Assembly (NCBI RefSeq): GCF_019704315.1
Contig: NZ_AP024597.1
Location: 1,302,001-1,366,000 of the forward strand
DNA: 64,000 bases
Source of the DNA: Stygiolobus caldivivus
GTDB lineage: Archaea; Thermoproteota; Thermoprotei_A; Sulfolobales; Sulfolobaceae
Direction: 5' to 3'
The translations under genes were made by a program, and so were the position numbers. This document shows positions 1 through 64,000 of the stretch, in pieces (the first letter of the stretch is position 1; every line of letters starts with the position of its first letter). The notes under the pieces are model-generated. The model made no database searches. It had not been told where the DNA came from and saw nothing but the letters and a program-made list of their open reading frames with translations.

Positions 1-1890
1 CTTCTTCCTCCGGTATGCGTAAATACCTATTATTGAGGCGTAACCTATCACTATTAACACAACTTCTTCAATGTTGGCACTTGGGGTAGTACTTGGTGGT
101 GGGGCCACACCACCAGAAGGTGGGGCGGAGGGAATCGACTGCTGGACACTTGAGGGGGATGTAGTGCTGGTCTGAGTAACAGCCTTGTTAGAAGTAGTTG
201 ACGTCTCAGAGGAACTGGTGGTAGTACTAGGTGCAATAGAAGTCTGAGTAGCGGTCTTATTGGTGGGCGGAGTAGTGCTAGGCGGTACGTAAGAGGTGAC
301 CTTGACGGAAGTCCCGGTAAGGTCTAGTCTTGACGAGAGCAGTTCAGACCCGTTTTGGTAGGTGAGCGTATAATTACCGTTAAGGTCATAGACACCGTCC
401 GGTAAGATTAAAGAAACGTTACTCTTGGTCAGGGTTATGTCGACTAAACCACGGGTGATGTGGATAGGCCCGGTAATGTTTACGATACACACTAAAGTCC
501 CGTTGGTTTGGTTATATATGACCCCCTTATAGTAATAGAAACCTTGGAACTCGTAAGTAGTGTTACTGTAGTAAGACAAGGCCTCAAACTTGTTACCGCT
601 ACTCAGGTTTAAAACGCAGAAAGAAGTGAGCCCGCTCTCTACACCCGTTTGGAAAGCCAATAGGGCGTTTCCCAGAAATATAGGTTGTTCAGTAACTATA
701 ACTCCGCTGGGAGGGGAGAAACTTTTGCTATTGTTTTCTTCAAGGACGCAAACATTTGTAAACGACTCATTCCCTTCAAGGGTTAAGTACTCTACGACCA
801 CAACTCCGTTTACATAATACGTTACGGAATGGGACATGGCTTCAGTGACGTTGAACCTCTGGTCTAGTATAGTTGTGTTACCGTTACCGTAGAGTACGAA
901 CTTTCCAGTGACGTTATATATCGCAGTGGCAATTTGGCCGTTAAGCACCTTCAAAGGCTTTAACTGGTTATTTAACTCATAGATACACGTCATAGCCTTA
1001 TTCCCGTTATAACCCGAGACTATTATTAACCTACTAAGGTAGAGCACGTCCGTCACTTTGACTTTTAGTTGATAGAGCACACGTACTGTGTTACTACTCG
1101 CGGAAGTCTGCGTGATCGATATAGAGCCCCCGCCTGTTTTGTTCGTGGTCTGGTTTAAGGCCTCCTCCTCTATGCTATTTGACGTGAAGTTGTAAAATAT
1201 TACCTCCCCGTTAAACTCATAAGGGAACCCCAGCTCCCCTTTTAGTGTCTGTCCCTTAAACTGTCCGCTTGGGCCGAGGTCGGTACACAAAAGTGAAGTA
1301 TTGTTGGACAAATCGATCAATAAGGCTTGTCCGTACTCATAAAACGAGGTGGCGGCGGGGTCCTTAAACTCTACGGGGTACCCGCCAGGTGTAAATAGTA
1401 TGTGCTCGTCACTGCTCTCATTCACTTGTATTGTCGTCACGTTAATTAGGGTCGCTCTTAGGCCTGTGGAGACGACCTCATAACCGTAAACATACCCCAC
1501 TTCACTCCCCTTGGACACCTCATAGCTAACGTTAGACGGGCCTCCGTTTGAAAACGTTATTTTTATCAGGCTATTTCCAGAATAAACATATACTATACTG
1601 GTGTTTGAGACTGTATATATCGTAAGCTTATCCGAACTAACGGGTATTGTATATTTTTTCCCTGTAACAAGGTTCTGTATCCCCAGTTCCTCGCCCTTTA
1701 GTGTAAACTTGTAAATATAGTAAGTAAAAGTGTTAGAAGTCGCGTTTAAGCACGTCTCCCCGGTTTTAGGCTCTGGGGAGCGGATCAAAGGGTTGTACGC
1801 CACATAAGAGGAAGAGGAAATCAGGGCGGAAATTGAGACTAGTATCAAAGTTAAAAAGATAAGTGTAAGAAAATTTTTACCGTTTACCAC
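1..1890 (-). CDS. Secreted Ser/Thr-rich stalked surface protein, C-terminus off window
   Basis: A single open frame of 630 codons reads on the minus strand from a GTG at 1888-1890 to the left edge with no stop. The N-terminus (MVNGKNFLTLIFLTLILVS...) is a signal peptide. The body is rich in Asn, Ser, Thr and Tyr with many N-glycosylation sequons. Around 60-290 nt from the edge comes a long Ser/Thr/Pro stalk, followed by a hydrophobic segment (VVLIVIGYASIIGIYAY) and then RRKK, which is a C-terminal membrane anchor. An AGGTGG Shine-Dalgarno-like stretch lies about 12 nt before the GTG. Only 13 nt separate it from the upstream zinc-ribbon gene, so the two form an operon. No enzyme motif was recognised; I infer an S-layer-type or receptor-like surface protein. 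Confidence 0.8.
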   Translation of the reverse strand, partial: MVNGKNFLTLIFLTLILVSISALISSSSYVAYNPLIRSPEPKTGETCLNATSNTFTYYIYKFTLKGEELGIQNLVTGKKYTIPVSSDKLTIYTVSNTSIVYVYSGNSLIKITFSNGGPSNVSYEVSKGSEVGYVYGYEVVSTGLRATLINVTTIQVNESSDEHILFTPGGYPVEFKDPAATSFYEYGQALLIDLSNNTSLLCTDLGPSGQFKGQTLKGELGFPYEFNGEVIFYNFTSNSIEEEALNQTTNKTGGGSISITQTSASSNTVRVLYQLKVKVTDVLYLSRLIIVSGYNGNKAMTCIYELNNQLKPLKVLNGQIATAIYNVTGKFVLYGNGNTTILDQRFNVTEAMSHSVTYYVNGVVVVEYLTLEGNESFTNVCVLEENNSKSFSPPSGVIVTEQPIFLGNALLAFQTGVESGLTSFCVLNLSSGNKFEALSYYSNTTYEFQGFYYYKGVIYNQTNGTLVCIVNITGPIHITRGLVDITLTKSNVSLILPDGVYDLNGNYTLTYQNGSELLSSRLDLTGTSVKVTSYVPPSTTPPTNKTATQTSIAPSTTTSSSETSTTSNKAVTQTSTTSPSSVQQSIPSAPPSGGVAPPPSTTPSANIEEVVLIVIGYASIIGIYAYRRKK

Positions 1891-1903
1891 CCCGTACCAC
1901 CTG

Positions 1904-2938
1904 TTACGACGGTACGTAGTTGAGTACTTGCAGGACGCTGGAAGCACTGAAAGCGGGGTTACCTGCACCTCCGGAAACTATTATAATTACTACTTGGTCT
2001 CCCCCTTGTGCTACGAGTAACTCGTCGGACTTAACAGTGTAAAAGGAATATGAGTAGGTCACTCCGGTCTTAGCCGGGAAGGTACCTTGGGAGCTGTAAG
2101 CTATACCCTGCGATGCCAGTTGTGTTACTGCAGACGAGTACATCTGCCCCGCTAACTTAGAAGACCCCGTGTAAAAGTCTACTATCTGTATCGATATGCT
2201 TGAAGTAATTGGGGTCGTAAGAGTATTCACTATAGCTTCCTGGTAGCCGTTGAATACAGTAGTCGTGGTAGTGCCGAAAAAGGCTGGTAAATAAGTATAA
2301 GCCCCTATGGGGTTTGAAGAAGAGCTGCCCACGTTCTTGATGGTGTATAACCCGTTACCGTATGTTACAACGGTTATGGCGGGGTTATTCCACTGGCCGC
2401 CGAAAATCGCCGCGGCTTCCCCGGAGGTCAATAGGACATAGGAGGGCGGTGAACTGGGGCTCATCATAGGTAATACAAAGAACACTACCGCTACGACTAC
2501 TATTGCAGCTACGAGCCCCGCAGCGACGTATTTGAGGAAATTCTTCTGTTTTGGTCTTGAAGAGCTAGACGAGGAGGAAGTTATTACGGGTGCCCTACTA
2601 GTTGAGGCTTGAGAGGTAGTCGGAGGGGGTAGAGGAGGTGTCGCGGGCGGGTTAGGGTTTTGGCTTGAGGCTGTAGTCTGGGGTGGTCTAGGGTTGGCAG
2701 ATGTGGTTGGCGGTGGAGGAGGTGGAGGAGGTGGAGGAGGCGATGATGTAGTTGGAGGAGGTGGAGGAGGAGACTTAGGGGGTGCAGAACTAGGGCTAAC
2801 AGACTGTTGGCTTTGTGAAGGTTTTGGGACTTTCGGTACTACCGTCTGCTCGAACCCTACTAGTGCGTACCCGCATTTTGCACAGAACTCCGCTGAGTCG
2901 GAGTTTTCATAACCGCACCTAGGACACTTTTTAGTCAT
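1904..2938 (-). CDS. Zinc-ribbon, proline-rich, single-span membrane protein
   Basis: The 344-residue product starts with a zinc ribbon: Cys5, Cys8, Cys19 and Cys22 in CPRC and CAKC. A Ser/Pro-rich linker of about 100 residues follows, with two polyproline runs. A transmembrane helix lies near residues 135-160 (FLKYVAAGLVAAIVVVAVV). The last 180 residues are Ser/Thr/Tyr-rich and predicted outside the cell. It is the first gene of an operon with the secreted stalked protein at 1-1890. Zinc ribbon inside and exported domain outside suggests a membrane-bound sensor or assembly factor, but no function is established. The start ATG follows an A/T-rich promoter at about 2945-2975. Confidence 0.75.
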   Translation of the reverse strand: MTKKCPRCGYENSDSAEFCAKCGYALVGFEQTVVPKVPKPSQSQQSVSPSSAPPKSPPPPPPTTSSPPPPPPPPPPPTTSANPRPPQTTASSQNPNPPATPPLPPPTTSQASTSRAPVITSSSSSSSRPKQKNFLKYVAAGLVAAIVVVAVVFFVLPMMSPSSPPSYVLLTSGEAAAIFGGQWNNPAITVVTYGNGLYTIKNVGSSSSNPIGAYTYLPAFFGTTTTTVFNGYQEAIVNTLTTPITSSISIQIVDFYTGSSKLAGQMYSSAVTQLASQGIAYSSQGTFPAKTGVTYSYSFYTVKSDELLVAQGGDQVVIIIVSGGAGNPAFSASSVLQVLNYVPS

Positions 2939-3165
2939 TTAATTATAGCTTAATTACCTTGTTATATTAAAGCTTTACTATGTCTGGACGTCATTTTCGC
3001 ACACTTGTAATCGGTGAGCTAACAGAAGACAAAAGTAGTATTTATATTAAGCGGGCAAGTCCGCTAGACCGGGAGTTTACCTTACAGCGAGTGATTAAGT
3101 CCAAACTTAAATACATATAGAGTTTTCACTCAAAATTTATTAATCCTTAACACGTCTAAGAATTT

Positions 3166-3828
3166 ATGATAGATTTTGAGAAACTGGGGTACGATACGAA
3201 AAACATGCACGCTTATTTTAAATTCTCTGAAGCTAGCTATTACTTACACTCTAACGGATACCATGAAGCATACCACCGCGTAATTGCACACACTTTCAAA
3301 GATTCTAATAAAATGTTCTTGAGCACGTTATTTTTCCCCTTCGAGAGCGTTAACTTAATACATTTTGAGGCGAGGGTAAAAGGCATGGACTGTGAGCCCG
3401 GCTTCTCTTACACTAAGAGTGCTGTTAAATACCAGTACATAATGGGTGTTTCCTTTAATTGTAAGGAGGTTATACCTAAGGGCTCTGACGTAGAGGTATA
3501 CTTTCATTTCAAGCTCATGGACTGGGTGCTAAATAGTAAAGAAAAGATATTGGACGTATTGAGGGAAATTTACGGCGACACATACATCGCGTCAATGCTA
3601 TATGTTACAAACATCACACCTATACTAGAATATGCTGTTAATATGAACTATCCCGGGTTTAAAATAAAAAAGAGCCTAAAAGTGGTTGCGGACAAGGTAG
3701 ACATGTTTGGGAAGCCCCTGAGCGTCATTTCGACAGAAGAGGTGCCACATGAGGAGGACAGCGTGACTGCGAACTGGAGCAGCCTAATCCCTAACAAGAC
3801 TTATGTCTTGATAAACTACTTAGAATAG
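3166..3828 (+). CDS. Hypothetical protein, 220 aa
   Basis: The frame begins at an ATG about 25-30 nt after an A/T-rich TATA-like element (about 3132-3142), the usual spacing for a leaderless archaeal mRNA. The product has no signal peptide and no membrane helix and looks like a soluble mixed alpha/beta protein, rich in Tyr, Lys and Val. I do not recognise a family. It stands alone, divergent from the zinc-ribbon operon to its left and followed by 800 bp of non-coding DNA. Confidence 0.6.
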   Translation: MIDFEKLGYDTKNMHAYFKFSEASYYLHSNGYHEAYHRVIAHTFKDSNKMFLSTLFFPFESVNLIHFEARVKGMDCEPGFSYTKSAVKYQYIMGVSFNCKEVIPKGSDVEVYFHFKLMDWVLNSKEKILDVLREIYGDTYIASMLYVTNITPILEYAVNMNYPGFKIKKSLKVVADKVDMFGKPLSVISTEEVPHEEDSVTANWSSLIPNKTYVLINYLE

Positions 3829-4405
3829 CGGTCTAGACACTTTTTGTGCTGATGAGTAACTTTCGTCCTCCCTGTACAAAAACGGGGACACGGCCGCTTA
3901 GGACGCTACCAATGAGTGTGGTGACGGTAACGTCATTAAGTCATAAATCGTGCGTGGAATGGACCTTTGCCCCATAACGACAGTGCAGATATAGGAGTTA
4001 GCGTGTAAATTAATGTGACCGAGTTTTACGGCCATTAACGACATTATAACCGTTCTCATACCCTCAGGGCAAAAGCTTTAAATGAGGCCAGTGAGCCGTT
4101 TAGTGGGATCCGATAGAAGTCCCTGACGCGCTCCGCCAGTTCGGTTTTGTACCTTTTCGAGTATCTGCCCCGTTTTATATGCCCTAGTACGCCCCGATAA
4201 ACAAGCTTTCGTGCAAAATTTTGGGTATGTTCTTAAAAAGTCATGAAATTTAATAATCTTTGTAATATTATATCAAATTAGCGCAGTATGTTTAACCGCC
4301 CTTGAATGAACCTCATTTAGGGCCGTTTTCTGGTCGAGGACACGTGACGATAAATTACCGTGCTCCTTTAGGTGACCGCACAAAGAGACCATAAACACTG
4401 TAGAT
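3829..4405. other. Non-coding stretch
   Basis: No supported gene was seen on either strand; stops are frequent in all frames. Base composition is close to that of neighbouring coding DNA at first and becomes A/T-rich near 4240-4275, so it may hold a decayed gene. It ends at an IS remnant. Confidence 0.4.
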
Positions 4406-4543
4406 AAACACTTCTATAGTGATGTTTGCTCTCCACACCGCTAGCCCTTTCCCGCGAGTAGCATCAGAAAGGATAGTCTTTATGAATACCTTAATGTTTT
4501 TACAAATACTTATCAAATTTCATGACTGTCTGAGAACACTTCC
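4406..4543 (-). mobile_element. Solo end remnant of the IS1-family element
   Basis: About 138 bp align with the transposase-proximal end of the IS copies at 9687 and 18729. Shared blocks include GTGATGTTTGCTCTC near 4419, GAAAGGATAG near 4468 and the terminal TGAGAACACT near 4531. The outer terminus is on the right, ending ACACTTCC instead of ACACTCCC. No matching opposite end or transposase sequence lies nearby, so this is a relic of a lost insertion. Substitutions are spread throughout, so it is older than the full copies. Confidence 0.75.
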
Positions 4544-4655
4544 AAGATATTTGCTTTTACCATTTTTTATTTTATTCTATTTTATTCGTCTTATTATTTG
4601 TACAAAAAGCATGTCTCATTGACGTACAGAGGAAAGATGGGGAGGGCCATAAACC

Positions 4656-5240
4656 TTAAACCGGTGAGTTTGACCTTGGGTTCGTGTTGTAATAAAAGTA
4701 AAGGGTCTTAGGAGCGTCTATGTTTTCCACCTCAATAAACTTCTTAAACGGCTTCCCCGACGGTGGGAGGATGTAGTGGTATGGTAAGTTCATGAGGTTA
4801 AACAAAATCTCATGCTCGTAGCCCGTTGAGAATCTGAACTTTATGACCGGGTTCACAAACTGTACCGTAGTGGTAGTATAGACCGCTAATATGGGTAACG
4901 GGTTGGTCTGCTTAATCTCAAACTCACCTCTCTCCACTACGGGTATAGGGTCAGTGAGGTAACTCTTCCAGACCACGAAGATCTTATCGTTATCCTTTAA
5001 CTTGTCAAAGATTATACTCCTGACCCTTATTTTAGGTCTCTTCCCATTATCGACCACTTCCACTAAAGTGTGTATAGCCCTGAAGTTAGTGTCTAAACTT
5101 ATCACTCTCCCTCTCACCTTTAATACACCTAAGTCAATTAGGAGCTTCATTACCCTTTTGTCCACGCCCCTTATCTCGTTGACTGACCTATTAGCCCTGA
5201 AAAACTCTATCACGTCGAGGACTTTGTCTTTAGATATCAC
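4656..5240 (-). CDS. Hypothetical protein next to Ser/Thr kinase
   Basis: The 194-residue product starts at a GTG (5238-5240) with a GGTGAG ribosome-binding motif about 10 nt upstream, as expected for a downstream operon gene. Residues 1-50 look like a small winged-helix or helical domain (DVIEFFRANRSVNEIRG, VMKLLIDLGVLKVRGRV). The rest is a beta-rich soluble domain. It follows the protein kinase gene by 36 nt on the same strand, so the two are probably co-transcribed and it may be a substrate, regulator or output protein of that kinase. I do not recognise a named family. Confidence 0.65.
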   Translation of the reverse strand: MISKDKVLDVIEFFRANRSVNEIRGVDKRVMKLLIDLGVLKVRGRVISLDTNFRAIHTLVEVVDNGKRPKIRVRSIIFDKLKDNDKIFVVWKSYLTDPIPVVERGEFEIKQTNPLPILAVYTTTTVQFVNPVIKFRFSTGYEHEILFNLMNLPYHYILPPSGKPFKKFIEVENIDAPKTLYFYYNTNPRSNSPV

Positions 5241-5276
5241 GGAGATTACTCACCCCAAAAGGGGTCAAAGTCCCCC

Positions 5277-6695
5277 TTATTGGTAGGGTAACCTTATGTA
5301 TTTGGCAATAGTGTCCCTCACCTCTTTAGCAGTAGGTCTCGAGTACAAGGAAGGGGTTATCATCTTGAGGACTAACTCCTTTATTTCCGGCTCGAGCGTG
5401 TCCAAAACCGGCGGGTTCCAGTTACTGAGTACAGAAGACGAGTAAGAGAGTAACTGCATCACGCGGTCCTTGTCACCCCTCACGTCACTTATAGCACTTA
5501 CTATATACTGCAAGTCGGGCCTCTGGATTTTCGGGTCTAAGATTTTAAGGAAAGTCATACCCAACGAGAATATGTCCATTAAAGGCCTTGCGCCTTTCCC
5601 CTTCACCATGTACTCCACTTCGTCGGGCGGGGAGTATTCCGGTGATAATAACGTTATTTGCTCCCTGATCCTCGTAGAAGCCCCTAAGTCCCCTAACTTT
5701 ACCACCAAGTACTGGGTCAAGTCGGCGTAAAGCTCTTCAGGTGTACTGTAGGGCTTTACGATCAAGATGTTCGCCGGCTTAACGTCTAAGTGTGCATAAC
5801 CCTTACTGTGGATCACCCTTAACGCGTCGGAAACGTAATAAAGGATGTAGTACGCTATATACTTCCAATACTTAGAGGAGGTAAAGGCGGGGTTCTCCAT
5901 GTATTTCTTGAGGTCACCGCCCCTCAAGTACTCCATTACTATGTAAGGCGGGTAAAGGTAGTAGGCCTGCTGGTCGTTGATGTACTCCAGAATATTAGTA
6001 TCTACGTGGACCGCGTAGACCTTTACGATCCTCTGGTCTGCGGACATGGATATTATCGCCGACGCCTCGCTCAAAAGGCTCATTAAGTAAGCCTCTAAAT
6101 TTTCGTAGTCCGATTTGGGGATTTTCACCACGTACTCCTTACCCCTACTCTCTGCCTTAAACACATAAGCCACTCCGCCCTGGCCTAAATAGTCCGCGAG
6201 CCTGTACATCCCTATGACCCTTCCCAGAAGGGATCTCGCGACGACGTCCTGGGGGACGTTGACCTGCTGGTTAGCCGGCATTATGAAAGCCTCTTCGTTT
6301 TTTACGAGTTCTAGGTATTGCCTTATTGGGCCGTGGTCTTGTATGAACTTAAAAAAGGGTATTTGACCACCGCTTACCTCGTCTATTACCTTGTCCTCTA
6401 TAGGGACTAAGTACGCACCGTTTTCACCCACTAAGTAAATCGAGTTTATCTTCATGACAACGTATGAGGAGCCGTTCACCCCAAAGGGGAAGGAAATGTA
6501 GACGTAATCGCCTTGCGGGAAACCCGTTACGTCGAACTTCTTTAGTACGTTTATGACCTCGAAGTTATTCCCAAGGAAGACCGATACACCGGCCAAAATG
6601 TTTAACCTCGAATTAGGGGTCAAATAACCTTTCAATACGTTATATAAAGTCTTAGAGTAAGCGTAGTTACCGCTAACAGGGAGTGCTAACCTCAT
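5277..6695 (-). CDS. Hanks-type Ser/Thr protein kinase, soluble
   Basis: The 472-residue product has a family-unknown N-terminal domain (about 1-155) and a kinase domain (about 160-470). Visible motifs are the glycine loop GQGGVAYV (171-178), the ATP-anchoring Lys191 in YVVKIP, catalytic loop HLDVKPAN (302-309; Asp304, Asn309), GDLGAS in place of DFG (Asp336), SPEYSPPDE in the activation segment and DIFSLGM (374-380). All core catalytic residues are present, so it should be active. HLDVKP is typical of archaeal kinases of this order. There is no membrane segment. A TATA box (TTTATATATT, about 6719-6728) gives a leaderless start. It leads an operon with the gene at 4656-5240. Confidence 0.9.
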   Translation of the reverse strand: MRLALPVSGNYAYSKTLYNVLKGYLTPNSRLNILAGVSVFLGNNFEVINVLKKFDVTGFPQGDYVYISFPFGVNGSSYVVMKINSIYLVGENGAYLVPIEDKVIDEVSGGQIPFFKFIQDHGPIRQYLELVKNEEAFIMPANQQVNVPQDVVARSLLGRVIGMYRLADYLGQGGVAYVFKAESRGKEYVVKIPKSDYENLEAYLMSLLSEASAIISMSADQRIVKVYAVHVDTNILEYINDQQAYYLYPPYIVMEYLRGGDLKKYMENPAFTSSKYWKYIAYYILYYVSDALRVIHSKGYAHLDVKPANILIVKPYSTPEELYADLTQYLVVKLGDLGASTRIREQITLLSPEYSPPDEVEYMVKGKGARPLMDIFSLGMTFLKILDPKIQRPDLQYIVSAISDVRGDKDRVMQLLSYSSSVLSNWNPPVLDTLEPEIKELVLKMITPSLYSRPTAKEVRDTIAKYIRLPYQ

Positions 6696-6782
6696 ACGTT
6701 ATATAATGAACTGTGATTAATATATAAACTTTGTAACTTTCACAAAAGGGTTTTTTCTTCCTTACTCCTTCTTAAAATAAAG

Positions 6783-9176
6783 TCACCTACTCTTCCTCAT
6801 AAGGGCGACTGTAACTAAAAGGCCCGCAACCAGAGAAACCAAGACCACTATTTTTAACATCTGTGAGTCACTACTACTCGTCGTGTTAACGTAATTACCC
6901 GGGCCAAGGGCAAAGCTCTGAGGTAGGGAGACGACGAGCGGGGAAGAGGTCACTAAGACCGTTTCATTTACGACCTTACCGTCATAATATACCGGTACCG
7001 AAGCGTAAGTACCGTTTTTAACGTACAAGACAATAGTCTCCCCGGTAGGTAATTCGTCAATAACTTTATCATAGACTGTGTAATTTAGGAAGTAAGCCCC
7101 GGGGTGAGTGATGTCCACCGGGCTGAAGACATAAGTGTAATTACCTATACTCACATTACCGGGGGTGAAAAGCCCGCCTTCAGGCAACAAGGCGCTAATA
7201 GTACGGTTGAGGTAATGTACCTCCACGAGGTAATAAACCATGAAATGCCCTTCGAGGCTCACGGTTTGCGGGGAATTAACAGTTAAGGTGAGGGGCTTTT
7301 CAACCACAAACACCACGTAATCATTAACGGTTATATTACTCGTAAGGTCAACAGTACTCCCACGCTCATAAAACACGTGTACAGAATAGTTCCCTAAAAC
7401 AAACGTGACACGGTAGTAAACTGTGACGTTGACCCTTAAGCTTAACGGTGATAAGACCTTTACCTTGTAATAACTTGAATTAATTATGACTATCGTGGTA
7501 GAGTTCCTGAGCTCTTTAGGCAGCGATATGCAGTAGCCTTTCGGGTAAAAGCCGGGTCTGGGTAACTGGTTTACGTAAACGCCATTATAAAGGAATTTCA
7601 CGTAGTAGAAGACCTTCGTAAGCAAATTTATCTCCCCTCCTTCTCCCCCTTCTCTTACTTTGACAGTCTGGTTGAGCACTTCTACTAGAGTGCCGTTAGG
7701 GAACGTAATGTTCTGTTCAGGGACATATACTGAACTTCCCACTGTAAAGTACATGGAACTTACGTGGTAAACGCTCCCGTCATACTCTACCGTTATGTTA
7801 TAAGGGAACCTAATGAGGTATTGGAGTTGGTAGGTCGCGGTATAGACGCCGGGGGACTCGGCACAGACTACGTCGCTCTGGGCCACACTACCGTTATCGA
7901 GTAAGACACCGACCAGTTTTAACCTCGAGTCGTTTAAGTAATAACACTGCGGGAACTCTATTTTAAGCGGGCCTTTAAAGGGGATATAAAACACGTAATA
8001 GCCCCCTTCCTTAGTATAATTAGTAAATTTTTCCCCGTTAACATATAATGAAGGCACTTCAGACTTCACTACGACGTAGGGCTTGACGACTATGTTTTTA
8101 AAAGTCTTCTCATAAAGTAGGGTTTGCCCTACCGAGAGAAAGACCGTAATATTATACTCCCCGTAAGGCAGTCCTATTTCGCTGGAGTTTACGGGGAATA
8201 CCTTACCGTTTATCTCATAAGACCACTCCCCATAGGCGGGGACTAAATTGAACTCCACTTTCGAATAATTGACCACTGTGATATTAGCGGAAATGTCCCA
8301 TAACTCCCCGTAATAATTATTCCCAGCCGTCTGGACTACATAACCGTTATCATAATACTCATATATACCTTGAGCTGACTCAGCGGTTATATAGGAATAA
8401 GATATAGCAGAAGGTACCTCGTAATACCTACCGTCGTATAAATAGAGTAGCATCATTTTAGAAGACCAGTTGTAAACATAGAGTGTTGAAGCACTCCCCC
8501 CGCCTCCGATTACGAGTTCTACGTCCGCCCGTGTAGGGTAGTCTATGTTACGTCCTACTATAAAATACGCTTGAGAAGAGGGGTTTAAGACCCTTACGTC
8601 GTCGTAAACGAACTCTTGCGAGAAGTCGCTATTGGTAAGTATTGCGATGAACCTTAACTCTATATACCCGGACACTACACTAACGTTCGAGATCAACGTT
8701 ACGTTAAACGGGGGCCTTAACGTTATGTTTTGAGGGAAGGCGTAAAAGTAGAAGTAGGTGTCCGAGGTGTTAGGTGCTTTACATACTTCCCCATTTCCTT
8801 CGACAGCTGACGGTATAACCGTGTATGGTGGTGTCAGGTTCCATAAATTGTCCACGAAGCTTATCGTATACGTCCCGTTACCGTTTGCGATTACTACCAA
8901 AACGTTCTGGACGAAGTAGCAATAAATACCGTTGGTCAAGACCGTGTTAAGTTGTACTGAGGCGACGTTATAGTTTACGGGTTTACCTGAGTAGAAAGAC
9001 CCCCCGTAAAATATGAAGTACCCCTTAACTGATGTTGTATTATAAACGTAATTCTGACCTTGACTCGTTAACCCTATGTCGTTTATCCCTATTGCGGACG
9101 CTGAAGAGTGGAGGGCCGAAATGAGAAATAATAATGACGTCGTCATCACGATAAAGGCAATGATCAGCCGGTTCAC
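6783..9176 (-). CDS. Thermopsin-family surface protein, membrane anchored
   Basis: The 797-residue product begins with a signal peptide (residues 1-28) and carries a thermopsin-type (peptidase A5) domain at about 30-320. The diagnostic PxGIxDYG element appears as IGINDIG; SVQLNTVL, CYFVQNVLVV and SFVDNLWNL match the conserved strands seen in the two other thermopsin-like proteins of this window. The remainder is a long beta-rich region, and a C-terminal helix (IVVLVSLVAGLLVTVALM) followed by RKSR anchors it. Thermopsins are acid proteases of Sulfolobales; whether this variant motif is catalytic is uncertain. It starts at a GTG (9174-9176) with a TATA-like TTTAAATC about 25-30 nt upstream. The intergenic gap to the kinase at 6695 is 87 bp, and that gene has its own promoter. 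Confidence 0.8.
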   Translation of the reverse strand: MNRLIIAFIVMTTSLLFLISALHSSASAIGINDIGLTSQGQNYVYNTTSVKGYFIFYGGSFYSGKPVNYNVASVQLNTVLTNGIYCYFVQNVLVVIANGNGTYTISFVDNLWNLTPPYTVIPSAVEGNGEVCKAPNTSDTYFYFYAFPQNITLRPPFNVTLISNVSVVSGYIELRFIAILTNSDFSQEFVYDDVRVLNPSSQAYFIVGRNIDYPTRADVELVIGGGGSASTLYVYNWSSKMMLLYLYDGRYYEVPSAISYSYITAESAQGIYEYYDNGYVVQTAGNNYYGELWDISANITVVNYSKVEFNLVPAYGEWSYEINGKVFPVNSSEIGLPYGEYNITVFLSVGQTLLYEKTFKNIVVKPYVVVKSEVPSLYVNGEKFTNYTKEGGYYVFYIPFKGPLKIEFPQCYYLNDSRLKLVGVLLDNGSVAQSDVVCAESPGVYTATYQLQYLIRFPYNITVEYDGSVYHVSSMYFTVGSSVYVPEQNITFPNGTLVEVLNQTVKVREGGEGGEINLLTKVFYYVKFLYNGVYVNQLPRPGFYPKGYCISLPKELRNSTTIVIINSSYYKVKVLSPLSLRVNVTVYYRVTFVLGNYSVHVFYERGSTVDLTSNITVNDYVVFVVEKPLTLTVNSPQTVSLEGHFMVYYLVEVHYLNRTISALLPEGGLFTPGNVSIGNYTYVFSPVDITHPGAYFLNYTVYDKVIDELPTGETIVLYVKNGTYASVPVYYDGKVVNETVLVTSSPLVVSLPQSFALGPGNYVNTTSSSDSQMLKIVVLVSLVAGLLVTVALMRKSR

Positions 9177-9686
9177 GTGTTCTTACACGGGTCACACTGA
9201 TTTAAACCTTTTCCTAAAAGCCTATAAACCCTGCAGGGAGTGTGGATATATGGGAAAAACAAAGTTTTAGAAATATGTAGACAAGACCACATCGATGTGC
9301 CTTAATGCCCACCTAGGGGGATTAGAACCCGGGGTGGTACGAGTACTTACCTCAGCCCACCCCAAAGTTACTCTCTTACTTTAAGCTCATATAAGACGTA
9401 CACTCATCACCTTAGGCAGTGCGTTAATAGTATTTAGCTCTTATTTCAACCTCGAAGCCGGTTTGTTGGTCTATGTTTCAAGGATATCAGTCGATAATAT
9501 GTGTTTTAATCACCCCAGGCAGGCCCAACGTCCAGTCACGGCTCTCAGCCTCAATACTGCTATTTTATCATGTCCCTCATCTACTTTACCACCCGTAAAT
9601 TTTATTATATATTGACCTTGTTTACTAGACCCCTCACTGATAACTTAGATGGTCACCGCTAAATTAACAACGGATAGGATTTGTTT
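9177..9686. other. Non-coding stretch upstream of thermopsin gene
   Basis: It contains the promoter of the minus-strand thermopsin gene (TATA-like element about 9200-9208). I see no other gene or RNA in it. It ends at the left terminus of an IS1-family element. Confidence 0.4.
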
Positions 9687-9862
9687 GGGAGTGTTCTCAA
9701 ACAGTCACCAAATTCGATAAGGATTTGTAAAAATAATAGAGTATTTATAAAAACTATCCTTTCTATTACTACTTGCTGGAAAGAGCTAGAAGTAATGAGA
9801 GCAAACATTACTGTAGAAACACTTATGTGCAAGGGTCACGAGATTTTAAGGGGGTCTACGAG

Positions 9863-10213
9863 ATGAACCTCGTAACCCTTGCACAATTAATACTCTTAGT
9901 TTTAAGGGATTTAAATTTTAAGCCGAGAAAACACGAGCCGGAAGACCTCGCTTACACAATAGCAGCATACTTACTAGGAGTACAAGTCACCAAGTTAGGG
10001 ATACCGCCATCAACACTATACTACTACACTAAAAAACTCGGGGTAAAGAGGAGGAGAGAAGAAAGGCCACCTTGCCCCTCGTGCAAATCAAACAGAGTAG
10101 TAAAGGACGATCAGCTAGAGGAAAAACAAAATACAAGTGCAAAACTTGCGGGAAGACGTCCTACCAAGCGACAAACCACAAGATGGGTAAAGAACAAAAG
10201 GAGAGAGTACTGA
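9863..10213 (+). CDS. IS1-family transposase, upstream frame (InsA-like)
   Basis: The likely start is the ATG at 9863 (MNLVTLAQLILLVL). The frame encodes a helical DNA-binding region and the first half of a zinc finger, CPSC, near residue 73. The second CKTC half lies in the overlapping -1 frame, which shows that the functional transposase is a frameshift fusion. The slippery run is AAAAAC at 10122-10127; IS1 of E. coli uses A6C for -1 frameshifting. Alone, this frame would make a short DNA-binding protein that may repress transposition, as InsA does. Confidence 0.75.
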   Translation: MNLVTLAQLILLVLRDLNFKPRKHEPEDLAYTIAAYLLGVQVTKLGIPPSTLYYYTKKLGVKRRREERPPCPSCKSNRVVKDDQLEEKQNTSAKLAGRRPTKRQTTRWVKNKRREY

Positions 10214-10812
10214 AAGAATACACGAATAGGATGAGCATGAGGGGGATAGCGAGGGTCGAAGGGAAACCGTTAACTACAATATACAGCTTTATAAGGAGGA
10301 AAGGGGTAGAAGCGTATGCTTACCTACTACTCTTGCAAGGACGGCTGGAGGGTTTCACGGCAAAAGCTACAGTGCTCGACGAGAGTTGGACTTACGTGTG
10401 GGCCAGACATGGGCGAAAGAGGGAAGACTTGTGGGTATGGAACGCGTTGGCAGATGGTGTGCCCTTCTTTATCACGGGTGATAGGGATTACATGACTTTC
10501 AGCTCCCTCCAGGACCCCCTACCCGAGAGTAGGGTGTACTACACTGACGGTTATTCAGTTTATCAAGTACTCGACAAACACGTTGTGGGTAAAGAGTATA
10601 CTTACACTGTGGAGAGTTATCATTCTTACTGTAGGGCCCACTTGGCTAGGTTGGCAAGGGACACGAGGGCTGTTAACAGGGACGTGGGGATAGTCGAGTA
10701 TAGTCTTGCCTTGTTGAATGTCATGTACCCGGTAGTTTACTCGAGGGAGAAAACTCCGTTGAACGAGGCTTACTTGAAGGGGATACACTATATTAGAAAT
10801 AAACTGATATAA
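10072..10812 (+). CDS. IS1-family transposase, catalytic frame (InsB-like)
   Basis: This frame supplies the second zinc-finger pair (CKTC) and the DDE-type catalytic domain. VLDESWTYVWARHG matches DEQWGYVGAK of E. coli InsB, YYTDGYSVY matches WMTDGWPLY, and TVESYHSYCRAHLARL matches RIERHNLNLRQHLARL, giving Asp, Asp and Glu as catalytic residues. It is probably expressed as a fusion from the ATG at 9863 through -1 frameshifting at 10122-10127, not from its own start. Copies B and C encode nearly identical proteins. Confidence 0.85.
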   Translation: MPLVQIKQSSKGRSARGKTKYKCKTCGKTSYQATNHKMGKEQKERVLKEYTNRMSMRGIARVEGKPLTTIYSFIRRKGVEAYAYLLLLQGRLEGFTAKATVLDESWTYVWARHGRKREDLWVWNALADGVPFFITGDRDYMTFSSLQDPLPESRVYYTDGYSVYQVLDKHVVGKEYTYTVESYHSYCRAHLARLARDTRAVNRDVGIVEYSLALLNVMYPVVYSREKTPLNEAYLKGIHYIRNKLI

Positions 10813-11118
10813 TATTACAAACACTTATCGAATTTCATGACTGTTTGAGAACACTCCCTGACGGGGGATAACCTTAGATAATAATTTTTTAGCATATTGT
10901 AGACAAATTGTTGGTATAAAAGTTTTTTCATATTTGGAGATAGTGATAAAAACCATATAAACGGTGATGACTAGCTCAATCCTATCGTAAATTGAAATTA
11001 GAACCACACTGCACTTGGACTAAGTAAAATTTTTAAATAGATCTTGTCTCGAGGGAATGATCAGGTGTGTCTCCCCGAGAGTTTTATTTATAAGCCTTTT
11101 TCTGCCATATATTTACTC

Positions 11119-11769
11119 ATGGCAAAAGTTTGCCCTAGTTGCGGTTTCTCGAATGGCGACGACGCCCCGTCTTGCCTAAAATGTGGTTATCCACTATCGG
11201 ACGTCGTCTTGGCTGAGCTACCGATAGCCATAGGTGATGACGGGAAAAACGCCTTTACTATCCAAATAACGGGGAAAAGCTTAATAATATCGAGGAATGA
11301 TGCCGTAAAGGTCCCATTTAGCCCTAGCAAAAAAAAGCTTAACGCGTTATTGGGTATTTCGCTTGCGGAGTTCACCGCGATCGTACTAGTGTCGCTTATT
11401 TTTAATTTCACCCCCGGGATAATAGTTAGTTTCCTCGTAGCGGACGCACTACTACTATTACCAATTCAAGGTAGTAAAACGGGCGACTTATCCAGTTTTA
11501 TAAGGCAACTCCAGTTAGAAGGGCAAAGGTTATTTATAATGAAATACGAAACCCTAGGGAATTGTAACGGTTGCGAATTCTTATACAAGGACAGCCTATC
11601 AGAGTTAGAGATTTCCGGGGACAGCAACTCATGCGTAATTTTCGTCAAGGACGGTAGAGGTAATAAGAGGAAGTTTTATATACCGAACCTCAACCCCTCT
11701 TCGCTATATAACTTCCTGGTAAGGACTGCGTGGAGGGAAAAGTTAGTCATGCGCGCGCGTAAGAGATAG
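11119..11769 (+). CDS. Zinc-ribbon membrane protein
   Basis: I start the gene at ATG 11119, about 28 nt after a TATA box (TTTATTTATA, 11083-11092). The longer frame from 11044 would place that TATA box inside the gene. The 216-residue product begins with a zinc ribbon whose Cys5, Cys8, Cys19 and Cys22 have exactly the spacing of the zinc-ribbon protein at 1904-2938. Two hydrophobic segments follow (about residues 75-117) and then a soluble C-terminal domain. It ends 39 bp before the receptor-like kinase gene on the same strand, though that gene has its own promoter. Function unknown; the context suggests a part in the same surface signalling system. Confidence 0.75.
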   Translation: MAKVCPSCGFSNGDDAPSCLKCGYPLSDVVLAELPIAIGDDGKNAFTIQITGKSLIISRNDAVKVPFSPSKKKLNALLGISLAEFTAIVLVSLIFNFTPGIIVSFLVADALLLLPIQGSKTGDLSSFIRQLQLEGQRLFIMKYETLGNCNGCEFLYKDSLSELEISGDSNSCVIFVKDGRGNKRKFYIPNLNPSSLYNFLVRTAWREKLVMRARKR

Positions 11770-11776
11770 GTAAAAG

Positions 11777-11808
11777 TTTATATAATATATATCACTCATA
11801 GATTAACG
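11777..11808 (+). promoter_or_regulatory. Promoter of receptor-like kinase gene
   Basis: A TATA box (TTTATATAAT, about 11777-11786) lies 25-30 nt before the ATG at 11809, predicting a leaderless transcript for the kinase-phosphatase pair that is separate from the zinc-ribbon gene just upstream. Confidence 0.6.
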
Positions 11809-14800
11809 ATGAATGGAGTACTATTTAAAAGAATAACCCTAATTATGTTAGCCATTATACTCCTAGGAATAGCCCAACTAATGACGTACTCACAAGTGAC
11901 CCCACCGTCTCCCGCGGTAGGCATAGTAGACGAAGGGGAAGCCCCGGTGAGCGGGCAAGGGATCGTAACGTACTCGTACACTTCGTCTAACGTAGGCGGT
12001 ATTTTTACTCTCAACTCAGCACAGACCAGCGGGCCGTTCTCCCTACAGTTAAACTCCGTAATCGCGCTAAGTAACGGCCAGTACTACTGGTCTAATGACG
12101 TCGCCCTGATAAAAAATGTAGGGGGTAACACCTACCAGATAACTATAGAGGACTACTTGTGGAACTTTTCTGCACCCTACTCCAGTATAAACCAAGGACT
12201 GATAAGGGGTTCGGGGGGCGTGGAGACCTATAACGGGATACAGTTCTATTACTATTCCTATAACACTTATACTGTTAGTTCACCCTTCACGTTACTACTC
12301 GAGACCGCTGCGATAATGGGTTACCAAGGTTACCCGGTAGTGTTCCAGTACTTCGAACTGTTGAACAGTAATGGCAGTGAAGTCGCTGGCGGTACATTTG
12401 ATACGATTGAACTGTTTGTCCCTTCTTCCAGTGCGTACATCGTAGTAGGGGGCACTAACCCTACCGGTAGCGGTAATTATTTGTCATTCGTCATAGGTGG
12501 TCCGGTATATGGGACAGAGTTAGGGACTACGGTGGACATATATTCGTGGAGCGCCTCCATGAGTATGGCCTATTTATCCAATTCTGGGAGTACCTTCTAC
12601 AACGTGCCCGGAGGATATTCCACTACCTACGAAGCACTATCTGGAGTTTCGACTTCCCAAGGCATAGTCGAGTCCTTTAGCGGTGAACAAGTAGCACAGA
12701 CGGCCGGACAAACACGGTCAGAATTTTTATGGACCGTGTCTTCGTTTATCAAAGCCTTCGGGAATAACGTCTATATAACTACAATCCCCGGCGGGGCAGA
12801 CTGGGTGTTGAGCGTTTCAGGCCCAGAAAGCTTCTCAAAGAATTTAATAAACTCTACTACAGAACTGTCCTTACCCGACGGCTCTTACTCGTTATCCCTA
12901 TCACTTAACGTCCAAGGTAATACCTTGTACTCAACGTCTTACTCCGTCTCATTACCTTATGCAGTAGAGGTAAGGGTTATCTCTCCCGTGCCCACTTACC
13001 GTGCTAACGGGGTGCCGGAAAACGTAAACACTACGTTATCCTTACCCGTACCCTCAGTACTCCAATTCAACGAGACATATTACTTGTCTAATACAGAACG
13101 TTATTTCCTCCGAGGCGTGGAAGTAAACGGGGCGTTTTATCCCAATACGACGATATATTTGACTACTGCGGGGTTCTACACTATAACCCCCCAATATGTA
13201 CTGCAATACTACTTAAACGTACCGTTCCAAGTCAAGGCCTACGTCAATAACGCCTTGATGACCATAGGGTCTGGCTGGTATGACGCAGGGACTACTATAC
13301 AAGTCCCCCCACAGAACGTAAGCGTTAACGGGGCCCTTTATGAAATACAAGGGACTACTTTCGTAGTGGACTCACCGGACTTCTCGCTACCCTTTGAAAT
13401 CTACTATTACGTCAGTGTGTCACAGCCAATACCGGCAAACGTAAACGGCCTCAACCAGACCATCTCCTCCGGGTATTTTAAAGAAGGCACCACAATCACA
13501 ATCTACAAATACTACTACATCAACTCATCCGCTAGATACGAAATAAACGCCAACCAATACCAGATAACAGTAAGAGCCCCCGTTAGCCTCACAGCCTCCA
13601 CTCAACTCCAGTACCTAGTCACACTTAACCTACCCAACGGTACCGTCACGGAGTGGATCACACAAGGCTCAATACCCACGATACCCTCGATAATACAAAT
13701 ATCCAGCAACGAACGTTACGCCTTAGCCCAAAGCGTCACCGAAGGGATTAACGCCCCCACCACCATCACACCCCAATACACCACACAATACCTCGTGACG
13801 GTAGAACTCCCCAACGGCACGACCCGCTTATGGGTCACACAAGGCTCAACATACGACCTATCCACGACAATACAAATAAACTCCACCACAAGGTACCTAC
13901 TACTCTCCCAACAAGAGTACACCATAAACTCCCCACAAACCCTAACACCCGACTACGTCACCCAATACCTTGTTACACTTAACCTACCCAACGGTACCGT
14001 CACGGAGTGGGTCACACAAGGCTCAATACCCACTGTACCCTCGATAATACAAATATCTAGCGACGAAAGGTACTACCTCAACACGACACTAAGCCCCGTG
14101 TACGGGAGCGAGACGATAACCCCACCGTACGTCGTACAGTACTTAGTCACAATAGGGGACAGCCAAGAATGGGTATCACAAGGCTCAAAAATACCACTAA
14201 ACCAGCCCAACCCCAACCCCTTCGTTAACGTCTACTGGCAAGGCAACGTCAGCGCCCCTAACGGGCAATACATACAAGTCAGCGGGCCCATATCGGAGAG
14301 GCCAGTATACGCCATAAACGTCCTGAGCATACTGCTCCTCGCAGTCCCGTTCGGGGCTGCAGGCATAGGGGGTTACCTAGTGTACAACAAGAGGAAGGAA
14401 GTAGTACTCTCCTTCGACATACCGGAAGGTCTCGCTTCAACTATCAGGGTCAAGGTAAATGGGGACGAGATGGTACTCAAAGGGAGGACACTGAGGGTCA
14501 GGAGGGGTAGTCAAGTGGAAGTAGATGACGTCGTCCACGAAAATACTGTGTTGACCCCGGTCATGAGGAACTTCGTTGCAGGGAAGTCCATGAGGGTAGG
14601 GTTCCAACAGAGGACTCTCGACTTGTCCAAGTTCGACCCCGGACTATGGGTAGGGAGGAGGATAGACTCCTACACTGTAGACAGTGTCATAGGTGAAGGG
14701 GGGACCAGCTACGTATTAAAGGTCATAGGTGCGGACAACAACGTGTACGCCATGAAGGTCATGAAGGTAGTCCCTACACCGGGGAGCACGATGACGATGG

Positions 14801-15594
14801 GCATGAGGAACTTCCAGGAGCTGTATAAAGAGCTTAACAACTTGATTGAACTGTCGACTAAGACGGACGCTGTAGTTAAGGTAGTCGGGGGTAAGGTCGA
14901 CTTCCCTACCCTGATGAACATAATGAAAGGTAACGTGGAGTTGTACTTGACTTCCCCGCCCTACTTGGTCATGGAGTACATGAGCGGGGGTACTTTGTCT
15001 AAGTTAATGGGCAACCCCAATGTCAGGAACTCTAGTGTGTGGGAGAAGATAGTGGTCAGGGTGGTGTATGACGTGGTAAGGGCCTTGTATTTCGTCCACT
15101 CCCAAGGGTATGTACACTTAGACGTGAAGCCGCATAACGTGTTCTTTACTAAGTACCCCGGTGACGTGGGTGATGAGGTGTATAACAACCTAGTTAACGG
15201 GAACACTCAGGTGAAGCTTGGTGACCTGGGTAGTGCGGTTAAGGTGGGTAACCCGGTGACACAGCTGACTTTGGAGTACTGTGCACCGGAGCAGTTGGTG
15301 AACCCGGCGCACCCGAGTATGGACATTTATGCTGTGGGGAGTATGGCTTATGCCCTGCTCACGGGTAAGTACTTTAACGACGTGACCTTGGTCAATAAAG
15401 CGTTTAATGAGCTTTCGACGCCAGCTTTCCAGAACACTTATAATGAGTTGTTGAAGAGGGTGACGGAGAAGTGGGCGTCGTTACCTGATGACGGCTTGAT
15501 GGGGATTATAAAGAAGATGTTGAACCCCGACCCTGCTCAGAGGCCTACGGCGTCGGAGGTGGCCAACATGTTATACTCGTACTTGACGGGGTGA
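11809..15594 (+). CDS. Transmembrane receptor-like Ser/Thr kinase with thermopsin-like ectodomain
   Basis: The 1261-residue product has a signal/anchor helix (residues 8-25) and a thermopsin-like domain (about 36-320: VGIVDEG for PxGIADYG, SLQLNSVI, YWSNDVALI, TIEDYLWNF). A beta-rich region follows with imperfect repeats of the form YLVTLNLPNGT...W(I/V)TQGS (about 600-800), then one membrane helix (about 838-858) and NKRKE as cytoplasmic stop. After a 100-residue linker comes a complete kinase domain (about 955-1261): GEGGTSYV (962-969), Lys983, HLDVKPHN (1103-1110; catalytic Asp1105), GDLGSA (Asp1139), LEYCAPEQ and DIYAVGSMAY. All catalytic residues are present. The architecture is that of a receptor kinase with an outside sensing or protease-like module and a cytoplasmic kinase. 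The next gene, a PPP phosphatase, overlaps it by 4 nt. The final domains are clear; the ligand is unknown. Confidence 0.92.
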   Translation: MNGVLFKRITLIMLAIILLGIAQLMTYSQVTPPSPAVGIVDEGEAPVSGQGIVTYSYTSSNVGGIFTLNSAQTSGPFSLQLNSVIALSNGQYYWSNDVALIKNVGGNTYQITIEDYLWNFSAPYSSINQGLIRGSGGVETYNGIQFYYYSYNTYTVSSPFTLLLETAAIMGYQGYPVVFQYFELLNSNGSEVAGGTFDTIELFVPSSSAYIVVGGTNPTGSGNYLSFVIGGPVYGTELGTTVDIYSWSASMSMAYLSNSGSTFYNVPGGYSTTYEALSGVSTSQGIVESFSGEQVAQTAGQTRSEFLWTVSSFIKAFGNNVYITTIPGGADWVLSVSGPESFSKNLINSTTELSLPDGSYSLSLSLNVQGNTLYSTSYSVSLPYAVEVRVISPVPTYRANGVPENVNTTLSLPVPSVLQFNETYYLSNTERYFLRGVEVNGAFYPNTTIYLTTAGFYTITPQYVLQYYLNVPFQVKAYVNNALMTIGSGWYDAGTTIQVPPQNVSVNGALYEIQGTTFVVDSPDFSLPFEIYYYVSVSQPIPANVNGLNQTISSGYFKEGTTITIYKYYYINSSARYEINANQYQITVRAPVSLTASTQLQYLVTLNLPNGTVTEWITQGSIPTIPSIIQISSNERYALAQSVTEGINAPTTITPQYTTQYLVTVELPNGTTRLWVTQGSTYDLSTTIQINSTTRYLLLSQQEYTINSPQTLTPDYVTQYLVTLNLPNGTVTEWVTQGSIPTVPSIIQISSDERYYLNTTLSPVYGSETITPPYVVQYLVTIGDSQEWVSQGSKIPLNQPNPNPFVNVYWQGNVSAPNGQYIQVSGPISERPVYAINVLSILLLAVPFGAAGIGGYLVYNKRKEVVLSFDIPEGLASTIRVKVNGDEMVLKGRTLRVRRGSQVEVDDVVHENTVLTPVMRNFVAGKSMRVGFQQRTLDLSKFDPGLWVGRRIDSYTVDSVIGEGGTSYVLKVIGADNNVYAMKVMKVVPTPGSTMTMGMRNFQELYKELNNLIELSTKTDAVVKVVGGKVDFPTLMNIMKGNVELYLTSPPYLVMEYMSGGTLSKLMGNPNVRNSSVWEKIVVRVVYDVVRALYFVHSQGYVHLDVKPHNVFFTKYPGDVGDEVYNNLVNGNTQVKLGDLGSAVKVGNPVTQLTLEYCAPEQLVNPAHPSMDIYAVGSMAYALLTGKYFNDVTLVNKAFNELSTPAFQNTYNELLKRVTEKWASLPDDGLMGIIKKMLNPDPAQRPTASEVANMLYSYLTG

Positions 15595-16463
15595 GAGGCG
15601 TGACGGGAGACGAGGTAGAGAAAATATTAGAAAGTGCTAAGGACATATTCAGGCAACAAGGGAGCTATATCGGGAAAGTTAACGCTGAAAGGGTACTTTT
15701 CATAGGGGACACCCACGGTGCGGTCAACGTCACAGACGTCGCTAAATACTATTATGACAAAGTCGACCTGATGGTGTTCTTAGGGGACTACGTGGACAGG
15801 CAACCGCCCAACGGGATCGAGAACCTGCTCACGGTACTCAACCTTTTGGTCAACGACGGGGGTAGAAAGGTAATCGTCCTGAGGGGTAACCACGAGAGCC
15901 CCCTCACCAACTACTACTACGGTTTTTATAGGGAAGTAAAGGAAAAACTCGGTGAAGGTTATTACCCTAAATTCGTAGATCTGTTCTCGTTGATGCCCGT
16001 AAGCGTGACAGTCAACGGTTATTTCTGCACCCACGGTGGGCTGCCCGGGCTCTACAACAGCAACGGTGAAATGGAGTTGGGGATATACAGTGAAGACGAC
16101 TTGTATGGACTGCCTAAAGGCGACATAATCCCCGACGACCCGATACTTTTTCAACTTCTGTGGAACGACCCAAACAGTGCCATAGACTACTTCTCGCTAA
16201 ATAAGAGGGGAGAGGGGGTCTTCTACTTCGGCAGGAAGGTGACAGAAGACTTCTTAGTGAGGACTAACTTCAAGGGTGTGATAAGGGCTCATGAGACTGC
16301 TGACGGGTTTAAGGTAGACCATAACGGGAGGGTGATTACGGTGTTTTCGAGCATTTATCACAAACAGAGGGCGGGGCTATTATTTTTAAACAATGTCGGC
16401 GAGTTCTCTAGACTGTATATAAGCCAAGACGGGAGCGCACAAATAGTCCAAGGGCTTTACTAA
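15591..16463 (+). CDS. PPP-family Ser/Thr protein phosphatase
   Basis: The 290-residue product starts at a GTG that overlaps the kinase stop (GTGA), so translation is probably coupled. It shows the PPP metallophosphatase signature: GDTHG, GDYVDR, GNHE, THGG and a distal RAHE, which supply the two-metal centre and the phosphate-binding Arg and His residues. The usual VDRG is VDRQ here. Its length fits PP1/PP2A-type catalytic cores. Placement directly after a receptor kinase suggests it reverses that kinase's phosphorylations; this pairing is inferred from the operon. Another GTG at 15600 is a possible start. Confidence 0.93.
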   Translation: MRGVTGDEVEKILESAKDIFRQQGSYIGKVNAERVLFIGDTHGAVNVTDVAKYYYDKVDLMVFLGDYVDRQPPNGIENLLTVLNLLVNDGGRKVIVLRGNHESPLTNYYYGFYREVKEKLGEGYYPKFVDLFSLMPVSVTVNGYFCTHGGLPGLYNSNGEMELGIYSEDDLYGLPKGDIIPDDPILFQLLWNDPNSAIDYFSLNKRGEGVFYFGRKVTEDFLVRTNFKGVIRAHETADGFKVDHNGRVITVFSSIYHKQRAGLLFLNNVGEFSRLYISQDGSAQIVQGLY

Positions 16464-17220
16464 CAAGGTAGAAATTTTTATCAGTGTTTTTTACCGACCT
16501 TACAAGGTGAAAATACGCCCGTCTGTTTATAGATGATAGAAGTAGCTCTGGCTAAAGTTTGCACGTCCGCTGTGTCACGACAGAGGGACTCACCTCTAAT
16601 GCCTGACTGAGCAGGATGCATTATCTAGGAGCTAATGTAAGTAAAGACGTGACAGTAAAACGCAGCCCTAGTCCTCCTACAAGTGGCTGTACCGTAACGC
16701 CTTTACGCTTACTTTGATCGAGATGCGTTAGACAAGCTGGAACCCAAACGTTTCGGTATTCCTAATTAACGTATAGCATATGAAAAGTCGAAGGAGACGG
16801 AGAAGATGGTCGGGGCTTAGGGTTGTCATTCACATATCTTTTGCTGTTAAGGTAGGGGGTGTCGTACCCTCTTTCTATTAAGAGCTCATAAGGAGGGGCC
16901 GAAAACAGATTATTTAACTTGAAATTGGTTCGGTCTAAAATTTAAGGAATTTTTACGGTAACTCATGCAAATTGTAATTATATCTCTTGGATCAATATAA
17001 TTCAGTTAATGAATAATTAAGTATATATAAACTATTCTGCATTGATCACAAATTATTAAACCGTTACTTTGTACTTTTACACGTATTATGTATTAATATC
17101 TTAAGGTGTAAATTTAATGTTATAATTTTTATATTTAATAGCTAAAAATTACAAAGAGTCCGTGAACATCCTTTATGCGGGTGGAAAACTTAAATACCAC
17201 TCATTTTTCATGAATATACA
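16464..17220. other. Non-coding stretch
   Basis: A T-rich terminator-like run (TTTTTATCAGTGTTTTTT, about 16473-16490) follows the phosphatase gene. The rest has no open frame worth reporting; 16900-17150 is strongly A/T-rich. A TATA-like CTTAAATAC near 17188 is about 30 nt before the next ATG and is that gene's promoter. Confidence 0.45.
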
Positions 17221-18645
17221 ATGATCAGAATAGGTAGTAGACCGTATAAGGTTCTAAAGAACTTCCTAGGTACGGCGGTATTAATAATCTTTCTAATATC
17301 ATTTACTGCAATTATTAACCCTCCCTTAATCTCTAATGCCCAGCCTACACAGAATAGTTCAGCGACAACGACGTTAACTACTTCTACGGGAAAAGTAGAA
17401 GTGGGCTCCGTATCCGTACCTATTATCGGAAATATTAACATTTGTGTAGAGGCTACGTATTGTATTGATGGACAGCTAACCGGTCCCTCAGAGGTAATAC
17501 CTGGTTCTACTTATAATTATAGCCTGACTTTAGACAATGCTAAACTTCACGTCATCGTATTTGCTGACGGGGACTCAGTCTCTGATACAGTACCCGCGCA
17601 TTTAGGCCAACTAATATGCATACCCGTCACCGGATTTAGTTTACCCGGTTTGTCGCTCTGTTTAGATGTAGATTTTACTACGTCAGCTACGGCCAATGTC
17701 AGTGTTATCGGAGACGCGACTGCTAATGTCCAAAGTTTACAGATCATAAGGGAAGGCACCAGTACATTTAGCGTGAGTGTAAACCCGAGTTTTTCCGGGG
17801 ATAATAACCTTACCGTGAACGTACCTGTAGCCGTACACCTCGTTTTTGCAGGGGCATCAGTAACAGTATCCATAGTTGGCCAAAAGTATGGCCCTTACAG
17901 TATAGGTCACTATGACTTTGGTTCACGTACTCTTACCCCTACTCTGCAAGTTAGCTCCGCGCCACTTTACAAAGTAGAGTTTGAAGCGAAAGGTATCGGG
18001 AATTACGTCCCTTGGTCAGTGGACATTAACGGACAAAACTATACCTCAACTAATGACAGCATTACTGCCTTATTACCATACGGGAGTTATTCCTATTCAG
18101 TCAGTACGGGCTCCCCGTACTACGAAGCGTTAAGCGGGACGGGGACAATCTCCGTGAACCAGAATCAAGTAGTAAACATACAGTTCGAAGAACTCTACCC
18201 TGTGACGTTCATTGAGGAAGGGCTACCTAACGGTACTACTTGGCAAGTGACCCTAAACGGTATGACCAAGACGTCGACCAGTAACGAAATCGTTTTCCTC
18301 GTCCCTAGCGGGACATACTCCTATTCAGTGTCGGCCAGTTCAGCCATGTTCACACCATCACAAGGTAGCGGGACGATTAGCATAAATGGTAACCGAATAG
18401 TCGTCGTGCAGTTCCAGCAAGTAATTACTACCACACAGCCAAACCAAGTGTTCACGTCAAATAGTTTCTCCAGCAGCTCTAATCAATTCATGAGCTCTAA
18501 TCAATTCATGGCACCTCCATCTGGCGGGGTAGAACAAGTTGAAAGCCCGTCGCCAAGTGGATCTCTAAACATTAAGGCGATAATTCTGATAATACTAATA
18601 GTAGCACTAGGGGTAGTGTTAGTTCTTTGGTTAATAAGGAAATAA
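17221..18645 (+). CDS. Secreted membrane-anchored surface protein with Ig-like repeats
   Basis: The 474-residue product has a signal peptide with a long basic N-region (cleavage near residue 40, after ISNAQ) and a Ser/Thr-rich segment. A beta-rich domain of about 170 residues follows, then two related C-terminal beta repeats. The second, beginning YPVTFIEEGLPNGTTWQVTL, is of the type often attached to thermopsins and other archaeal surface proteins. A Ser/Gln/Asn-rich stalk leads to a C-terminal membrane helix (IILIILIVALGVVLVLWL) and RK. In the stalk an 18-bp unit encoding SSNQFM is duplicated in tandem (about 18475-18510). No catalytic motif was seen; probably a surface binding or structural protein. 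Confidence 0.75.
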   Translation: MIRIGSRPYKVLKNFLGTAVLIIFLISFTAIINPPLISNAQPTQNSSATTTLTTSTGKVEVGSVSVPIIGNINICVEATYCIDGQLTGPSEVIPGSTYNYSLTLDNAKLHVIVFADGDSVSDTVPAHLGQLICIPVTGFSLPGLSLCLDVDFTTSATANVSVIGDATANVQSLQIIREGTSTFSVSVNPSFSGDNNLTVNVPVAVHLVFAGASVTVSIVGQKYGPYSIGHYDFGSRTLTPTLQVSSAPLYKVEFEAKGIGNYVPWSVDINGQNYTSTNDSITALLPYGSYSYSVSTGSPYYEALSGTGTISVNQNQVVNIQFEELYPVTFIEEGLPNGTTWQVTLNGMTKTSTSNEIVFLVPSGTYSYSVSASSAMFTPSQGSGTISINGNRIVVVQFQQVITTTQPNQVFTSNSFSSSSNQFMSSNQFMAPPSGGVEQVESPSPSGSLNIKAIILIILIVALGVVLVLWLIRK

Positions 18646-18668
18646 TTTTTTCTAAATTTTTCCCTTCT
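18646..18668 (+). terminator. T-rich terminator
   Basis: Directly after the stop codon of the surface-protein gene are two T runs (ATTTTTTCTAAATTTTTCCC), the kind of sequence at which archaeal RNA polymerase terminates. Confidence 0.5.
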
Positions 18669-18774
18669 CTGTTGCAGAATTACTTATTAGTCAGGCTGTC
18701 CTAGAGCGATCCTGCAAATATGAGCACAGAGAGTGTTCTCAAACAGTCATGAAATTCGATAAGTGTTTGTAATA

Positions 18775-19515
18775 TTATATCAGTTTACTCCTAATATAGT
18801 GTATCCCCTTCAAGTAAGCCTCGTTCAACGGAGTTTTCTCCCTCGAGTAAACTACCGGGTACATCACGTTCAACAAGGCAAGGCTATACTCAACTATCCC
18901 CACGTCCCTGTTAACAGCCCTCGTGTCCCTTGCCAACCTAGCCAGGTGGGCCCTACAGTAAGAATGATAACTCTCCACAGTGTAAGTATACTCCTTACCC
19001 ACAACGTGTTTGTCGAGTACTTGGTAAACTGAGTAACCATCAGTGTAGTACACCCTACTCTCGGGTAGGGGGTCCTGGAGGAAGCTGAAAGTCATGTAAT
19101 CCCTATCACCCGTGATAAAGAAGGGTACACCATCTGCCAACGCGTTCCATATCCACAAGTCTTCCCTCTTTTGCCCATGTCTGGCCCACACGTAAGTCCA
19201 ACTCTCGTCGAGCACTGTAGCTTTTGCCGTGAAACCCTCCAGCCGTCCTTGCAAGAGTAGTAGGTAAGCATACGCTTCTACCCCTTTCCTCCTTATAAAG
19301 CTGTATATTGTAGTTAACGGTTTCCCTTCGACCCTCGCTATCCCCCTCATGCTCATCCTATTCGTGTATTCTTTCAGTACTCTCTCCTTTTGTTCTTTAC
19401 CCATCTTGTGGTTTGTCGCTTGGTAGGACGTCTTCCCGCAAGTTTTGCACTTGTATTTTGTTTTTCCTCTAGCTGATCGTCCTTTACTACTCTGTTTGAT
19501 TTGCACGAGGGGCAA
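18775..19515 (-). CDS. IS1-family transposase, catalytic frame (copy B)
   Basis: The 246-residue catalytic frame is nearly identical to that of copy A, with the same Asp (VLDESW), Asp (YTDGYSVY) and Glu (TVESYH) and the CKTC half of the zinc finger. It differs at a few residues shared with copy C (GQKREDLWIWN, TFSFLQD), so B and C are closer to each other than to A. Expression requires the upstream frame, which is disrupted here. Confidence 0.8.
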   Translation of the reverse strand: MPLVQIKQSSKGRSARGKTKYKCKTCGKTSYQATNHKMGKEQKERVLKEYTNRMSMRGIARVEGKPLTTIYSFIRRKGVEAYAYLLLLQGRLEGFTAKATVLDESWTYVWARHGQKREDLWIWNALADGVPFFITGDRDYMTFSFLQDPLPESRVYYTDGYSVYQVLDKHVVGKEYTYTVESYHSYCRAHLARLARDTRAVNRDVGIVEYSLALLNVMYPVVYSREKTPLNEAYLKGIHYIRSKLI

Positions 19516-19723
19516 GGTGGCCTTTCTTCTCTCCTCCTCTTTACCCCGAGTTTTTTAGTGTAGTAGTATAGTGTTGATGGCGGTATCCCTAACTTGGTGA
19601 CTTGTACTCCTAGTAAGTATGCTGCTATTGTGTAAGCGAGGTCTTCCGGCTCGTGTTTTCTCGGCTTAAAATTTAAATCCCTTAAAACTAAGGGTATTAG
19701 CTGTGTAGGGTTACGAGGTCCAT
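19440..19723 (-). pseudogene. Broken upstream transposase frame (copy B)
   Basis: Relative to copy A, the sequence after the ATG (19721-19723) has lost one base within the first dozen codons, so the frame stops after eight codons (ATGGACCTCGTAACCC then CTACACAGCTAA). The rest of the zinc-finger region is still present in the right frame downstream, so only the N-terminus is lost. Confidence 0.6.
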
Positions 19724-19907
19724 CTCGTAGACCCCCTTAAAATCTCGTGACCCTTGCACATAAGTGTTTCTACAGTAATGTTTGCTCTCATTACTTCTAG
19801 CTCTTTCCAGCAAGTAGTAATAGAAAGGATAGTTTTTATAAATACTCTATTATTTTTACAAATCCTTATCGAATTTGGTGACTGTTTGAGAACACTCCCT
19901 GAGCACA

Positions 19908-21097
19908 AGGTACCATCCACTTGTGTGAGTAACCATTAATTCTATCAGACTTTCTATCTAAATTTATGTTGAATTCATAGAAAATTATGTGAGTGATTAT
20001 TACCTTAAAAAACATTTACCTGAATACTCATGCTCCATATCGCTCAATTTTTTACATTAGGTTGAATACTCCTGACCTTAAAGCGTGTAATATTATACGT
20101 ATTCTGGTAATAATGAAGTATGATACGAATAAGGTCTAATGTAAAATGATACTTGCGTAGTGTTTGCATTGTGCATAAATGGAAATTAAACTTTACTAGT
20201 CTTACTGCTAATTTCAAGACCTTTATTTCGTAGTGCGTTTTTCTCTCCTTCTCATAGTTATAGCGTTTGGCAGGTATTTAACTCTAACTGCCTTTACGAC
20301 CTCCTATCGCCCTTAGTCAAATACGTTTTAGCTTTAAAAGGACCGCAGAGCTTATGGACTTCGAAATAAGGGTGTCAACCGAGAAAATATTCTAAATAAA
20401 ACTCGTATTCGTGCTCTTAAGTATTCTAAGGCTTAATCTCAATGTCCTCATCGAAGTGGAGAACGTATTAATTACTAAAAATTATCAAATGCCTCATAAC
20501 GATAATGATGTCTAAGACGTCAACGGTCTTATTCATGAAGGCGTATTCTAAATAAACCATCTAGTTTGACAATACCAAGCACCCACTGTTATAAAGGACC
20601 AACTCACCACGCTCAACTATTAGATTAACTTCTCTCCTCCTCAATAAGTTAGTCAGTGCTTACTAGTGAAGTCTCCATTTCCCTTATATTCGAGAAGGAG
20701 ACGCAGAGGAAACTATTACTGTAACTAGATCATTAATCGCGTTAATGACCTCCTCTGACCTAGAGTCAGCATCTGGGACTATAATTATTTATTTATCAGT
20801 AATAATATTAATTTTTCGGCCTTTAACATTTTTCTAACACTAAATTAGTCATATTTGATCGTGACTGGATTCACCTACCAAGATAAATGATAATTCCTTT
20901 ATATAAAATGAAATTTAATGATACTTCTGTTTAATATACAACAATAATAAAAAATGAATGTGAAAGATGAAATAAGTCACTTGTCTCTTACAGCTCTTTT
21001 ATGATTTGTCAAAGTGATAATGATATTATTGCATTTTCCTTAAACTTATTTTTGGCTCTTTATACTCCTATGTCTTTTTGTGGATTACACAAGGGAA
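19908..21097. other. Long non-coding, A/T-rich stretch
   Basis: Nearly 1.2 kb between an IS copy and an IS remnant carries no credible gene in any frame. It is A/T-rich with many stops and short T runs. I see no RNA gene or repeat in it and read it as decayed DNA. Confidence 0.4.
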
Positions 21098-21170
21098 AAA
21101 TAATTTTTATAAATACTCTAATATTTTTATAAATGTTTATTAAATTTAATAACTGTTTTAAAATACTCTC
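21098..21170 (-). mobile_element. Decayed IS1-family end, A/T-drifted
   Basis: On the minus strand this matches the transposase-proximal IS terminus over about 73 bp (TATTAGAGTATTTATAAAAA retained). The terminus reads GAGAGTATTTTAAAACAG against GGGAGTGTTCTCAAACAG. Most differences are G to A or C to T. It is closest to the left part of the MITE at 38137. It lies about 100 bp before the start of the membrane kinase gene. Confidence 0.7.
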
Positions 21171-21267
21171 AAGTTACTTGAGGTGCTTATCGACGAGTAA
21201 GGATCAATCTGCCCGTGCCCTATTTGTTCATGAAAGTTTTTATTCTTTTTTAGTATTCAGTATAGTC

Positions 21268-23193
21268 ATGGAAAATAAAACTATATATGGTTTAAATTTC
21301 CTTTTTATCATATTATTGTATACGTGGGCGTTTTTTGTAGCTGTATTTTATAATTTATTCACCTTATTCTTATTTTATACTTTTACGCTCCTCTTCTTAG
21401 TCTTACCCTTGTATATAGTAAAAAGTAAGGCTACGATCTACGTTCTCTCTCTTACCTACTTCTATCCATTTATTTACGGGTTCTTAACATTTACAGATCC
21501 TACCATCGTATTTAACGTATTAGTATTGGAGCTTGTCTTTTCCGTTTTCGGTCTCATACCCGGTTTTATGATCTTGTATAGAGGTAAGGGCTCTAAAAGT
21601 AAGGTCGTTAACGGGATTGGTATCTTATTTACACTAATTGAGGCATTTTTCAACTTAGAATATGAAGCCTCCAATATACCTGGCTTTTATTATAGTACGT
21701 ATGTTTCGTTTGAAGTCATGGCCGCGTTAAGCCCCTTATTCCTCGTGGCCGTGTTCAGCACTATTAGGGTCCTACCTATGGTCAAACGGAAGGACCAAGC
21801 GTATTATTACCCACCTACCCAACAACAGCCAGTTACACAACAGTACTACCCACCTAATGTACAGCAACCAGTTACACAACAATACCCAGCTCCCCAGCAA
21901 TACCCCCCTCAGGTACCAACACAACCACCTTATAGGCCCAATCCGCGGGCAGCTGTCCTCATATACAGGGGGCTACCCCCGAACTGCCGACCGAGGATAT
22001 CCATTAAGGGGAACTTGTACGTACCGCGTGTATATTACCAAGGGGACTATATCTTCGAGTTACCGACAGACATTGTGCTGATCGTGGGGAATATAAAATG
22101 TCAGAACATGATATACATACCGGACGAGATGAGGGTGAGCGTTAAGGTCGGCAGGGTCACGGTTATAAATTTCAGGCCCGTAATACCCCTACAACAGGGC
22201 ACGGGCCAAGCCCCGTTACAAGCCCCTTCAGTAGCCCTCATGAAGAGGAGCCTGACGGACTGGGACCCCAACGTCTGGGTAAACCGTAACCTTTCGGTAT
22301 ACAAGATAGAAAAAGTCATCGGGGAGGGGGGTAACGGTTACGTATTAAAGGGTAGCTATTCCGGTAAATACTTTGCCGTCAAAGTCCTGAAACTTTACGG
22401 CGGTAGCCCAGAAGAGTATTTTAAGGACTTAGCCACTGAGGCGTCAAATTTAGTGAACTTGTCGAACCACAAGAACATAGTGAAGGTCTACGCTGTCAAC
22501 GTCGACTCATTCGTAATAGACGAGATATTAAAAGGTAAAGTGGAGACATATGTAGTTAACCCGCCCATGATAGTTATGGAGTTCATGGAAGGCGGAACCT
22601 TGAAGGACTTATTGGAAAACGACATGTTTTATTATAGTTCCAAATGGCAGAGGGTCGCCTTGAAGGCCACGTGCGAGGTCGCACAAGCCTTAGACTATAT
22701 ACACTCTCAAGGCTTCGTTCACATGGACGTTAAACCGCATAACATATTCCTTACTGTTAAGCCTAGAGACTCAACAGAACTCGAAACTTTGGGCTTTAAG
22801 CTTGGTGACTTGGGTAGTGCAGTGAGGATTAACGGTAAGATAAAGCAAGTGACCCCCGAATACTCCCCACCGGAAGTGTTTGAGACCACCGCAAAACCGT
22901 ACTTTGACGTCTTCGCGTTAGGGATGACCGCTTATGTGCTTTTGACGAGGAAAGTCGATAGGCCTGACTTACAGGAGATGATCGACGCGATCGACTGCTA
23001 TGTGAAAAACGACATGGTCTGCGTAAGGGATCTAATAAACAACAGCAAGAACAAGCTAGCTACGTGGACTATAAGTATAGACCCTAAGGTAGACCAGTTA
23101 CTAAGGCATATGCTCACGGCCGACCCGTTAAAAAGGCCTACTGCTAAAGACGTAGTGGACATGATAAGGAGGATAGACCCTACTATTTGTTGA
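21268..23193 (+). CDS. Polytopic membrane Ser/Thr protein kinase
   Basis: I start at ATG 21268 because an open extension to 21133 runs into the IS remnant. The 641-residue product has about five hydrophobic segments (residues 8-160) and a Gln/Pro-rich linker (YYPPTQQQPVTQQ and similar, about 175-225). A beta-rich juxtakinase region follows, then a full kinase domain: GEGGNGYV (352-359), Lys372 in FAVKVLK, HMDVKPHN with catalytic Asp487, GDLGSA (Asp514), TPEYSPPEV and DVFALGM. Catalytic residues are complete. The segment just before the kinase (DPNVWVNRNLSVYKIEKVIGEGG) matches that of the receptor-like kinase (DPGLWVGRRIDSYTVDSVIGEGG), so the two share a common module. Likely a membrane-bound signalling kinase. 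Confidence 0.88.
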   Translation: MENKTIYGLNFLFIILLYTWAFFVAVFYNLFTLFLFYTFTLLFLVLPLYIVKSKATIYVLSLTYFYPFIYGFLTFTDPTIVFNVLVLELVFSVFGLIPGFMILYRGKGSKSKVVNGIGILFTLIEAFFNLEYEASNIPGFYYSTYVSFEVMAALSPLFLVAVFSTIRVLPMVKRKDQAYYYPPTQQQPVTQQYYPPNVQQPVTQQYPAPQQYPPQVPTQPPYRPNPRAAVLIYRGLPPNCRPRISIKGNLYVPRVYYQGDYIFELPTDIVLIVGNIKCQNMIYIPDEMRVSVKVGRVTVINFRPVIPLQQGTGQAPLQAPSVALMKRSLTDWDPNVWVNRNLSVYKIEKVIGEGGNGYVLKGSYSGKYFAVKVLKLYGGSPEEYFKDLATEASNLVNLSNHKNIVKVYAVNVDSFVIDEILKGKVETYVVNPPMIVMEFMEGGTLKDLLENDMFYYSSKWQRVALKATCEVAQALDYIHSQGFVHMDVKPHNIFLTVKPRDSTELETLGFKLGDLGSAVRINGKIKQVTPEYSPPEVFETTAKPYFDVFALGMTAYVLLTRKVDRPDLQEMIDAIDCYVKNDMVCVRDLINNSKNKLATWTISIDPKVDQLLRHMLTADPLKRPTAKDVVDMIRRIDPTIC

Positions 23194-24576
23194 GCCCACA
23201 CGAGCCACCCCTAATCACACGACGTGAGGTTATGGTCATATCGTTGCCTCTGTAGGACAAGGCTAGGAGATGTGCGTTAAGCGGAAGAGGAGTCAGCTCA
23301 GTACTGGAGGAATTATATCGGCGGGTCTCGAAAGGGCGTCATTACTTTAGGATCAGGGCCACGACTACAATGTATACTGCAAGAAACACTAAGCCACGTC
23401 AAGGCCAAAAGGGGACACATTAAACTGTCCAGTATATTAACCAGAGGATCCTCAATGCCCGATACTTTACGAAGTATAGAAACGCGGTTCATGTAAGAAT
23501 GTGACGTGCCCACGATTTACCCAAGGACTGTTTTACGTATTTTCGGCTATTTCCCGAGTGGCAATGCCACACGTGTGATTAATGTAATTTACTTTTTAAC
23601 ATTTTTTAAATATAATAAATATTAGCCTGGTAAGTCGACGTTTAGGCAGGGTTACACTTAGATGACACGGCGTGCTGTACTCTTAACTAGGTGAGTTCTA
23701 TCTGTGCCTCGATCACTGAAAATTACAGTAGTTAGTTGCGGAATATTTAATAAAACATTGTTTTAGATTACCTGGGTCATTCACGGACTCATTGCAATTT
23801 CTATTTGTCTCATTTAAGTGGTATTTTAACTGTTAATTACATATCAAGTAAAATTAATACTAAAAAGATAATGGGGGTAAAAAGGGTGCTATGACTTTAA
23901 TTAAATAGGACGTCCAACAGAAGTTTGGTTATTTTTACATAGGATAACACTAATTCAATAGAGGATATTTCAATTTGTAACGGGAGCGTGAGCGACCCAT
24001 TAATTCGCTATTAGTAATTAAGCGAATTCTAATTCCGAACTAAAGTTTTTAAAAACCCTTACTTTTTTAGTCATTCACATTAATTACACCGTGGATAACC
24101 CCACGAGTCATATTAACCTTATGAATAATTATGCCAACGCATTATAAACACCTAACGGACTCTTGCCCATGTTCTTTATGCGTTTTCGAGGTTTTTACTC
24201 ACGCTATAGTTTAGATAATAACTATAATAATATTGGTCAAAGTAATATTTATACATATCACGCATAAAAGAGTAAACTAAGTGTTAGTAACTTACTAAGT
24301 TTACATATGTGGTCTTATGTGTGCTGAGTTATTTGTCCATAGTGAGGCAAATGAGCCATCGACCGGCATGAAAGGAAACTTGTATTGAGCGGATACGGTG
24401 CTAGGGCTTATACACTCGAGTGGGGGGATAGCTCGGTGACCTCACTAATATTTGTCTATCAACAGTACTTATTTAAGTAGAGAAAAATACAGTTCATGAA
24501 GATGGGGAAAATCGTGAAGGACTCCCGTCTCTAACACAAAGTTTATAAATGACTTATGACTAAAATACAATTAATT
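23194..24576. other. Long non-coding stretch
   Basis: Almost 1.4 kb with no supported gene. The first 350 bp have coding-like composition and only short frames; from 23570 the DNA is A/T-rich. A TATA box (GTTTATAAAT, 24541-24550) near the right end serves the next gene. No RNA gene or repeat was seen. Confidence 0.4.
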
Positions 24577-25380
24577 ATGGTAAGAGCTGGGGATGTTATA
24601 ACTGGAGTTATAGTAGGTGGGATTATGTGGGTCATATTGGACTTTATCTTATCACCGATTCCTATTTTGGGGTGGATAATCTCTGCCGTAGTAGCAGGTT
24701 ATGTAGCGGGTAGGCTAGGAGGGTGGGCCGCAGGGATGATACTCGCGCTGTTCACCCCTCTAGCATCTTATATAATCATAGAAGTGCTGCTAAGTTATAC
24801 GTCGAGTGTTATAGACTCAAATGCACCCGGGATCGCGCCACTGGCGAACGGTGCCTTGGGGTTGCTAGGTGCAGCGGCCGGTAGCCTGGCCCTACTTGAC
24901 GCCTTTATAAACTTCATTTTCGTCGCGATGGGTACAAGTTACGGGGCCAGTGCATACGAAAAAGCCAAGGGGGGTAACAAAAAGGTCCCGGGGCAGAAAA
25001 TTGCTAAAGGGGGTTATTCAGGGCAGAGAGGCGGAAAAGGTCTCTCTAGTATAGACAGGATAGTACTTGAGAGGTATAGGGCGGGCCAGACCCTGGTGCA
25101 GATCGCTAACGACACCGGACTTAGTATCTATGACGTCCAAAACGTCCTCATGGACCTAATGGACAGGGGCCTCGTAAGGTTGCCATTGAACCAGCTCGAA
25201 ATACGGATATTAGAGGCTGCTACATGGGGGATCAATATACGGCAACTGGCGATGCAAACGGGCGTGAGCGAACAGAACATAATGTGGGAGATAAATAGGC
25301 TCAAGGCGATGGCCCTGCTTGACGATACCTTAAAACTTACGTCACTGGGGTATTACGTAGTCATGAACCGTAGATATTAA
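24577..25380 (+). CDS. Membrane protein with C-terminal winged-helix HTH domains
   Basis: I prefer ATG 24577, about 30 nt after a TATA box, over ATG 24556, which would be too close to it. The roughly 267-residue product has an N-terminal membrane domain with about four Gly/Ala-rich helices (GVIVGGIMWVILDF, IISAVVAGYVAGRLG, MILALFTPLASYIIIEVL, LDAFINFIFVAMGTS). A short basic linker follows, then two helix-turn-helix units: TLVQIANDTGLSIYDVQNVLMDLMDRGLV and NIRQLAMQTGVSEQNIMWEINRL. Such proteins can act as one-component membrane-bound transcription regulators, as described for ArnR in Sulfolobus acidocaldarius, although the domain order differs. DNA target unknown. Confidence 0.75.
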   Translation: MVRAGDVITGVIVGGIMWVILDFILSPIPILGWIISAVVAGYVAGRLGGWAAGMILALFTPLASYIIIEVLLSYTSSVIDSNAPGIAPLANGALGLLGAAAGSLALLDAFINFIFVAMGTSYGASAYEKAKGGNKKVPGQKIAKGGYSGQRGGKGLSSIDRIVLERYRAGQTLVQIANDTGLSIYDVQNVLMDLMDRGLVRLPLNQLEIRILEAATWGINIRQLAMQTGVSEQNIMWEINRLKAMALLDDTLKLTSLGYYVVMNRRY

Positions 25381-25641
25381 AACCTAATATAAAGCAATGT
25401 TTTTAATCGACTACTTTTCCATCATCTGTTATCTAACTGGACGACGAAGCGGGCTTGAACTCCTCAGGGAGTGTTCTCAAACAGTCACCAAATTCGATAA
25501 ACAGTTGTAAAAATAATAGAGTATTTATAAAAACTATCCTTTCTATCACTACTTGCTGGAAAGAGCTAGAAGTATAAAGGCAAACATTACTTCAGAAACA
25601 CTTATGTGCAAGGGTCACGAGATTTTAAGGGGGTCTACGAG

Positions 25642-25842
25642 ATGAACCTCGTAACCCTTGCACACCTAATACTCTTGGTTTTAAGATAAAATTTTAAGCC
25701 GAGAAAACACGAGCCGGAAGACCTCGCTTACACAATAGCAGCATACTTACTAGGAGTACAGGTCACCAAGTTAGGGATACCGCCATCAACACTATACTAC
25801 TACACTAAAAAACTCGGGGTAAAGAGGAGGAGAGAAGAAAGA
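25642..25842 (+). pseudogene. Broken upstream transposase frame (copy C)
   Basis: Compared with copy A a 3-bp loss turns the codons after LLVLR into AGA TAA, ending the frame at 25687-25689 after 15 codons. The downstream part of the frame remains readable, so copy C probably cannot make a full transposase. Confidence 0.55.
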
Positions 25843-25847
25843 CCACC

Positions 25848-26582
25848 GTGCCCCTCGTGCAAATCAAACAGAGTAGTAAAGGACGATCAGCTAGAGGAAA
25901 AACAAAATACAAGTGCAAAACTTGCGGGAAGACGTCCTACCAAGCGACAAACCACAAGATGGGTAAAGAACAAAAGGAGAGAGTACTGAAAGAATACACG
26001 AATAGGATGAGCATGAGGGGGATAGCGAGGGTCGAAGGGAAACCGTTGACGACAATATACAGCTTTATAAGGAGGAAAGGGGTAGAAGCGTATGCTTACC
26101 TACTACTCTTGCAAGGACGACTAGAGGGTTTCACGGCAAAAGCTACAGTGCTTGACGAGAGTTGGACTTACGTGTGGGCCAGACATGGGCAAAAGAGGGA
26201 AGACTTGTGGATATGGAACGCGTTGGCAGATGGTGTACCCTTCTTTATCACGGGTGATAGGGATTACATGACTTTCAGCTTCCTCCAGGACCCCCTACCC
26301 GAGAGTAGGGTGTACTACACTGATGGTTACTCAGTTTACCAAGTACTCGACAAACACGTTGTGGGTAAGAGGTACACTGTGGAGAGTTATCATTCTTACT
26401 GTAGGGCCCACTTGGCTAGGTTGGCAAGGGACACGAGGGCTGTTAACAGGGACGTGGGGATAGTTGAGTATAGCCTTGCCTTGTTGAACGTGATGTACCC
26501 GGTAGTTTACTCGAGGGAGAAAACTCCGTTGAACGAGGCTTACTTGAAGGGGATACACTATATTAGGAGTAAACTGATATAA
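25848..26582 (+). CDS. IS1-family transposase, catalytic frame (copy C)
   Basis: The 244-residue frame keeps the zinc-finger half CKTC and the catalytic Asp, Asp and Glu (VLDESW, YTDGYSVY, TVESYH). It lacks two residues before the Glu (GKRYTVESYH against GKEYTYTVESYH), very near the active site, so activity is doubtful even if supplied in trans. Confidence 0.75.
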   Translation: MPLVQIKQSSKGRSARGKTKYKCKTCGKTSYQATNHKMGKEQKERVLKEYTNRMSMRGIARVEGKPLTTIYSFIRRKGVEAYAYLLLLQGRLEGFTAKATVLDESWTYVWARHGQKREDLWIWNALADGVPFFITGDRDYMTFSFLQDPLPESRVYYTDGYSVYQVLDKHVVGKRYTVESYHSYCRAHLARLARDTRAVNRDVGIVEYSLALLNVMYPVVYSREKTPLNEAYLKGIHYIRSKLI

Positions 26583-26628
26583 TATTACAAACACTTATCG
26601 AATTTCATGACTGTTTGAGAACACTCCC

Positions 26629-27345
26629 TTATCCAGTTTTTACTTTCCTATTCACTTTTAAACCCCATTTATTCACTCGCCCACGAGTTAGCCAATAACG
26701 GTCTCTTATCACTCCAAATAGAAGGCGACCCACCATTAGTGGTGTTAAACGTAAATTACACAAAAATAATAGTCAACGGGACTAATATATTGACTGACAA
26801 CCCCGTTCACTTTCATTTCGGAAGTCAATAACACTTTACGAGTCCTCGTCCCAGCCGGTAACGAGACTTATTTAGGCTTCGAGTCAAACGAGAGCATAGT
26901 GATAGGAATAACGTACGGGAAAAAGAGCATAGCGTCGGTCAATTTACAGCCGTATACCGCAGAGGTGTTCAAATTGTCGAACCTGAGCCTGCTCAAATTC
27001 AATAGCAGTATTGAAATTAACGAGACCGGTATATCAGAAGTCCGAGGGGCAAATAACATTTCGTTCTTATGGATCTCTAACGGTGAATTACCCGTAGTAG
27101 GCCTCCCGCCGGGTAAATATAACATAACTAATACGAAGATAACGGAAACGGTAGTAGTACAGAACGTGACCAACACCTATCCGCAACCGGTATACACGGG
27201 TGGCGAGATAGCACCGGGAGGGATTGGTGAAATAGCCCCGCCTCCGCCTAATACAGAACAGCCTAATTATATACCGGTGATCCTACTTATAGTCCTCATG
27301 GTGTGCTTAGTCATAGTCTTAGTGATGATGAGGAAAAGGAAATAG
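26629..27345 (+). pseudogene. Surface-protein gene fragment truncated by IS copy C, with frameshift
   Basis: Directly after the IS terminus an open frame without a start codon encodes the end of a signal peptide (FLLSYSLLNPIYSLAHE) and about 60 residues of a beta-rich exported domain, then stops at TCAATAA near 26830. One base shift near 26810 links it to the frame that continues as EVNNTLRVLVPAGNETYLGFE and runs to 27345. The C-terminal part (readable from a GTG at 26899, 148 residues) ends in a proline-rich stalk, a membrane helix (PVILLIVLMVCLVIVLVMM) and RKRK. The whole looks like a single-anchor surface protein inactivated by loss of its 5' end and a frameshift. Confidence 0.65.
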
Positions 27346-27398
27346 TGTTTTTTATTTAAGTTTAAGTCTTTGCACCCATGTACCACCGTACTTCTTAG

Positions 27399-27707
27399 GA
27401 CAAGAATTTTTCCCTTAGGAAAGATGCAGAATTACTAAAGAAAAGTATTGAAATAAAATCCAGCTTTCGTTCCGCTCTACCTCAACAATACCAGACAACT
27501 ATTATTACTGATAAAGTTTTTAGGTCTACGTCCGGTTTATTGAAAAATATGAAGACCAAAAAAGGCAGGGCAATACAAAGGGCGAGCTCAGCAATCAGAA
27601 GGCTTATTAGCTCCCTAAATCTTAGGGAACTGGACAAAGTCTTCTGCTTTGTTAAAAATTGTTTAGTAAATACGCTAGTTATAATGAAAATCTTTAAGAC
27701 ACGTTAG
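27399..27707 (+). pseudogene. Open frame without start codon
   Basis: A 102-codon frame between a stop at 27396 and TAG at 27705 has protein-like composition (RKDAELLKKSIEIKSSF, RAIQRASSAIRRLISSLNL) but no start codon at its head; the first ATG gives 53 residues. It may be the 3' part of a decayed gene. No family recognised. Confidence 0.3.
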
Positions 27708-27916
27708 AGTAGAATAAACTGCTGACTCATAATACGTTTTACGTTAAATGATTAAGGACACCGACCCTTAACTGTAGAGTAAGCGAGGACACGCCTATCC
27801 GTAAACATACGTCGACAGGGGCCTTACCTAAAACGCTCCGGCAGGATTAATGGGGGACTTGAAGCCCCCAGGCTAACATTAGAAAAAGGACGGGCAGTAA
27901 CCCCACACGTGACGAC

Positions 27917-28504
27917 TTAGAAGCTTAAGTTAAACCTGCTCTTCACGTAGTTCAGTTTATTAAAAGGGTCGTCCACACCTGGGATTACTATCTCCCCTCC
28001 GTATGTAGTCAGTACGTGCCAGTCCCCTATTTCCTTATAAACGGGCCAATACGCGCCGGGGCGGTTTGTGACGATTTCTTGCCTAACGTTCATTACGCTT
28101 ATCGTCTTCACTGCGCTCCACGGCACTACGAGCCTCCCTTCAACACCTTTTTCCGCGTCCAGCTTCACGTCCAATTTCCTAGCGTATCTCCTAGCGAAAT
28201 ACACCATGAGCCCGCCTATTACCGCTGCTAATAACCCGTCCTCACTGGTAAGCCCCGTCATCGACGTATACGGGTTTAAAGCCGTCATTAGCCCCGAAAA
28301 GAGTATGAGGGCCCCGAAGCCTCCTACCAAATAAGTCAATATAGCCTTTGGGCCGTACCTAGTCAACAGCCCCTTTCTGTTTACCACATATATCCCGTCG
28401 TCTGCAGCAGCATACAGCGGGGTGAACACCCTAGCAGTAATTAGGTCGCTCTTCCTCTGCATAGGGTTTAATATTACCAGTTCATTACGGCTAAACCCCC
28501 TCAT
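27917..28504 (-). CDS. Small membrane protein with two helices
   Basis: The 195-residue product has two hydrophobic helices (ILTYLVGGFGALILFSGLMTAL and GLLAAVIGGLMVYFA) between an N-terminal beta-rich segment and a C-terminal soluble domain (KLDVKLDAEKGVEGRLVVPWSAV and onward). The layout resembles membrane proteins with PH-like domains, but I cannot assign it. A TATA-like element (about 28527-28535, minus strand) predicts a leaderless start at ATG 28504. Confidence 0.65.
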   Translation of the reverse strand: MRGFSRNELVILNPMQRKSDLITARVFTPLYAAADDGIYVVNRKGLLTRYGPKAILTYLVGGFGALILFSGLMTALNPYTSMTGLTSEDGLLAAVIGGLMVYFARRYARKLDVKLDAEKGVEGRLVVPWSAVKTISVMNVRQEIVTNRPGAYWPVYKEIGDWHVLTTYGGEIVIPGVDDPFNKLNYVKSRFNLSF

Positions 28505-29042
28505 TTCACTCAGTACTTTATCTACACATTTATATCTATTATTCCCCTTCTAGTTCGGCCTAGAAAAACGCGCTGTGCACAGATACGTCCCATAAGGGCC
28601 GTCCCCTACCCGTGAAAGAGCTCTGGTACCTACTAACGCCTAACTCCTCGTAAATTTACTAGGAAAAGGAGTATCGCTCTACCTTTAACCCCCTCACGCC
28701 CTTGGTGTAACCTTACGAGTCTTAGGCCCTCTCTATAATACAGTGACTTATCATAGGGCTCTCTTTCATACATGTAGTAGTTATTCTACTTTAACACGTC
28801 TTAAATGTCTTCATCAGGGTCAGTGCATTTCCTAAATAGTGTTTAACAAGCCTGAAGGACTCCTACACGCCCCAAGCCGGTGAACTACCTGAACGATGGG
28901 GTCACCTCCAGCAGTGCCCGCCTATTATCGGGCTTATACTTTTCCCGATAAACAGTGCGTGGATCTGAAAACTTTATCAGCAAACCAGTAATCAGGTATA
29001 CCAAGGAAAAGTAGGATAACCGTTATAGTTACTATTAAGCTT
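28505..29042. other. Non-coding stretch
   Basis: No gene, repeat or RNA was recognised in these 538 bp beyond the promoter of the minus-strand gene at its left end. Confidence 0.4.
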
Positions 29043-29549
29043 TTACTGCTCTAACTCCTTTAGCTCCTTTTCCAGTTTCTCGTCCCATATGTCCTCAAAG
29101 TACTTCTTACTCGATTTGATAAACTGTATAACTGTGACTATGTCCCTTTCCACTTCCCGTCTATCCCTATAATTCACGAAGTTTGGGTCGAACCCGTTAT
29201 AGGAGAAGGAGTGAAGTAATAACGCGGTTTTAACTGCTAACTGTACGTCATACCCTAGTTTCTCTAGGTCATAAGAGATCCCTATTAGGCCCGTAGTGGG
29301 GGCTGAGTAACCTACTCTCTCGTACCATTCTTTTTCTTTTTCGGGCTTTGACTGTAATACCTTATCAAGGTTTTTCACGACTAACGCACTGACTATAGCC
29401 TTTACAGCCATGAAAGCCTTTGCCGAAGCGTTTGTCAACATCCCCCTTTTGAGCATTTCTAAAGACAACTTAGCCTCATTGAGTGCTTCTAGCATTTTTA
29501 CATAAACGTAAGCTCTGGGGTCTGACTTATAATCTATTACCTCGTACAC
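29043..29549 (-). CDS. PaREP1-like helical protein
   Basis: The 168-residue product is mostly alpha-helical and charged (YVKMLEALNEAKLSLEMLKRG, AKAFMAVKAIVSALVVKN, DLEKLGYDVQLAVKTALLLHSF). It resembles the archaeal PaREP1 family, whose helical-bundle fold is related to HEPN domains; a central conserved motif was not verified. It starts with a GTG (29547-29549). HEPN-like proteins are often RNases or parts of toxin systems, but no nuclease motif (RxxxxH) is visible. It stands alone. Confidence 0.6.
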   Translation of the reverse strand: MYEVIDYKSDPRAYVYVKMLEALNEAKLSLEMLKRGMLTNASAKAFMAVKAIVSALVVKNLDKVLQSKPEKEKEWYERVGYSAPTTGLIGISYDLEKLGYDVQLAVKTALLLHSFSYNGFDPNFVNYRDRREVERDIVTVIQFIKSSKKYFEDIWDEKLEKELKELEQ

Positions 29550-30051
29550 GGGTTAAACTTAGTGATTCTGCACCTAAAAAACTATATGCTGGGGGCAAAC
29601 TAAACGGTGTTTTATAAACTACTCTTACTCGAATTACTCATATCTTAATGAAGTACCCCACTTGTTTTCTATTGAGTCGCTTGGTAGTCTGGTGTCGCGA
29701 GCGTTCTCAAGACCTCTCCTGCTTTTCTCCTCTTAAAGGGTGCGATAGGGAGTAGTTTTAGTCCTATTTGCTTGTTTATTGTTGGGCGGGGGGAGTCTTG
29801 TGTAACCAAGTGAACTCCCTCATGTTGTATTACCACTCCCCCTACCTTAAGTTTTTCTTTTACTACAAAATTTTTAGGTTGACTATGTGGTTATTCTTTG
29901 AAATTATTTTTGTGAAATGGTTTTTTGGGTCCAGAAGCAACTGCTACCATAAAGTATTTGTGGACATTAAGGCGGGTTTATAGCTCTGTTTGAGCCGGGG
30001 GTGGGGGGTGAGAAGGGAAAAAAGACATAAAATATGACTTGTGACCCCTCC
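29550..30051. other. Non-coding stretch with terminator
   Basis: A run of six A on the plus strand at 30018-30023 is a T run in the sense of the minus-strand gene that ends at 30052 and is a likely terminator for it. A short frame at 29768-29983 has no protein-like features and was not accepted. Confidence 0.4.
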
Positions 30052-32322
30052 TTATCTCCTCCTCTTCTTCAAGAAGATTAAGACTAAAGAGGCGATGATG
30101 ACTACTGCGATGAGTGCCGCGATGTCGGCCCAGTCGTAACCGCTATACACTAGGATAGTCCTTGTAATGGATACGCCCGATGAGTCCTTCACCACTACGG
30201 TGATGTTGTTTTTGCCCAGACTGAGGGGGACACTTAACGATAAATCGTTCCCGTTGTAGTACTTGTTTCCGTTTACGTATACCGTATATGTGTAAGGTGG
30301 AGTACCTTGGTATGCCCCACCCGATATGGTCACAGAGGTCGCCGTCACGAAGAAGCTACCTTGGGCCACTTCGTTTACCGCCAAGGTGGGGTCTTGGTTA
30401 AACCTCAGTATAACAGTCTTGTCCACTTGGTAACCCGCTGAGTCTGTCAACTTTACTTCGACCGAGTAAACGCCCGGTGCCAAGTCGAGCGGTACCCGGA
30501 CTCCCGTCTGTGTAACTGACGCGTTCTCCAACGTCCCGTTTACGTAGACCTTTACCGTGTAGGGGGGAACACCGTAATACCCCGTTATGTTTAGCCCTAT
30601 AGGTACGCCTTGGTCAGTCACGGTCTGGTTAGTGCTTACTGTCAATGAGGGGTCTTTATACACCTCGACCGTTACCGACTTCTCTACCGCGTAGCCTACG
30701 GAGTCGACGACCTTCAGTGTCAAGTTGTACGTCCCCGGTGAAGAGAAGTTAAAGGCCCCGTTAGCGGGAACTTGAACTCCGTTTACGTACCAAGTCTCGT
30801 TATAGGGAGGGGTCCCTCCCCGCACATTAGGGGTGAGGGTTATGGGTAAACCCACGTCGGTGTCGTTCCGCGGGACCGATAAACTTACGGTAGGGTCGGG
30901 GTTGACCCTCAGCGAGTAGTCTAAACTCTTAGTATTGCCGTATAAGTCTTCTACCGTAATTGGGTAAGTCAAGTCCCCGGTCCCGTTAGGTAAGAAGGAG
31001 TAGTAAGTGTTTCCTACAAATAAGTCGATAAAGGTCTCGTTCCCTATCTCCACTAAGTAAGGCGGTACGCCTCCTCGGACGTCTAGCTCCACGTCAGCCC
31101 TCTGCCCTAGGTCTATTACCTTAGACCCGTTGACGAGCCCTACATCAAATGGGAAACTCTTATTAGCTATCACTAACTCGTTCCCGTTACCTACTTCGAC
31201 GTTATATGCACCTTGGTAGGGGACAGTAAACAAGTTATCAGAAGCCTCTGCCGTGTCCAGTCCGAAGGGGGACAAGGACTTAGGGGTAAGTACGCCGGTG
31301 TTATTTAGGTAAAACATGTAGATTGTAGCGTTGATTTGGTCGAATTGTGTAATTTCACCATTACACTCGCCGCCGAACACGAGTTCCGTATCGTAAGCGT
31401 TCCCGCTGCCCGTCGTGTTATACCCGTCGACTAGGAGGTAAGCTGATGTAACACCCCCTACCTTGATGGTAACGTTGTCGTAGTCAGTGAAAGACGTACC
31501 GTTGAGGTAGCTGAAGACCACTCTTACACCTTGCGGTACAGTGGCCACCTTAATGAGCAGGGCCGTATATAAGGGGTATGTCGTGTTGAACCAGTTAGTG
31601 GAGTAGACGTAGTAGTAGTTCAAGTGTGTGCCCTCAAGTGTAGACGCGACGGTCCCCTCCCCGGTAATGGCACTGCTGTTTAACACGCTGGGGTAGGACG
31701 TGTAATTCCAGACGTTGTCGACGACTCTGTACTGGCTGGTGTTCGTACTGAACTGGACCACGTTTTGTAACCAGTACTCTTGGCTCCCCTGCACGGTGTT
31801 TACTTGGAGGACTGTGTTGAGCTGTAGTGACGCACCGTAACTGTTTATGGAGGCGTTATAGGCTGAAATAGAGTATACCTGAGCTACACCTACCACTCCG
31901 TTAAACTTTTCGACGTAGGGGCGGGCTACCCCGTTACTCGCATCTATACCGTAATCGGCTATACCGGTGGGGTAAGGCCTGCCGTCCCCCAGGTAAACTT
32001 GTATCGTCACGTTGCTGTCCGTCATGTTGTTCACGAAAAGGACTTTATATTCGCCCTCCGGTAGGCTGATGTACCCGTAATACGAAGTCCCTTGCGTAGA
32101 GAAAGCCGTATACCCGCTAACGGTCTGTACTGCAAAGTACACCGGTGCTGTGGAGTAGTAGACTACGTAAAGGCCGTTATTTACGTACTGGTAAATACAC
32201 TCGAAGTAACCCGGGGGTAGGTCTACTATGTGGCACGATATCACGTAACTCAGACTGTTTATGGTCGTAAATAGAGAAAAAAGGCTAGATAGGACTAGTA
32301 TTAGTACTATTAACCTTCTCAT
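30052..32322 (-). CDS. Thermopsin-family protein with PKD-like repeats
   Basis: The start is ATG 32322, about 25-30 nt after a TATA element (TTTATAAG, near 32345 on the minus strand). The 756-residue product has a signal peptide (MRRLIVLILVLSSLFSLF) and a beta-rich N-terminal domain. The thermopsin domain (about residues 115-385) has the canonical YPTGIADYG motif, SLQLNTVL, YWLQNVVQF and VVDNVWNY. At least three Ig/PKD-like repeats of about 80 residues follow, each with a G(T/V)PPY motif before a YVNG turn, then a C-terminal membrane helix (IAALIAVVIIASLVLIFL) and KKRRR. Of the three thermopsin-like proteins here this one keeps the consensus best and is the likeliest acid protease. Confidence 0.88.
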   Translation of the reverse strand: MRRLIVLILVLSSLFSLFTTINSLSYVISCHIVDLPPGYFECIYQYVNNGLYVVYYSTAPVYFAVQTVSGYTAFSTQGTSYYGYISLPEGEYKVLFVNNMTDSNVTIQVYLGDGRPYPTGIADYGIDASNGVARPYVEKFNGVVGVAQVYSISAYNASINSYGASLQLNTVLQVNTVQGSQEYWLQNVVQFSTNTSQYRVVDNVWNYTSYPSVLNSSAITGEGTVASTLEGTHLNYYYVYSTNWFNTTYPLYTALLIKVATVPQGVRVVFSYLNGTSFTDYDNVTIKVGGVTSAYLLVDGYNTTGSGNAYDTELVFGGECNGEITQFDQINATIYMFYLNNTGVLTPKSLSPFGLDTAEASDNLFTVPYQGAYNVEVGNGNELVIANKSFPFDVGLVNGSKVIDLGQRADVELDVRGGVPPYLVEIGNETFIDLFVGNTYYSFLPNGTGDLTYPITVEDLYGNTKSLDYSLRVNPDPTVSLSVPRNDTDVGLPITLTPNVRGGTPPYNETWYVNGVQVPANGAFNFSSPGTYNLTLKVVDSVGYAVEKSVTVEVYKDPSLTVSTNQTVTDQGVPIGLNITGYYGVPPYTVKVYVNGTLENASVTQTGVRVPLDLAPGVYSVEVKLTDSAGYQVDKTVILRFNQDPTLAVNEVAQGSFFVTATSVTISGGAYQGTPPYTYTVYVNGNKYYNGNDLSLSVPLSLGKNNITVVVKDSSGVSITRTILVYSGYDWADIAALIAVVIIASLVLIFLKKRRR

Positions 32323-33393
32323 AAAAAATACTCGCTTTTCCACCCTTATAAACTTGTCCAGTGTTAGGGGTTCTATCTTCATGAATGGACGGTTTTTAGT
32401 CGTTGATTGTAGGAAACTGACCAGTGTTCAAGGTATCGGATTAGACCGCGTGAAAAACTCAGCAAAGTTGACTGTAAAATAGGAAAAAGAAAATAATTTT
32501 AGTAAACAAAATAAATTACATGGACTAAATTTTGATTTATTACACCGTAAAAAGTTCGAATTCCTTACTCGCTCACCGGTGTGTCCACGTTGGGGTCTTT
32601 TAAGCCGCCTTTGGGAAATGTGGTTTCCGCTCGGGTCAGCCCAGCTAGCGGGCGGACAATACAGTATACGAAAGGTTTCATACGGGCCGGGTCATTATCC
32701 CGTCGTCCAGCACATTTACGTGTGTTATGTCCGGTCGTTTAATGGAGGGCGAGGACAGCCCGATAAAGCCCTCGTGTAAAGCCTGCACATGCGTTGGGCC
32801 GGAGGGCGGGGCCTTGCCCTTTAGGACTCAACAAAATAATAATCCGTCTCTCGGGTGTCTATTGTGGTGGCCTCACCTCACTTAGACGACCATAAAAGGG
32901 TTGTGAAAAATCGTCATTTAACTCATCAGCTGGTAGACCGGGGCGTCACAGTTCCAATTCTGTTTGAGGTTTTTGTTGTACAACAGGGGGTTTGGGGACG
33001 TGTCAGAAGTGACCCTAGGCAAATTGACGGGACTAACTACAGCCTCCCACTGTTTACCGGACAGCTACCGTCCCCGCCCACGGTTAGGGCACTTGCACTA
33101 AAACGCCTAACGTAAAACGGGAGGACGGGTTTTAAGGCCTTGATGTGCCCTTCCAGAGCGCGGTGCCAGAGCTCCTAACCGGAGACGAAAGCCTTAAAGT
33201 GCGACTTATCCGCGATAAACTGCTTAAAAGGGAAACCCTGAGGTGGCAGGGACGGGCTACCGTCAGACTACACTTCTCTATGCCTAACGTACCTAGTGAC
33301 GGCGGTACTGATTTGCGTGTAACCCTAAATCTAACGTACTGTTATAGCCGCGTTTTATATTACACATTTTACTATGGCTAAACCCAATTTGTC
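32323..33393. other. Gene-poor stretch of coding-like composition
   Basis: About 1.07 kb of G/C-rich DNA with only short frames. Its composition resembles coding DNA but no family can be read in any frame, which suggests decayed genes. A TATA-like element lies at about 33352-33360. Confidence 0.4.
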
Positions 33394-33546
33394 GTTAAAC
33401 CCCCAAAAGGGGTTGAAAGGTACTTGGGTTAATGTCTTAGGGAAGATTAAATGCAAAAAGTTAAAACCCCAAAACGTTTTGAAAGATATTCCCCTGGTAA
33501 TCGTCTTTGCTCTTCAAATTCGACTGTTAATCAAAGGGGTTGAAAA
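33394..33546 (+). CRISPR. Vestigial CRISPR-like mini-array (three units)
   Basis: Three units share GTTAA...AAA(A)GGGGTTGAAAG. Unit 1 (33394-33419) and unit 2 (33460-33485) match at 22 of 26 positions; unit 3 (about 33526-33546) is shorter but keeps CAAAGGGGTTGAAA. Units 1 and 2 are 66 bp apart, a typical repeat-plus-spacer period, and the CCCC...GGGG stem and TTGAAAG 3' end are typical of archaeal CRISPR repeats. The unit differs from the main array's repeat. A small frame at 33374-33592 crosses all three units and is probably not a real gene. Confidence 0.45.
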
Positions 33547-33677
33547 ACAACGTTGGGAGGTGTTAAAGAAATTTGACCAGATAAAGGACTAGTTTATTGG
33601 GGAAGGTGACTGTGGTAGTTACTTCTGCGGTTCGGCGTCGCAGGCAGCGGGGGCTTTAGCCTCCTTTTAAGGGCAAG

Positions 33678-33713
33678 ACTATTTTTAACCTTAGAACTAT
33701 TTTTAACCTTAGA
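33678..33713 (+). promoter_or_regulatory. Tandemly duplicated TATA element
   Basis: The 18-bp unit ACTATTTTTAACCTTAGA occurs twice in perfect tandem (33678-33695 and 33696-33713). The second copy's TATTTTTAA lies about 27 nt before the ATG of the ATPase gene at 33730, in the right place for a leaderless promoter. Confidence 0.6.
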
Positions 33714-33729
33714 AGGGTAAATTTTACAC

Positions 33730-34740
33730 ATGGAAGAAATAGGGAAGTATAAAGAGGTCGTCCAAGCCGTAGAGGTCTATAGCCTCAGAGGCATAAGTGT
33801 TGCAGACCACGAGACGCTGGACCCTCCTAGGCTTTTACCCAAGAAAATTAACGTGATTACGGGCTGTAACGGCTCCTTTAAGACGACTTTCCTCGAGGCC
33901 CTCACTGTCTCGCTTTTTATGACCTCTGCCAACATCCCCAGGACGGTTTTAGGGCTTGCATCGACTTTAAGGATGGACCCCCTGTGGTATTACTTATTGG
34001 CTAGGGACGGGGTCGACATGTCCGTAAACGGGTATAGGGTTACATCGGCGTCTTTAGATGACCTTAAACAAGTAGGCCCGGTCGTTGCAATTGTTAACCC
34101 CGTCGGTTTTAAACTATCTAAGGATGGTGACACAAGGATATTACGGGTGGACCTAACTTCGGTTTTACCTCAATCCGTCGGGATTACCCTTCGTAGTGAG
34201 ACAAGGAAACCTTTGCCTAATTTCACTTTCATCTCTTTCTCTATGCCAAACCCGATAACTCCTGACTTCGTGAATAACTTCTCTCCCTTAATAAACTTTT
34301 CAAAGGTTAAGGAACTCCTGAAGAAGGTGTTAGGCTTCGACCTAATAGGCGTAAAGGTCGACGAATTAAACAGGATGAACTTTGTAGTAGCTGAAGGTGA
34401 TAGGGATGTAGAAATACAACTCTTAGGTAGTGGTTTCGCCTCTCTTCTGTTACTTATTTTGGCATCGAGTAACGACGTCGTGATTCATGACAACATAGAG
34501 AACCATTTACACCCCCAGTTAATGTTAAAGGCTATAGACCTAATGAGGCAGAGTAGCTCCCAGTGGTTTATAACTACACAAAGTATAGAATTCCTTAACT
34601 ATTTACTTACAGCATACCCTGAAGGTGTGATGATTTACGAATTCCTTAAGAGGGACAAGGTACACGTCAGACAGATAGAAGGTAAAAAAGCTAAGGAACT
34701 TATTGATGAGTTATATGAAGACTTAAGAGGGCTCTGTTAG
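33730..34740 (+). CDS. OLD-like / AAA_15-type ABC ATPase
   Basis: The 336-residue product has a Walker A GCNGSFKTT (45-53), a signature-like LLGSGFASL, and a Walker B region DVVIHDNIENHLHP (about 249-262) followed by WFITTQS. This is the ABC-type head arrangement of the OLD/RecF-like ATPases (AAA_15/AAA_21) without a long coiled coil. The usual (I/L)DEIE is HDNIE, with the catalytic Glu kept as the second acid. The next gene, a TOPRIM protein, overlaps its stop by one base, so together they resemble a split OLD nuclease; paired ATPase/TOPRIM defence systems such as PARIS (AriA/AriB) have the same layout. Assignment as a defence pair is inference. Confidence 0.75.
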   Translation: MEEIGKYKEVVQAVEVYSLRGISVADHETLDPPRLLPKKINVITGCNGSFKTTFLEALTVSLFMTSANIPRTVLGLASTLRMDPLWYYLLARDGVDMSVNGYRVTSASLDDLKQVGPVVAIVNPVGFKLSKDGDTRILRVDLTSVLPQSVGITLRSETRKPLPNFTFISFSMPNPITPDFVNNFSPLINFSKVKELLKKVLGFDLIGVKVDELNRMNFVVAEGDRDVEIQLLGSGFASLLLLILASSNDVVIHDNIENHLHPQLMLKAIDLMRQSSSQWFITTQSIEFLNYLLTAYPEGVMIYEFLKRDKVHVRQIEGKKAKELIDELYEDLRGLC

Positions 34741-35312
34741 TGAGAGTACTATTAGTAGAAGGGCCTACCGACGCTAAATTCCTAGCGGGCCTATTGGGCA
34801 TTAACGACTTAAATACGGCTAGTATGGTAGCTCAAAAAATAGTGAGTGGGTATAGATGTTATAGCCACAAAGACGTATTAATTTGTGAAGGGGGAGGGAA
34901 GTATAACGTTTGTAAAAGAGCTATAGAGTTAGACAAGCTATTAACTGAGAAGAAATACAACTTTGAGGTTTATGTACTCCTTGACGGAGACGCCAAAGAA
35001 ATTGAATGTGATGTAGGGGATACGTTCCACCTGAACAGTAGAAACTTAGAAGAACTCGTGTTTTTATCTGCGTTCAAGGTCCTTTCTACACATGATTATG
35101 CCTTACATCTACTAGAAAAGGAAAAGGACAATGCTGATTCGAAACTAAAAGCTTACTTACTGATGTATCTCATCAAAAAATATGAAGCCCCCGGAGAAAA
35201 TTGGACTGATATCTCTTCATTCCTCTATTTTGTTGGGAAAACGTACAAAGAGCAACTATTATCACATGATGAAAGCCTACACCGCTTATTTGAACTGCTC
35301 AGTAACGGGTAA
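34740..35312 (+). CDS. TOPRIM-domain protein, partner of upstream ATPase
   Basis: The 190-residue product starts at a GTG overlapping the ATPase stop. It has the TOPRIM motifs LLVEGPTDAKFL (Glu near residue 7, Asp11) and VLLDGD (Asp-x-Asp near residue 83), the metal-binding set of OLD-type nucleases, primases and topoisomerases. The C-terminal half is helical. At this length it fits the compact archaeal DUF3226/OLD-type TOPRIM proteins. Its translation is probably coupled to the ATPase; the two likely form a nuclease complex. Confidence 0.7.
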   Translation: MRVLLVEGPTDAKFLAGLLGINDLNTASMVAQKIVSGYRCYSHKDVLICEGGGKYNVCKRAIELDKLLTEKKYNFEVYVLLDGDAKEIECDVGDTFHLNSRNLEELVFLSAFKVLSTHDYALHLLEKEKDNADSKLKAYLLMYLIKKYEAPGENWTDISSFLYFVGKTYKEQLLSHDESLHRLFELLSNG

Positions 35313-36060
35313 AAGATGAAAGAAAACTCGTTAAGTAAGCCCAGTCAATACCTAAGGGGCCTCCGCTCAGTACCGAAAGCTAAATGCGAGAACTTCGGTT
35401 CGACTTCGTCTGGGATACAGCCGTTAGTAAGGGTGAAACTATGAGGGCGGCCCTAACGGGCGGGTTGAAGGAGGTCCCGTACGAGGTAGTTAACGAGTAT
35501 GACAAGGAGGGTCTTAAACCTGAAGTAGGTAAGGAAATTTTGAAGAACGACGCATGAGGAACACCTTTTCCTGAGGGGTGCTGGGGAAGAGGGGCTTAAG
35601 CGGGGCTCGAGAAGGCCTTACTTGAGCTTAAGGAAACGGAGTTTAATGGCGACCACTTCCACGTGGCTCATGTCGTTTCTAAACTCAAGTACTTCACTGT
35701 TCTTAGGTATGGAGCGTATTCCCAGCCACGACATGGGGGAGCTTCATCGAGCGTCTCTTTCCCGCTGGGGACTGCTCACGGAGTCCATTGTGGTACCCCA
35801 TCCCCCGCGCTAATCGACTCAAAAAAAAATACTTAATTAAATTTCGATGAGCAATATGGCTCCAGCTCACCCAGTGTAGCCACGAGGATTAGGAGAATTA
35901 AAAAAGCTAAGAGTTACGTTAAACTTGTTACAGACTTAGAGCCCCCTTTTACTTATCGCAGTGTCTGTTATGGAGTTAGAGGAGTGGGTTTGTAGGGGGC
36001 CTTAAGCACGAGTTACGCCGTGGGTAAACGCTTTTTAGGTTTGATTAACTAATATTGAGT
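35313..36060. other. Gene-poor stretch with a gene fragment
   Basis: It holds a 38-codon frame (ATG 35441 to TGA 35557; reads GLKEVPYEVVNEYDKEGLK) that looks like part of a lost gene, and other short frames of no clear meaning. An A-run and A/T-rich DNA at 35820-35850 are the only promoter-like features. Confidence 0.35.
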
Positions 36061-36495
36061 ATGGACAGGCTTGACTACGTCCTAGGGATTTTACGGTTAG
36101 CGAAGGACTTAAACGTTGAGGTGACTGCGACCAGGTTTCAGAAGACGTTTTTTTTAGTACAGAAAGAATTGGGGAGGGACTTGGGGTATAAGTTCATCCC
36201 TTACTATTTCGGCCCTTTCAGCAAGGAGCTGCAGGACGATGTATATAAGCTGGAGAGGCAAGGGTTTGTAAACGTCGAAAAGGTGGCCGTAGAGGACTTA
36301 GTTACGGGGGCTTTAGTGGGCTTTAAGAAAGCGTATAAGGTCACCGATAAGGCCCCTGTCGTAGAGCTCGATGAAGAGCTAAAGAGTTTTGTAACGGAGA
36401 AACTGAGGATGCCTTTAAACGACTTGTTAAGGTATGTCTACGTAAAGTACCAAGAGTATACTGCACTATCGTTAATTAAAGACGAGGTATTTTAG
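36061..36495 (+). CDS. Panacea/SocA-like antitoxin candidate
   Basis: I choose ATG 36061 over TTG 36055. The 144-residue product shows the DUF4065 (Panacea/SocA) or YwgA-like pattern: a helix with TRFQKTFFLVQKELG, then YKFIPYYFGPFSKELQDDVYKLERQGFV. Panacea domains act as antitoxins paired with many unrelated toxins in bacteria, archaea and phages. It is followed 8 nt later on the same strand by a gene of unknown family that carries a membrane segment, the typical two-gene layout of a toxin-antitoxin pair. Confidence 0.65.
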   Translation: MDRLDYVLGILRLAKDLNVEVTATRFQKTFFLVQKELGRDLGYKFIPYYFGPFSKELQDDVYKLERQGFVNVEKVAVEDLVTGALVGFKKAYKVTDKAPVVELDEELKSFVTEKLRMPLNDLLRYVYVKYQEYTALSLIKDEVF

Positions 36496-36503
36496 TGACA
36501 TAG

Positions 36504-37463
36504 ATGCCAAGTGAAAAGATTTTTTCTCTAGAGTATATAGAGGACGGTTTGGTGGACTGGGAAAGGGCTATAGAGACTAAAAATTATATAGACGACAAAA
36601 TAAAAAGAGAAGTAGCAGAGGACAAAAGGGATAAGGAGGATTTATATAGGTTTGAGAGTAGGAAAATCGGAGACCTACAACAGGCTACTGAAAAGATAAG
36701 CAAAGGACTACTTTTAATATACGGCGGGATAGCCTTGCTCCCGTTCTTAATAGTAGCTGGGTTGCGGGACTTCGACATAAGGCACCCAAGAGAGATGGAA
36801 ATGGTCATAAACGAGGCTAAAGAGTTCTTTCGGAAAAGTAGTATACTAAAGGAGGTAGAAGGACTGGGACACACGCCCATATCTGGGTCTAGTTTAAAGA
36901 AATTGCTAGAGCTTATTCAGCATATTTTTAGGAAATATTTGCGAGAAACAGATTTAGCTAAGTGTTATAAGCAGATGGAGAATTTTATAACTAGCGGGCT
37001 TAAATATAAAAGGTGGTACGAATTATGGAAAATTGTAATAGAATGCGAAAAGTCTAACTTAAGCAAATTTAACAGTGAAATACTACAAATTTTCAATAAA
37101 TGTCTAAACGGAGAACTAGAGGCATGTAATCAATTAGGCCTTAATGACGAGAGGTTCAGGAGGCTCACAGAAAACCCTTACATAACTAGTTTTTCTATCA
37201 AGTTGTCAGATATACTGATAAAGGAGGTTTTTGACCTTATCCTCGTGACTTCTTACCTAGAACCTTTAAGTACTATAACAAGATACGGTGCCTCTTCAGG
37301 ACTGCAACAGAATAGAAAGGAGTTACTAGACGACGCTATAGAGAACCAAGATAAAATCATGAATTTCTTAGAACCCAAAATAAATTTAATAAAGAATTTA
37401 TTAAAAAATGACGAGACATTGGACAACTTGAGTTATTTATATGAAAAATTTAAGGACATTTAA
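36504..37463 (+). CDS. Unknown protein with one membrane segment, partner of Panacea-like gene
   Basis: The 319-residue product has a charged helical N-terminus (DDKIKREVAEDKRDKEDLYRF), one clear hydrophobic segment near residues 67-90 (GLLLIYGGIALLPFLIVAG), and a long helical C-terminal part rich in Lys, Glu and Leu. It has no known catalytic motif. Codon use is more A/T-rich than that of neighbouring metabolic genes, which hints at horizontal transfer. Since it follows the Panacea-like gene by 8 nt, it is a candidate membrane-acting toxin; this is inference. Confidence 0.6.
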   Translation: MPSEKIFSLEYIEDGLVDWERAIETKNYIDDKIKREVAEDKRDKEDLYRFESRKIGDLQQATEKISKGLLLIYGGIALLPFLIVAGLRDFDIRHPREMEMVINEAKEFFRKSSILKEVEGLGHTPISGSSLKKLLELIQHIFRKYLRETDLAKCYKQMENFITSGLKYKRWYELWKIVIECEKSNLSKFNSEILQIFNKCLNGELEACNQLGLNDERFRRLTENPYITSFSIKLSDILIKEVFDLILVTSYLEPLSTITRYGASSGLQQNRKELLDDAIENQDKIMNFLEPKINLIKNLLKNDETLDNLSYLYEKFKDI

Positions 37464-38136
37464 CTTTTGGGACTTGAAGTACCTTACGGCTCTTTTATAC
37501 TCCTATTTGCCTAACCATGTTGAGCTTATAACTATTAAGTACATTTAGCGATATTAATACGTGCTACGTGCAAAAACGTGAGGTGATAAATAAATAGCTT
37601 AATTTATAAAATTGGGGGTTAAGGGGGCGAAAAGCCCCACTCTTGAGGGTGGAGATGTACAGTCCCCTTATAGAGAGTTTGTACACTACTTTGCCGAGGT
37701 GCCTTTCGCTGATGCTAATGACGCTACCCCATATCTCGGTTGAGGGCTTAATCAGGCTGCAGGAGGAGAGGAACCATTACTCTTCTTCTATCCTGAGGTA
37801 CTAGACGTTGTGAGAGAGAGCCCCTCTCTTTTTGGGGCGATCCTCTGAGCCACCGACTGCCTGCCAAATATAGCCCCGAACAAGTGGCGGGGACAGTGAA
37901 CCCTCTGGAGGAGCCCTTTCAGGTCGTGGAGGGGAGTCAACAAGAACCGTTCTATGTTAAATGTATTATCTGTCCACAAATATACTTATTGAACAGAGAA
38001 AAATTACGGTTCACAAAGGAGGCGAGAAAGGCCCCCATCCCTCTAGCGATTTTAAAGAGAGACCCCTTATCACGGCTTAAGCACCACAAAGGGGACTTTA
38101 TAGCAGTGTTACGATACCGCCGTCGTAATACTGCTG
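37464..38136. other. Gene-poor stretch with short frame and hairpin
   Basis: A short hairpin (GGGGCGAAAAGCCCC, 37624-37638) precedes a 51-codon frame starting with GTG 37649 and ending at 37804. The frame reads like the beginning of a larger protein (LIESLYTTLPRCLSLMLM) that stops early. I could not assign it; a truncated transposase is possible. Confidence 0.3.
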
Positions 38137-38469
38137 AAGGGGGGTGTTCTCAAACAGTCATCAAATTCGAAAAGTATTTGTAAAAATATTAGAGTATTTA
38201 TAAAAATTATTTTTACTATCTTGAACTATTGAAAAGACCTAGAATTGTAAAGGGAAAATATTGTTTTTTAAAACATTATATGTATAAAGGTTGTGATGTC
38301 CTCGTAGGTAGGTCTAAAAAGCACAAGTTATTTACCCTTGTGTTTCCTTGAGAGAGGCTACACCCTTAAATGAGTTCATTTGAAGACGATTAAACACACT
38401 GCGTTAATTTGATATAATATTACAAATAATTTTCGAATTTCATGACTGCATGAGAACAGTCCCCCCTTC
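38137..38469 (+). mobile_element. MITE derived from the IS1-family element
   Basis: About 330 bp flanked by the IS termini (GGTGTTCTCAAACAGTCAT left, ATGACTGCATGAGAACAGT right, in inverted orientation). The left 190 bp match the IS 5' end, including the TATTAGAGTATTTATAAAAA block. The right part matches the IS 3' end (TTTGATATAATATTACAAA). The transposase middle is missing, so it is an internal deletion derivative that transposase from an intact copy could move. The inverted repeat seems to extend out through GAAGGGGGG on both sides. Confidence 0.8.
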
Positions 38470-38517
38470 CCCAATGAGCGGAAAAGCTTAATTTTACACC
38501 GGCTTACCAAAATACCG

Positions 38518-39648
38518 ATGAAGAAAAACTTCCTGTTGGCATCATGGCTTTTCGGCCTCGGGAACAGCTTTTCTGCCCCCTTACTCGGGCTTTACATATA
38601 CATAAACTCATCCATAGTATACACCATCGATTTCCTCCTGGTCAGTTCCGTGTTTATCCTGACGGGCTACATCGTCGTCGGGTACTTGTCGTCGGTGTGG
38701 AAGAGGTCTACGACCTACTACGTCACCGGGGCGGCACTTTATATCGTCTTCTACTTGACCTTGTTCTCCCTGGGTAAGTCGGCCCCCGAGTACCTAGCCC
38801 TCATAGGCCCCCTTTACGGTATCGCGCAAGGGTTCTACTGGTCCGGGTGGGACGTGGTGTTTTACAACACACCTAAGAAGCTCAACTTTTTCAACAAGTC
38901 CTCTTATTTGGGGTTCATAACGGGGCTAGTGTCACCGGGCGTTTACGGTGGGATACTCTCGGTCTTACACGACTCCGGGTACGGGGTGTTATTCCTACTC
39001 ACCACCTTATTACTGTTATTGAGTATGGCCTTTGTGGAGGACATACCCATTGACTCGGTCAGGCTCAGCCTGAGGAACGCCGTAAAGGTCCTTAACGACA
39101 ACAGGGCGTATAAGGAGACCATGGTAGCACTGGCGGTAATAAGCGGGGTCAACTACGTTATGGGAAGCCTGAACGTGGTCCTGCTATACAGCGTTTCCAA
39201 GTCCTATTTCGACTTTACCTTATTAAATTACGTGTTGACGTCCGCCTCGATACTCTCCGTGTACGTGCTCAGGGACAGGCTGGTGGACAAGGTAAAGCAC
39301 TACAAACTGGTACTCGTCTCGTCGGTAATACTCGTCCTCTCGGGCCCCTCTGTACTGCTGGGGGAACCGATAATATACTTGTTGGTATTTAACGTAACGA
39401 GCCCGTTAATTTACCCCGTTATTGACGTGGTCAACTGGAACAATATGGACAAGAGGTTCCTGATGGACTACTTAGTGAACAGGCAAATACTCCTGAACAC
39501 GGGGAGGATATTGTCATCGTTATCGGAGGCCTTTATCACTGGGCTCTCCCCTAACGAGGGGGTGATATGGCTATTGCCCTTAGTCTTGATCGCTTCCTTG
39601 ATCTTCGCTAAGGCTAACTCTAAAAAGCAGGTGGCCTTAGAAGGGTAG
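38518..39648 (+). CDS. MFS-type transporter
   Basis: The 376-residue product is an integral membrane protein with about 11-12 hydrophobic helices in two halves. A basic loop (SVWKRSTTYY) follows the second helix, as in major facilitator proteins, and an amphipathic linker lies between the halves (VRLSLRNAVKVLNDNRAYKE). It is a little short for the superfamily. No substrate motif was seen. A TATA-like element (GCTTAATTTTA, about 38487-38497) predicts a leaderless start. It is a single gene next to a MITE. Confidence 0.75.
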   Translation: MKKNFLLASWLFGLGNSFSAPLLGLYIYINSSIVYTIDFLLVSSVFILTGYIVVGYLSSVWKRSTTYYVTGAALYIVFYLTLFSLGKSAPEYLALIGPLYGIAQGFYWSGWDVVFYNTPKKLNFFNKSSYLGFITGLVSPGVYGGILSVLHDSGYGVLFLLTTLLLLLSMAFVEDIPIDSVRLSLRNAVKVLNDNRAYKETMVALAVISGVNYVMGSLNVVLLYSVSKSYFDFTLLNYVLTSASILSVYVLRDRLVDKVKHYKLVLVSSVILVLSGPSVLLGEPIIYLLVFNVTSPLIYPVIDVVNWNNMDKRFLMDYLVNRQILLNTGRILSSLSEAFITGLSPNEGVIWLLPLVLIASLIFAKANSKKQVALEG

Positions 39649-40203
39649 ACACCGCGTGTTAGTCCTACAACAAGGTATAGTGGGTCGGGACATTTTCAGT
39701 CACTATATACCGGTTGACGGGTGAATGACGTTTAGCGTGACAAGGACGCGTGCTAGCGGGTATTACCTTGTGTCCGTATTAATTTTGTACTTTATTTTAA
39801 ACGCCTGAAAACCCGGGTTTCAATAGCGGGTTTATGTAATATTGACCTAATTGGTGAAATCTCGTTGACTCGGGAGTACGTAAAACGTTACACGGATTAC
39901 TTCATATCCCGTGAGAGCGTGTACGTTTCTAAGCTGTGAGAGAGCGGACGACGGATTATCTGATGTGAAATTATGAAAAAGTGTTAAATTTAGCCTTGTT
40001 TATCTTCAGGTCTATTAACCACTGATAAGGAGTGTTACAGTTTTGACTTTTATTTGCTTTCCTCGTATAGTCAGACGTTATAACCACATACATTTGGCAC
40101 TGAAGATGAAATCGTTGATCGAGCGAAAAGTAAAACTGCGAAGTGGTCAAGGGTCACCGAATGGGCCTCAACGCATATAAGCCCCGACGTCAAATAAAGG
40201 TAT
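39649..40203. other. Non-coding stretch
   Basis: No gene or repeat recognised. A TATA-like CATATAAG at about 40173-40180 lies 25-30 nt before the next ATG. Confidence 0.4.
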
Positions 40204-40668
40204 ATGGGCGAGAGGGTTTTCAAGCCCCTTAAGGGCAGTGAGGAGAGTGATGGGGAAGCTACCAGAGCTGGATTGCCCCTGAAGGTAGAGGGACGAGGTG
40301 AGTTTATAATACTCAGACTAAACGAGGGGGAGCCTGAGCACTGGGCACACTTTGAAGGCGAAGTAGTAATAACTTTCGACAAATACTACAAACCGCTAAA
40401 AGTCGAAATAGAGGTAAAAGACACAATGGACAGCGAAAAAGCCTTGCCAGACATAAAGGGTTATTTTACTTCCGACACCCCCTTTATTGAAATAGATTTA
40501 GTAAAAGACGGCGAGCCTGAGCACTGGGCACACTTTGAAGGCGAAGTAGTAATAACTTTCGACAAATACTACAAACCGCTAAAAGTCGAAATAGAGGTAA
40601 AAGACACAATGGACAGCGAAAAAGTGCTACGAGATGCTGGTCTTCTCCCCCCACGTCGAGAAGCATAA
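40204..40668 (+). CDS. Duplicated small acidic-domain protein, DUF2283-like antitoxin candidate
   Basis: The 154-residue product contains the same domain twice: EPEHWAHFEGEVVITFDKYY followed by KPLKVEIEVKDTMDSEK. The DNA behind it is also repeated: 40330-40441 and 40513-40624 are identical over 112 bp with a period of 183 bp (61 codons), so the duplication is recent or kept identical by conversion. The VVITFDKYYKPLKVEIEVKD part resembles DUF2283-type beta proteins, some of which are antitoxins. The next frame overlaps its end by 35 nt in a different frame. Confidence 0.6.
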   Translation: MGERVFKPLKGSEESDGEATRAGLPLKVEGRGEFIILRLNEGEPEHWAHFEGEVVITFDKYYKPLKVEIEVKDTMDSEKALPDIKGYFTSDTPFIEIDLVKDGEPEHWAHFEGEVVITFDKYYKPLKVEIEVKDTMDSEKVLRDAGLLPPRREA

Positions 40669-40939
40669 GGGTGACATAAAGAAATACTTAAACAAGCTTA
40701 ACTGTGACGTAGACCCGTTTAGTAGGGAAGTAATGTCGTTCCTAGAGAACCTGAAGGGTACCCCTCAAGTACCGAACAAATTGCTAGGAGAGGTAGAGAG
40801 GTGGAGGGTGATACTGCACTTTACCCCTTGTGCGAAGATAAGGTTCGTAATAGCGAGGAGAGGAGGCGAACTGGTCTTGGTCACTGCCCACCCCGACCCC
40901 GACGCGGAAAATTACGTAGAATTTACCGGGCAGGGCTAG
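40634..40939 (+). CDS. Small protein, DUF4258-like toxin candidate
   Basis: The 101-residue product starts inside the previous gene in another frame. Its outline (FSPHVEKHKGDIKKYL at the start, then WRVILHFTPCAKIRFVIARRGGELVLVTAHPD) resembles the RelE-like DUF4258 group with a final VTAHPD strand. DUF4258 proteins are found as toxins next to DUF2283 antitoxins. The overlap with the upstream gene supports a toxin-antitoxin pair, but the family call is tentative. Confidence 0.45.
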   Translation: MLVFSPHVEKHKGDIKKYLNKLNCDVDPFSREVMSFLENLKGTPQVPNKLLGEVERWRVILHFTPCAKIRFVIARRGGELVLVTAHPDPDAENYVEFTGQG

Positions 40940-41239
40940 CGTGCACCGTATGGTCTCACGCTACACTAGACCGGGCCGGAGACGGGGAAACCGCTTATTA
41001 CCTTGTTTTACCTAAAACCCTTAAGCCTCACGTACTATCAGTACACATTTAATGCGGTGACCTCACCATGGCTAGCTGAGGACACAAAAGTACCTTAAAA
41101 GGCCCCTGATACCCGTCATCAGTAAACCACGTCGAGGTAGAGAGTACAGTCACAAAAGTGCCTTAATAGCCCCTATACGCTCATTTTCTCGTCGTCGATT
41201 AATTATACCTTAAGTATTTTTTATTCAATTTATCTTGTT
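40940..41239. other. Non-coding stretch
   Basis: Nothing recognised apart from A/T-rich DNA near 41195-41235. Confidence 0.35.
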
Positions 41240-41318
41240 CACTATACTGCATAAGTTTTACGGTAAAGTTATGCACTATACTGCATAAGCTTATAAAAAA
41301 CGACGGGAATTATACAAT
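41240..41318 (+). promoter_or_regulatory. Direct-repeat operator and promoter
   Basis: The 16-bp sequence CACTATACTGCATAAG occurs at 41240-41255 and 41274-41289. The second copy runs into the TATA box (CTTATAAAAA, 41288-41297), which is about 26 nt before the ATG at 41319. A protein bound there would block TBP, so the repeats are a likely repressor operator. Confidence 0.55.
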
Positions 41319-42551
41319 ATGAATGAAATAAAACAGGTGCTACTGGACCAGAAAGTGAGGTTAGAGAGAAAATTGGAAAAAGAGAGGGTTATAGAGAGGG
41401 ACGTCCCGGACTTAAAAAAGTACCTTTCGCGACCTAACGTCTTAGCAATATTGGGGGTGAGGAGGAGCGGTAAATCCACATTAGCGGAAACCCTATTAAG
41501 GGGAGAAAACTTCGGGTACATAAACTTTGACGACGATAGGTTAGCGTGGGTAAAAGTCGAGGACTTACACAAGTTGGAAAAGGCCGTCTACGAGTTGTTC
41601 GGCGAAGTGGAGTACTTCCTCTTTGACGAAATCCACAACGTGAACGGCTGGGAACTTTTCGTAAGCAGGTTAAGGGAAGAGGGTAAAAAAGTAGTCATAA
41701 CTGGGAGTAATTCTAAAATGCTTTCCGGCGAGCTTGCCACTGCGTTGACCGGGAGGCACACCGACTTCACGTTATTCCCCTTCTCTTTTTCAGAATACCT
41801 CAGGTTTAAGGGGGTCAGGGTCGAAAAAGTAAAGGACACGTACACTACCCCGTCGGAAGGTGTGGTCAAAAGGGAACTGGAAAACTATATCAGGGAAGGG
41901 GGTTTCCCGGAAGTGTTGAAGATCTCCGAAGACTTCATTTTCACGATATTTTCGGACATAGTTTATAAGGACGTCGTACAGAGGTTAAAAATAAAGAGGG
42001 TCGAGTCGTTCAAGTCGTTTACCGTCAACGTTTTAAAATACTTCTCTAACGAAGTCTCTCTGTCCAAGTTGTCAAAAACGCTTAAGCTAAGCAACAACAC
42101 TGTCGAAGAGTGGTTCAACGGCCTCATAAACGCTTACGTGATAATAACCTCTGAAAGGTTCACGAGTAAGCCGAGAGAGGGGATGACGTCACAGAAAAAA
42201 GTTTACGTGATAGACCCGGGCTTCATAACTTCGATCGCCTTAGACAGCTCTAAAGGCAGGGTAATGGAAAACTTGGTCGCGTTACAGTTGTCCAGGGTGG
42301 GGGAGAAACTGTTTTACTTGAAAGGGGACAATTACGAAATAGACTTCATGGTAAACGGTAAGGCGATCCAGGTGACTTACGCTTCAGGGAAGGACGAAAT
42401 ACCTAAGAGGGAGGTCGAGGGGTTGGAAAAGGTCAAGGCGGGTAAAAAAGTAGTCATAACCTGGGACTATGAGGACGAAGTGAGGGGGATAAAATTTATA
42501 CCGTTATGGAAATTTTTACTAAATACGCGGGAGTATTTGAGCGTCGGTTGA
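41319..42551 (+). CDS. AAA_14 / DUF4143 ATPase
   Basis: The 410-residue product belongs to the prokaryotic AAA_14-DUF4143 family. Walker A is ILGVRRSGKST (about residues 46-56), Walker B is YFLFDEIHNVNGWE and sensor 1 is VVITGSNS. A winged-helix part follows (LSKLSKTLKLSNNTVEEWFNGL), then a restriction-endonuclease-like C-terminal DUF4143 fold (NYEIDFMVNGKAIQVTYA, with Glu, Asp and Gln in the pattern of the nuclease core). Such proteins are common in archaea and often occur in accessory regions; their role is not established. The promoter carries the direct repeat described at 41240. Confidence 0.85.
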   Translation: MNEIKQVLLDQKVRLERKLEKERVIERDVPDLKKYLSRPNVLAILGVRRSGKSTLAETLLRGENFGYINFDDDRLAWVKVEDLHKLEKAVYELFGEVEYFLFDEIHNVNGWELFVSRLREEGKKVVITGSNSKMLSGELATALTGRHTDFTLFPFSFSEYLRFKGVRVEKVKDTYTTPSEGVVKRELENYIREGGFPEVLKISEDFIFTIFSDIVYKDVVQRLKIKRVESFKSFTVNVLKYFSNEVSLSKLSKTLKLSNNTVEEWFNGLINAYVIITSERFTSKPREGMTSQKKVYVIDPGFITSIALDSSKGRVMENLVALQLSRVGEKLFYLKGDNYEIDFMVNGKAIQVTYASGKDEIPKREVEGLEKVKAGKKVVITWDYEDEVRGIKFIPLWKFLLNTREYLSVG

Positions 42552-42744
42552 CCGCGCCTTCGAGAATTACGGCATACAAAAGGGTAGGGAGGTGGTGTAC
42601 CTAAGTCGGCCTTCTCTTAAGGGCTAGACCGAACGGGCTTACGCCAAAAACAGCATTTACAGAAAAAACGTAATACTCTGGGTTACCCCTAGACATTTAC
42701 GTGAACGCTTATTCTCCTTAATTACGTCAGGTGCCCAAGGGCTC
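42552..42744. other. Non-coding stretch
   Basis: Nothing recognised up to the start of the 200-bp inverted repeat. Confidence 0.35.
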
Positions 42745-42944
42745 TTTTGTCCCTACACCTTCATCTCAACCGTTTACCGGTCTTGACCGGTGTGGGGCTT
42801 AGCCCTCGACCACACAGCTGTAACGGGTCACGGGGCTCCCCTGAGCCCGACGAGGTTACCTACATCCCACGACAGCCCTTTTTTGAAACGGAGTGAGGGG
42901 TTCGCTGAGAGGCCTAACTTAACAGACATAAAAAGCCTTATTAG
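42745..42944 (+). repeat. 200-bp inverted repeat, left copy
   Basis: This segment is repeated in inverted orientation at 48380-48580 with roughly 85 percent identity by eye. Well-conserved blocks are CGTTTACCGGTCTTGACCGG, GGCTTAGCCCTCGACCACAC and GACATAAAAAGCCTTATTAG. One frame of both copies ends in NLTDIKSLI. It may be a decayed gene, a non-coding element or an unrecognised mobile element. Confidence 0.75.
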
Positions 42945-43045
42945 AAAAAGGGTTGAGCCCAATCCCCTTGTCGTAGAGAGTATAACAGCCCTAACTATTT
43001 AGTAAAAACACGTCGACGTAAGGGCCTTTACGTAAAATGTCATTT

Positions 43046-43759
43046 TTAAAAAGTCCGGGGCACGAAACGTGTAAGCCCGAACACTGAGCTTACCGCTCCT
43101 CTGTGGGGCTCCCTCTCTATGAAGAACGTCTCGTAGTCGGTCTCAAAGAACCGCTTAATATAATCGGGGGTGAGGTATTTAAACTGGGACGCGTGTCTCC
43201 TCATTGCTTCGAGCTTCACCTGCTTGTACTCCCTCACGTCCACCTTAACTACCTTATCCTTAGGGTAAAGTAAAATCATTGTATACTTTATTAGGTCTAT
43301 GAGGCCCCTCGACGGCTCAGGTACCCAGTTGAGGTAACTGAGCTCGGTAGCTGCAAGCCCGCTCTCCCTGAGGGCTGACTTGGTTATATACCCCCCGGAC
43401 CAGTGATCCGGGTGGGCGTCTAACACTGAGGGGTAGATCACGACCTCAGGCCTCACCTCGTCCAACAGAGTCAATAGCTTTCTCGAAGCTTCCCATAAGA
43501 ACGACTTCAAATTGCCGTCGGGGTAACCGAAGAAAAACGCCCTCTCCCTATTTACCCCCAGGACTTCCAGACCGGCCAACGCTTCACTTTTCCTGACCTC
43601 AGCTAACTTTTTCCCCCTCTCCTCGGGGTAGGGCGAACCCGCACTACCGTCTGTCAAATAGACTATAAACACCTCATGCCGTCTGGCGAGACTTGCCAAG
43701 GTGCCCCCCGCGTTATCACACTCGTCGTCCGGGTGGGGCGAGACGTAGAGTACCCTCAC
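43046..43759 (-). CDS. PIG-L (LmbE-like) deacetylase
   Basis: The 237-residue product has the PIG-L zinc site: SPHPDDECDNAGG near residues 8-20 (His-Pro-Asp-Asp), and DAHPDHWSGG around residue 115. Family members remove acetyl groups from N-acetylglucosamine derivatives, including diacetylchitobiose in archaea. It is transcribed divergently from the GH116 gene at 43811 across 51 bp that must hold both promoters. Location beside GH116 genes, some of which act on N-acetylglucosaminides, suggests work on amino sugars. Confidence 0.88.
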   Translation of the reverse strand: MRVLYVSPHPDDECDNAGGTLASLARRHEVFIVYLTDGSAGSPYPEERGKKLAEVRKSEALAGLEVLGVNRERAFFFGYPDGNLKSFLWEASRKLLTLLDEVRPEVVIYPSVLDAHPDHWSGGYITKSALRESGLAATELSYLNWVPEPSRGLIDLIKYTMILLYPKDKVVKVDVREYKQVKLEAMRRHASQFKYLTPDYIKRFFETDYETFFIEREPHRGAVSSVFGLTRFVPRTF

Positions 43760-43810
43760 CGACTATCCCAAATTTTAAATATAGACTCTAACAAAAATAA
43801 ATTATACGCT

Positions 43811-45877
43811 ATGGTCTCACTGAAATCGGAAGGGGTAGAAGTAGGTGTCCCTTTGGGCGGTATAGGTGCAGGGAAGGTAGAGATAAGCAATAAAGGTAAA
43901 ATGATCAACCTGACTGTGGCTAATAACTGGTCGTCCCCCATAAAGGAAATGATGGGTTACCACGTCTTCATATTACCCGACGACTCTGAGCCTTTCTTCC
44001 TCCAGAGCGAACTGATCTTCCTCGACTTGAACAAGTTAGCTATACCGCTGGAGTATGAGGGCTTATACCCTTTCGCCTTCATCAAGGGGTCTAAAAATAA
44101 CGTTAAAGCGGAACTAGAAGCTTTTTCCGCACTAATACCGGGGGACCTGACCGACTCCGCCCTCCCAGCGATAGGGGTCTCGGTCAGGGTCAGCGGGAGT
44201 AAGTCGGGGCTGATAGCCTTGTCCGTGTCCAACATAACCGGTATAAGTAAAATAGGCAGGTATAATGAGGCGCTCAAGAACGGTATCAGGATGAGGAACT
44301 CCAAAGCCAACGACTTAGACCCCTATAACGGGGAAACCGTGTTAATTTCCCCTTCCCCTAAAATTATCGTAAAACAGTATAACTTCCACGTGAACAGGGG
44401 CTTGGAGAAGACCCTGAACTTACACAGGCTAATTGAAAACGAGGCACCTTGGAGGGAATTAATAGAACGTAAAGTCCCGGACTCAGACGAAGGGGAGTCC
44501 TCCGGGACGTACTATTGGCCTGCGGGGATGTTGGTGAGCGAGTACTCCGAAAACACGGAAACCCGTTTCGTCTTCGCGTGGTACTTTAACAAGCCTTGGG
44601 TATATTACCCCTATAAACACTACTACTCCAACTATTTCTCGAGCGCGAAGGAAGTAGCCGATTTCTTCCTCGACAACTTCGACAGGCTGAGGGATGGGAC
44701 TAGGAGGTGGCAGGAAGACCTCATAGACCCGTCGCTCCCTCACTGGTTAAGGGACGCAGTAATAAACAGTACTTATATACTGTCCTCCAGTACGTGGCTG
44801 GACGAGAAAGGCAGGTTCGGTATACTGGAGGGGACACAAGTTGGGCCCATGCTCTCTACCATAGGCGGTGTGTGTTATGAGACCGGGTCGTTGCCTGTGG
44901 TCATCATGTTCCCGGAACTGGAGAGGTCTACAATAAAGCAGTTCATAGCTAACATGAGGGATGACGGATATATCCCCCACGACTTGGGTACTTACTCCCT
45001 CGATATGCCTTCAGACGGCACCACGGCACCGCCTAAGTGGAAGGACACTAACACCACTTTCGTACTCCTCGTGTATAGGTATTATTTGAGGACCGGGGAC
45101 CTCGACTTTTTGAGGACCGTTTACCCTTACCTGCGAAAGGCGATGGAGTGGATAATATCTAAGGACAGGGACGGGGACGGTCTACCGGAAGACGAGGGGT
45201 CGACAGACCAGGGGTTTGACTGTGTACCTATAGAGGGCGTATGTAGCTATATCTCGTCAGTTTACATAGCATCACTGGAAGCCATGGTAAAGGTGAGCGA
45301 GATTTTAGGGGACAAAGAGTCGCTCTCCTATTACTCCGGTAAGTTGGAAAAAGCGAGGGAGTCTTTCCTGAAACTATATGACGGTAAAAAATTCGTCCCT
45401 TGGACAGGTAAGCCGGACCACCATAACGCGGTATTTTCCCCGCAGGTATTCGGAGAGTGGTGGGCCCACCTGCTAGGTCTAGAGGACATAGTAGATAGGG
45501 AGAAGGTGAGCAGTGCTTTGGACGAGATATATAGGGTGAACGGTCACGCTTCTAAGTACTGCACTCCCAATATAGCTAAGGAGGGCGAAAAACTGGACGA
45601 CTTGGACTCCCAGCTAACTTCTTCTTGGCCCAGGCTGGTCTTCTCTAACTCCGCGTTAGGGCTCTGGTTGGGTAAGGAGGAGTGGTTGGAGATAGCTAAA
45701 AAGGAGTGGGACAACTTGGTAAGTAAAGGGCTAATGTGGAACCAGCCTTCATTAATACACGGACACGACGGGGAGCCCGACAGGCCCTTCTTAGACCACT
45801 ACATAGGCAGTGCGGCACCGTGGTCGTTTACATATAAATACGCCTTAAAGAAGGTGTTAGAGAAGAGTAAGAAATAA
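43811..45877 (+). CDS. GH116 glycosidase (paralogue 1)
   Basis: I start at ATG 43811, just after a TATA-like TTTTAAATAT (about 43770-43779); a longer frame would overlap the PIG-L gene. The 688-residue product is a GH116 enzyme (formerly DUF608, related to GBA2 and to SSO1353). The N-terminal beta domain opens with GVPLGGIGAGKVEIS. The catalytic domain has GRFGILEGTQ, whose Glu fits the nucleophile, WKDTNTTFVLLVYRYYLRTGD, and DQGFDC, whose last Asp fits the acid/base of the DQxYDxW motif. It has no signal peptide, so it is intracellular. Known relatives are beta-glucosidases, beta-xylosidases or N-acetylglucosaminidases. Confidence 0.88.
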   Translation: MVSLKSEGVEVGVPLGGIGAGKVEISNKGKMINLTVANNWSSPIKEMMGYHVFILPDDSEPFFLQSELIFLDLNKLAIPLEYEGLYPFAFIKGSKNNVKAELEAFSALIPGDLTDSALPAIGVSVRVSGSKSGLIALSVSNITGISKIGRYNEALKNGIRMRNSKANDLDPYNGETVLISPSPKIIVKQYNFHVNRGLEKTLNLHRLIENEAPWRELIERKVPDSDEGESSGTYYWPAGMLVSEYSENTETRFVFAWYFNKPWVYYPYKHYYSNYFSSAKEVADFFLDNFDRLRDGTRRWQEDLIDPSLPHWLRDAVINSTYILSSSTWLDEKGRFGILEGTQVGPMLSTIGGVCYETGSLPVVIMFPELERSTIKQFIANMRDDGYIPHDLGTYSLDMPSDGTTAPPKWKDTNTTFVLLVYRYYLRTGDLDFLRTVYPYLRKAMEWIISKDRDGDGLPEDEGSTDQGFDCVPIEGVCSYISSVYIASLEAMVKVSEILGDKESLSYYSGKLEKARESFLKLYDGKKFVPWTGKPDHHNAVFSPQVFGEWWAHLLGLEDIVDREKVSSALDEIYRVNGHASKYCTPNIAKEGEKLDDLDSQLTSSWPRLVFSNSALGLWLGKEEWLEIAKKEWDNLVSKGLMWNQPSLIHGHDGEPDRPFLDHYIGSAAPWSFTYKYALKKVLEKSKK

Positions 45878-46328
45878 CCGCGAGTGGGGTAGTTTAAGCG
45901 ACTTTCGGGAGACCCCTTTGCCTTAACGGGACTGTATGTTAAAAGTTAGTGCTATGAGCTAAAAAAACGAGGGAGCTAATAGGACGGCAGTAAGGACATT
46001 AGGGCGGCTAATGTGCTTGCCGCAAATTGAAATATTTGCCGTCGAATTAGTTAGTAAGTAAATGGTAAAGCGTGTGTGGAGCCGTGGATACTTCACGCGT
46101 CCTTTGGTAATTGTTGTATTTTCTTCATAATTAGTACAATTCAGTGCCAATAAACTCGTGGATCTAAATTAAGTTATTGACCCGTCACCTTTTTTGTACC
46201 ACGTATTAGTACTGCATCGTGTATATTTTTTATGATTGTTATCATAACCTCACTTCATCTACATAAACTCTACCTATACCATAGAGTGAAAAAGCCGTGA
46301 AGGGCCCTACCCACTATGTCACCTACGT
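45878..46328. other. Non-coding stretch between converging genes
   Basis: The intergenic DNA between two convergent GH116 genes has no supported gene. Around 46190-46310 there is weak similarity to 54835-54930 (GTATTAGTAC followed later by GCCGTGAA and GGCCCT), possibly a degenerate repeat. Confidence 0.35.
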
Positions 46329-48302
46329 CTATACATTGTCCGTCATATTTATCCCTTTCTTCTTTAACGCGTACTTCACCAAGTATACGGACGTACTCCC
46401 TATATAGTACGGCAGGCCGAAGTGTTCACCGTTAAAGGCGTTTATTTTTGAAGGCTGGTTCCAAGGGTACCTGGCAGAAATTGTCTTCCACTCTTTCTCC
46501 GCTATTTCCAAACCCTCTTTGACCATCCCTTTGAGGATCATGTGTGCCGAGACGGCAAAAGCTACCCTGGGCCAGGAGGACATCATCTGGTCGGTGGTAG
46601 TGTCGATACTGCCGTCGGGGTTTACCGAGTTAACGAGGCAATAAGGTGAGGCCTTACCGTTAAGTTCGTAAATACTCTTTAACGCCCTTACCACTTTGTC
46701 TTCCCCTATTACGTTCCCCAGTCCCAATATGTCGCACCAAAATTCGCCCAATATTTGCGAGTTCATACACGTGTCTTTCCGCCTTTCGCCGTGTTTCCAT
46801 GATATGAAATACCTGCCGTTCCACAACGACTCCATGGTTTCCTTCGCCTTCCGTAAGACCTCTACATAACCGGAGTAGTCGTAACCCAACAGCTCAGAGG
46901 CCTTTATGAACGCCTTTAAGGCACACACGAAGAGTGAGCCCACGTAGGATGAAGCACCGTACATATAAGTCCCGTCGTAAGAGTTGTCGAAACCCCCCTT
47001 TGAGTCCGGTACCCCGTCGTTGTCCTCATCCCTCCTTATGAGCCAGTCTATAACGGCTTTCATCTTCCCGTAATTCCTCTTCAGGAACGCCATATCACCG
47101 GTGAACACGTAGTCCCTATAGACCATGAGCACCCACGTAGGGCCTAAGTCGTTCCACGCATAAGGGTAAGACGCACCGTATATGGGGTCTTCGATACTCT
47201 CCTCTCCCAAATCGTGGGGGACTTCCCCACCCCTTATGAACTCCCCCATGTACTCGTCCATCCTCTTGACGAGTTCGGGAAAGAACTCGAGGAGCGTAAA
47301 CGAAGCACCGTCCCACGTCATCGAACCTATGGTGTTCATCAACAGCGAGATCTCTGGGTCTTCGTAAATCGCTAGCCTACCGTCCTTTGTGAGCCAGCTG
47401 TGGGTTATGACGTACAGGCTGTTCCTGAAGGCTTCGTTCAACCAGTCCCTGCTGTCGTCCAACTCGACGCGGAGGCCCTTAGCGTGTACGTATTCAGCGA
47501 CTTCTACCGCTCCTCCAAACCAGTTCTCGTAGTAGTGCCCATAGGGGTAGTGGTGCGGTCTCCCGTTAAAGTACCAAGAGAGGTAAAACTTCTCCTCCCC
47601 TCGGACTTCTTTCCACACCACCCCCGATATTTCCTCCCTCGCATAGGGCTCTATTCTGTATTTTTCTATCTCCCCTTCATTTTGCAGTCTCTCTAAGTCG
47701 AAGACGCCCAAGTCTTCTATCATCCCCTCCGTCGAGGCCGGTACCCAATGCCTATAACTTATGAAAGAATTACATCCTTCACACCCGAGAAAGACTTCAC
47801 CGTACGCGGGGTCGGACTGTAAAGCCCTTAAATTCTTCATCAGTACCCCGCTTACTTTTCCCCTAACTCTGTAATTTACCCTCCCCCAACGTCTGCTCCC
47901 CGTTATATTGGGGAAGGAGATAGCTATCACCCCGTTACCCCTTACCTCGAACACTATTACGGGTAGGGAGGAGTCCTTCAGGTCGCCCGGGACAAAGGGC
48001 GAATATACTTTGATGGTGAAGTCAGGGTCCTTGATCTTGTATTCCACCTCGGGAAAGAAGGCGTCTGCACGAACTTCCTTGGGGGTCCTGACCGTGGGCT
48101 TTACCTCGGAAGACTTTGCCGGGTCCAACTGCAGGAACGTACGGGTGGAAAGGTCTACTATGTGAAACCCCCTGACCGTCTTCAGGGGCCTACTCCAGTT
48201 ATTCAGGATCGTAATATTGCCTATTGTGAGGCCTTTAAAAAAGTCTATTTTACCTGTCCCTATGGAACCTATCGGGACTCCGCAAGAGTTGGGAAATTCC
48301 AT
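46329..48302 (-). CDS. GH116 glycosidase (paralogue 2)
   Basis: The 657-residue product begins MEFPNSCGVPIGSIGTGKIDF, the family's GVPxGxIGxGK opening. It carries GRLAIYEDPE (nucleophile Glu), WNDLGPTWVLMVYRDYVFTGD and DNSYDGTYMYG (acid/base Asp). No signal peptide is present. It has diverged clearly from paralogue 1, which it faces tail to tail, and differs around the nucleophile (YEDPE against LEGTQ), so substrate preference probably differs. A TATA-like element lies about 25-30 nt upstream on the minus strand (near 48325-48340). Confidence 0.88.
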   Translation of the reverse strand: MEFPNSCGVPIGSIGTGKIDFFKGLTIGNITILNNWSRPLKTVRGFHIVDLSTRTFLQLDPAKSSEVKPTVRTPKEVRADAFFPEVEYKIKDPDFTIKVYSPFVPGDLKDSSLPVIVFEVRGNGVIAISFPNITGSRRWGRVNYRVRGKVSGVLMKNLRALQSDPAYGEVFLGCEGCNSFISYRHWVPASTEGMIEDLGVFDLERLQNEGEIEKYRIEPYAREEISGVVWKEVRGEEKFYLSWYFNGRPHHYPYGHYYENWFGGAVEVAEYVHAKGLRVELDDSRDWLNEAFRNSLYVITHSWLTKDGRLAIYEDPEISLLMNTIGSMTWDGASFTLLEFFPELVKRMDEYMGEFIRGGEVPHDLGEESIEDPIYGASYPYAWNDLGPTWVLMVYRDYVFTGDMAFLKRNYGKMKAVIDWLIRRDEDNDGVPDSKGGFDNSYDGTYMYGASSYVGSLFVCALKAFIKASELLGYDYSGYVEVLRKAKETMESLWNGRYFISWKHGERRKDTCMNSQILGEFWCDILGLGNVIGEDKVVRALKSIYELNGKASPYCLVNSVNPDGSIDTTTDQMMSSWPRVAFAVSAHMILKGMVKEGLEIAEKEWKTISARYPWNQPSKINAFNGEHFGLPYYIGSTSVYLVKYALKKKGINMTDNV

Positions 48303-48379
48303 AATGATAATGATCTCCCCAGCATATTATATTTTAAGCACTAAGCCCCACTGACGGCGGGGCTGAACACTTTTTCACG
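48303..48379. promoter_or_regulatory. Promoter region of GH116 paralogue 2
   Basis: An A/T-rich block (CTTAAAATATAATATGC on the minus strand, about 48325-48341) is placed 25-35 nt before the ATG at 48302. Confidence 0.45.
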
Positions 48380-48580
48380 CTAATAAGGCTTTTTATGTCC
48401 GTTAAGTTAGGGCCTCTCAGCGGACCCCTACTCTGTGTCCAAAAAAGGGCGGTCGCAGGGACGTAGGTAACCTCGTCGGGCCCAGAGGTGCTCCATGACC
48501 CGTTACAGCTGTGTGGTCGAGGGCTAAGCCCCACACCGGTCAAGACCGGTAAACGGTTGAAATTAAGGTGTAGGGACAAA
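48380..48580 (-). repeat. 200-bp inverted repeat, right copy
   Basis: Reverse-strand partner of the segment at 42745-42944. Together the copies bracket the PIG-L gene and two GH116 genes (about 5.4 kb between them). Confidence 0.75.
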
Positions 48581-48926
48581 CGGGGACATTTCAGCACTGA
48601 CGCTTGCTTAAAAGCCGTGGTAGTGGAGGTTAAACCTTGACCATGCCCGCAGAAACACTTATGAAAGGCGGCTTAAGCTTATCTACGTCAAAGACGGGTA
48701 AGCCTTTTCGCGTTAAACGCGGTGCAGTATCGTGTTTGTCGGAGCCCGGTCTAATATCACGGCTTAGCTCATCCGCTTTACCGCTGTTAGGCTTCCCTTT
48801 CACGCCGACTATAAAGAGGTGCCGCTGTGCCTGGTCAGAGCTGGTGTTAAATTGTTACCCCGCCTACTATTTTTCTATGAAAAGGTCTAATTTAGTTTAA
48901 ATACCTAATTAATGTAGTTTATCTTT
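48581..48926. other. Non-coding stretch with promoter
   Basis: Nothing recognised except a TATA-like TTTAAATA (about 48895-48902) placed for a leaderless start of the GH116 gene at 48927. Confidence 0.4.
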
Positions 48927-51482
48927 ATGAAGTACATTCACTCATACGTCCTGGGCTCAGGGGTCCCTTTAGGGGGGCTGGGCACCGGTTCCCTTGAGCT
49001 CAGGGCAGACGGCAGGCTCTATGAGTGGACTATATTTAATAACGGCGGGTACGCTGAAAGGCAAGAGTTCAGGAATACCTACTATATCACAGAGATGGAC
49101 AGCTTTATAGTTGCTAAACAGTCAAAGGTGAGGTTACTCCAAGGGTATAACTACTACCACGGCAGTAGCCCTTATGCCCTCCCCTGGCTTAGGCCCGTAA
49201 GGCAGGTAGAATTTGTAGGTGAACCCCCGTTAGCAACGGCCAAATTCATAGACGACTTTACGGTCGACATGAGGGCTTTTTCTCCCTTTATCCCCCTTGA
49301 TACCAAAAACTCCTCCCTACCGGTAGCTGTCTTCACTCTGTCTTCCACCTCTCCTACGGAGTTCGTCTTCGGTATAAAAAACCCCTTTGAAGGGGGGTCA
49401 ATAAAGCCCGAGGGCGACACCTTGACCTTTTCGGGTAACGTGACACCGGGAGACCCGCGGTATAGGGGTGAGTTATGCCTGAGCGCGATCGCCGACGAAG
49501 TTTCGGGTTACACCACAGGGAAACAACCAGACCAGTACTTTTGGGGTAGGTATAAGAGTGAGGGGGAAATCAACGCCAGCGAAGGCCATTCTTACGGCCT
49601 CCTAAGGGCCAAAGGTAGGGAGGTCACGTTCCTCCTCTCATGGTACTTCCCGAACCACGTACTGTCCGACGGGAGGGTGCTGGGGCACTACTACGAGAAC
49701 TTTTTCACCGGCTGTAAAGGGGTAAACGACTACGTCAGGTCGAACTTAGCGTACCTTAGGGACAAGACCGTACAGTTCCACGACCTGCTTTACAGACCTA
49801 AAGGGGTAGAAGAGTGGGTAGCCGACCTCGTAGGGTCACAGCTCACCACATTGGTTAAGTCCACATGGTTCGGTAAGGACGGCTGGTTCGGCATCTGGGA
49901 GGGGTATTACAATACCGCCGACGAGAGGAAAAACGGTATTTACCCTTACACCGGGGGGCCCGTACACACTGCGTTAAACACTATCGACGTCTTAACTTAC
50001 GCTATCTATTCGCTCCTAGTCCTCTTCCCTGACCTAGCTAAGAGGGTCATGTTACAGACCAACAGCATCACAGAGGGCACCCCGGAACACGTAATTTACT
50101 CCCTAGCGTTCAACGAGAACAGGTCTAGGTTCTTAGATAGGCTGGAAAAAGACCCGTCAATCCCTACCGACTTCGGAAAGCTAAAGGAAACGGTTAACGA
50201 GATAGTCAAGGAGACCGGGAAAGACCCTAAGGGACGGGTAGCCCACTACGTCACCGACGGGTTATACGTCGACGGGTACCAGAGGGTCGACCTCAACCCG
50301 GAATTCGTCTTAATGTGGTACCTCATAAGCAAGATGACCGGGGACACGGAGTTCTTAAGAGGGCTTTACGAAAAGGCTTCCCTAGCTATCGAGACTACCT
50401 TTAAGACCCAGACCTTGGACGGGCTCATCTACCACTCACTACCTGCAGGACTTGAGTGGATAAGGTACGTCTATTCGGTGCTGGGGAGGTTACCCAGACC
50501 TGATAGCAGTAACGCGTACGGCCTCTTGGCGAGGGACTTATTGCCCCTTTCGATCCAGACTTACGACGACTGGACTATGCTTGGTATATCGTCATTTACT
50601 TCGATACTCTGGATCGCTTCCCTCCAGGCTTTTAATGAGGCGTCGGAGGTCTTAGGTAAACACGCCGGTTATGAGTACGAAAAGCTGGTACAAAAACTAG
50701 AGGAGTACTTGTGGAACGGGGAATACTTCGACTTATGGTTCGACCCCTTGTCCGGCTTTAGAGATAAGGCGTCTTGTGCGTCCCAACTACTGGGGCACTG
50801 GTACTCCACCTTACTGGGGGCTAAGTTCCTAGAGGACGAGATAGTCAAAAAGGCCTTGGAGTCAATAATAAAGTACAACCTCAAGGAAGAAGAAGGGGTT
50901 ATTAACGGGGCTTACCCCGACGGCTACAGGCCGTTAGGGAGGGCTTACCGGAACCCCCTTAACCTGCCTTCCAGTCCCCAATTTGATACCCCTTGGTCGG
51001 GTGTGGAATTTTACGTAGCTTCCCACTTGGTCATGGAAGGGAAAGTGGAAGACGCTAAGAGGGTATTGAGGGAGGTGTACGACAGGTACGCTGTTGCCGG
51101 TAACTTCTGGGACCACTTGGAATGGGGTTCCCACTATATGAGACCGCTTTCCGCCCTTACACTGGTCCCGGCTTTCGAGGGGCTGACCTACGACGGTTTC
51201 TCTAAGACAATTACCATAACCCCGCCGGTAGACGAAATAACATGGGCCCTCCTACTCCCTTCAGGGTGGGGGAAGTTAGAGTACAGTGGAAAAGGGGTAA
51301 AGTTAGAAGTCATTAAAGGTGAGGTCGGGGTCAAAAGGCTCAGGCTTAAAAAAGACCCTGTTGAGGTCAGGTTTAACGGCGAGAAAGTCGGCTTCAAAGT
51401 GTCGGGAGCAGTTGAGCTTGAAAGAGAAGTCATCGCCAAAGAAGGGGACGAGGTCCAAATACTTTTCGCGGAGGGACAGTGA
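48927..51482 (+). CDS. GH116 glycosidase (paralogue 3, long form)
   Basis: The 851-residue product is the longest of the three GH116 enzymes and nearest in length to characterised family members. Motifs: [16 protein letters not shown] at the start, [12 protein letters not shown] (nucleophile Glu), [17 protein letters not shown], and [12 protein letters not shown] (acid/base Asp in TYDDW). The C-terminal 120 residues form a beta domain ([20 protein letters not shown]). No signal peptide. Overlap and spacing place an SDR dehydrogenase gene immediately after it, so released sugar could be oxidised directly. Confidence 0.88.
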
Positions 51483-51483
51483 G

Positions 51484-52236
51484 ATGGAGGTCTCGCTCAG
51501 GGGTAAGACGTGCCTTATAACCGGGGCTACACACGGTATAGGGCTAACCACGGCTAAACTCTTTTCGGAACTAGGCGCCAGAGTGATAGGTATAGGGAGG
51601 AACGTCCCCGAAGTGAATAAGGGGGTCGAGTTCGTAAAGCTGGACCTGACTTCAAGGGCTGACGTACTGTCCTTTATCGAGAGGTATAAGAGGGAGGTCG
51701 GCGTAATCGACGTACTTATAAACAACGCCTCCGTTAATTCAAGGTACTCCGTACTCGACATTACCCTCGAAGAGCTGGACAGAATGATAGAGCTCGAGGT
51801 AGTCTCCCCTATCCTCCTGTCGAGGATGGCCGCCGAGCTCATGATAAAGAATAAGGTGAAGGGAAAGATAATAAACGTGTCGGCGATCCAAGCTTATAAG
51901 CCGTTAGAGAGTTCCTTAGCTTATTCCACCGTGAAGGGCGCATTAATTTCCATGTCGAGGAGCCTCGCCGTCGACCTGGGGAAATACGGTATACAAGTGA
52001 TAACGGTGCTACCGGGCCCCGTTTACACTAAGGGAGAAGAGGTCCCGGAAGACCTAGATAGGAGGGCGGCGACACTGTTGAGGAGGATGGGCAGGCCCCA
52101 AGAGGTAGCCCGGTTGCTGGCGTTTCTGTCGTCCGACCTCAACACCTTCATAACCGGTAGCGAAATAATAATCGACGGGGGGAGGCTGATAAGCAGGAGG
52201 CCCGACCCTGACGAGATAACTTCTGGAAAAGTCTAG
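51484..52236 (+). CDS. Short-chain dehydrogenase/reductase
   Basis: I start at ATG 51484, one base after the GH116 stop. The frame is open further upstream but overlaps the glycosidase. The 250-residue product has TGATHGIG (Rossmann Gly motif), NNAS (NNAG-type), INVSAIQ (catalytic Ser), and YSTVKGA (catalytic Tyr and Lys), and ends in a GSEIIIDGG segment. All SDR catalytic residues are present. It is co-transcribed with a GH116 gene and probably acts on a sugar or polyol; the substrate cannot be read from sequence. Confidence 0.88.
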
Positions 52237-52493
52237 GGAAGATGCAGGACAGTTAACGTCGGGGTAATAAACCTCCTACGGTTGCAAACCCGGCTCTGCT
52301 AAAGGCGAAGTATGTGGGGCCTAAAAATTGGGGTACGAGACGCACTACACGCTAAAGCCTCTACAGAGTTACGCCGCGGGTAAACCTAAGTTTGTGACCG
52401 TCGGAGATAGAGAGAGGGAGAAAGAAAAAGAAAAAGAAGAAAAAGAATTAGGGCTCATTATTTATAAAGAGGCGTGTACTATAGAGAGGTATA

Positions 52494-54398
52494 ATGAGTT
52501 TCAACCCTTCCCTCTCAAAAATAGTTTTTCAAGACCGAGAATGTATACCCAAGTTAGTAAGCGAATCTACGCTCTATTCCCTTTATGACGCTTGTGGTAA
52601 CAACGTGCTCCTCCTCAGGGACGGGTCTAAGTTAGGGGTAAGGTCACCTTCAGCCTTCACAAAGGCTGAAGTCCGGTTCGACGTTAGGGCCGAGGAGTTC
52701 CTAGCCCTGACCTTAGCGCCCATAGTAAAATACGGGACGGGGTATAAGTATTATAATGAACTTTACACCTACGGTAAGACCAGTGCCCAAAGTCCCGCTA
52801 ACGTGGTCTACCCGGATTACGTGGAGTTCAGCAGCTACAACGATATAAACGAAAAGGCGACACCTTGCTGGACATACGCATATACCTCCAGAGAACTGCA
52901 TAAGGTAATTTATCCCACAGTCGCAGTCCTCCTGAAAAAGGAGAAATACGAGGCGTATGTCGTAAACAGTGCTCATGGCCTCCACCCGTCACTGACCGAT
53001 AACGGCCTCCTCATTGAAGGGCACTCGACCCCCGGGACTCTAACGTGGGTGTTGTTTAGGGGCGAAAACGAAGACCCTTACTCGGCTATAAGGGAGGCAT
53101 TTGTGGAGATGAGCAAGTACTCTACGGTGAAGTTAAGGGAAGAAAAGCCGAGGCCTAAGGTCTTAGGGAAGTTAGGTTGGTGCTCGTGGAACGCCTTCCT
53201 GACAAATGTCAGTGAAGAGGAGGTGGTTAAAACGGTCAGGGGGTTAAAAGACCGCGGGGTAAAGTTAGGGTACGTCCTCATAGACGACGGGTGGCAGGAG
53301 AGGGGTGAAGACTTGGTATTGTTATCCTTAGACCCGGATAAGCGTAAGTTCCCTAGGGGCTTTCCTAAACTAAGGGAGGAAGTGGGGACGGAGGGTTTCG
53401 GCCTATGGCTCACCATAAACCTTTATTGGAAGGGGTTTTCCGAAAAAGTGAAGGAGGAGTTAGGTGAAGGAGAGGCTAACACACGTAACGGAGTCCCCGA
53501 CGACTTAAACAGGGCTTTGACCCTCTACCATAACCTCTTCAGGAGGATAAAGGGGTGGGGTTTCTCTTTTGTCAAGGTAGACAACCAGTGGTCGGTCAGG
53601 TTAAAAGAATCTCCTGAAAACATCCAGCTGGCTTTACAGCTCTCAGCTTACGGGAACGGCCTCGAGGTGCTCAACTGCATGTCTATGGTGCCCGAGTGTT
53701 ATTCGCACTATTTTTTGAGTAACATAATGAGGACTTCCACAGACTACATACCCATGTGGAAAGAAGCGGGGAAGCTACACATACTGTTTAACGCGTATAA
53801 CTCCCTCTTTTTCAGTAACATAGTGTACCCGGACTACGACATGTTCTCGTCTTACGACCCCTATGCCCTAGCCCACTTAATAGCGAGGGTGTTCAGCGGG
53901 GGGCCTATCTACATCACAGATAGGGATGCGGAAAAGACCGATGTAGGGCTGTTACGTAAGGTGATGGTGGGTGACGGGGTCTCGACTGTAGATTTCCCCG
54001 GTGTGGTCACAAGGGACTTACTCTTCCGCAACCCCTACAAAGAGGAAAAACTGCTCAAAATCGCGTCTAAGTCTAACGGTATCCCCGTCTTGGGGGCGAT
54101 TAACGTTAACGAAGGGGGGAAAGTCATAAAGGACAGGGTGGACTTGAGCGACTTCCCCTTCCCGATAGAGGGTGAGGACTTAATGTACTATAAGGTCTTA
54201 AGGCAGGAGTACGGTGACGCTAATGACCTCACTCTGGAGCTCGGTGAAATGGAAGGTGAGGTAGTGGTGATAGCGGAAAGGGGCACACCCATAGGCTTTA
54301 AAGGGTACCTCTTACCGCCCTCGACCCTCAAGAGTGACCTAAAGAAAGGCACAATGATTATTTTAGACGACCCCCTCAGAGAGGTTGAAATGAAGTGA
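52494..54398 (+). CDS. GH36 alpha-galactosidase-like glycosidase
   Basis: The 634-residue product matches the GH36 family, including the archaeal GalS-type enzymes. It has WCSWNAFLTNV, IDDGWQ, GLWLTINLYWKG, then FVKVDNQ (nucleophile Asp) and MRTSTDYIPMW (acid/base Asp). The N-terminal third is a beta domain and there is no signal peptide. Related plant raffinose synthases belong to the same clan, so transglycosylation is possible. A TATA box (ATTTATAAAG, about 52459-52468) sits 26-35 nt before the ATG, giving a leaderless start. Confidence 0.87.
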   Translation: MSFNPSLSKIVFQDRECIPKLVSESTLYSLYDACGNNVLLLRDGSKLGVRSPSAFTKAEVRFDVRAEEFLALTLAPIVKYGTGYKYYNELYTYGKTSAQSPANVVYPDYVEFSSYNDINEKATPCWTYAYTSRELHKVIYPTVAVLLKKEKYEAYVVNSAHGLHPSLTDNGLLIEGHSTPGTLTWVLFRGENEDPYSAIREAFVEMSKYSTVKLREEKPRPKVLGKLGWCSWNAFLTNVSEEEVVKTVRGLKDRGVKLGYVLIDDGWQERGEDLVLLSLDPDKRKFPRGFPKLREEVGTEGFGLWLTINLYWKGFSEKVKEELGEGEANTRNGVPDDLNRALTLYHNLFRRIKGWGFSFVKVDNQWSVRLKESPENIQLALQLSAYGNGLEVLNCMSMVPECYSHYFLSNIMRTSTDYIPMWKEAGKLHILFNAYNSLFFSNIVYPDYDMFSSYDPYALAHLIARVFSGGPIYITDRDAEKTDVGLLRKVMVGDGVSTVDFPGVVTRDLLFRNPYKEEKLLKIASKSNGIPVLGAINVNEGGKVIKDRVDLSDFPFPIEGEDLMYYKVLRQEYGDANDLTLELGEMEGEVVVIAERGTPIGFKGYLLPPSTLKSDLKKGTMIILDDPLREVEMK

Positions 54399-55137
54399 GG
54401 GGCCGATAAAAACGGCTAACCCTTTAAAGGGTGACGTAACCTCTCGGCATGGGGGTCAGAAACAGTTTAGCACTTTAGCTTATGACCGTGTATCACTTTA
54501 CGTAAAACCCTTGCGTCGATACCTTTTCACCAATTAGGTCGGGGCTATTACATACTCCATTATTAAGAGTCGGGGATCGTAATGTAGTGACTGAGCTATA
54601 AAGACTCCTCACAGTACTTAAGGCATATTAAGTCCTTGTCCCGCGCCACAGCTCCAAGTTGAGGTCTTTCTGCTCGGTTTATAGCTTAATAACGACGTTA
54701 AGTGGGGGTCTCTAACTTGTCCTTTGCTAATTGTAATTCTCTCTATTAATATAATTCAGTACACAAATAATGCAATTTATACTAAAATATCCTGTATTAT
54801 TAAAATTATAAACCGATCATCATCTTACGCTTTTACACGGTTTCATGTATTAGTACCGCAATATGTATCTTGTGATGGCCACACCCTACTAAGTCACACG
54901 GGATTCACAAAAGGGCCGTGAAAGGCCCTTAAGTGTTCGTCCACGAATTGCACTAATTCGAGGGAAAATATTTCAATTTACAATGAATCCCCCAGCGGGC
55001 CTCGAACAACACAAGCGTAACTCACCTATTCACTTTAATATATAAATTATTTTGAACGAAATACTTGATCATAAGTCATGTTGTATACTATTACGTATAT
55101 AATGAAGATATATTAATTTGCAATATAATTTATATTT
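54399..55137. other. Non-coding stretch
   Basis: No supported gene. The second half is A/T-rich. A small perfect hairpin, AAGGGCCGTGAAAGGCCCTT (about 54911-54930), may be a terminator or a degenerate repeat; 54725-54770 shares ATATAATTCAGT with 16995-17010. The promoter of the next gene is near 55105-55115. Confidence 0.4.
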
Positions 55138-55425
55138 ATGCCGAAAGGCCTAGTCCACTCCAAAAACGACGACGTATGCGTAGCCACCACAGACATAAGA
55201 AAGGGGGAAGAAGTTATCTGCGCATATTTGGAAAACCCCTCGTCTTATGTCATAGTTAAAAGCGAGTCCGACATACCCTTAGGCCACAAGATAGCCCTAA
55301 GGGATATTAGAAAAGGAGAAAAAGTCCTCAAATACGACAGAGTAATAGGGGTAGCGACACAAGACATAAGGAAAGGAGAACACGTGCACGTCCACAACAT
55401 CAAGTCATTGAGGTGGGGGAAATGA
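55138..55425 (+). CDS. SAF-domain protein, small subunit of UxaA-type dehydratase
   Basis: The 95-residue product is a SAF-like domain (VHSKNDDVCVATTDIRKGEEV). In bacterial altronate dehydratase this domain forms the N-terminus of one chain; here it is a separate gene. DIRKGE occurs three times. Its stop overlaps the start of the large subunit by 4 nt (ATGA), so the two are translated together and probably form one enzyme. Confidence 0.82.
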   Translation: MPKGLVHSKNDDVCVATTDIRKGEEVICAYLENPSSYVIVKSESDIPLGHKIALRDIRKGEKVLKYDRVIGVATQDIRKGEHVHVHNIKSLRWGK

Positions 55426-56585
55426 CCTCTACCATAAAGGCTTATGTAAGGGAAAACGGGGCAGTAGGGGTAAGAAACCACGTCCTCGTCTTACCTTTAG
55501 ACGACCTATCCAACACCGCGGCCACGGGGGTAGCTAAGTTAATAAGGGGGACTACAGTGATCCCCCACCCTTACGGCAGGCTACAGTTCGGCCGAGACCT
55601 CGACTTACTGTTCCACATACTCTCAGGGACAGGGGCTAACCCCAACGTAGCGGGGGTGATAGTCATTGGCATTGAAGAAAACTGGGCAAACAAAGTAGCG
55701 GACGAAATAGCGAAGACCGGGAAGCCCGTAGAGGTCTTCCCGATAGAGGGAAACGGCGACTTAAGGACGATAGAAAAAGCGTCGAGAAAGGCACTGGAAA
55801 TGGTACAAGAAGCCAGTGAAAAACAGAGGACGGAAGTAGACATATCTTCGGTCGTTATGAGTATTAAGTGCGGGGAATCCGATACCACTTCGGGCCTCGC
55901 CTCCAACCCGGCTGTAGGTGTAGTAGTCGACAGGATGGTAGACCAAGGGGCTACGGTCATGTTCGGCGAGACTTCAGAACTCACCGGTGCGGAAGACATA
56001 GTCGCGGACAAAATGGCCACACCGGAACTCAGGGAGAAGTTCATGAAGGTCTTCAGAGAGTACACGGAGGTCATAGAGAGGGAAGGAGTAGACCTCTTAG
56101 GGTCCCAGCCCACTCAGGGGAACATAAAGGGCGGGCTGTCAACCATCGAAGAAAAGGCTTTGGGGAACATCCAGAAGCTGGGGCACAGGAAAGTCAACTG
56201 CGTCTTGGACTACCTAGACCAGCTGGAAAGGGGGAAAGGTGGGACTCTGTGCTTCGTAAACACGTCCTCAGCTGCAGCTGAAGCCGTGACACTGTTCGCC
56301 GCTAAAGGGTCGGTAGTCCACTTGTTCACCACCGGTCAGGGTAACGTAGTAGGGCACCCCCTTATCCCGGTGATAAAGATAACAGCTAACCCCAAGACCG
56401 CCGCCCAGATGAGCGAACACATAGACGTAGACGTCTCCGACTTACTAGACCTGAAGATTTCATTAGAGGAGGCGGGTGAGAGGGTATATAAGTACATGCT
56501 CAGGGTCCTGAACGGGAGGTTGACTAGGGCTGAAGTCCTCCAACACGACGAGTTCTCCCCGATTAAACTGTACATAAGTGCGTGA
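55422..56585 (+). CDS. UxaA-type altronate/galactarate dehydratase large subunit
   Basis: The 387-residue product starts at ATG 55422, preceded by GGTGGGGG as ribosome-binding site. It is the catalytic C-terminal part of the UxaA/GarD family of iron-dependent sugar-acid dehydratases: GAVGVRNHVLVLPL at the start, SIKCGESDTTSGLASNPAVG with the conserved Cys, and GNIKGGLSTIEEKALG. These enzymes dehydrate altronate or galactarate to 2-keto-3-deoxy acids. The substrate here is not fixed. It sits in a four-gene operon with an enolase-superfamily dehydratase and a GntR-type regulator. Confidence 0.87.
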   Translation: MTSTIKAYVRENGAVGVRNHVLVLPLDDLSNTAATGVAKLIRGTTVIPHPYGRLQFGRDLDLLFHILSGTGANPNVAGVIVIGIEENWANKVADEIAKTGKPVEVFPIEGNGDLRTIEKASRKALEMVQEASEKQRTEVDISSVVMSIKCGESDTTSGLASNPAVGVVVDRMVDQGATVMFGETSELTGAEDIVADKMATPELREKFMKVFREYTEVIEREGVDLLGSQPTQGNIKGGLSTIEEKALGNIQKLGHRKVNCVLDYLDQLERGKGGTLCFVNTSSAAAEAVTLFAAKGSVVHLFTTGQGNVVGHPLIPVIKITANPKTAAQMSEHIDVDVSDLLDLKISLEEAGERVYKYMLRVLNGRLTRAEVLQHDEFSPIKLYISA

Positions 56586-56587
56586 GA

Positions 56588-57733
56588 ATGAAAGTCAGTG
56601 TCTTCCACCTATCAATACCGTTCCTCACCGACCCCCCTTCAGACTGGACAGAACAGTGGGCAGTACAACTATACGTAAAAGTTGAAGAGTGGGGGGAGCG
56701 GGGTTGGGGGGAGACTTTAGTAGCGGGCAGCGGTATTATAGGGGCCTATTCTTCCGTAATAACAGAACTCATAAAGCCTTTCCTCGAGGGGGACACCGTG
56801 AGCTCACCTTACGAGCTCGAAAGCCTCTTGGAGAAGATAATGTTCAGTGCCGGTAACTGCGGGGTGGTAACAGGGGCCATAAGTTCTGTGGAGATGGCGA
56901 TTTGGGGGCTGAGGGCTAAGAAAATGGGAGTACCGTTGGCGGACCTCTTCGGGGGTAGGAGTAGGGGTTCTGTGAAAGTTTACGGGAGCTTCCCCAGGTT
57001 TTCAAGGATCGAAGACGTCCTTAGAGTTACGGAAGCGGTAAGGGAAAGGGGACTCAACTTCATAAAACTCCACCAACCCCCTTCCACGGTTTTGGAGACG
57101 ATAAAGGCAATCCGGGAGAAGTACAGAGAAATGAAGGTAGCTGTAGACCTCAACTCGCCTTTCGACTTAAACGGTGCTAAGGAATTCGTGAATAAAGTGT
57201 CAAGGTATGAAATAGAGTGGGTAGAAGAACCTTTGTACCCGCCTAACGACTACTACGCACTGGAAAAGCTGACCAGGGCTTCCCCCGTCCCGATAGCCGC
57301 GGGAGAAAACGAGTACACACTCCACGGGTTCAGGGCCCTCTTGGAGTCCGGTGTGTCGTACCTCCAACCCGACATAGCGAAGATCGGAGGGGTGAGTAAG
57401 TTCCTGAAAGTCCTGGAACTGGCCTCGTCATACCACGTTAAGGTGGCACCCCACGACAGGCCCGATAGATCCCCGGTCTCGCTTATCTACACTCTTAACT
57501 TAGCCTCGGCTAGGGGGGAAATAGAGGTCGTGGAATACCCTATAACCGATTTCCCTACAGACCTCTTCCCTTCGGTCCCGGTCTTCAAAGGGGGGTATGT
57601 AGTCCCACCGGAAAACGTAGAAGTGAGGGAGGAAGCGATAGCTAAATACCCGTACACGAGCAAGGTCAGGATCCTACATTTTAGTGATTTAGAAGGTAAA
57701 TTAATAAAATCCTGGTACGATAATAATCCCTGA
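56588..57733 (+). CDS. Mandelate racemase/muconate lactonizing-family sugar-acid dehydratase
   Basis: I choose ATG 56588; a GTG at 56582 overlapping the previous stop is an alternative. The roughly 381-residue product is an enolase-superfamily member. The metal ligands are AVDLN (Asp), EWVEEP (Glu) and AAGENE (Glu). The acid/base residues are probably Lys in FIKLHQ and His in VAPHDRPD. That Lys plus His pattern fits dehydratases acting on sugar acids such as gluconate, arabinonate, rhamnonate or fuconate. Its stop codon overlaps the regulator's start by one base. Confidence 0.85.
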   Translation: MKVSVFHLSIPFLTDPPSDWTEQWAVQLYVKVEEWGERGWGETLVAGSGIIGAYSSVITELIKPFLEGDTVSSPYELESLLEKIMFSAGNCGVVTGAISSVEMAIWGLRAKKMGVPLADLFGGRSRGSVKVYGSFPRFSRIEDVLRVTEAVRERGLNFIKLHQPPSTVLETIKAIREKYREMKVAVDLNSPFDLNGAKEFVNKVSRYEIEWVEEPLYPPNDYYALEKLTRASPVPIAAGENEYTLHGFRALLESGVSYLQPDIAKIGGVSKFLKVLELASSYHVKVAPHDRPDRSPVSLIYTLNLASARGEIEVVEYPITDFPTDLFPSVPVFKGGYVVPPENVEVREEAIAKYPYTSKVRILHFSDLEGKLIKSWYDNNP

Positions 57734-58380
57734 TGAGCAACCTAACGGAGACCGCCTATAACAAGATACTTAGTAATATAGTTAACGGTAAGTACAGACA
57801 AGGGCAGAGGCTGACGGAAGACCAGTTATGTAAAGACCTCAATATGAGCAGGACACCTGTGAGGGAGGCACTGAGGATGTTATTGTCTGAAGGGGTAATA
57901 AAGAAAGAGAACAAGTCCTATTCGGTAGTTTACATCACCGCGGAGGAGGTGAGGATGTTATACGAGGTGAGGATCCCGTTGGAGGGGCTCGCCGCTAGGC
58001 TGGCCTCATTGAGGGCTAGTGAAGAGGACATAATAAATATGGAGAGGACACTGTTTAAAGTCAAAGAAGAGTTAGAAAAAGGTGACCCCGACCCCCTGAC
58101 GTTGGCCCAACTTAACGGTGCATTTCATGAGGCTATTGCAAACGCCGCGAGGAACACTTACTTACGTTCTTACCTCACAAGCACAAGGGTCAAGTTAAAA
58201 ATAGTGAGGACTTCACTCTTTACCAGTTTTGAAAGGAGGGCGGAAGAATATGATGAACACTACTCGGTGTTTACCGCTATTAAGGAGAGGGAGCCGGAGG
58301 AGGCAGAACGTCTGATGGTAGAGCACGAGAAAAGGGTATTGGACTACTTGGAAAAGAGGGTCTTAGTGTATATGAGTTAA
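57733..58380 (+). CDS. GntR-family (FadR/FCD-type) transcriptional regulator
   Basis: The 215-residue product has an N-terminal winged-helix domain (RLTEDQLCKDLNMSRTPVREALRMLLSEG, the GntR signature) and a helical FCD ligand-binding domain (MLYEVRIPLEGLAARLA, FHEAIANAARNTYL, EEYDEHYSVFTAIKERE). The conserved His residues in FHEAIA, EHYSVF and EHEKR fit the metal site of the FCD family. Such regulators usually respond to an organic acid and repress the adjacent operon. Here it would sense a sugar acid made or used by the neighbouring dehydratases. FCD regulators are common in bacteria and scarce in archaea, so transfer is likely. Confidence 0.9.
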   Translation: MSNLTETAYNKILSNIVNGKYRQGQRLTEDQLCKDLNMSRTPVREALRMLLSEGVIKKENKSYSVVYITAEEVRMLYEVRIPLEGLAARLASLRASEEDIINMERTLFKVKEELEKGDPDPLTLAQLNGAFHEAIANAARNTYLRSYLTSTRVKLKIVRTSLFTSFERRAEEYDEHYSVFTAIKEREPEEAERLMVEHEKRVLDYLEKRVLVYMS

Positions 58381-59003
58381 TCCCGTGTTACGGAGTATTT
58401 TCATCATCGCGGTCAGGACAGAAAGGGTAAGGGCTTTTCCCTATCTGTTAAAACCTTTAACGCGGTTTTTGGGCCTCTTTGTTCTCCGGTCTAGCGTGGT
58501 TAAGGGGTAGTCCCGCTGTTAGGTCCACTACCCTTACTGTTTGACCTCACCTAGGTGACCTCCGAGGGGTTTTCACCTTGTTACCGTTAAGCCCAGTTAC
58601 CCTCCCGTTAAAGGGGTAGTAATTACCTTCCCTTCTCCCCCGTTTACACTCAGTCATACAAGGCACAGATAAGGTGAGGACGACAGAAACCGGATTGGCG
58701 AAGCAAGCGGGTGACGTTTACATCTCGCTCAGCGTAGGTAGTGTCCAAGTAATTTCAAAGCAAGTGTCCTATGAGGGAGGAGAGGGTGACTTAGGAAGAT
58801 TTGCGAAGAGAGGGAGTCTATGAAGTTTATATGTTATCCTCTGTATATTTTATCTACTTATGTTATAGGTCCTGTAGGAGCAGTAGTTATACCATAGCCC
58901 GTTTCTGACCTGGCTTTTCCCGCCGACGGTAAGCTAAAGGCCGTTGACAGCAGTTTCTAATAAATCGTAAAGTTTATATTATTTCATCACAAACTCTTAT
59001 ACA
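58381..59003. other. Non-coding stretch before IS607 element
   Basis: No supported gene. G/C-rich up to about 58820, then A/T-rich. The left end of the IS607-type element must lie in the last part; it cannot be placed because this family has no inverted repeats. Confidence 0.4.
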
Positions 59004-59588
59004 ATGCTAAGACCCAAAGAAGTCTGTCAACGTCTAGGGATTTCCTATGCAACACTTAGAGAATACGTTAAGAAGGGTTACATTAAGCCAGTAGTATTAC
59101 AGAGCGGGAAGTGGAGGTTTAGGGAAGAAGATGTAGAGAAATTAATGGGGATTGTTAAAAAGAGGAAAGTGATATTATACGCAAGAGTGTCATCGAACAC
59201 ACAGAAAGACGACTTGGCGAATCAAGTGAAATACCTAGAGGAACAGGTCAAGGACTATGACCAGGTAATAACTGATATAGGATCTGGACTAAACATGAAG
59301 AGAAAAGGATTCCTCAAATTATTGAGGATGATACTGAACAACGAGGTCGCAAGGGTGGTCGTCGCATACCCAGACAGGCTTGTCAGGTTCGGATTCGAGA
59401 TAATTGAAGAAGTATGCAAAGCACACAACTGCGAAATAGTAGTGTTAAACGAGGAAGATAAAACACCAGAACAAGAGTTGATAGAGGATCTGATCTCAAT
59501 CCTAGTATCATTCAGTGGGAAGCTGTACGGCATGAGGAGCCATAAATATGAAAAGGTGAAGAAATGTGTCGAGGAGCTTAAGGCTTAA
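59004..59588 (+). CDS. tnpA: IS607-type serine recombinase TnpA
   Basis: The 194-residue product has a MerR-type helix-turn-helix at the N-terminus (PKEVCQRLGISYATLREYVKKG), then a resolvase-type catalytic domain. That domain has YARVSSNTQ (the catalytic Ser follows Arg-Val), ITDIGSGLNMKRKGF and ARVVVAYPDRLVRFG. N-terminal placement of the DNA-binding domain is the mark of IS607 recombinases. All active-site residues are visible, so it should be functional. It overlaps tnpB by 23 nt. Confidence 0.92.
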   Translation: MLRPKEVCQRLGISYATLREYVKKGYIKPVVLQSGKWRFREEDVEKLMGIVKKRKVILYARVSSNTQKDDLANQVKYLEEQVKDYDQVITDIGSGLNMKRKGFLKLLRMILNNEVARVVVAYPDRLVRFGFEIIEEVCKAHNCEIVVLNEEDKTPEQELIEDLISILVSFSGKLYGMRSHKYEKVKKCVEELKA

Positions 59589-60861
59589 AACATTTCAACC
59601 AGAAGAGGAGTATATTTACCTAACCTACTCCCTGAAGAACGATAAGAAGGAGGAGAGCAGGATATTACTAGAGAACTACAAAATCCTACTACAAAAAGCA
59701 TTAGACTGGTTGTGGGAGAGGACTAAGGTAGAGAGGAAGGAAGTGAGGAAAGGTAAGAAAGTGCTTACAAAGGTAAAAATAACCTTACCTAAGAAGAAGG
59801 AGGTATACAAGGAGCTCAGGGATGAACTAGAGAAGATTAACGTCCTAGCTTCACACTACGTGGATAAGGCAATAAACGATGCTTACTCACTCCTGAAGAG
59901 TTGGAAGAGGAGAGCTGAGAAGGGACAAGCATCACTTAGGAAACCCAAGCTAAAGAAGGTTTATGTTAGGGTAAAATCAACGCTGAGGAAGGTTGAGGGT
60001 GAGTCAGTTAGGGTAACTGTTAAACCTTACGAATACATCACGTTTTCGTGGTCACATGCATGGTTCTCTAAAAGGGTTAAAGGGCTGGAACTCGGCGAGC
60101 CTATAATTAAGGAGGAAAAAGTGTACCTACCGTTCCGCTATAAATTACCTTGGAGTACTCCGCTCAACTTCCTAGCAATTGATAGCAACCTTTACACATT
60201 AGACGCTTACGACGGGGGGAAATTCATAACGTTCTCCATCAAGGAGCTGTACAGTCTGAAGTACGGTATGCAGTTGAAGAGGGCTAGGGTTCAGTCCTTC
60301 GCCTCAAAGCACCCTAAGAAGGGTAAGGAACTTACGAGAAAGTACTCCCACCGTGAGAGGAACAGGGTGCTCGACTACGTTCACAAGTTCGTCAACAAAC
60401 TCTTGGAAATGTACCCGCTGACCATGTTTGCAGTAGAGAAGCTAGACAAACAAGCGATGTTCGAGGACGCCACTGACTCCCTCTCAAGGAAGATATCGAG
60501 GACTGTGTGGAGGACAATACACCGTGTGCTTAAATACAAGGCTCCGCTTTACGGTTCATTCGTTAAGGAAGTGAACCCGCACCTCACCTCTAAGTCCTGC
60601 CCCAGATGTGGATGGGTTTCCCGAAAGGTCGGCAGGACTTTTAGGTGTGAGAGGTGTGGGTTCACGTTAGATAGGCAATTAAACGCATCTCTGAACATCT
60701 ACCTCAAGATGTGCGGGTTCCCCCGCATCCGCGATATTCCGCGGGTGTGGGTTGGGGTTATCCCGCTAAAGGGGCGGAGGAGGATGAATGGGGCAATGCT
60801 CCATGACTCTGGTGAAGCCCAAGGGCTGAGGGTTGATATGAAATATTATGAAATCCTATGA
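59566..60861 (+). CDS. tnpB: TnpB, RuvC-like RNA-guided nuclease family, with altered third RuvC motif
   Basis: The 431-residue product has a helical N-terminal part, a RuvC-like core and a zinc ribbon (CPRC and CERC). RuvC-I is LAIDSN (Asp206) and RuvC-II is FAVEKL (Glu291). In RuvC-III the family consensus DRDxNA reads DRQLNA (366-374), so the expected catalytic Asp is Gln371 and only Asp369, two residues earlier, remains. The frame is otherwise intact and preserved. TnpB proteins normally cut DNA at sites chosen by a guide RNA read from the element's 3' end; whether this variant cuts is uncertain. Confidence 0.9.
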   Translation: MSRSLRLKTFQPEEEYIYLTYSLKNDKKEESRILLENYKILLQKALDWLWERTKVERKEVRKGKKVLTKVKITLPKKKEVYKELRDELEKINVLASHYVDKAINDAYSLLKSWKRRAEKGQASLRKPKLKKVYVRVKSTLRKVEGESVRVTVKPYEYITFSWSHAWFSKRVKGLELGEPIIKEEKVYLPFRYKLPWSTPLNFLAIDSNLYTLDAYDGGKFITFSIKELYSLKYGMQLKRARVQSFASKHPKKGKELTRKYSHRERNRVLDYVHKFVNKLLEMYPLTMFAVEKLDKQAMFEDATDSLSRKISRTVWRTIHRVLKYKAPLYGSFVKEVNPHLTSKSCPRCGWVSRKVGRTFRCERCGFTLDRQLNASLNIYLKMCGFPRIRDIPRVWVGVIPLKGRRRMNGAMLHDSGEAQGLRVDMKYYEIL

Positions 60862-61130
60862 AGCCCAAACCCCGTTTTACAAAATAATTATTATTACGTA
60901 TGTGTTGTCCGTCGGCGAACTATACTAGGCTAAGGGAAATTATGACCTGCAAAGGACACGTGAAAGGCACCTCACCTCCCCACAGATAAACCTAGATAGC
61001 CTCAGGAGTATTGCCCTTTAAAGACCGACCGGGTATGGAAGTAAGTTAAAATTGCTCGCCACGGGTTGACCGTCCTTCGGGGAGGTAGTTGTAAAGAGCT
61101 TTATATACTAGTAAATAGTAAAGTGGACCT

Positions 61131-61364
61131 ATGGAGAGGGTAAAGGTAACGAGGGGCTACCAAGTGACTATCCCCGCCTCAATAAGGAGCAAGATCGACA
61201 TAAGGGAAGGCGACGTATTTGAGGTCTACTTAAACGGCGACGAGATCGTACTGAGGAAAGCCAGGACGCAGAGGCCCAGAGTAAAGCTCGGTAGGGAATT
61301 ATCACTAGAAGATATCGAGGGAGCGATAAGGCGCGGAGAGGGAGAGAGCTATAGTCGACACTAA
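61131..61364 (+). CDS. AbrB-type antitoxin (VapB-like)
   Basis: The 77-residue product has a SpoVT/AbrB fold: MERVKVTRGYQVTIPASIRS followed by REGDVFEVYLNGDEIVLRK, and a flexible C-terminal tail (LSLEDIEGAIRRGE) that would block a toxin. A TATA box (CTTTATATAC, 61099-61108) gives a leaderless start at ATG 61131. The next gene is a broken PIN-domain toxin. Confidence 0.85.
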   Translation: MERVKVTRGYQVTIPASIRSKIDIREGDVFEVYLNGDEIVLRKARTQRPRVKLGRELSLEDIEGAIRRGEGESYSRH

Positions 61365-61834
61365 CGCGGTCGTATAAGACTATGTAGAGGACTCAGCACA
61401 CCACAAAGAAGCCGAGGCAACCCTGTACTCCTCGGACAAATGGGTGGTCCCAGTAATCGTTGCCCACGAACTGGTCTGGTTTTTAGAAGGCATGGGACTG
61501 GAGGACAGGCTCGGCGACATTACAGCATACTCACAGCACCGAAGAGCGGAGGTGGTTTACGACTGCGGTGACCACATAACTGGAGCCATAGAGGTCTTAA
61601 AGAAAGAAAAAACTCCCCGTTTCGGATTATAAGGACATGGTCATACTCTCCCACGCGGTACGCGAAAGACACTCCCTAGCTACGTTTGACAAACGACTAT
61701 CGAGACCCGCGGAAAGGTACGGCGTGGAAGTCATTTCTAGATGCCAAGGGAACAAAACTCTTTTCCCTAAAATACGCCATAGCCAAATCAGAATAATTTT
61801 AGAAACCGCAAACCGTTTACTTCTAAATAATTAA
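61345..61834 (+). pseudogene. Broken VapC PIN-domain toxin
   Basis: Translation shows a PIN domain: AIVDTNAVV, then an in-frame TAA at 61375-61377. It continues DYVEDSAHHKEAEATL, VPVIVAHELVWFLEG, and after a shift near 61610 reads DYKDMVILSHAV and ATFDKRL. The acidic set (Asp in DTN, Glu in HELVW, Asp in YKDMV, Asp in TFD) is still present, so decay is recent. With one stop and one frameshift it cannot make a toxin, leaving the antitoxin alone. Confidence 0.8.
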
Positions 61835-61940
61835 AAGTCCTGTACGAGAACGAGGCACAATTTTTTTAAGACACGATGTCGCGGTCATCATACTTTGACG
61901 TACTTAAGGGTCTTAACCGAGGTCGGTGACCCCCAAACTC
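61835..61940. other. Short non-coding stretch
   Basis: A T-rich run (AATTTTTTTAAG, about 61859-61870) may terminate transcription from the toxin-antitoxin locus. Nothing else seen. Confidence 0.3.
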
Positions 61941-62026
61941 GTTTCAACGGGTCAGAGGAGCGGCGAGGAGGGAAGCCAGTTAGTGAACACCTAAGTTCAC
62001 ACACGCGTTTCAACGGGTTAGAGGAG
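61941..62026 (-). repeat. Pair of 20-bp direct repeats, possible CRISPR relic
   Basis: GTTTCAACGGGT(C/T)AGAGGAG occurs at 61941-61960 and 62007-62026 (19 of 20 identical), 66 bp apart. Read on the minus strand it ends CCCGTTGAAAC, like the end of archaeal CRISPR repeats, and the spacing equals the period of the array just downstream. Only two units are seen. Confidence 0.35.
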
Positions 62027-62221
62027 CCCTCCTTGATCTACCGGCCAGTTAACCCCGTGAAGCTTAGCCTTCACTTTGCAGTGTCCGTTCCCTTTTGGCA
62101 CCAGAATTTTAAGCTGACCTGAAGTAAAGCCTAAAGACCTTATAAGTGTTATCAGTCAGTTCGTATTGTTAAGGAAAACAGGGTAACTACCATTTCCTCG
62201 AAATTAAGAGTATTAATTTTG

Positions 62222-62414
62222 CAAGGGTCGTAAGACCCATCTTACGGAACCACATAAAACCTCGTAACCCCTTCTAGTAAACGTTACTAAAGTATGTTTG
62301 TCCCTCCTTCTAAACCTCTCCCAAGATAGTATTAGATAGAATAGCCCTTAAGAATAATCTTGTTTTTTAGTACTAATTCTTTGTAGAATCTAATCGGCAT
62401 TTGAGAACACTCCC
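62222..62414 (-). mobile_element. Decayed IS1-family end next to the CRISPR array
   Basis: About 190 bp align with the transposase-proximal end of the IS copies, through AAGGGTCGTAAGACCCATCT (IS: AAGGGTTACGAGGTCCATCT), CCTCGTAACCC, GTATGTTTG and the exact terminus TTGAGAACACTCCC (62401-62414). Outer end to the right, 30 bp from the last CRISPR repeat. No opposite end is present. Confidence 0.6.
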
Positions 62415-62444
62415 AACCGAAGTTACCTTTTTTCCTATATTTGA

Positions 62445-64000
62445 GTTCTAAGTCCCTAAGGCAGTGCTATAAACCTCCCTAGAACTTCTTTGCCCCGCTA
62501 CTGTCTCCCAGTTTCAAGTCCCCAAGGGAATGCTACAAACACGAATTTTTGGTATTTTTTATAAGCTCTAATATTATTGTTTCAAGTCCCCAAGGGATTG
62601 CTACAAACAATCGTACTAGAATTATTATCGCTGATATCCCATCGTTTCAAGTCCCCAAGGGAATGCTACAAACAATGTATTATGACCCTATCACAGAACG
62701 ATATATACGTTTCAAGTCCCCAAGGGAATGCTACAAACAGAAAAGCATTAAGAGGGAATTAGGATGGCAAGAGGTTTCAAGTCCCCAAGGGAATGCTACA
62801 AACGACTAGGAGTAGGAGGTATCTTAGCAGCGTTCAAAAGTTTCAAGTCCCCAAGGGAATGCTACAAACGAGAAGGTGTTTTAGGGCTAAGGTAAATGGA
62901 GTGTGTTTCAAGTCCCCAAGGGAATGCTACAAACAGAAGGACTTAGAGGACTTCATAAAAAGAAAGGACGAAAGTTTCAAGTCCCCAAGGGAATGCTACA
63001 AACGTCCTCGTTTTCAGCCCACACATATATGAACTGTATGTCGTTTCAAGTCCCCAAGGGAATGCTACAAACAAAGCGATATATCCCCGATGGCGGAGGA
63101 GTGCACTAGTTTCAAGTCCCCAAGGGAATGCTACAAACTAGCTTGGGATCCAACACTTGCGCTTTTACTGCTTACTGTTTCAAGTCCCCAAGGGAATGCT
63201 ACAAACTCTAGAATAATCAAGGGTTAAGTTGATGAGGAGTTCGGTTTCAAGTCCCCAAGGGAATGCTACAAACATAGTACACCGTTTTCTTTTTTAAATA
63301 CTGTCTTATCGTTTCAAGTCCCCAAGGGAATGCTACAAACATCGAGAGGGCAAAAATTGAGGGGTGTGATGTATTGCGTTTCAAGTCCCCAAGGGAATGC
63401 TACAAACTTCCGATCTAAATTCGGGATTTGTTTCACAAGCTGCAAGTTTCAAGTCCCCAAGGGAATGCTACAAACTAGGAACTGCGGTTACACTCTGTAC
63501 AAATTTGAAAAAGGTTTCAAGTCCCCAAGGGAATGCTACAAACATTATACTTCACCAGATATTATCACGTATGACCATAGTTTCAAGTCCCCAAGGGAAT
63601 GCTACAAACTCGATGCTCGGTGCGGCAGAGACTGAGTATAGTATCCTGTTTCAAGTCCCCAAGGGAATGCTACAAACCGGTAGGTAGCGGAGGTGCTATA
63701 GCGTATCAGCTGAGTTTCAAGTCCCCAAGGGAGTGCTACAAACATTCTATAACACTACCTTCATCAGTTTCCCTGACTCTGTTTCAAGTCCCCAAGGGAG
63801 TGCTACAAACGAATATCTACGGTGAGCCGGAAGTAGTGCTATCATAGTTTCAAGTCCCCAAGGGAGTGCTACAAACCAAAACGCGAAGGTGATGTGAAAT
63901 GACTATAGATTAGTTTCAAGTCCCCAAGGGAGTGCTACAAACTGAAGAAAATCAAAGATATGCACTTATAAAAATTAGGTTTCAAGTCCCCAAGGGAGTG
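62445..64000 (-). CRISPR. CRISPR array, 22 full repeats plus one cut by the window edge and one degenerate
   Basis: The 30-bp repeat (plus strand: GTTTCAAGTCCCC then AAGGGAATGCTACAAAC) starts at 62511, 62579, 62644, 62709, 62774, 62840, 62905, 62974, 63043, 63109, 63177, 63244, 63311, 63378, 63446, 63514, 63580, 63648, 63714, 63781, 63847 and 63913, with a partial copy at 63979. Spacers are 35-39 bp and all different. A degenerate repeat (62445-62474, 24 of 30 matches) closes the left side with a 36-bp spacer. The minus-strand repeat ends GGACTTGAAAC, so crRNA is read leftwards; leader and newest spacers lie beyond the right edge. The repeat starting 62579 has T for A (GGGATTG); the last five have GGGAGTG. 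No cas gene is in the window. Confidence 0.97.

Follow-up and report, generated by a model that had tools for sequence, protein, structure and literature searches.

A thermopsin-like ectodomain joined to a Ser/Thr kinase in Stygiolobus caldivivus: a putative archaeal receptor kinase with an overlapping PPP phosphatase gene

We have identified in Stygiolobus caldivivus a gene that joins a thermopsin-type ectodomain, one predicted membrane helix and a complete kinase domain in a single polypeptide, and that is overlapped at its stop codon by the gene for an extra PPP-family phosphatase. The fusion is probably a lineage-specific receptor Ser/Thr kinase, in which a pseudo-protease head binds a ligand, the kinase signals inside the cell and the co-encoded phosphatase resets the system. 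The thermopsin-family head, having lost its probable catalytic glutamate, would bind an extended peptide or a glycopeptide/glycoprotein outside the cell and leave it uncut. By way of its repeat stalk and single membrane helix this state would reach the juxtamembrane segment and an active kinase, with dimerisation or ligand-dependent clustering as the probable means. The extra PPP, made from the same mRNA via the 4-nt overlap, would reset the kinase or its substrates. More tentatively, and with somewhat less than an even chance of being right in all its parts, the system may be an independently built archaeal receptor kinase-phosphatase pair with a disabled glutamic-type protease head and its own duplicated PPP, and thermopsins may be Gln/Glu-type rather than aspartic proteases.

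Little is understood of how Sulfolobaceae-type archaea use phosphorylation to sense their surroundings, and we know of no ligand for any Sulfolobaceae membrane kinase. A single-chain receptor kinase that combines a defined putative binding domain with a linked phosphatase offers a tractable test case, and the fusion suggests that thermopsin-like surface proteins can act as receptors. When the thermopsin family was reviewed in 2013 (Rawlings, PMC3842238), neither its structure nor its mechanism was known; the models described below also offer a testable hypothesis on its fold and active site.

The window, that is, the whole stretch of 64,000 nt that was analysed, lies in a genome of the family Sulfolobaceae that consists of one contig of 2.96 Mb. 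Coordinates of the fusion, its parts and its neighbours are collected in Table 1.

Table 1. Features of the fusion gene and its surroundings (positions in the window)
Feature	Position	Strand	Basis
Soluble kinase, 472 aa, adjoining the stand-alone ectodomain paralogue	5277..6695	-	Pfam Pkinase E 6e-27
Stand-alone ectodomain paralogue with signal, thermopsin domain and repeats, ending in a helix and a very short basic tail	6783..9176	-	Pfam E 3e-39; homology to fusion ectodomain
Zinc-ribbon protein with membrane hairpin, just upstream of the fusion	11119..11769	+	Sub-threshold Pfam zinc ribbon; alignment
TATA-box-like element TTTATATAATATATA, last base 18 nt 5' of ATG	11777..11791	+	Read from sequence
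Fusion receptor-kinase gene, 1261 aa	11809..15594	+	ORF, ATG start; Pfam Thermopsin and Pkinase
Signal/anchor helix, residues 1-27	11809..11889	+	Hydropathy
Thermopsin-like domain, residues 31-271 (modelled span 27-322)	11899..12621	+	Pfam; AlphaFold2
Tandem beta repeats, unit 59 aa (177 bp), membrane-proximal ectodomain	13608..14055	+	Tandem Repeats Finder; motif scan
Predicted sole membrane helix after the signal, about residues 836-856	14314..14376	+	Hydropathy; sequence
Predicted cytosolic juxtamembrane segment, residues 864-945	14398..14643	+	Alignments
Ser/Thr kinase domain, residues 955-1255	14671..15573	+	Pfam; motifs
PPP (PP1/PP2A-type) phosphatase, 290 aa, extra copy	15591..16463	+	Pfam; PDB sequence matches; motifs; copy count
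Secreted membrane-anchored beta protein, weak PEGA-like match, 3' of the phosphatase	17221..18645	+	Weak Pfam

The fusion frame runs through its 3.8 kb without an internal stop. Its N-terminal part matches the Pfam family Thermopsin (PF05317; E=3e-23, 83 bits against a cut-off of 25, profile positions 11-244 of 256), and its C-terminal part matches Pkinase (PF00069; E=5e-33, 115 bits against a cut-off of 31.7). The kinase motifs are complete, comprising GEGGTSYV (Gly loop), AMK983 (Lys), HLDVKPHN (HxD), DLG (DxG), APE and the Arg, and by profile and catalytic motifs the domain is a Hanks-type Ser/Thr protein kinase. Between the thermopsin domain and the membrane helix lies a beta-repeat region of about 500 residues, in which the tandem repeats scored 398 in Tandem Repeats Finder. 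Membrane helices were predicted by hydropathy only, and orientation by hydropathy and charge. YNKRKE directly C-terminal of the helix follows the positive-inside pattern, and 15 N-glycosylation sequons fall within residues 29-838, which together is consistent with the N-terminal part lying outside and the kinase inside. The layout is that of a single-pass receptor kinase, with a folded ectodomain, one helix and a cytosolic kinase, helix and orientation being predicted. The first-pass annotation had described just such a thermopsin-kinase polypeptide with receptor topology, and both descriptions are supported. The TATA-like element suggests that the fusion has its own leaderless or near-leaderless promoter, from which fusion and phosphatase would probably be transcribed as a bicistronic, near-leaderless mRNA.

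Thermopsin and kinase domains share a frame in one of 31 Sulfolobaceae genomes, among the thermopsin matches listed for all 31 and with kinases taken from the same genomes. Uniqueness was judged from the domains in the loci that were fetched, and from coordinates and open-frame lengths elsewhere. The longest other thermopsin reading frames examined, five of 1131-1257 aa, were all without a kinase, and among the matches listed a 397-genome sample of the phylum held no further thermopsin candidate longer than these. A scan of named genomes returned distant bacterial kinases only, the viral contigs searched gave no match, and the plasmid matches, among those listed, were confined to the kinase domain. 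The profile search that had been named beforehand as a check yielded no second case of the fusion in the other genomes searched.

Relatives of each half are found separately. The closest ectodomain relatives in other genera, about 35% identical, stand alone; in each a signal helix precedes the thermopsin domain and its repeats, and a membrane helix closes the C-terminus. In a tree of 54 kinases, rebuilt without the long branches that had disturbed a first version, the fusion kinase groups with L012 (support 98/98), a soluble kinase that stands alone in another genus and is itself on a long branch. Alignments show that the juxtamembrane segment is common to the fusion and L012 and in part to other Sulfolobaceae kinases. 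Since the ectodomain relatives stand alone and L012 is a stand-alone kinase that shares the juxtamembrane segment, each half also occurs without the other, and the two meet in the fusion at the membrane boundary. A junction between two separately existing proteins, on a single contig, argues against an assembly artefact that joined two genes, which had been named as one outcome that would overturn the finding. Such an artefact would draw on the singleton status of the fusion alone and would have to produce a continuous 3.8-kb frame with a biologically sensible junction; we consider it very remote. Across 60 distinct related kinases, the fusion has 831 residues between helices and the next largest has 118, while 18 of the 60 have no predicted membrane helix; the fusion is the sole kinase with a large ectodomain among them. 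We regard it as a probable lineage-specific receptor kinase made by gene fusion, an unusual architecture among archaeal membrane kinases and so far a singleton.

AlphaFold2 models were computed from 42 family sequences in each case. Residues 27-322 of the fusion were modelled as an all-beta domain (pLDDT 92.2, pTM 0.90), as was a genuine thermopsin (pLDDT 95.8, pTM 0.93), namely L041 in genome G016, which we take to be authentic S. acidocaldarius thermopsin. Two proteins stand among the top PDB structures of both models: HC7 (8pn5; probability 1.00, TM about 0.49, E no higher than about 1e-4) and neprosin (7zvc; E 4-8e-4, TM about 0.32-0.37). Little else in either list is credible; that of the fusion model is headed by 4qhw, a putative sugar hydrolase (TM 0.34). 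For both models the probability of a fold match to glutamic-type proteases is 0.99-1.00. HC7 and neprosin are the nearest solved folds to the fusion domain and to true thermopsin, at a TM of only about 0.5 and 0.3-0.4, respectively, and with no sequence similarity detected. A sequence search of the PDB and a profile search of it with the thermopsin alignment gave no solved structure related by sequence. According to the models, the fusion ectodomain has the same fold as genuine thermopsin, both being confidently all-beta with common top PDB neighbours, so that the N-terminal domain does not lack the thermopsin fold. The first-pass annotation had gone too far in calling this fold unique to acidophilic archaea: the family is archaeal, and its predicted fold is nearest to bacterial HC7 and plant neprosin. 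Separately, the model of thermopsin itself resembles glutamic-type proteases in fold, at odds with the usual aspartic classification.

Candidate active-site residues were compared in a 45-sequence alignment, using thermopsin numbering. Gln109 is invariant in 45/45 family members, the fusion included. At position 259, 42 of the 45 sequences have Glu, two have Gln and the fusion alone has Ser (residue 226); a second alignment agrees on this column, and the stand-alone ectodomain relatives in other genera still carry Glu or Gln there. Furthermore, Glu305 has become S278, Gln128 has become N96 and Asp257 corresponds to a gap, while Asp129, Asp144 and Asp228 are retained. The catalytic candidates given by Rawlings (PMC3842238) are Asp129, 144, 228, 257 and 302, Gln109, Asn111, Gln128, Asn148 and Glu305, and a glutamic type was thought unlikely because thermopsin is pepstatin-sensitive. 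SsMTP-1, a related enzyme, is pepstatin-insensitive (PMC3958906). HC7 has been described as a di-glutamate mucinase (PMC13003899), and neprosin has the catalytic pair E188/E297, at whose positions SCP-B has Q107/E190 (PMC9343461). From the fold match and the conservation, we propose that Gln109 and Glu259 may form the catalytic dyad of thermopsin.

It had been argued earlier that the ectodomain may bind peptides rather than cut them, with the Asp of GIVDEG as the conserved Asp of the thermopsin motif. That residue aligns with Ser60 of active S. acidocaldarius thermopsin (GIASFG); it is thus not essential for catalysis, was rejected as a catalytic residue and does not figure among the candidates of Rawlings. 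The conclusion itself can be kept on the four changes at positions 259, 305, 257 and 128. Because Glu259 and Glu305 are uniquely lost and Asp257 and Gln128 are absent, the ectodomain is likely a pseudo-protease sensor that binds peptides or glycoproteins, the fold neighbours suggesting a peptide or glycopeptide as the class of ligand. Since the catalytic residues of thermopsin have never been proven, loss of proteolysis is something we infer from sequence. Alternatively, the domain could still be an active acid protease tethered to the kinase, digesting surface peptides and signalling inward through binding or self-cleavage. The retained equivalents of Asp129, Asp144, Asp228 and the invariant Gln109 would fit such an enzyme, and purification of one multidomain S. 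solfataricus thermopsin, itself membrane-predicted, has yielded an active protease (PMC3958906); we nevertheless think it unlikely given the loss of the near-invariant Glu259 together with conserved Glu305, Asp257 and Gln128, and should the glutamic-type fold match imply a Gln/Glu dyad, the domain would lack its catalytic Glu.

Compared with the thermopsin family (MEROPS A5 / PF05317; thermopsin, SsMTP, SsMTP-1), the putative sensor shows a full-length domain match and the same predicted all-beta fold, and it shares with multidomain thermopsins the order of signal, thermopsin domain, repeats and C-terminal membrane helix. It differs in having a kinase in place of a short cytosolic tail and in the loss of several conserved acidic residues. 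A signalling role has been proposed for the related multidomain thermopsins by the authors who characterised them (PMC3958906).

The gene behind the fusion encodes a PPP-family phosphatase, as judged from its Metallophos match (PF00149, 84.5 bits), its sequence matches in the PDB (best E about 1e-27, PP1/PP2A-type) and a full set of metal-ligand motifs (GDxHG, GDxVDR, GNHE and two further His). Its GTG start overlaps the fusion stop by 4 nt (GTGA, within GGGTGA), as the first-pass annotation had noted; translation might instead begin at another GTG in the same frame, at 15600. At the threshold used, 30 of the 31 Sulfolobaceae genomes have one PPP homologue and the fusion genome has two, which are 55% identical, the extra copy being the one behind the fusion; a tree of PPP sequences gave no clear origin for the duplicate. 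Relative to archaeal PP2A/PP1-type PPPs (Saci PP2A, SiRe_1009), the linked enzyme is alike in its roughly 55% identity and all metal-ligand motifs, and differs in being a second copy with a kinase rather than an arnA-like gene as partner. In most other Sulfolobaceae, as seen at 15 loci, the single PP2A-type gene stands directly 3' of an ArnA-like gene for a zinc-ribbon + FHA protein, which it usually overlaps by 4 nt, the two making up a phospho-reader/phosphatase operon.

The 4-nt overlap is therefore not special by itself, the normal PP2A-type gene overlapping the arnA-like gene likewise in most relatives examined: tight overlap is a habit of the PPP gene, and the new element is the kinase as its partner. 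The tight coupling of kinase and phosphatase genes noted earlier is supported, and on stronger grounds than were then known, since the sole duplicated PPP of this kind in the family lies behind the fusion. PP2A of S. islandicus dephosphorylates various autophosphorylated kinases (PMC5682000), and only PTP and PP2A have been reported as protein phosphatases in S. acidocaldarius (PMC7472852), which makes a linked off-switch plausible. The same breadth of S. islandicus PP2A, along with the ordinary overlap, would also suit a phosphatase that is a mere operon mate, functionally unrelated to a receptor kinase that uses the general PP2A. This is compatible with the receptor reading and has a fair claim to attention, but we doubt it, the duplicate PPP being present only where the fusion exists and directly behind it.

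Three IS1-like elements in the window (9687-10860, 18727-19899 and 25467-26629) are 96-98% identical and have terminal inverted repeats of about 49 bp. An IS composite transposon around the fusion was rejected: the right copy (18727-19899) has its own 8-bp target duplication, TGAGCACA, and the outer flanks differ. The fusion might nonetheless be a recent, non-adaptive event in an IS-rich region, with little or no function. Its occurrence in one genome only, the IS1-like copies on both sides and the top rank of this genome in kinase matches would agree with that. We find it improbable, however, for neither half is damaged and every kinase and phosphatase motif is present, the parts have diverged too far (35% and 43% identity to the nearest relatives of ectodomain and kinase, respectively) to be fresh copies, the junction lies at the membrane boundary and the gene is coupled to an additional phosphatase that is itself intact.

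On the other strand, the ectodomain paralogue and the soluble kinase (5277-9176) correspond to the fusion in unfused form; each appears to have a promoter of its own, that of the kinase including an apparent TATA box. Thermopsin and kinase genes show no enrichment within 3 kb of each other (P=0.20) and a weak one at 5 kb (P=0.01, a figure that includes the fusion itself and one genus-conserved pair), and a general thermopsin-kinase gene neighbourhood is not convincing. The zinc-ribbon protein just upstream was discarded as an ArnA, having only the zinc ribbon in common and no FHA domain. A defence system was also dismissed, the PADLOC and NCBIfam matches reflecting generic kinase similarity far under the NCBIfam cut-offs.

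PASTA receptor kinases of bacteria pair with a partner phosphatase (PP2C). The fusion resembles these PknB/Stk kinases in its type-I-like receptor layout and linked phosphatase gene, and differs in its PPP-type rather than PP2C phosphatase, its unrelated sensor and its lack of PASTA repeats, none of which were found in a Pfam scan; the NCBIfam PASTA-kinase model covers the kinase part only, at 59 bits against a cut-off of 450. Membrane ePKs of Sulfolobaceae (SiRe_0101, SiRe_2056 and the S. acidocaldarius kinases) are alike in kinase domain and juxtamembrane segment. Those Sulfolobaceae ePKs that were examined either are soluble or have several helices, with no more than about 118 residues between them, whereas in the fusion the signal is followed by an ectodomain of 800 residues and a single predicted helix.

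With 18 kinase matches, the fusion genome exceeds every other Sulfolobaceae genome searched (3-13 each), and several of the 18 group together in the tree, which indicates a kinase expansion. A five-kinase cluster of a different type, apparently unlike other Sulfolobaceae kinases, occurs in genome G022 (L124, L125; G022:C1:744000-780000), where one of the kinases is part of a protein of 1387 aa that has TPR-like matches and lacks membrane helices.

Follow-up and report, generated by a model that had tools for sequence, protein, structure and literature searches.

In the bacterial anti-virus system PARIS, a class 4 OLD system, an ATPase (AriA) and a TOPRIM protein (AriB) are encoded by adjacent separate genes, and AriB has been described as a two-metal tRNA nuclease (PMC12409363). 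Class 4, the split form of OLD, was reported in bacteria only in a 2025 survey, which also presents Cran1, a class 5 OLD ATPase-nuclease of the Sulfolobales, as single-chain, undeletable, vertically inherited across that order, apparently not antiviral and acting as a cell-cycle factor (PMC12796447). For the OLD nuclease BpOLD, the active-site residues are given as E400, E404, D455, D457, T506, E508 and K562 (PMC6755086). A survey of defence in archaea published in 2026 (PMC12988326) mentions neither TOPRIM nor PARIS in its main text, and our search of the open-licence literature returned no description of a pair of the type reported here.

Here we analyse such a pair in a 64,000-nucleotide stretch of the Stygiolobus caldivivus chromosome, hereafter the window (G000:C1:1302001-1366000; the genome is a single 2.96-Mb contig). 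Split, patchily distributed and often decayed in the Sulfolobales, the pair is a promising candidate for a defensive branch of OLD that has been missing, and it seems to be distantly related, on the archaeal side, to PARIS and similar anti-virus systems of bacteria.

A two-gene family with a patchy distribution

A first-pass annotation, made from the letters of the window, had proposed a compact ATPase with an odd Walker B motif (HDNIE), overlapped by a 190-residue TOPRIM protein carrying VEGPTD and LLDGD. Both open reading frames and all of these motifs are present (Table 1), and the genes overlap by one base (TAGTG, 34738-34742), the start codon of the TOPRIM gene opening on the final base of the ATPase stop codon. 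At a distance upstream of the start similar to that of the window's probable promoter box (Table 1), a TATA-like TTTTTAA is present in Sulfolobales archaeon HS-7 (G167), which carries the pair closest to that of the window, and in G102.

Table 1. Coordinates of the gene pair and its neighbouring features within the window
Feature	Position	Strand	Remarks
Probable promoter (putative function)	33680..33729	+	CTATTTTTAACC box, two tandem copies, read directly from sequence
ABC-type (AAA_21) ATPase, 336 aa	33730..34740	+	Walker A GCNGSFKT; signature LGSG; Walker B VVIHDNIENHLHP, D-N-(I/V)-E invariant; C-terminal EDLRG tail
OLD-type TOPRIM protein (predicted), 190 aa	34740..35312	+	GTG start; E7, D11, D82, D84 and E104 follow the two-metal pattern seen in class 2 OLD nucleases
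CRISPR relic	33399..33550	+	three degenerate repeats (~33399, 33465, 33526), about 60-66 bases apart
Second two-gene module	36055-36495 and 36504-37463	+	740 bases downstream of the pair

The pair is kept in divergent genomes, where identity to the window proteins is 66 and 59% for the ATPase and 58 and 49% for the TOPRIM protein. Between the ATPase genes of the window and HS-7, differences at codon positions 1, 2 and 3 are 0.24, 0.16 and 0.58, given here in place of dN/dS, synonymous sites being saturated in nearly all comparisons. Third positions thus vary most, as expected for two selected proteins. This concentration of changes, together with conservation across divergent genomes, excludes chance open reading frames, and the ATPase-TOPRIM pair is a real gene family.

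In genome searches the two genes lay next to each other on one strand in Sulfolobaceae and in two further families of the phylum. In the order search (197 genomes), the TOPRIM protein was matched in 6 genomes and the ATPase in 27, mostly by distant AAA_21 proteins; in seven genomes the ATPase match was close (E 9.8e-30 or better). Across the phylum (398 genomes), 10 genomes had a TOPRIM match and 12 an ATPase match of E 1e-12 or better. A search of genome contigs with the TOPRIM alignment found HS-7, Thermocladium modestius and Vulcanisaeta sp. UBA163; the single ATPase gave no match there. Intact adjacent pairs are present in G000, HS-7, G102, G205, G271 and Thermocladium. In these six, the ones whose gene junction can be read, the genes abut or overlap by 1-10 bases. 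The ATPase of the Vulcanisaeta copy (G445) contains a run of X from an assembly gap. Outside Sulfolobaceae, every TOPRIM-bearing genome (5/5) has a family ATPase beside the TOPRIM gene.

Among the 31 Sulfolobaceae genomes counted in the order search, with ATPase and TOPRIM results combined, three carry an intact pair (G000, G102 and G167), one a pair split by an insertion, two the ATPase alone and three only remnants, while 22 have nothing; neither gene was found in G108, the other genome of the window's genus. In the split copy (G084), the TOPRIM gene is interrupted by an IS607-type element (L039:10079-12558) encoding a serine recombinase and a TnpB-like protein, both named by eye. The two ATPase-only genomes (G096 and G136) hold an intact ATPase ORF with no family TOPRIM gene nearby, and the remnants are an ATPase fragment (G066), a TOPRIM fragment (G114) and a TOPRIM gene with an in-frame stop (G011). 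Decay extends beyond this family: the copy in G342 is frameshifted, its ATPase pieces sharing 93-98% identity with the ATPase of G205, G226 has a broken, frameshifted copy, and an ATPase fragment is present in G500. The ATPase of G102 shares 59% identity with that of the window and only 37% with that of G084, a member of the same genus as G102, so the history of the pair is not simply vertical. No match to the pair was found in viral contigs, phages or plasmids, so nothing points directly to mobile elements as its carriers.

The two proteins and their relation to known systems

Pfam places the ATPase in AAA_21 (7e-10, above cut-off), and its length fits the lack of a coiled coil, judged by length alone. 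Wherever the motif can be read, Walker B is D-N-(I/V)-E: this holds for ten of ten family ATPases, nine from our ten-sequence alignment (A4), in which L060 is damaged at this motif and was not counted, and the tenth from Thermocladium. In comparison, 22 unrelated AAA_21 loci from the order search were scanned on both strands; ten without the motif were dropped, and the remaining 12 have Asp-Glu (11) or Asp-Thr (one) and never Asp-Asn. On these alignments, the Asp-Asn Walker B is a hallmark of the pair's ATPase family. ABC ATPases that lose the catalytic glutamate of Walker B would generally be expected to bind ATP with little or no hydrolysis. Since Asn replaces this glutamate throughout the family, its sequences suggest that these ATPases hold bound ATP and hydrolyse little or none of it.

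At 1e-5, PADLOC profiles matched the ten ATPase members as AbiLi (10/10), PDC-M38A, AriA and PtuA (8/10 each) and mad3 (7/10). As judged by these profiles, the ATPase falls in a part of the superfamily that is rich in defence proteins, but it is not clearly tied to one system; homology to AbiLi, AriA and PtuA spans a huge superfamily and fails to separate them. PDB sequence profiles yielded no relative for either protein, with weak SMC, PtuA and Rad50 P-loop matches for the ATPase, nothing meaningful for the TOPRIM protein, and no chain when a DUF3226 relative served as query. The structure model of the ATPase was poor (pLDDT 56) and was kept out of the fold search.

For the window TOPRIM protein, all Pfam matches fall under cut-off (Toprim 0.0065, DUF3226 0.0072, OLD-like_TOPRIM 0.02), the last profile reaching 0.0008 for the best family member; a DUF3226 search of 151 genomes gave a match in four, above cut-off in two. 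A model built from a four-sequence alignment is confident (mean pLDDT 93.5, pTM 0.88). Plain Foldseek with this model returned nothing at E 0.001 or better, and the structural matches to OLD, AriB and GajA come from VIA re-alignment of Foldseek candidates. The top chain was PH0156 of Pyrococcus horikoshii (2p62), a hypothetical protein (Z 12.0 over 176 residues, 17% identity). The C-terminal regions of OLD nucleases (6nk8, 6njv, 6njx, 6njw) align end to end over 149-154 residues with Z 8.7-9.5, just modestly above the noise level of about 7 set by unrelated nucleoside phosphorylases, and PARIS AriB (8ux9, Z 7.8; 8v46, Z 6.3; 155 residues) and GajA (8tjy, Z 6.5) lie at that level. In the TOPRIM alignment (A3), E7, D11, D82 and D84 do not vary, and all six members have N or S at position 102 and E or D at position 104; these residues match BpOLD E400, E404, D455, D457, T506 and E508 by spacing and not by residue-level superposition. 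The invariant K135 and K137 are candidates for the BpOLD-type lysine. The model and alignment together predict an OLD-type fold with a helical extension, in which the two-metal residues are kept.

The first-pass annotation had further suggested that this split OLD-like pair may be an archaeal form of OLD, Gabija or PARIS, to be checked by profile searches. The OLD-like character is borne out by the predicted fold and the conserved metal-site residues, and the split arrangement, patchiness, decay and location beside a CRISPR relic and a second two-gene module of mobile appearance also agree with the suggestion; membership in PARIS or Gabija is not supported by their defining partners. The pair shares with PARIS its adjacent separate genes, an ATPase that matches the AriA profile (6.5e-12) and a TOPRIM model that aligns weakly with AriB. 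It differs in its Asp-Asn Walker B, its archaeal host and a TOPRIM protein of 190 aa compared to about 305 residues in AriB chains. DUF4435 and the AriB profile each reach one of the six TOPRIM members, at best 0.0084 (under the DUF4435 cut-off) and 0.0086, and none of 200 phylum genomes has DUF4435 above cut-off. PARIS was rejected because the TOPRIM protein has no significant DUF4435 (AriB) match. Activation by an anti-restriction protein and cleavage of tRNA are further traits of PARIS. Gabija, whose GajA aligns with the TOPRIM and helical domains at noise level, was rejected as well: the system consists of two ORFs in place of a single-chain GajA followed by a UvrD-like helicase gene, and no UvrD-type helicase was matched by Pfam among the 10 window proteins scanned.

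The TOPRIM and helical domains align with the C-termini of BpOLD and XccOLD, and the spacing of metal residues is common with BpOLD, but the window system has two chains, unlike OLD of classes 1 and 2 and GajA. AbiLi is the best PADLOC match of the window ATPase (5.3e-14), whereas its partner AbiLii has no match in the TOPRIM protein at E up to 1, so the pair was not assigned to AbiL. The PADLOC candidate PDC-M38 is similar in that the PDC-M38A profile (2.9e-12) covers the window ATPase right up to the C-terminal end; PDC-M38B matches one of six TOPRIM members at 0.0087, and we found no paper naming this system in the open-licence literature. In MADS, mad3 and mad4 accompany methylation genes; here mad4 matched two of six TOPRIM proteins (best 1.8e-4), and no methyltransferase was found among the 10 window proteins scanned. 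Cran1 shares the order and the two domain types, but it is single-chain, vertically conserved and not deletable, whereas the window pair is split, patchy and decaying; we rejected orthology on architecture (two ORFs) and distribution (intact in 3/31 Sulfolobaceae). OLD-like_TOPRIM (PF20469) has no match in the window's genome and so points to no Cran1 orthologue there.

Genomic setting

A CRISPR relic noticed in the first-pass annotation lies 180-330 bases upstream of the pair and is supported by two matches to a Sulfolobales-type repeat, with a chance expectation of 0.01, and by a third degenerate copy seen by eye. Good copies of its repeat are found at 1,277 kb on the same chromosome; Rfam gave no match between 25 and 45 kb of the window. 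The downstream module encodes a small protein matching PADLOC PDC-M19A (3e-16) and a 319-aa protein with no Pfam match, and its two genes stand side by side again elsewhere in G000 and in G042 (twice), G066 and G102. It looks like a mobile conflict module. In other genomes, a CRISPR array of at least eight repeats lies about 9.5 kb downstream of the HS-7 pair, RAMP genes lie about 8 kb from the TOPRIM remnant of G114, and the copies in G096 and G226 are adjoined by unrelated ATPase-TOPRIM pairs, the TOPRIM of the former recognized by eye only.

These surroundings are suggestive of defence, but CRISPR is common in these archaea, which counts against reading defence from its proximity. By eye, the neighbourhoods of G271 and the Vulcanisaeta contig are unlike defence islands, and some neighbourhoods look metabolic. 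Across the loci examined, we noticed no constant housekeeping neighbour and no link to repair genes.

The window has other features of its own. A 123-base direct repeat (40319-40441 and 40502-40624, 98% identical) lies within ORF 40204-40668. Three near-identical transposase ORFs (10072-10812, 18775-19515 and 25848-26582) are present, the third an IS1-type DDE transposase by Pfam. The ORFs at 5277-6695, 11809-15594 and 21133-23193 encode large proteins in which protein-kinase-like domains were recognized by eye, and one of them is adjoined by an ORF that is phosphatase-like by eye (15591-16463).

Proposed function and rival explanations

The pair is probably a two-gene OLD-superfamily defence-type module, with the ATPase as sensor or holder and the TOPRIM protein as nuclease. 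The ATPase, probably assembled into an oligomer with nucleotide bound, would bind ATP, act as sensor, and hold or gate the TOPRIM subunit; infection, a viral trigger or loss of nucleotide would change the ATPase, and the TOPRIM subunit would be freed or switched on. It would then cut nucleic acid, either tRNA or DNA, using two metal ions, and this cleavage would stop virus and host together. We infer complex formation, ATP sensing, nuclease activity and its target, the trigger and the role in defence, and the look-alike systems support an effector-module mechanism of this kind.

The main rival is a selfish toxin-antitoxin-like module, in which a TOPRIM nuclease toxin would be held by the ATPase and the genes kept by addiction. 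Patchiness and decay agree with this, as do the orphans: both ATPase-only copies are intact and both TOPRIM-only copies (G114 and G011) are broken. However, the orphans number just four, the ATPases of G096 and G136 (38-40% identity to that of the window) may have other partners, and in the look-alike PARIS loss of either gene is reported to be non-toxic (PMC9122126), so that we consider an addiction module unlikely. The example of Cran1, an OLD ATPase-nuclease also found in Sulfolobales and apparently not antiviral in the account cited above (PMC12796447), raises instead a host role in chromosome biology or the cell cycle. The contrasts with Cran1 in architecture, inheritance and deletability, together with the absence of the pair from G108, make this quite improbable. 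An accessory enzyme of DNA or RNA repair or processing, without immune function, is favoured by the occurrence of TOPRIM proteins and RecF/Rad50-like ATPases in repair and by the weak Rad50/RecF matches, but the patchy distribution, frequent decay, other conflict-type modules nearby and lack of a repair-gene link in the loci examined leave it as improbable as the host role.

Within the defence-type reading, we tentatively propose, as a possibility still on the doubtful side, an archaeal split OLD class in which an ATPase without the catalytic glutamate would serve as an ATP-bound latch and not as a hydrolysis-driven sensor, releasing the TOPRIM protein in response to nucleotide depletion by a virus or to viral displacement of the ATPase. 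The Asp-Asn motif, invariant in Walker B, is a concrete and testable difference in how this ATPase could work, and Sulfolobales genetics and viruses make the pair itself testable.

As a separate observation, five further split ATPase-TOPRIM-like pairs were seen in Thermoproteota (L040:10570-12269, L044:258-1708, L060:7169-8997, L084:1495-3203 and L086:216-2109), three with TOPRIM proteins that match DUF3226 and two with TOPRIM proteins recognized by eye. Archaea may commonly carry OLD-like pairs of this split kind.
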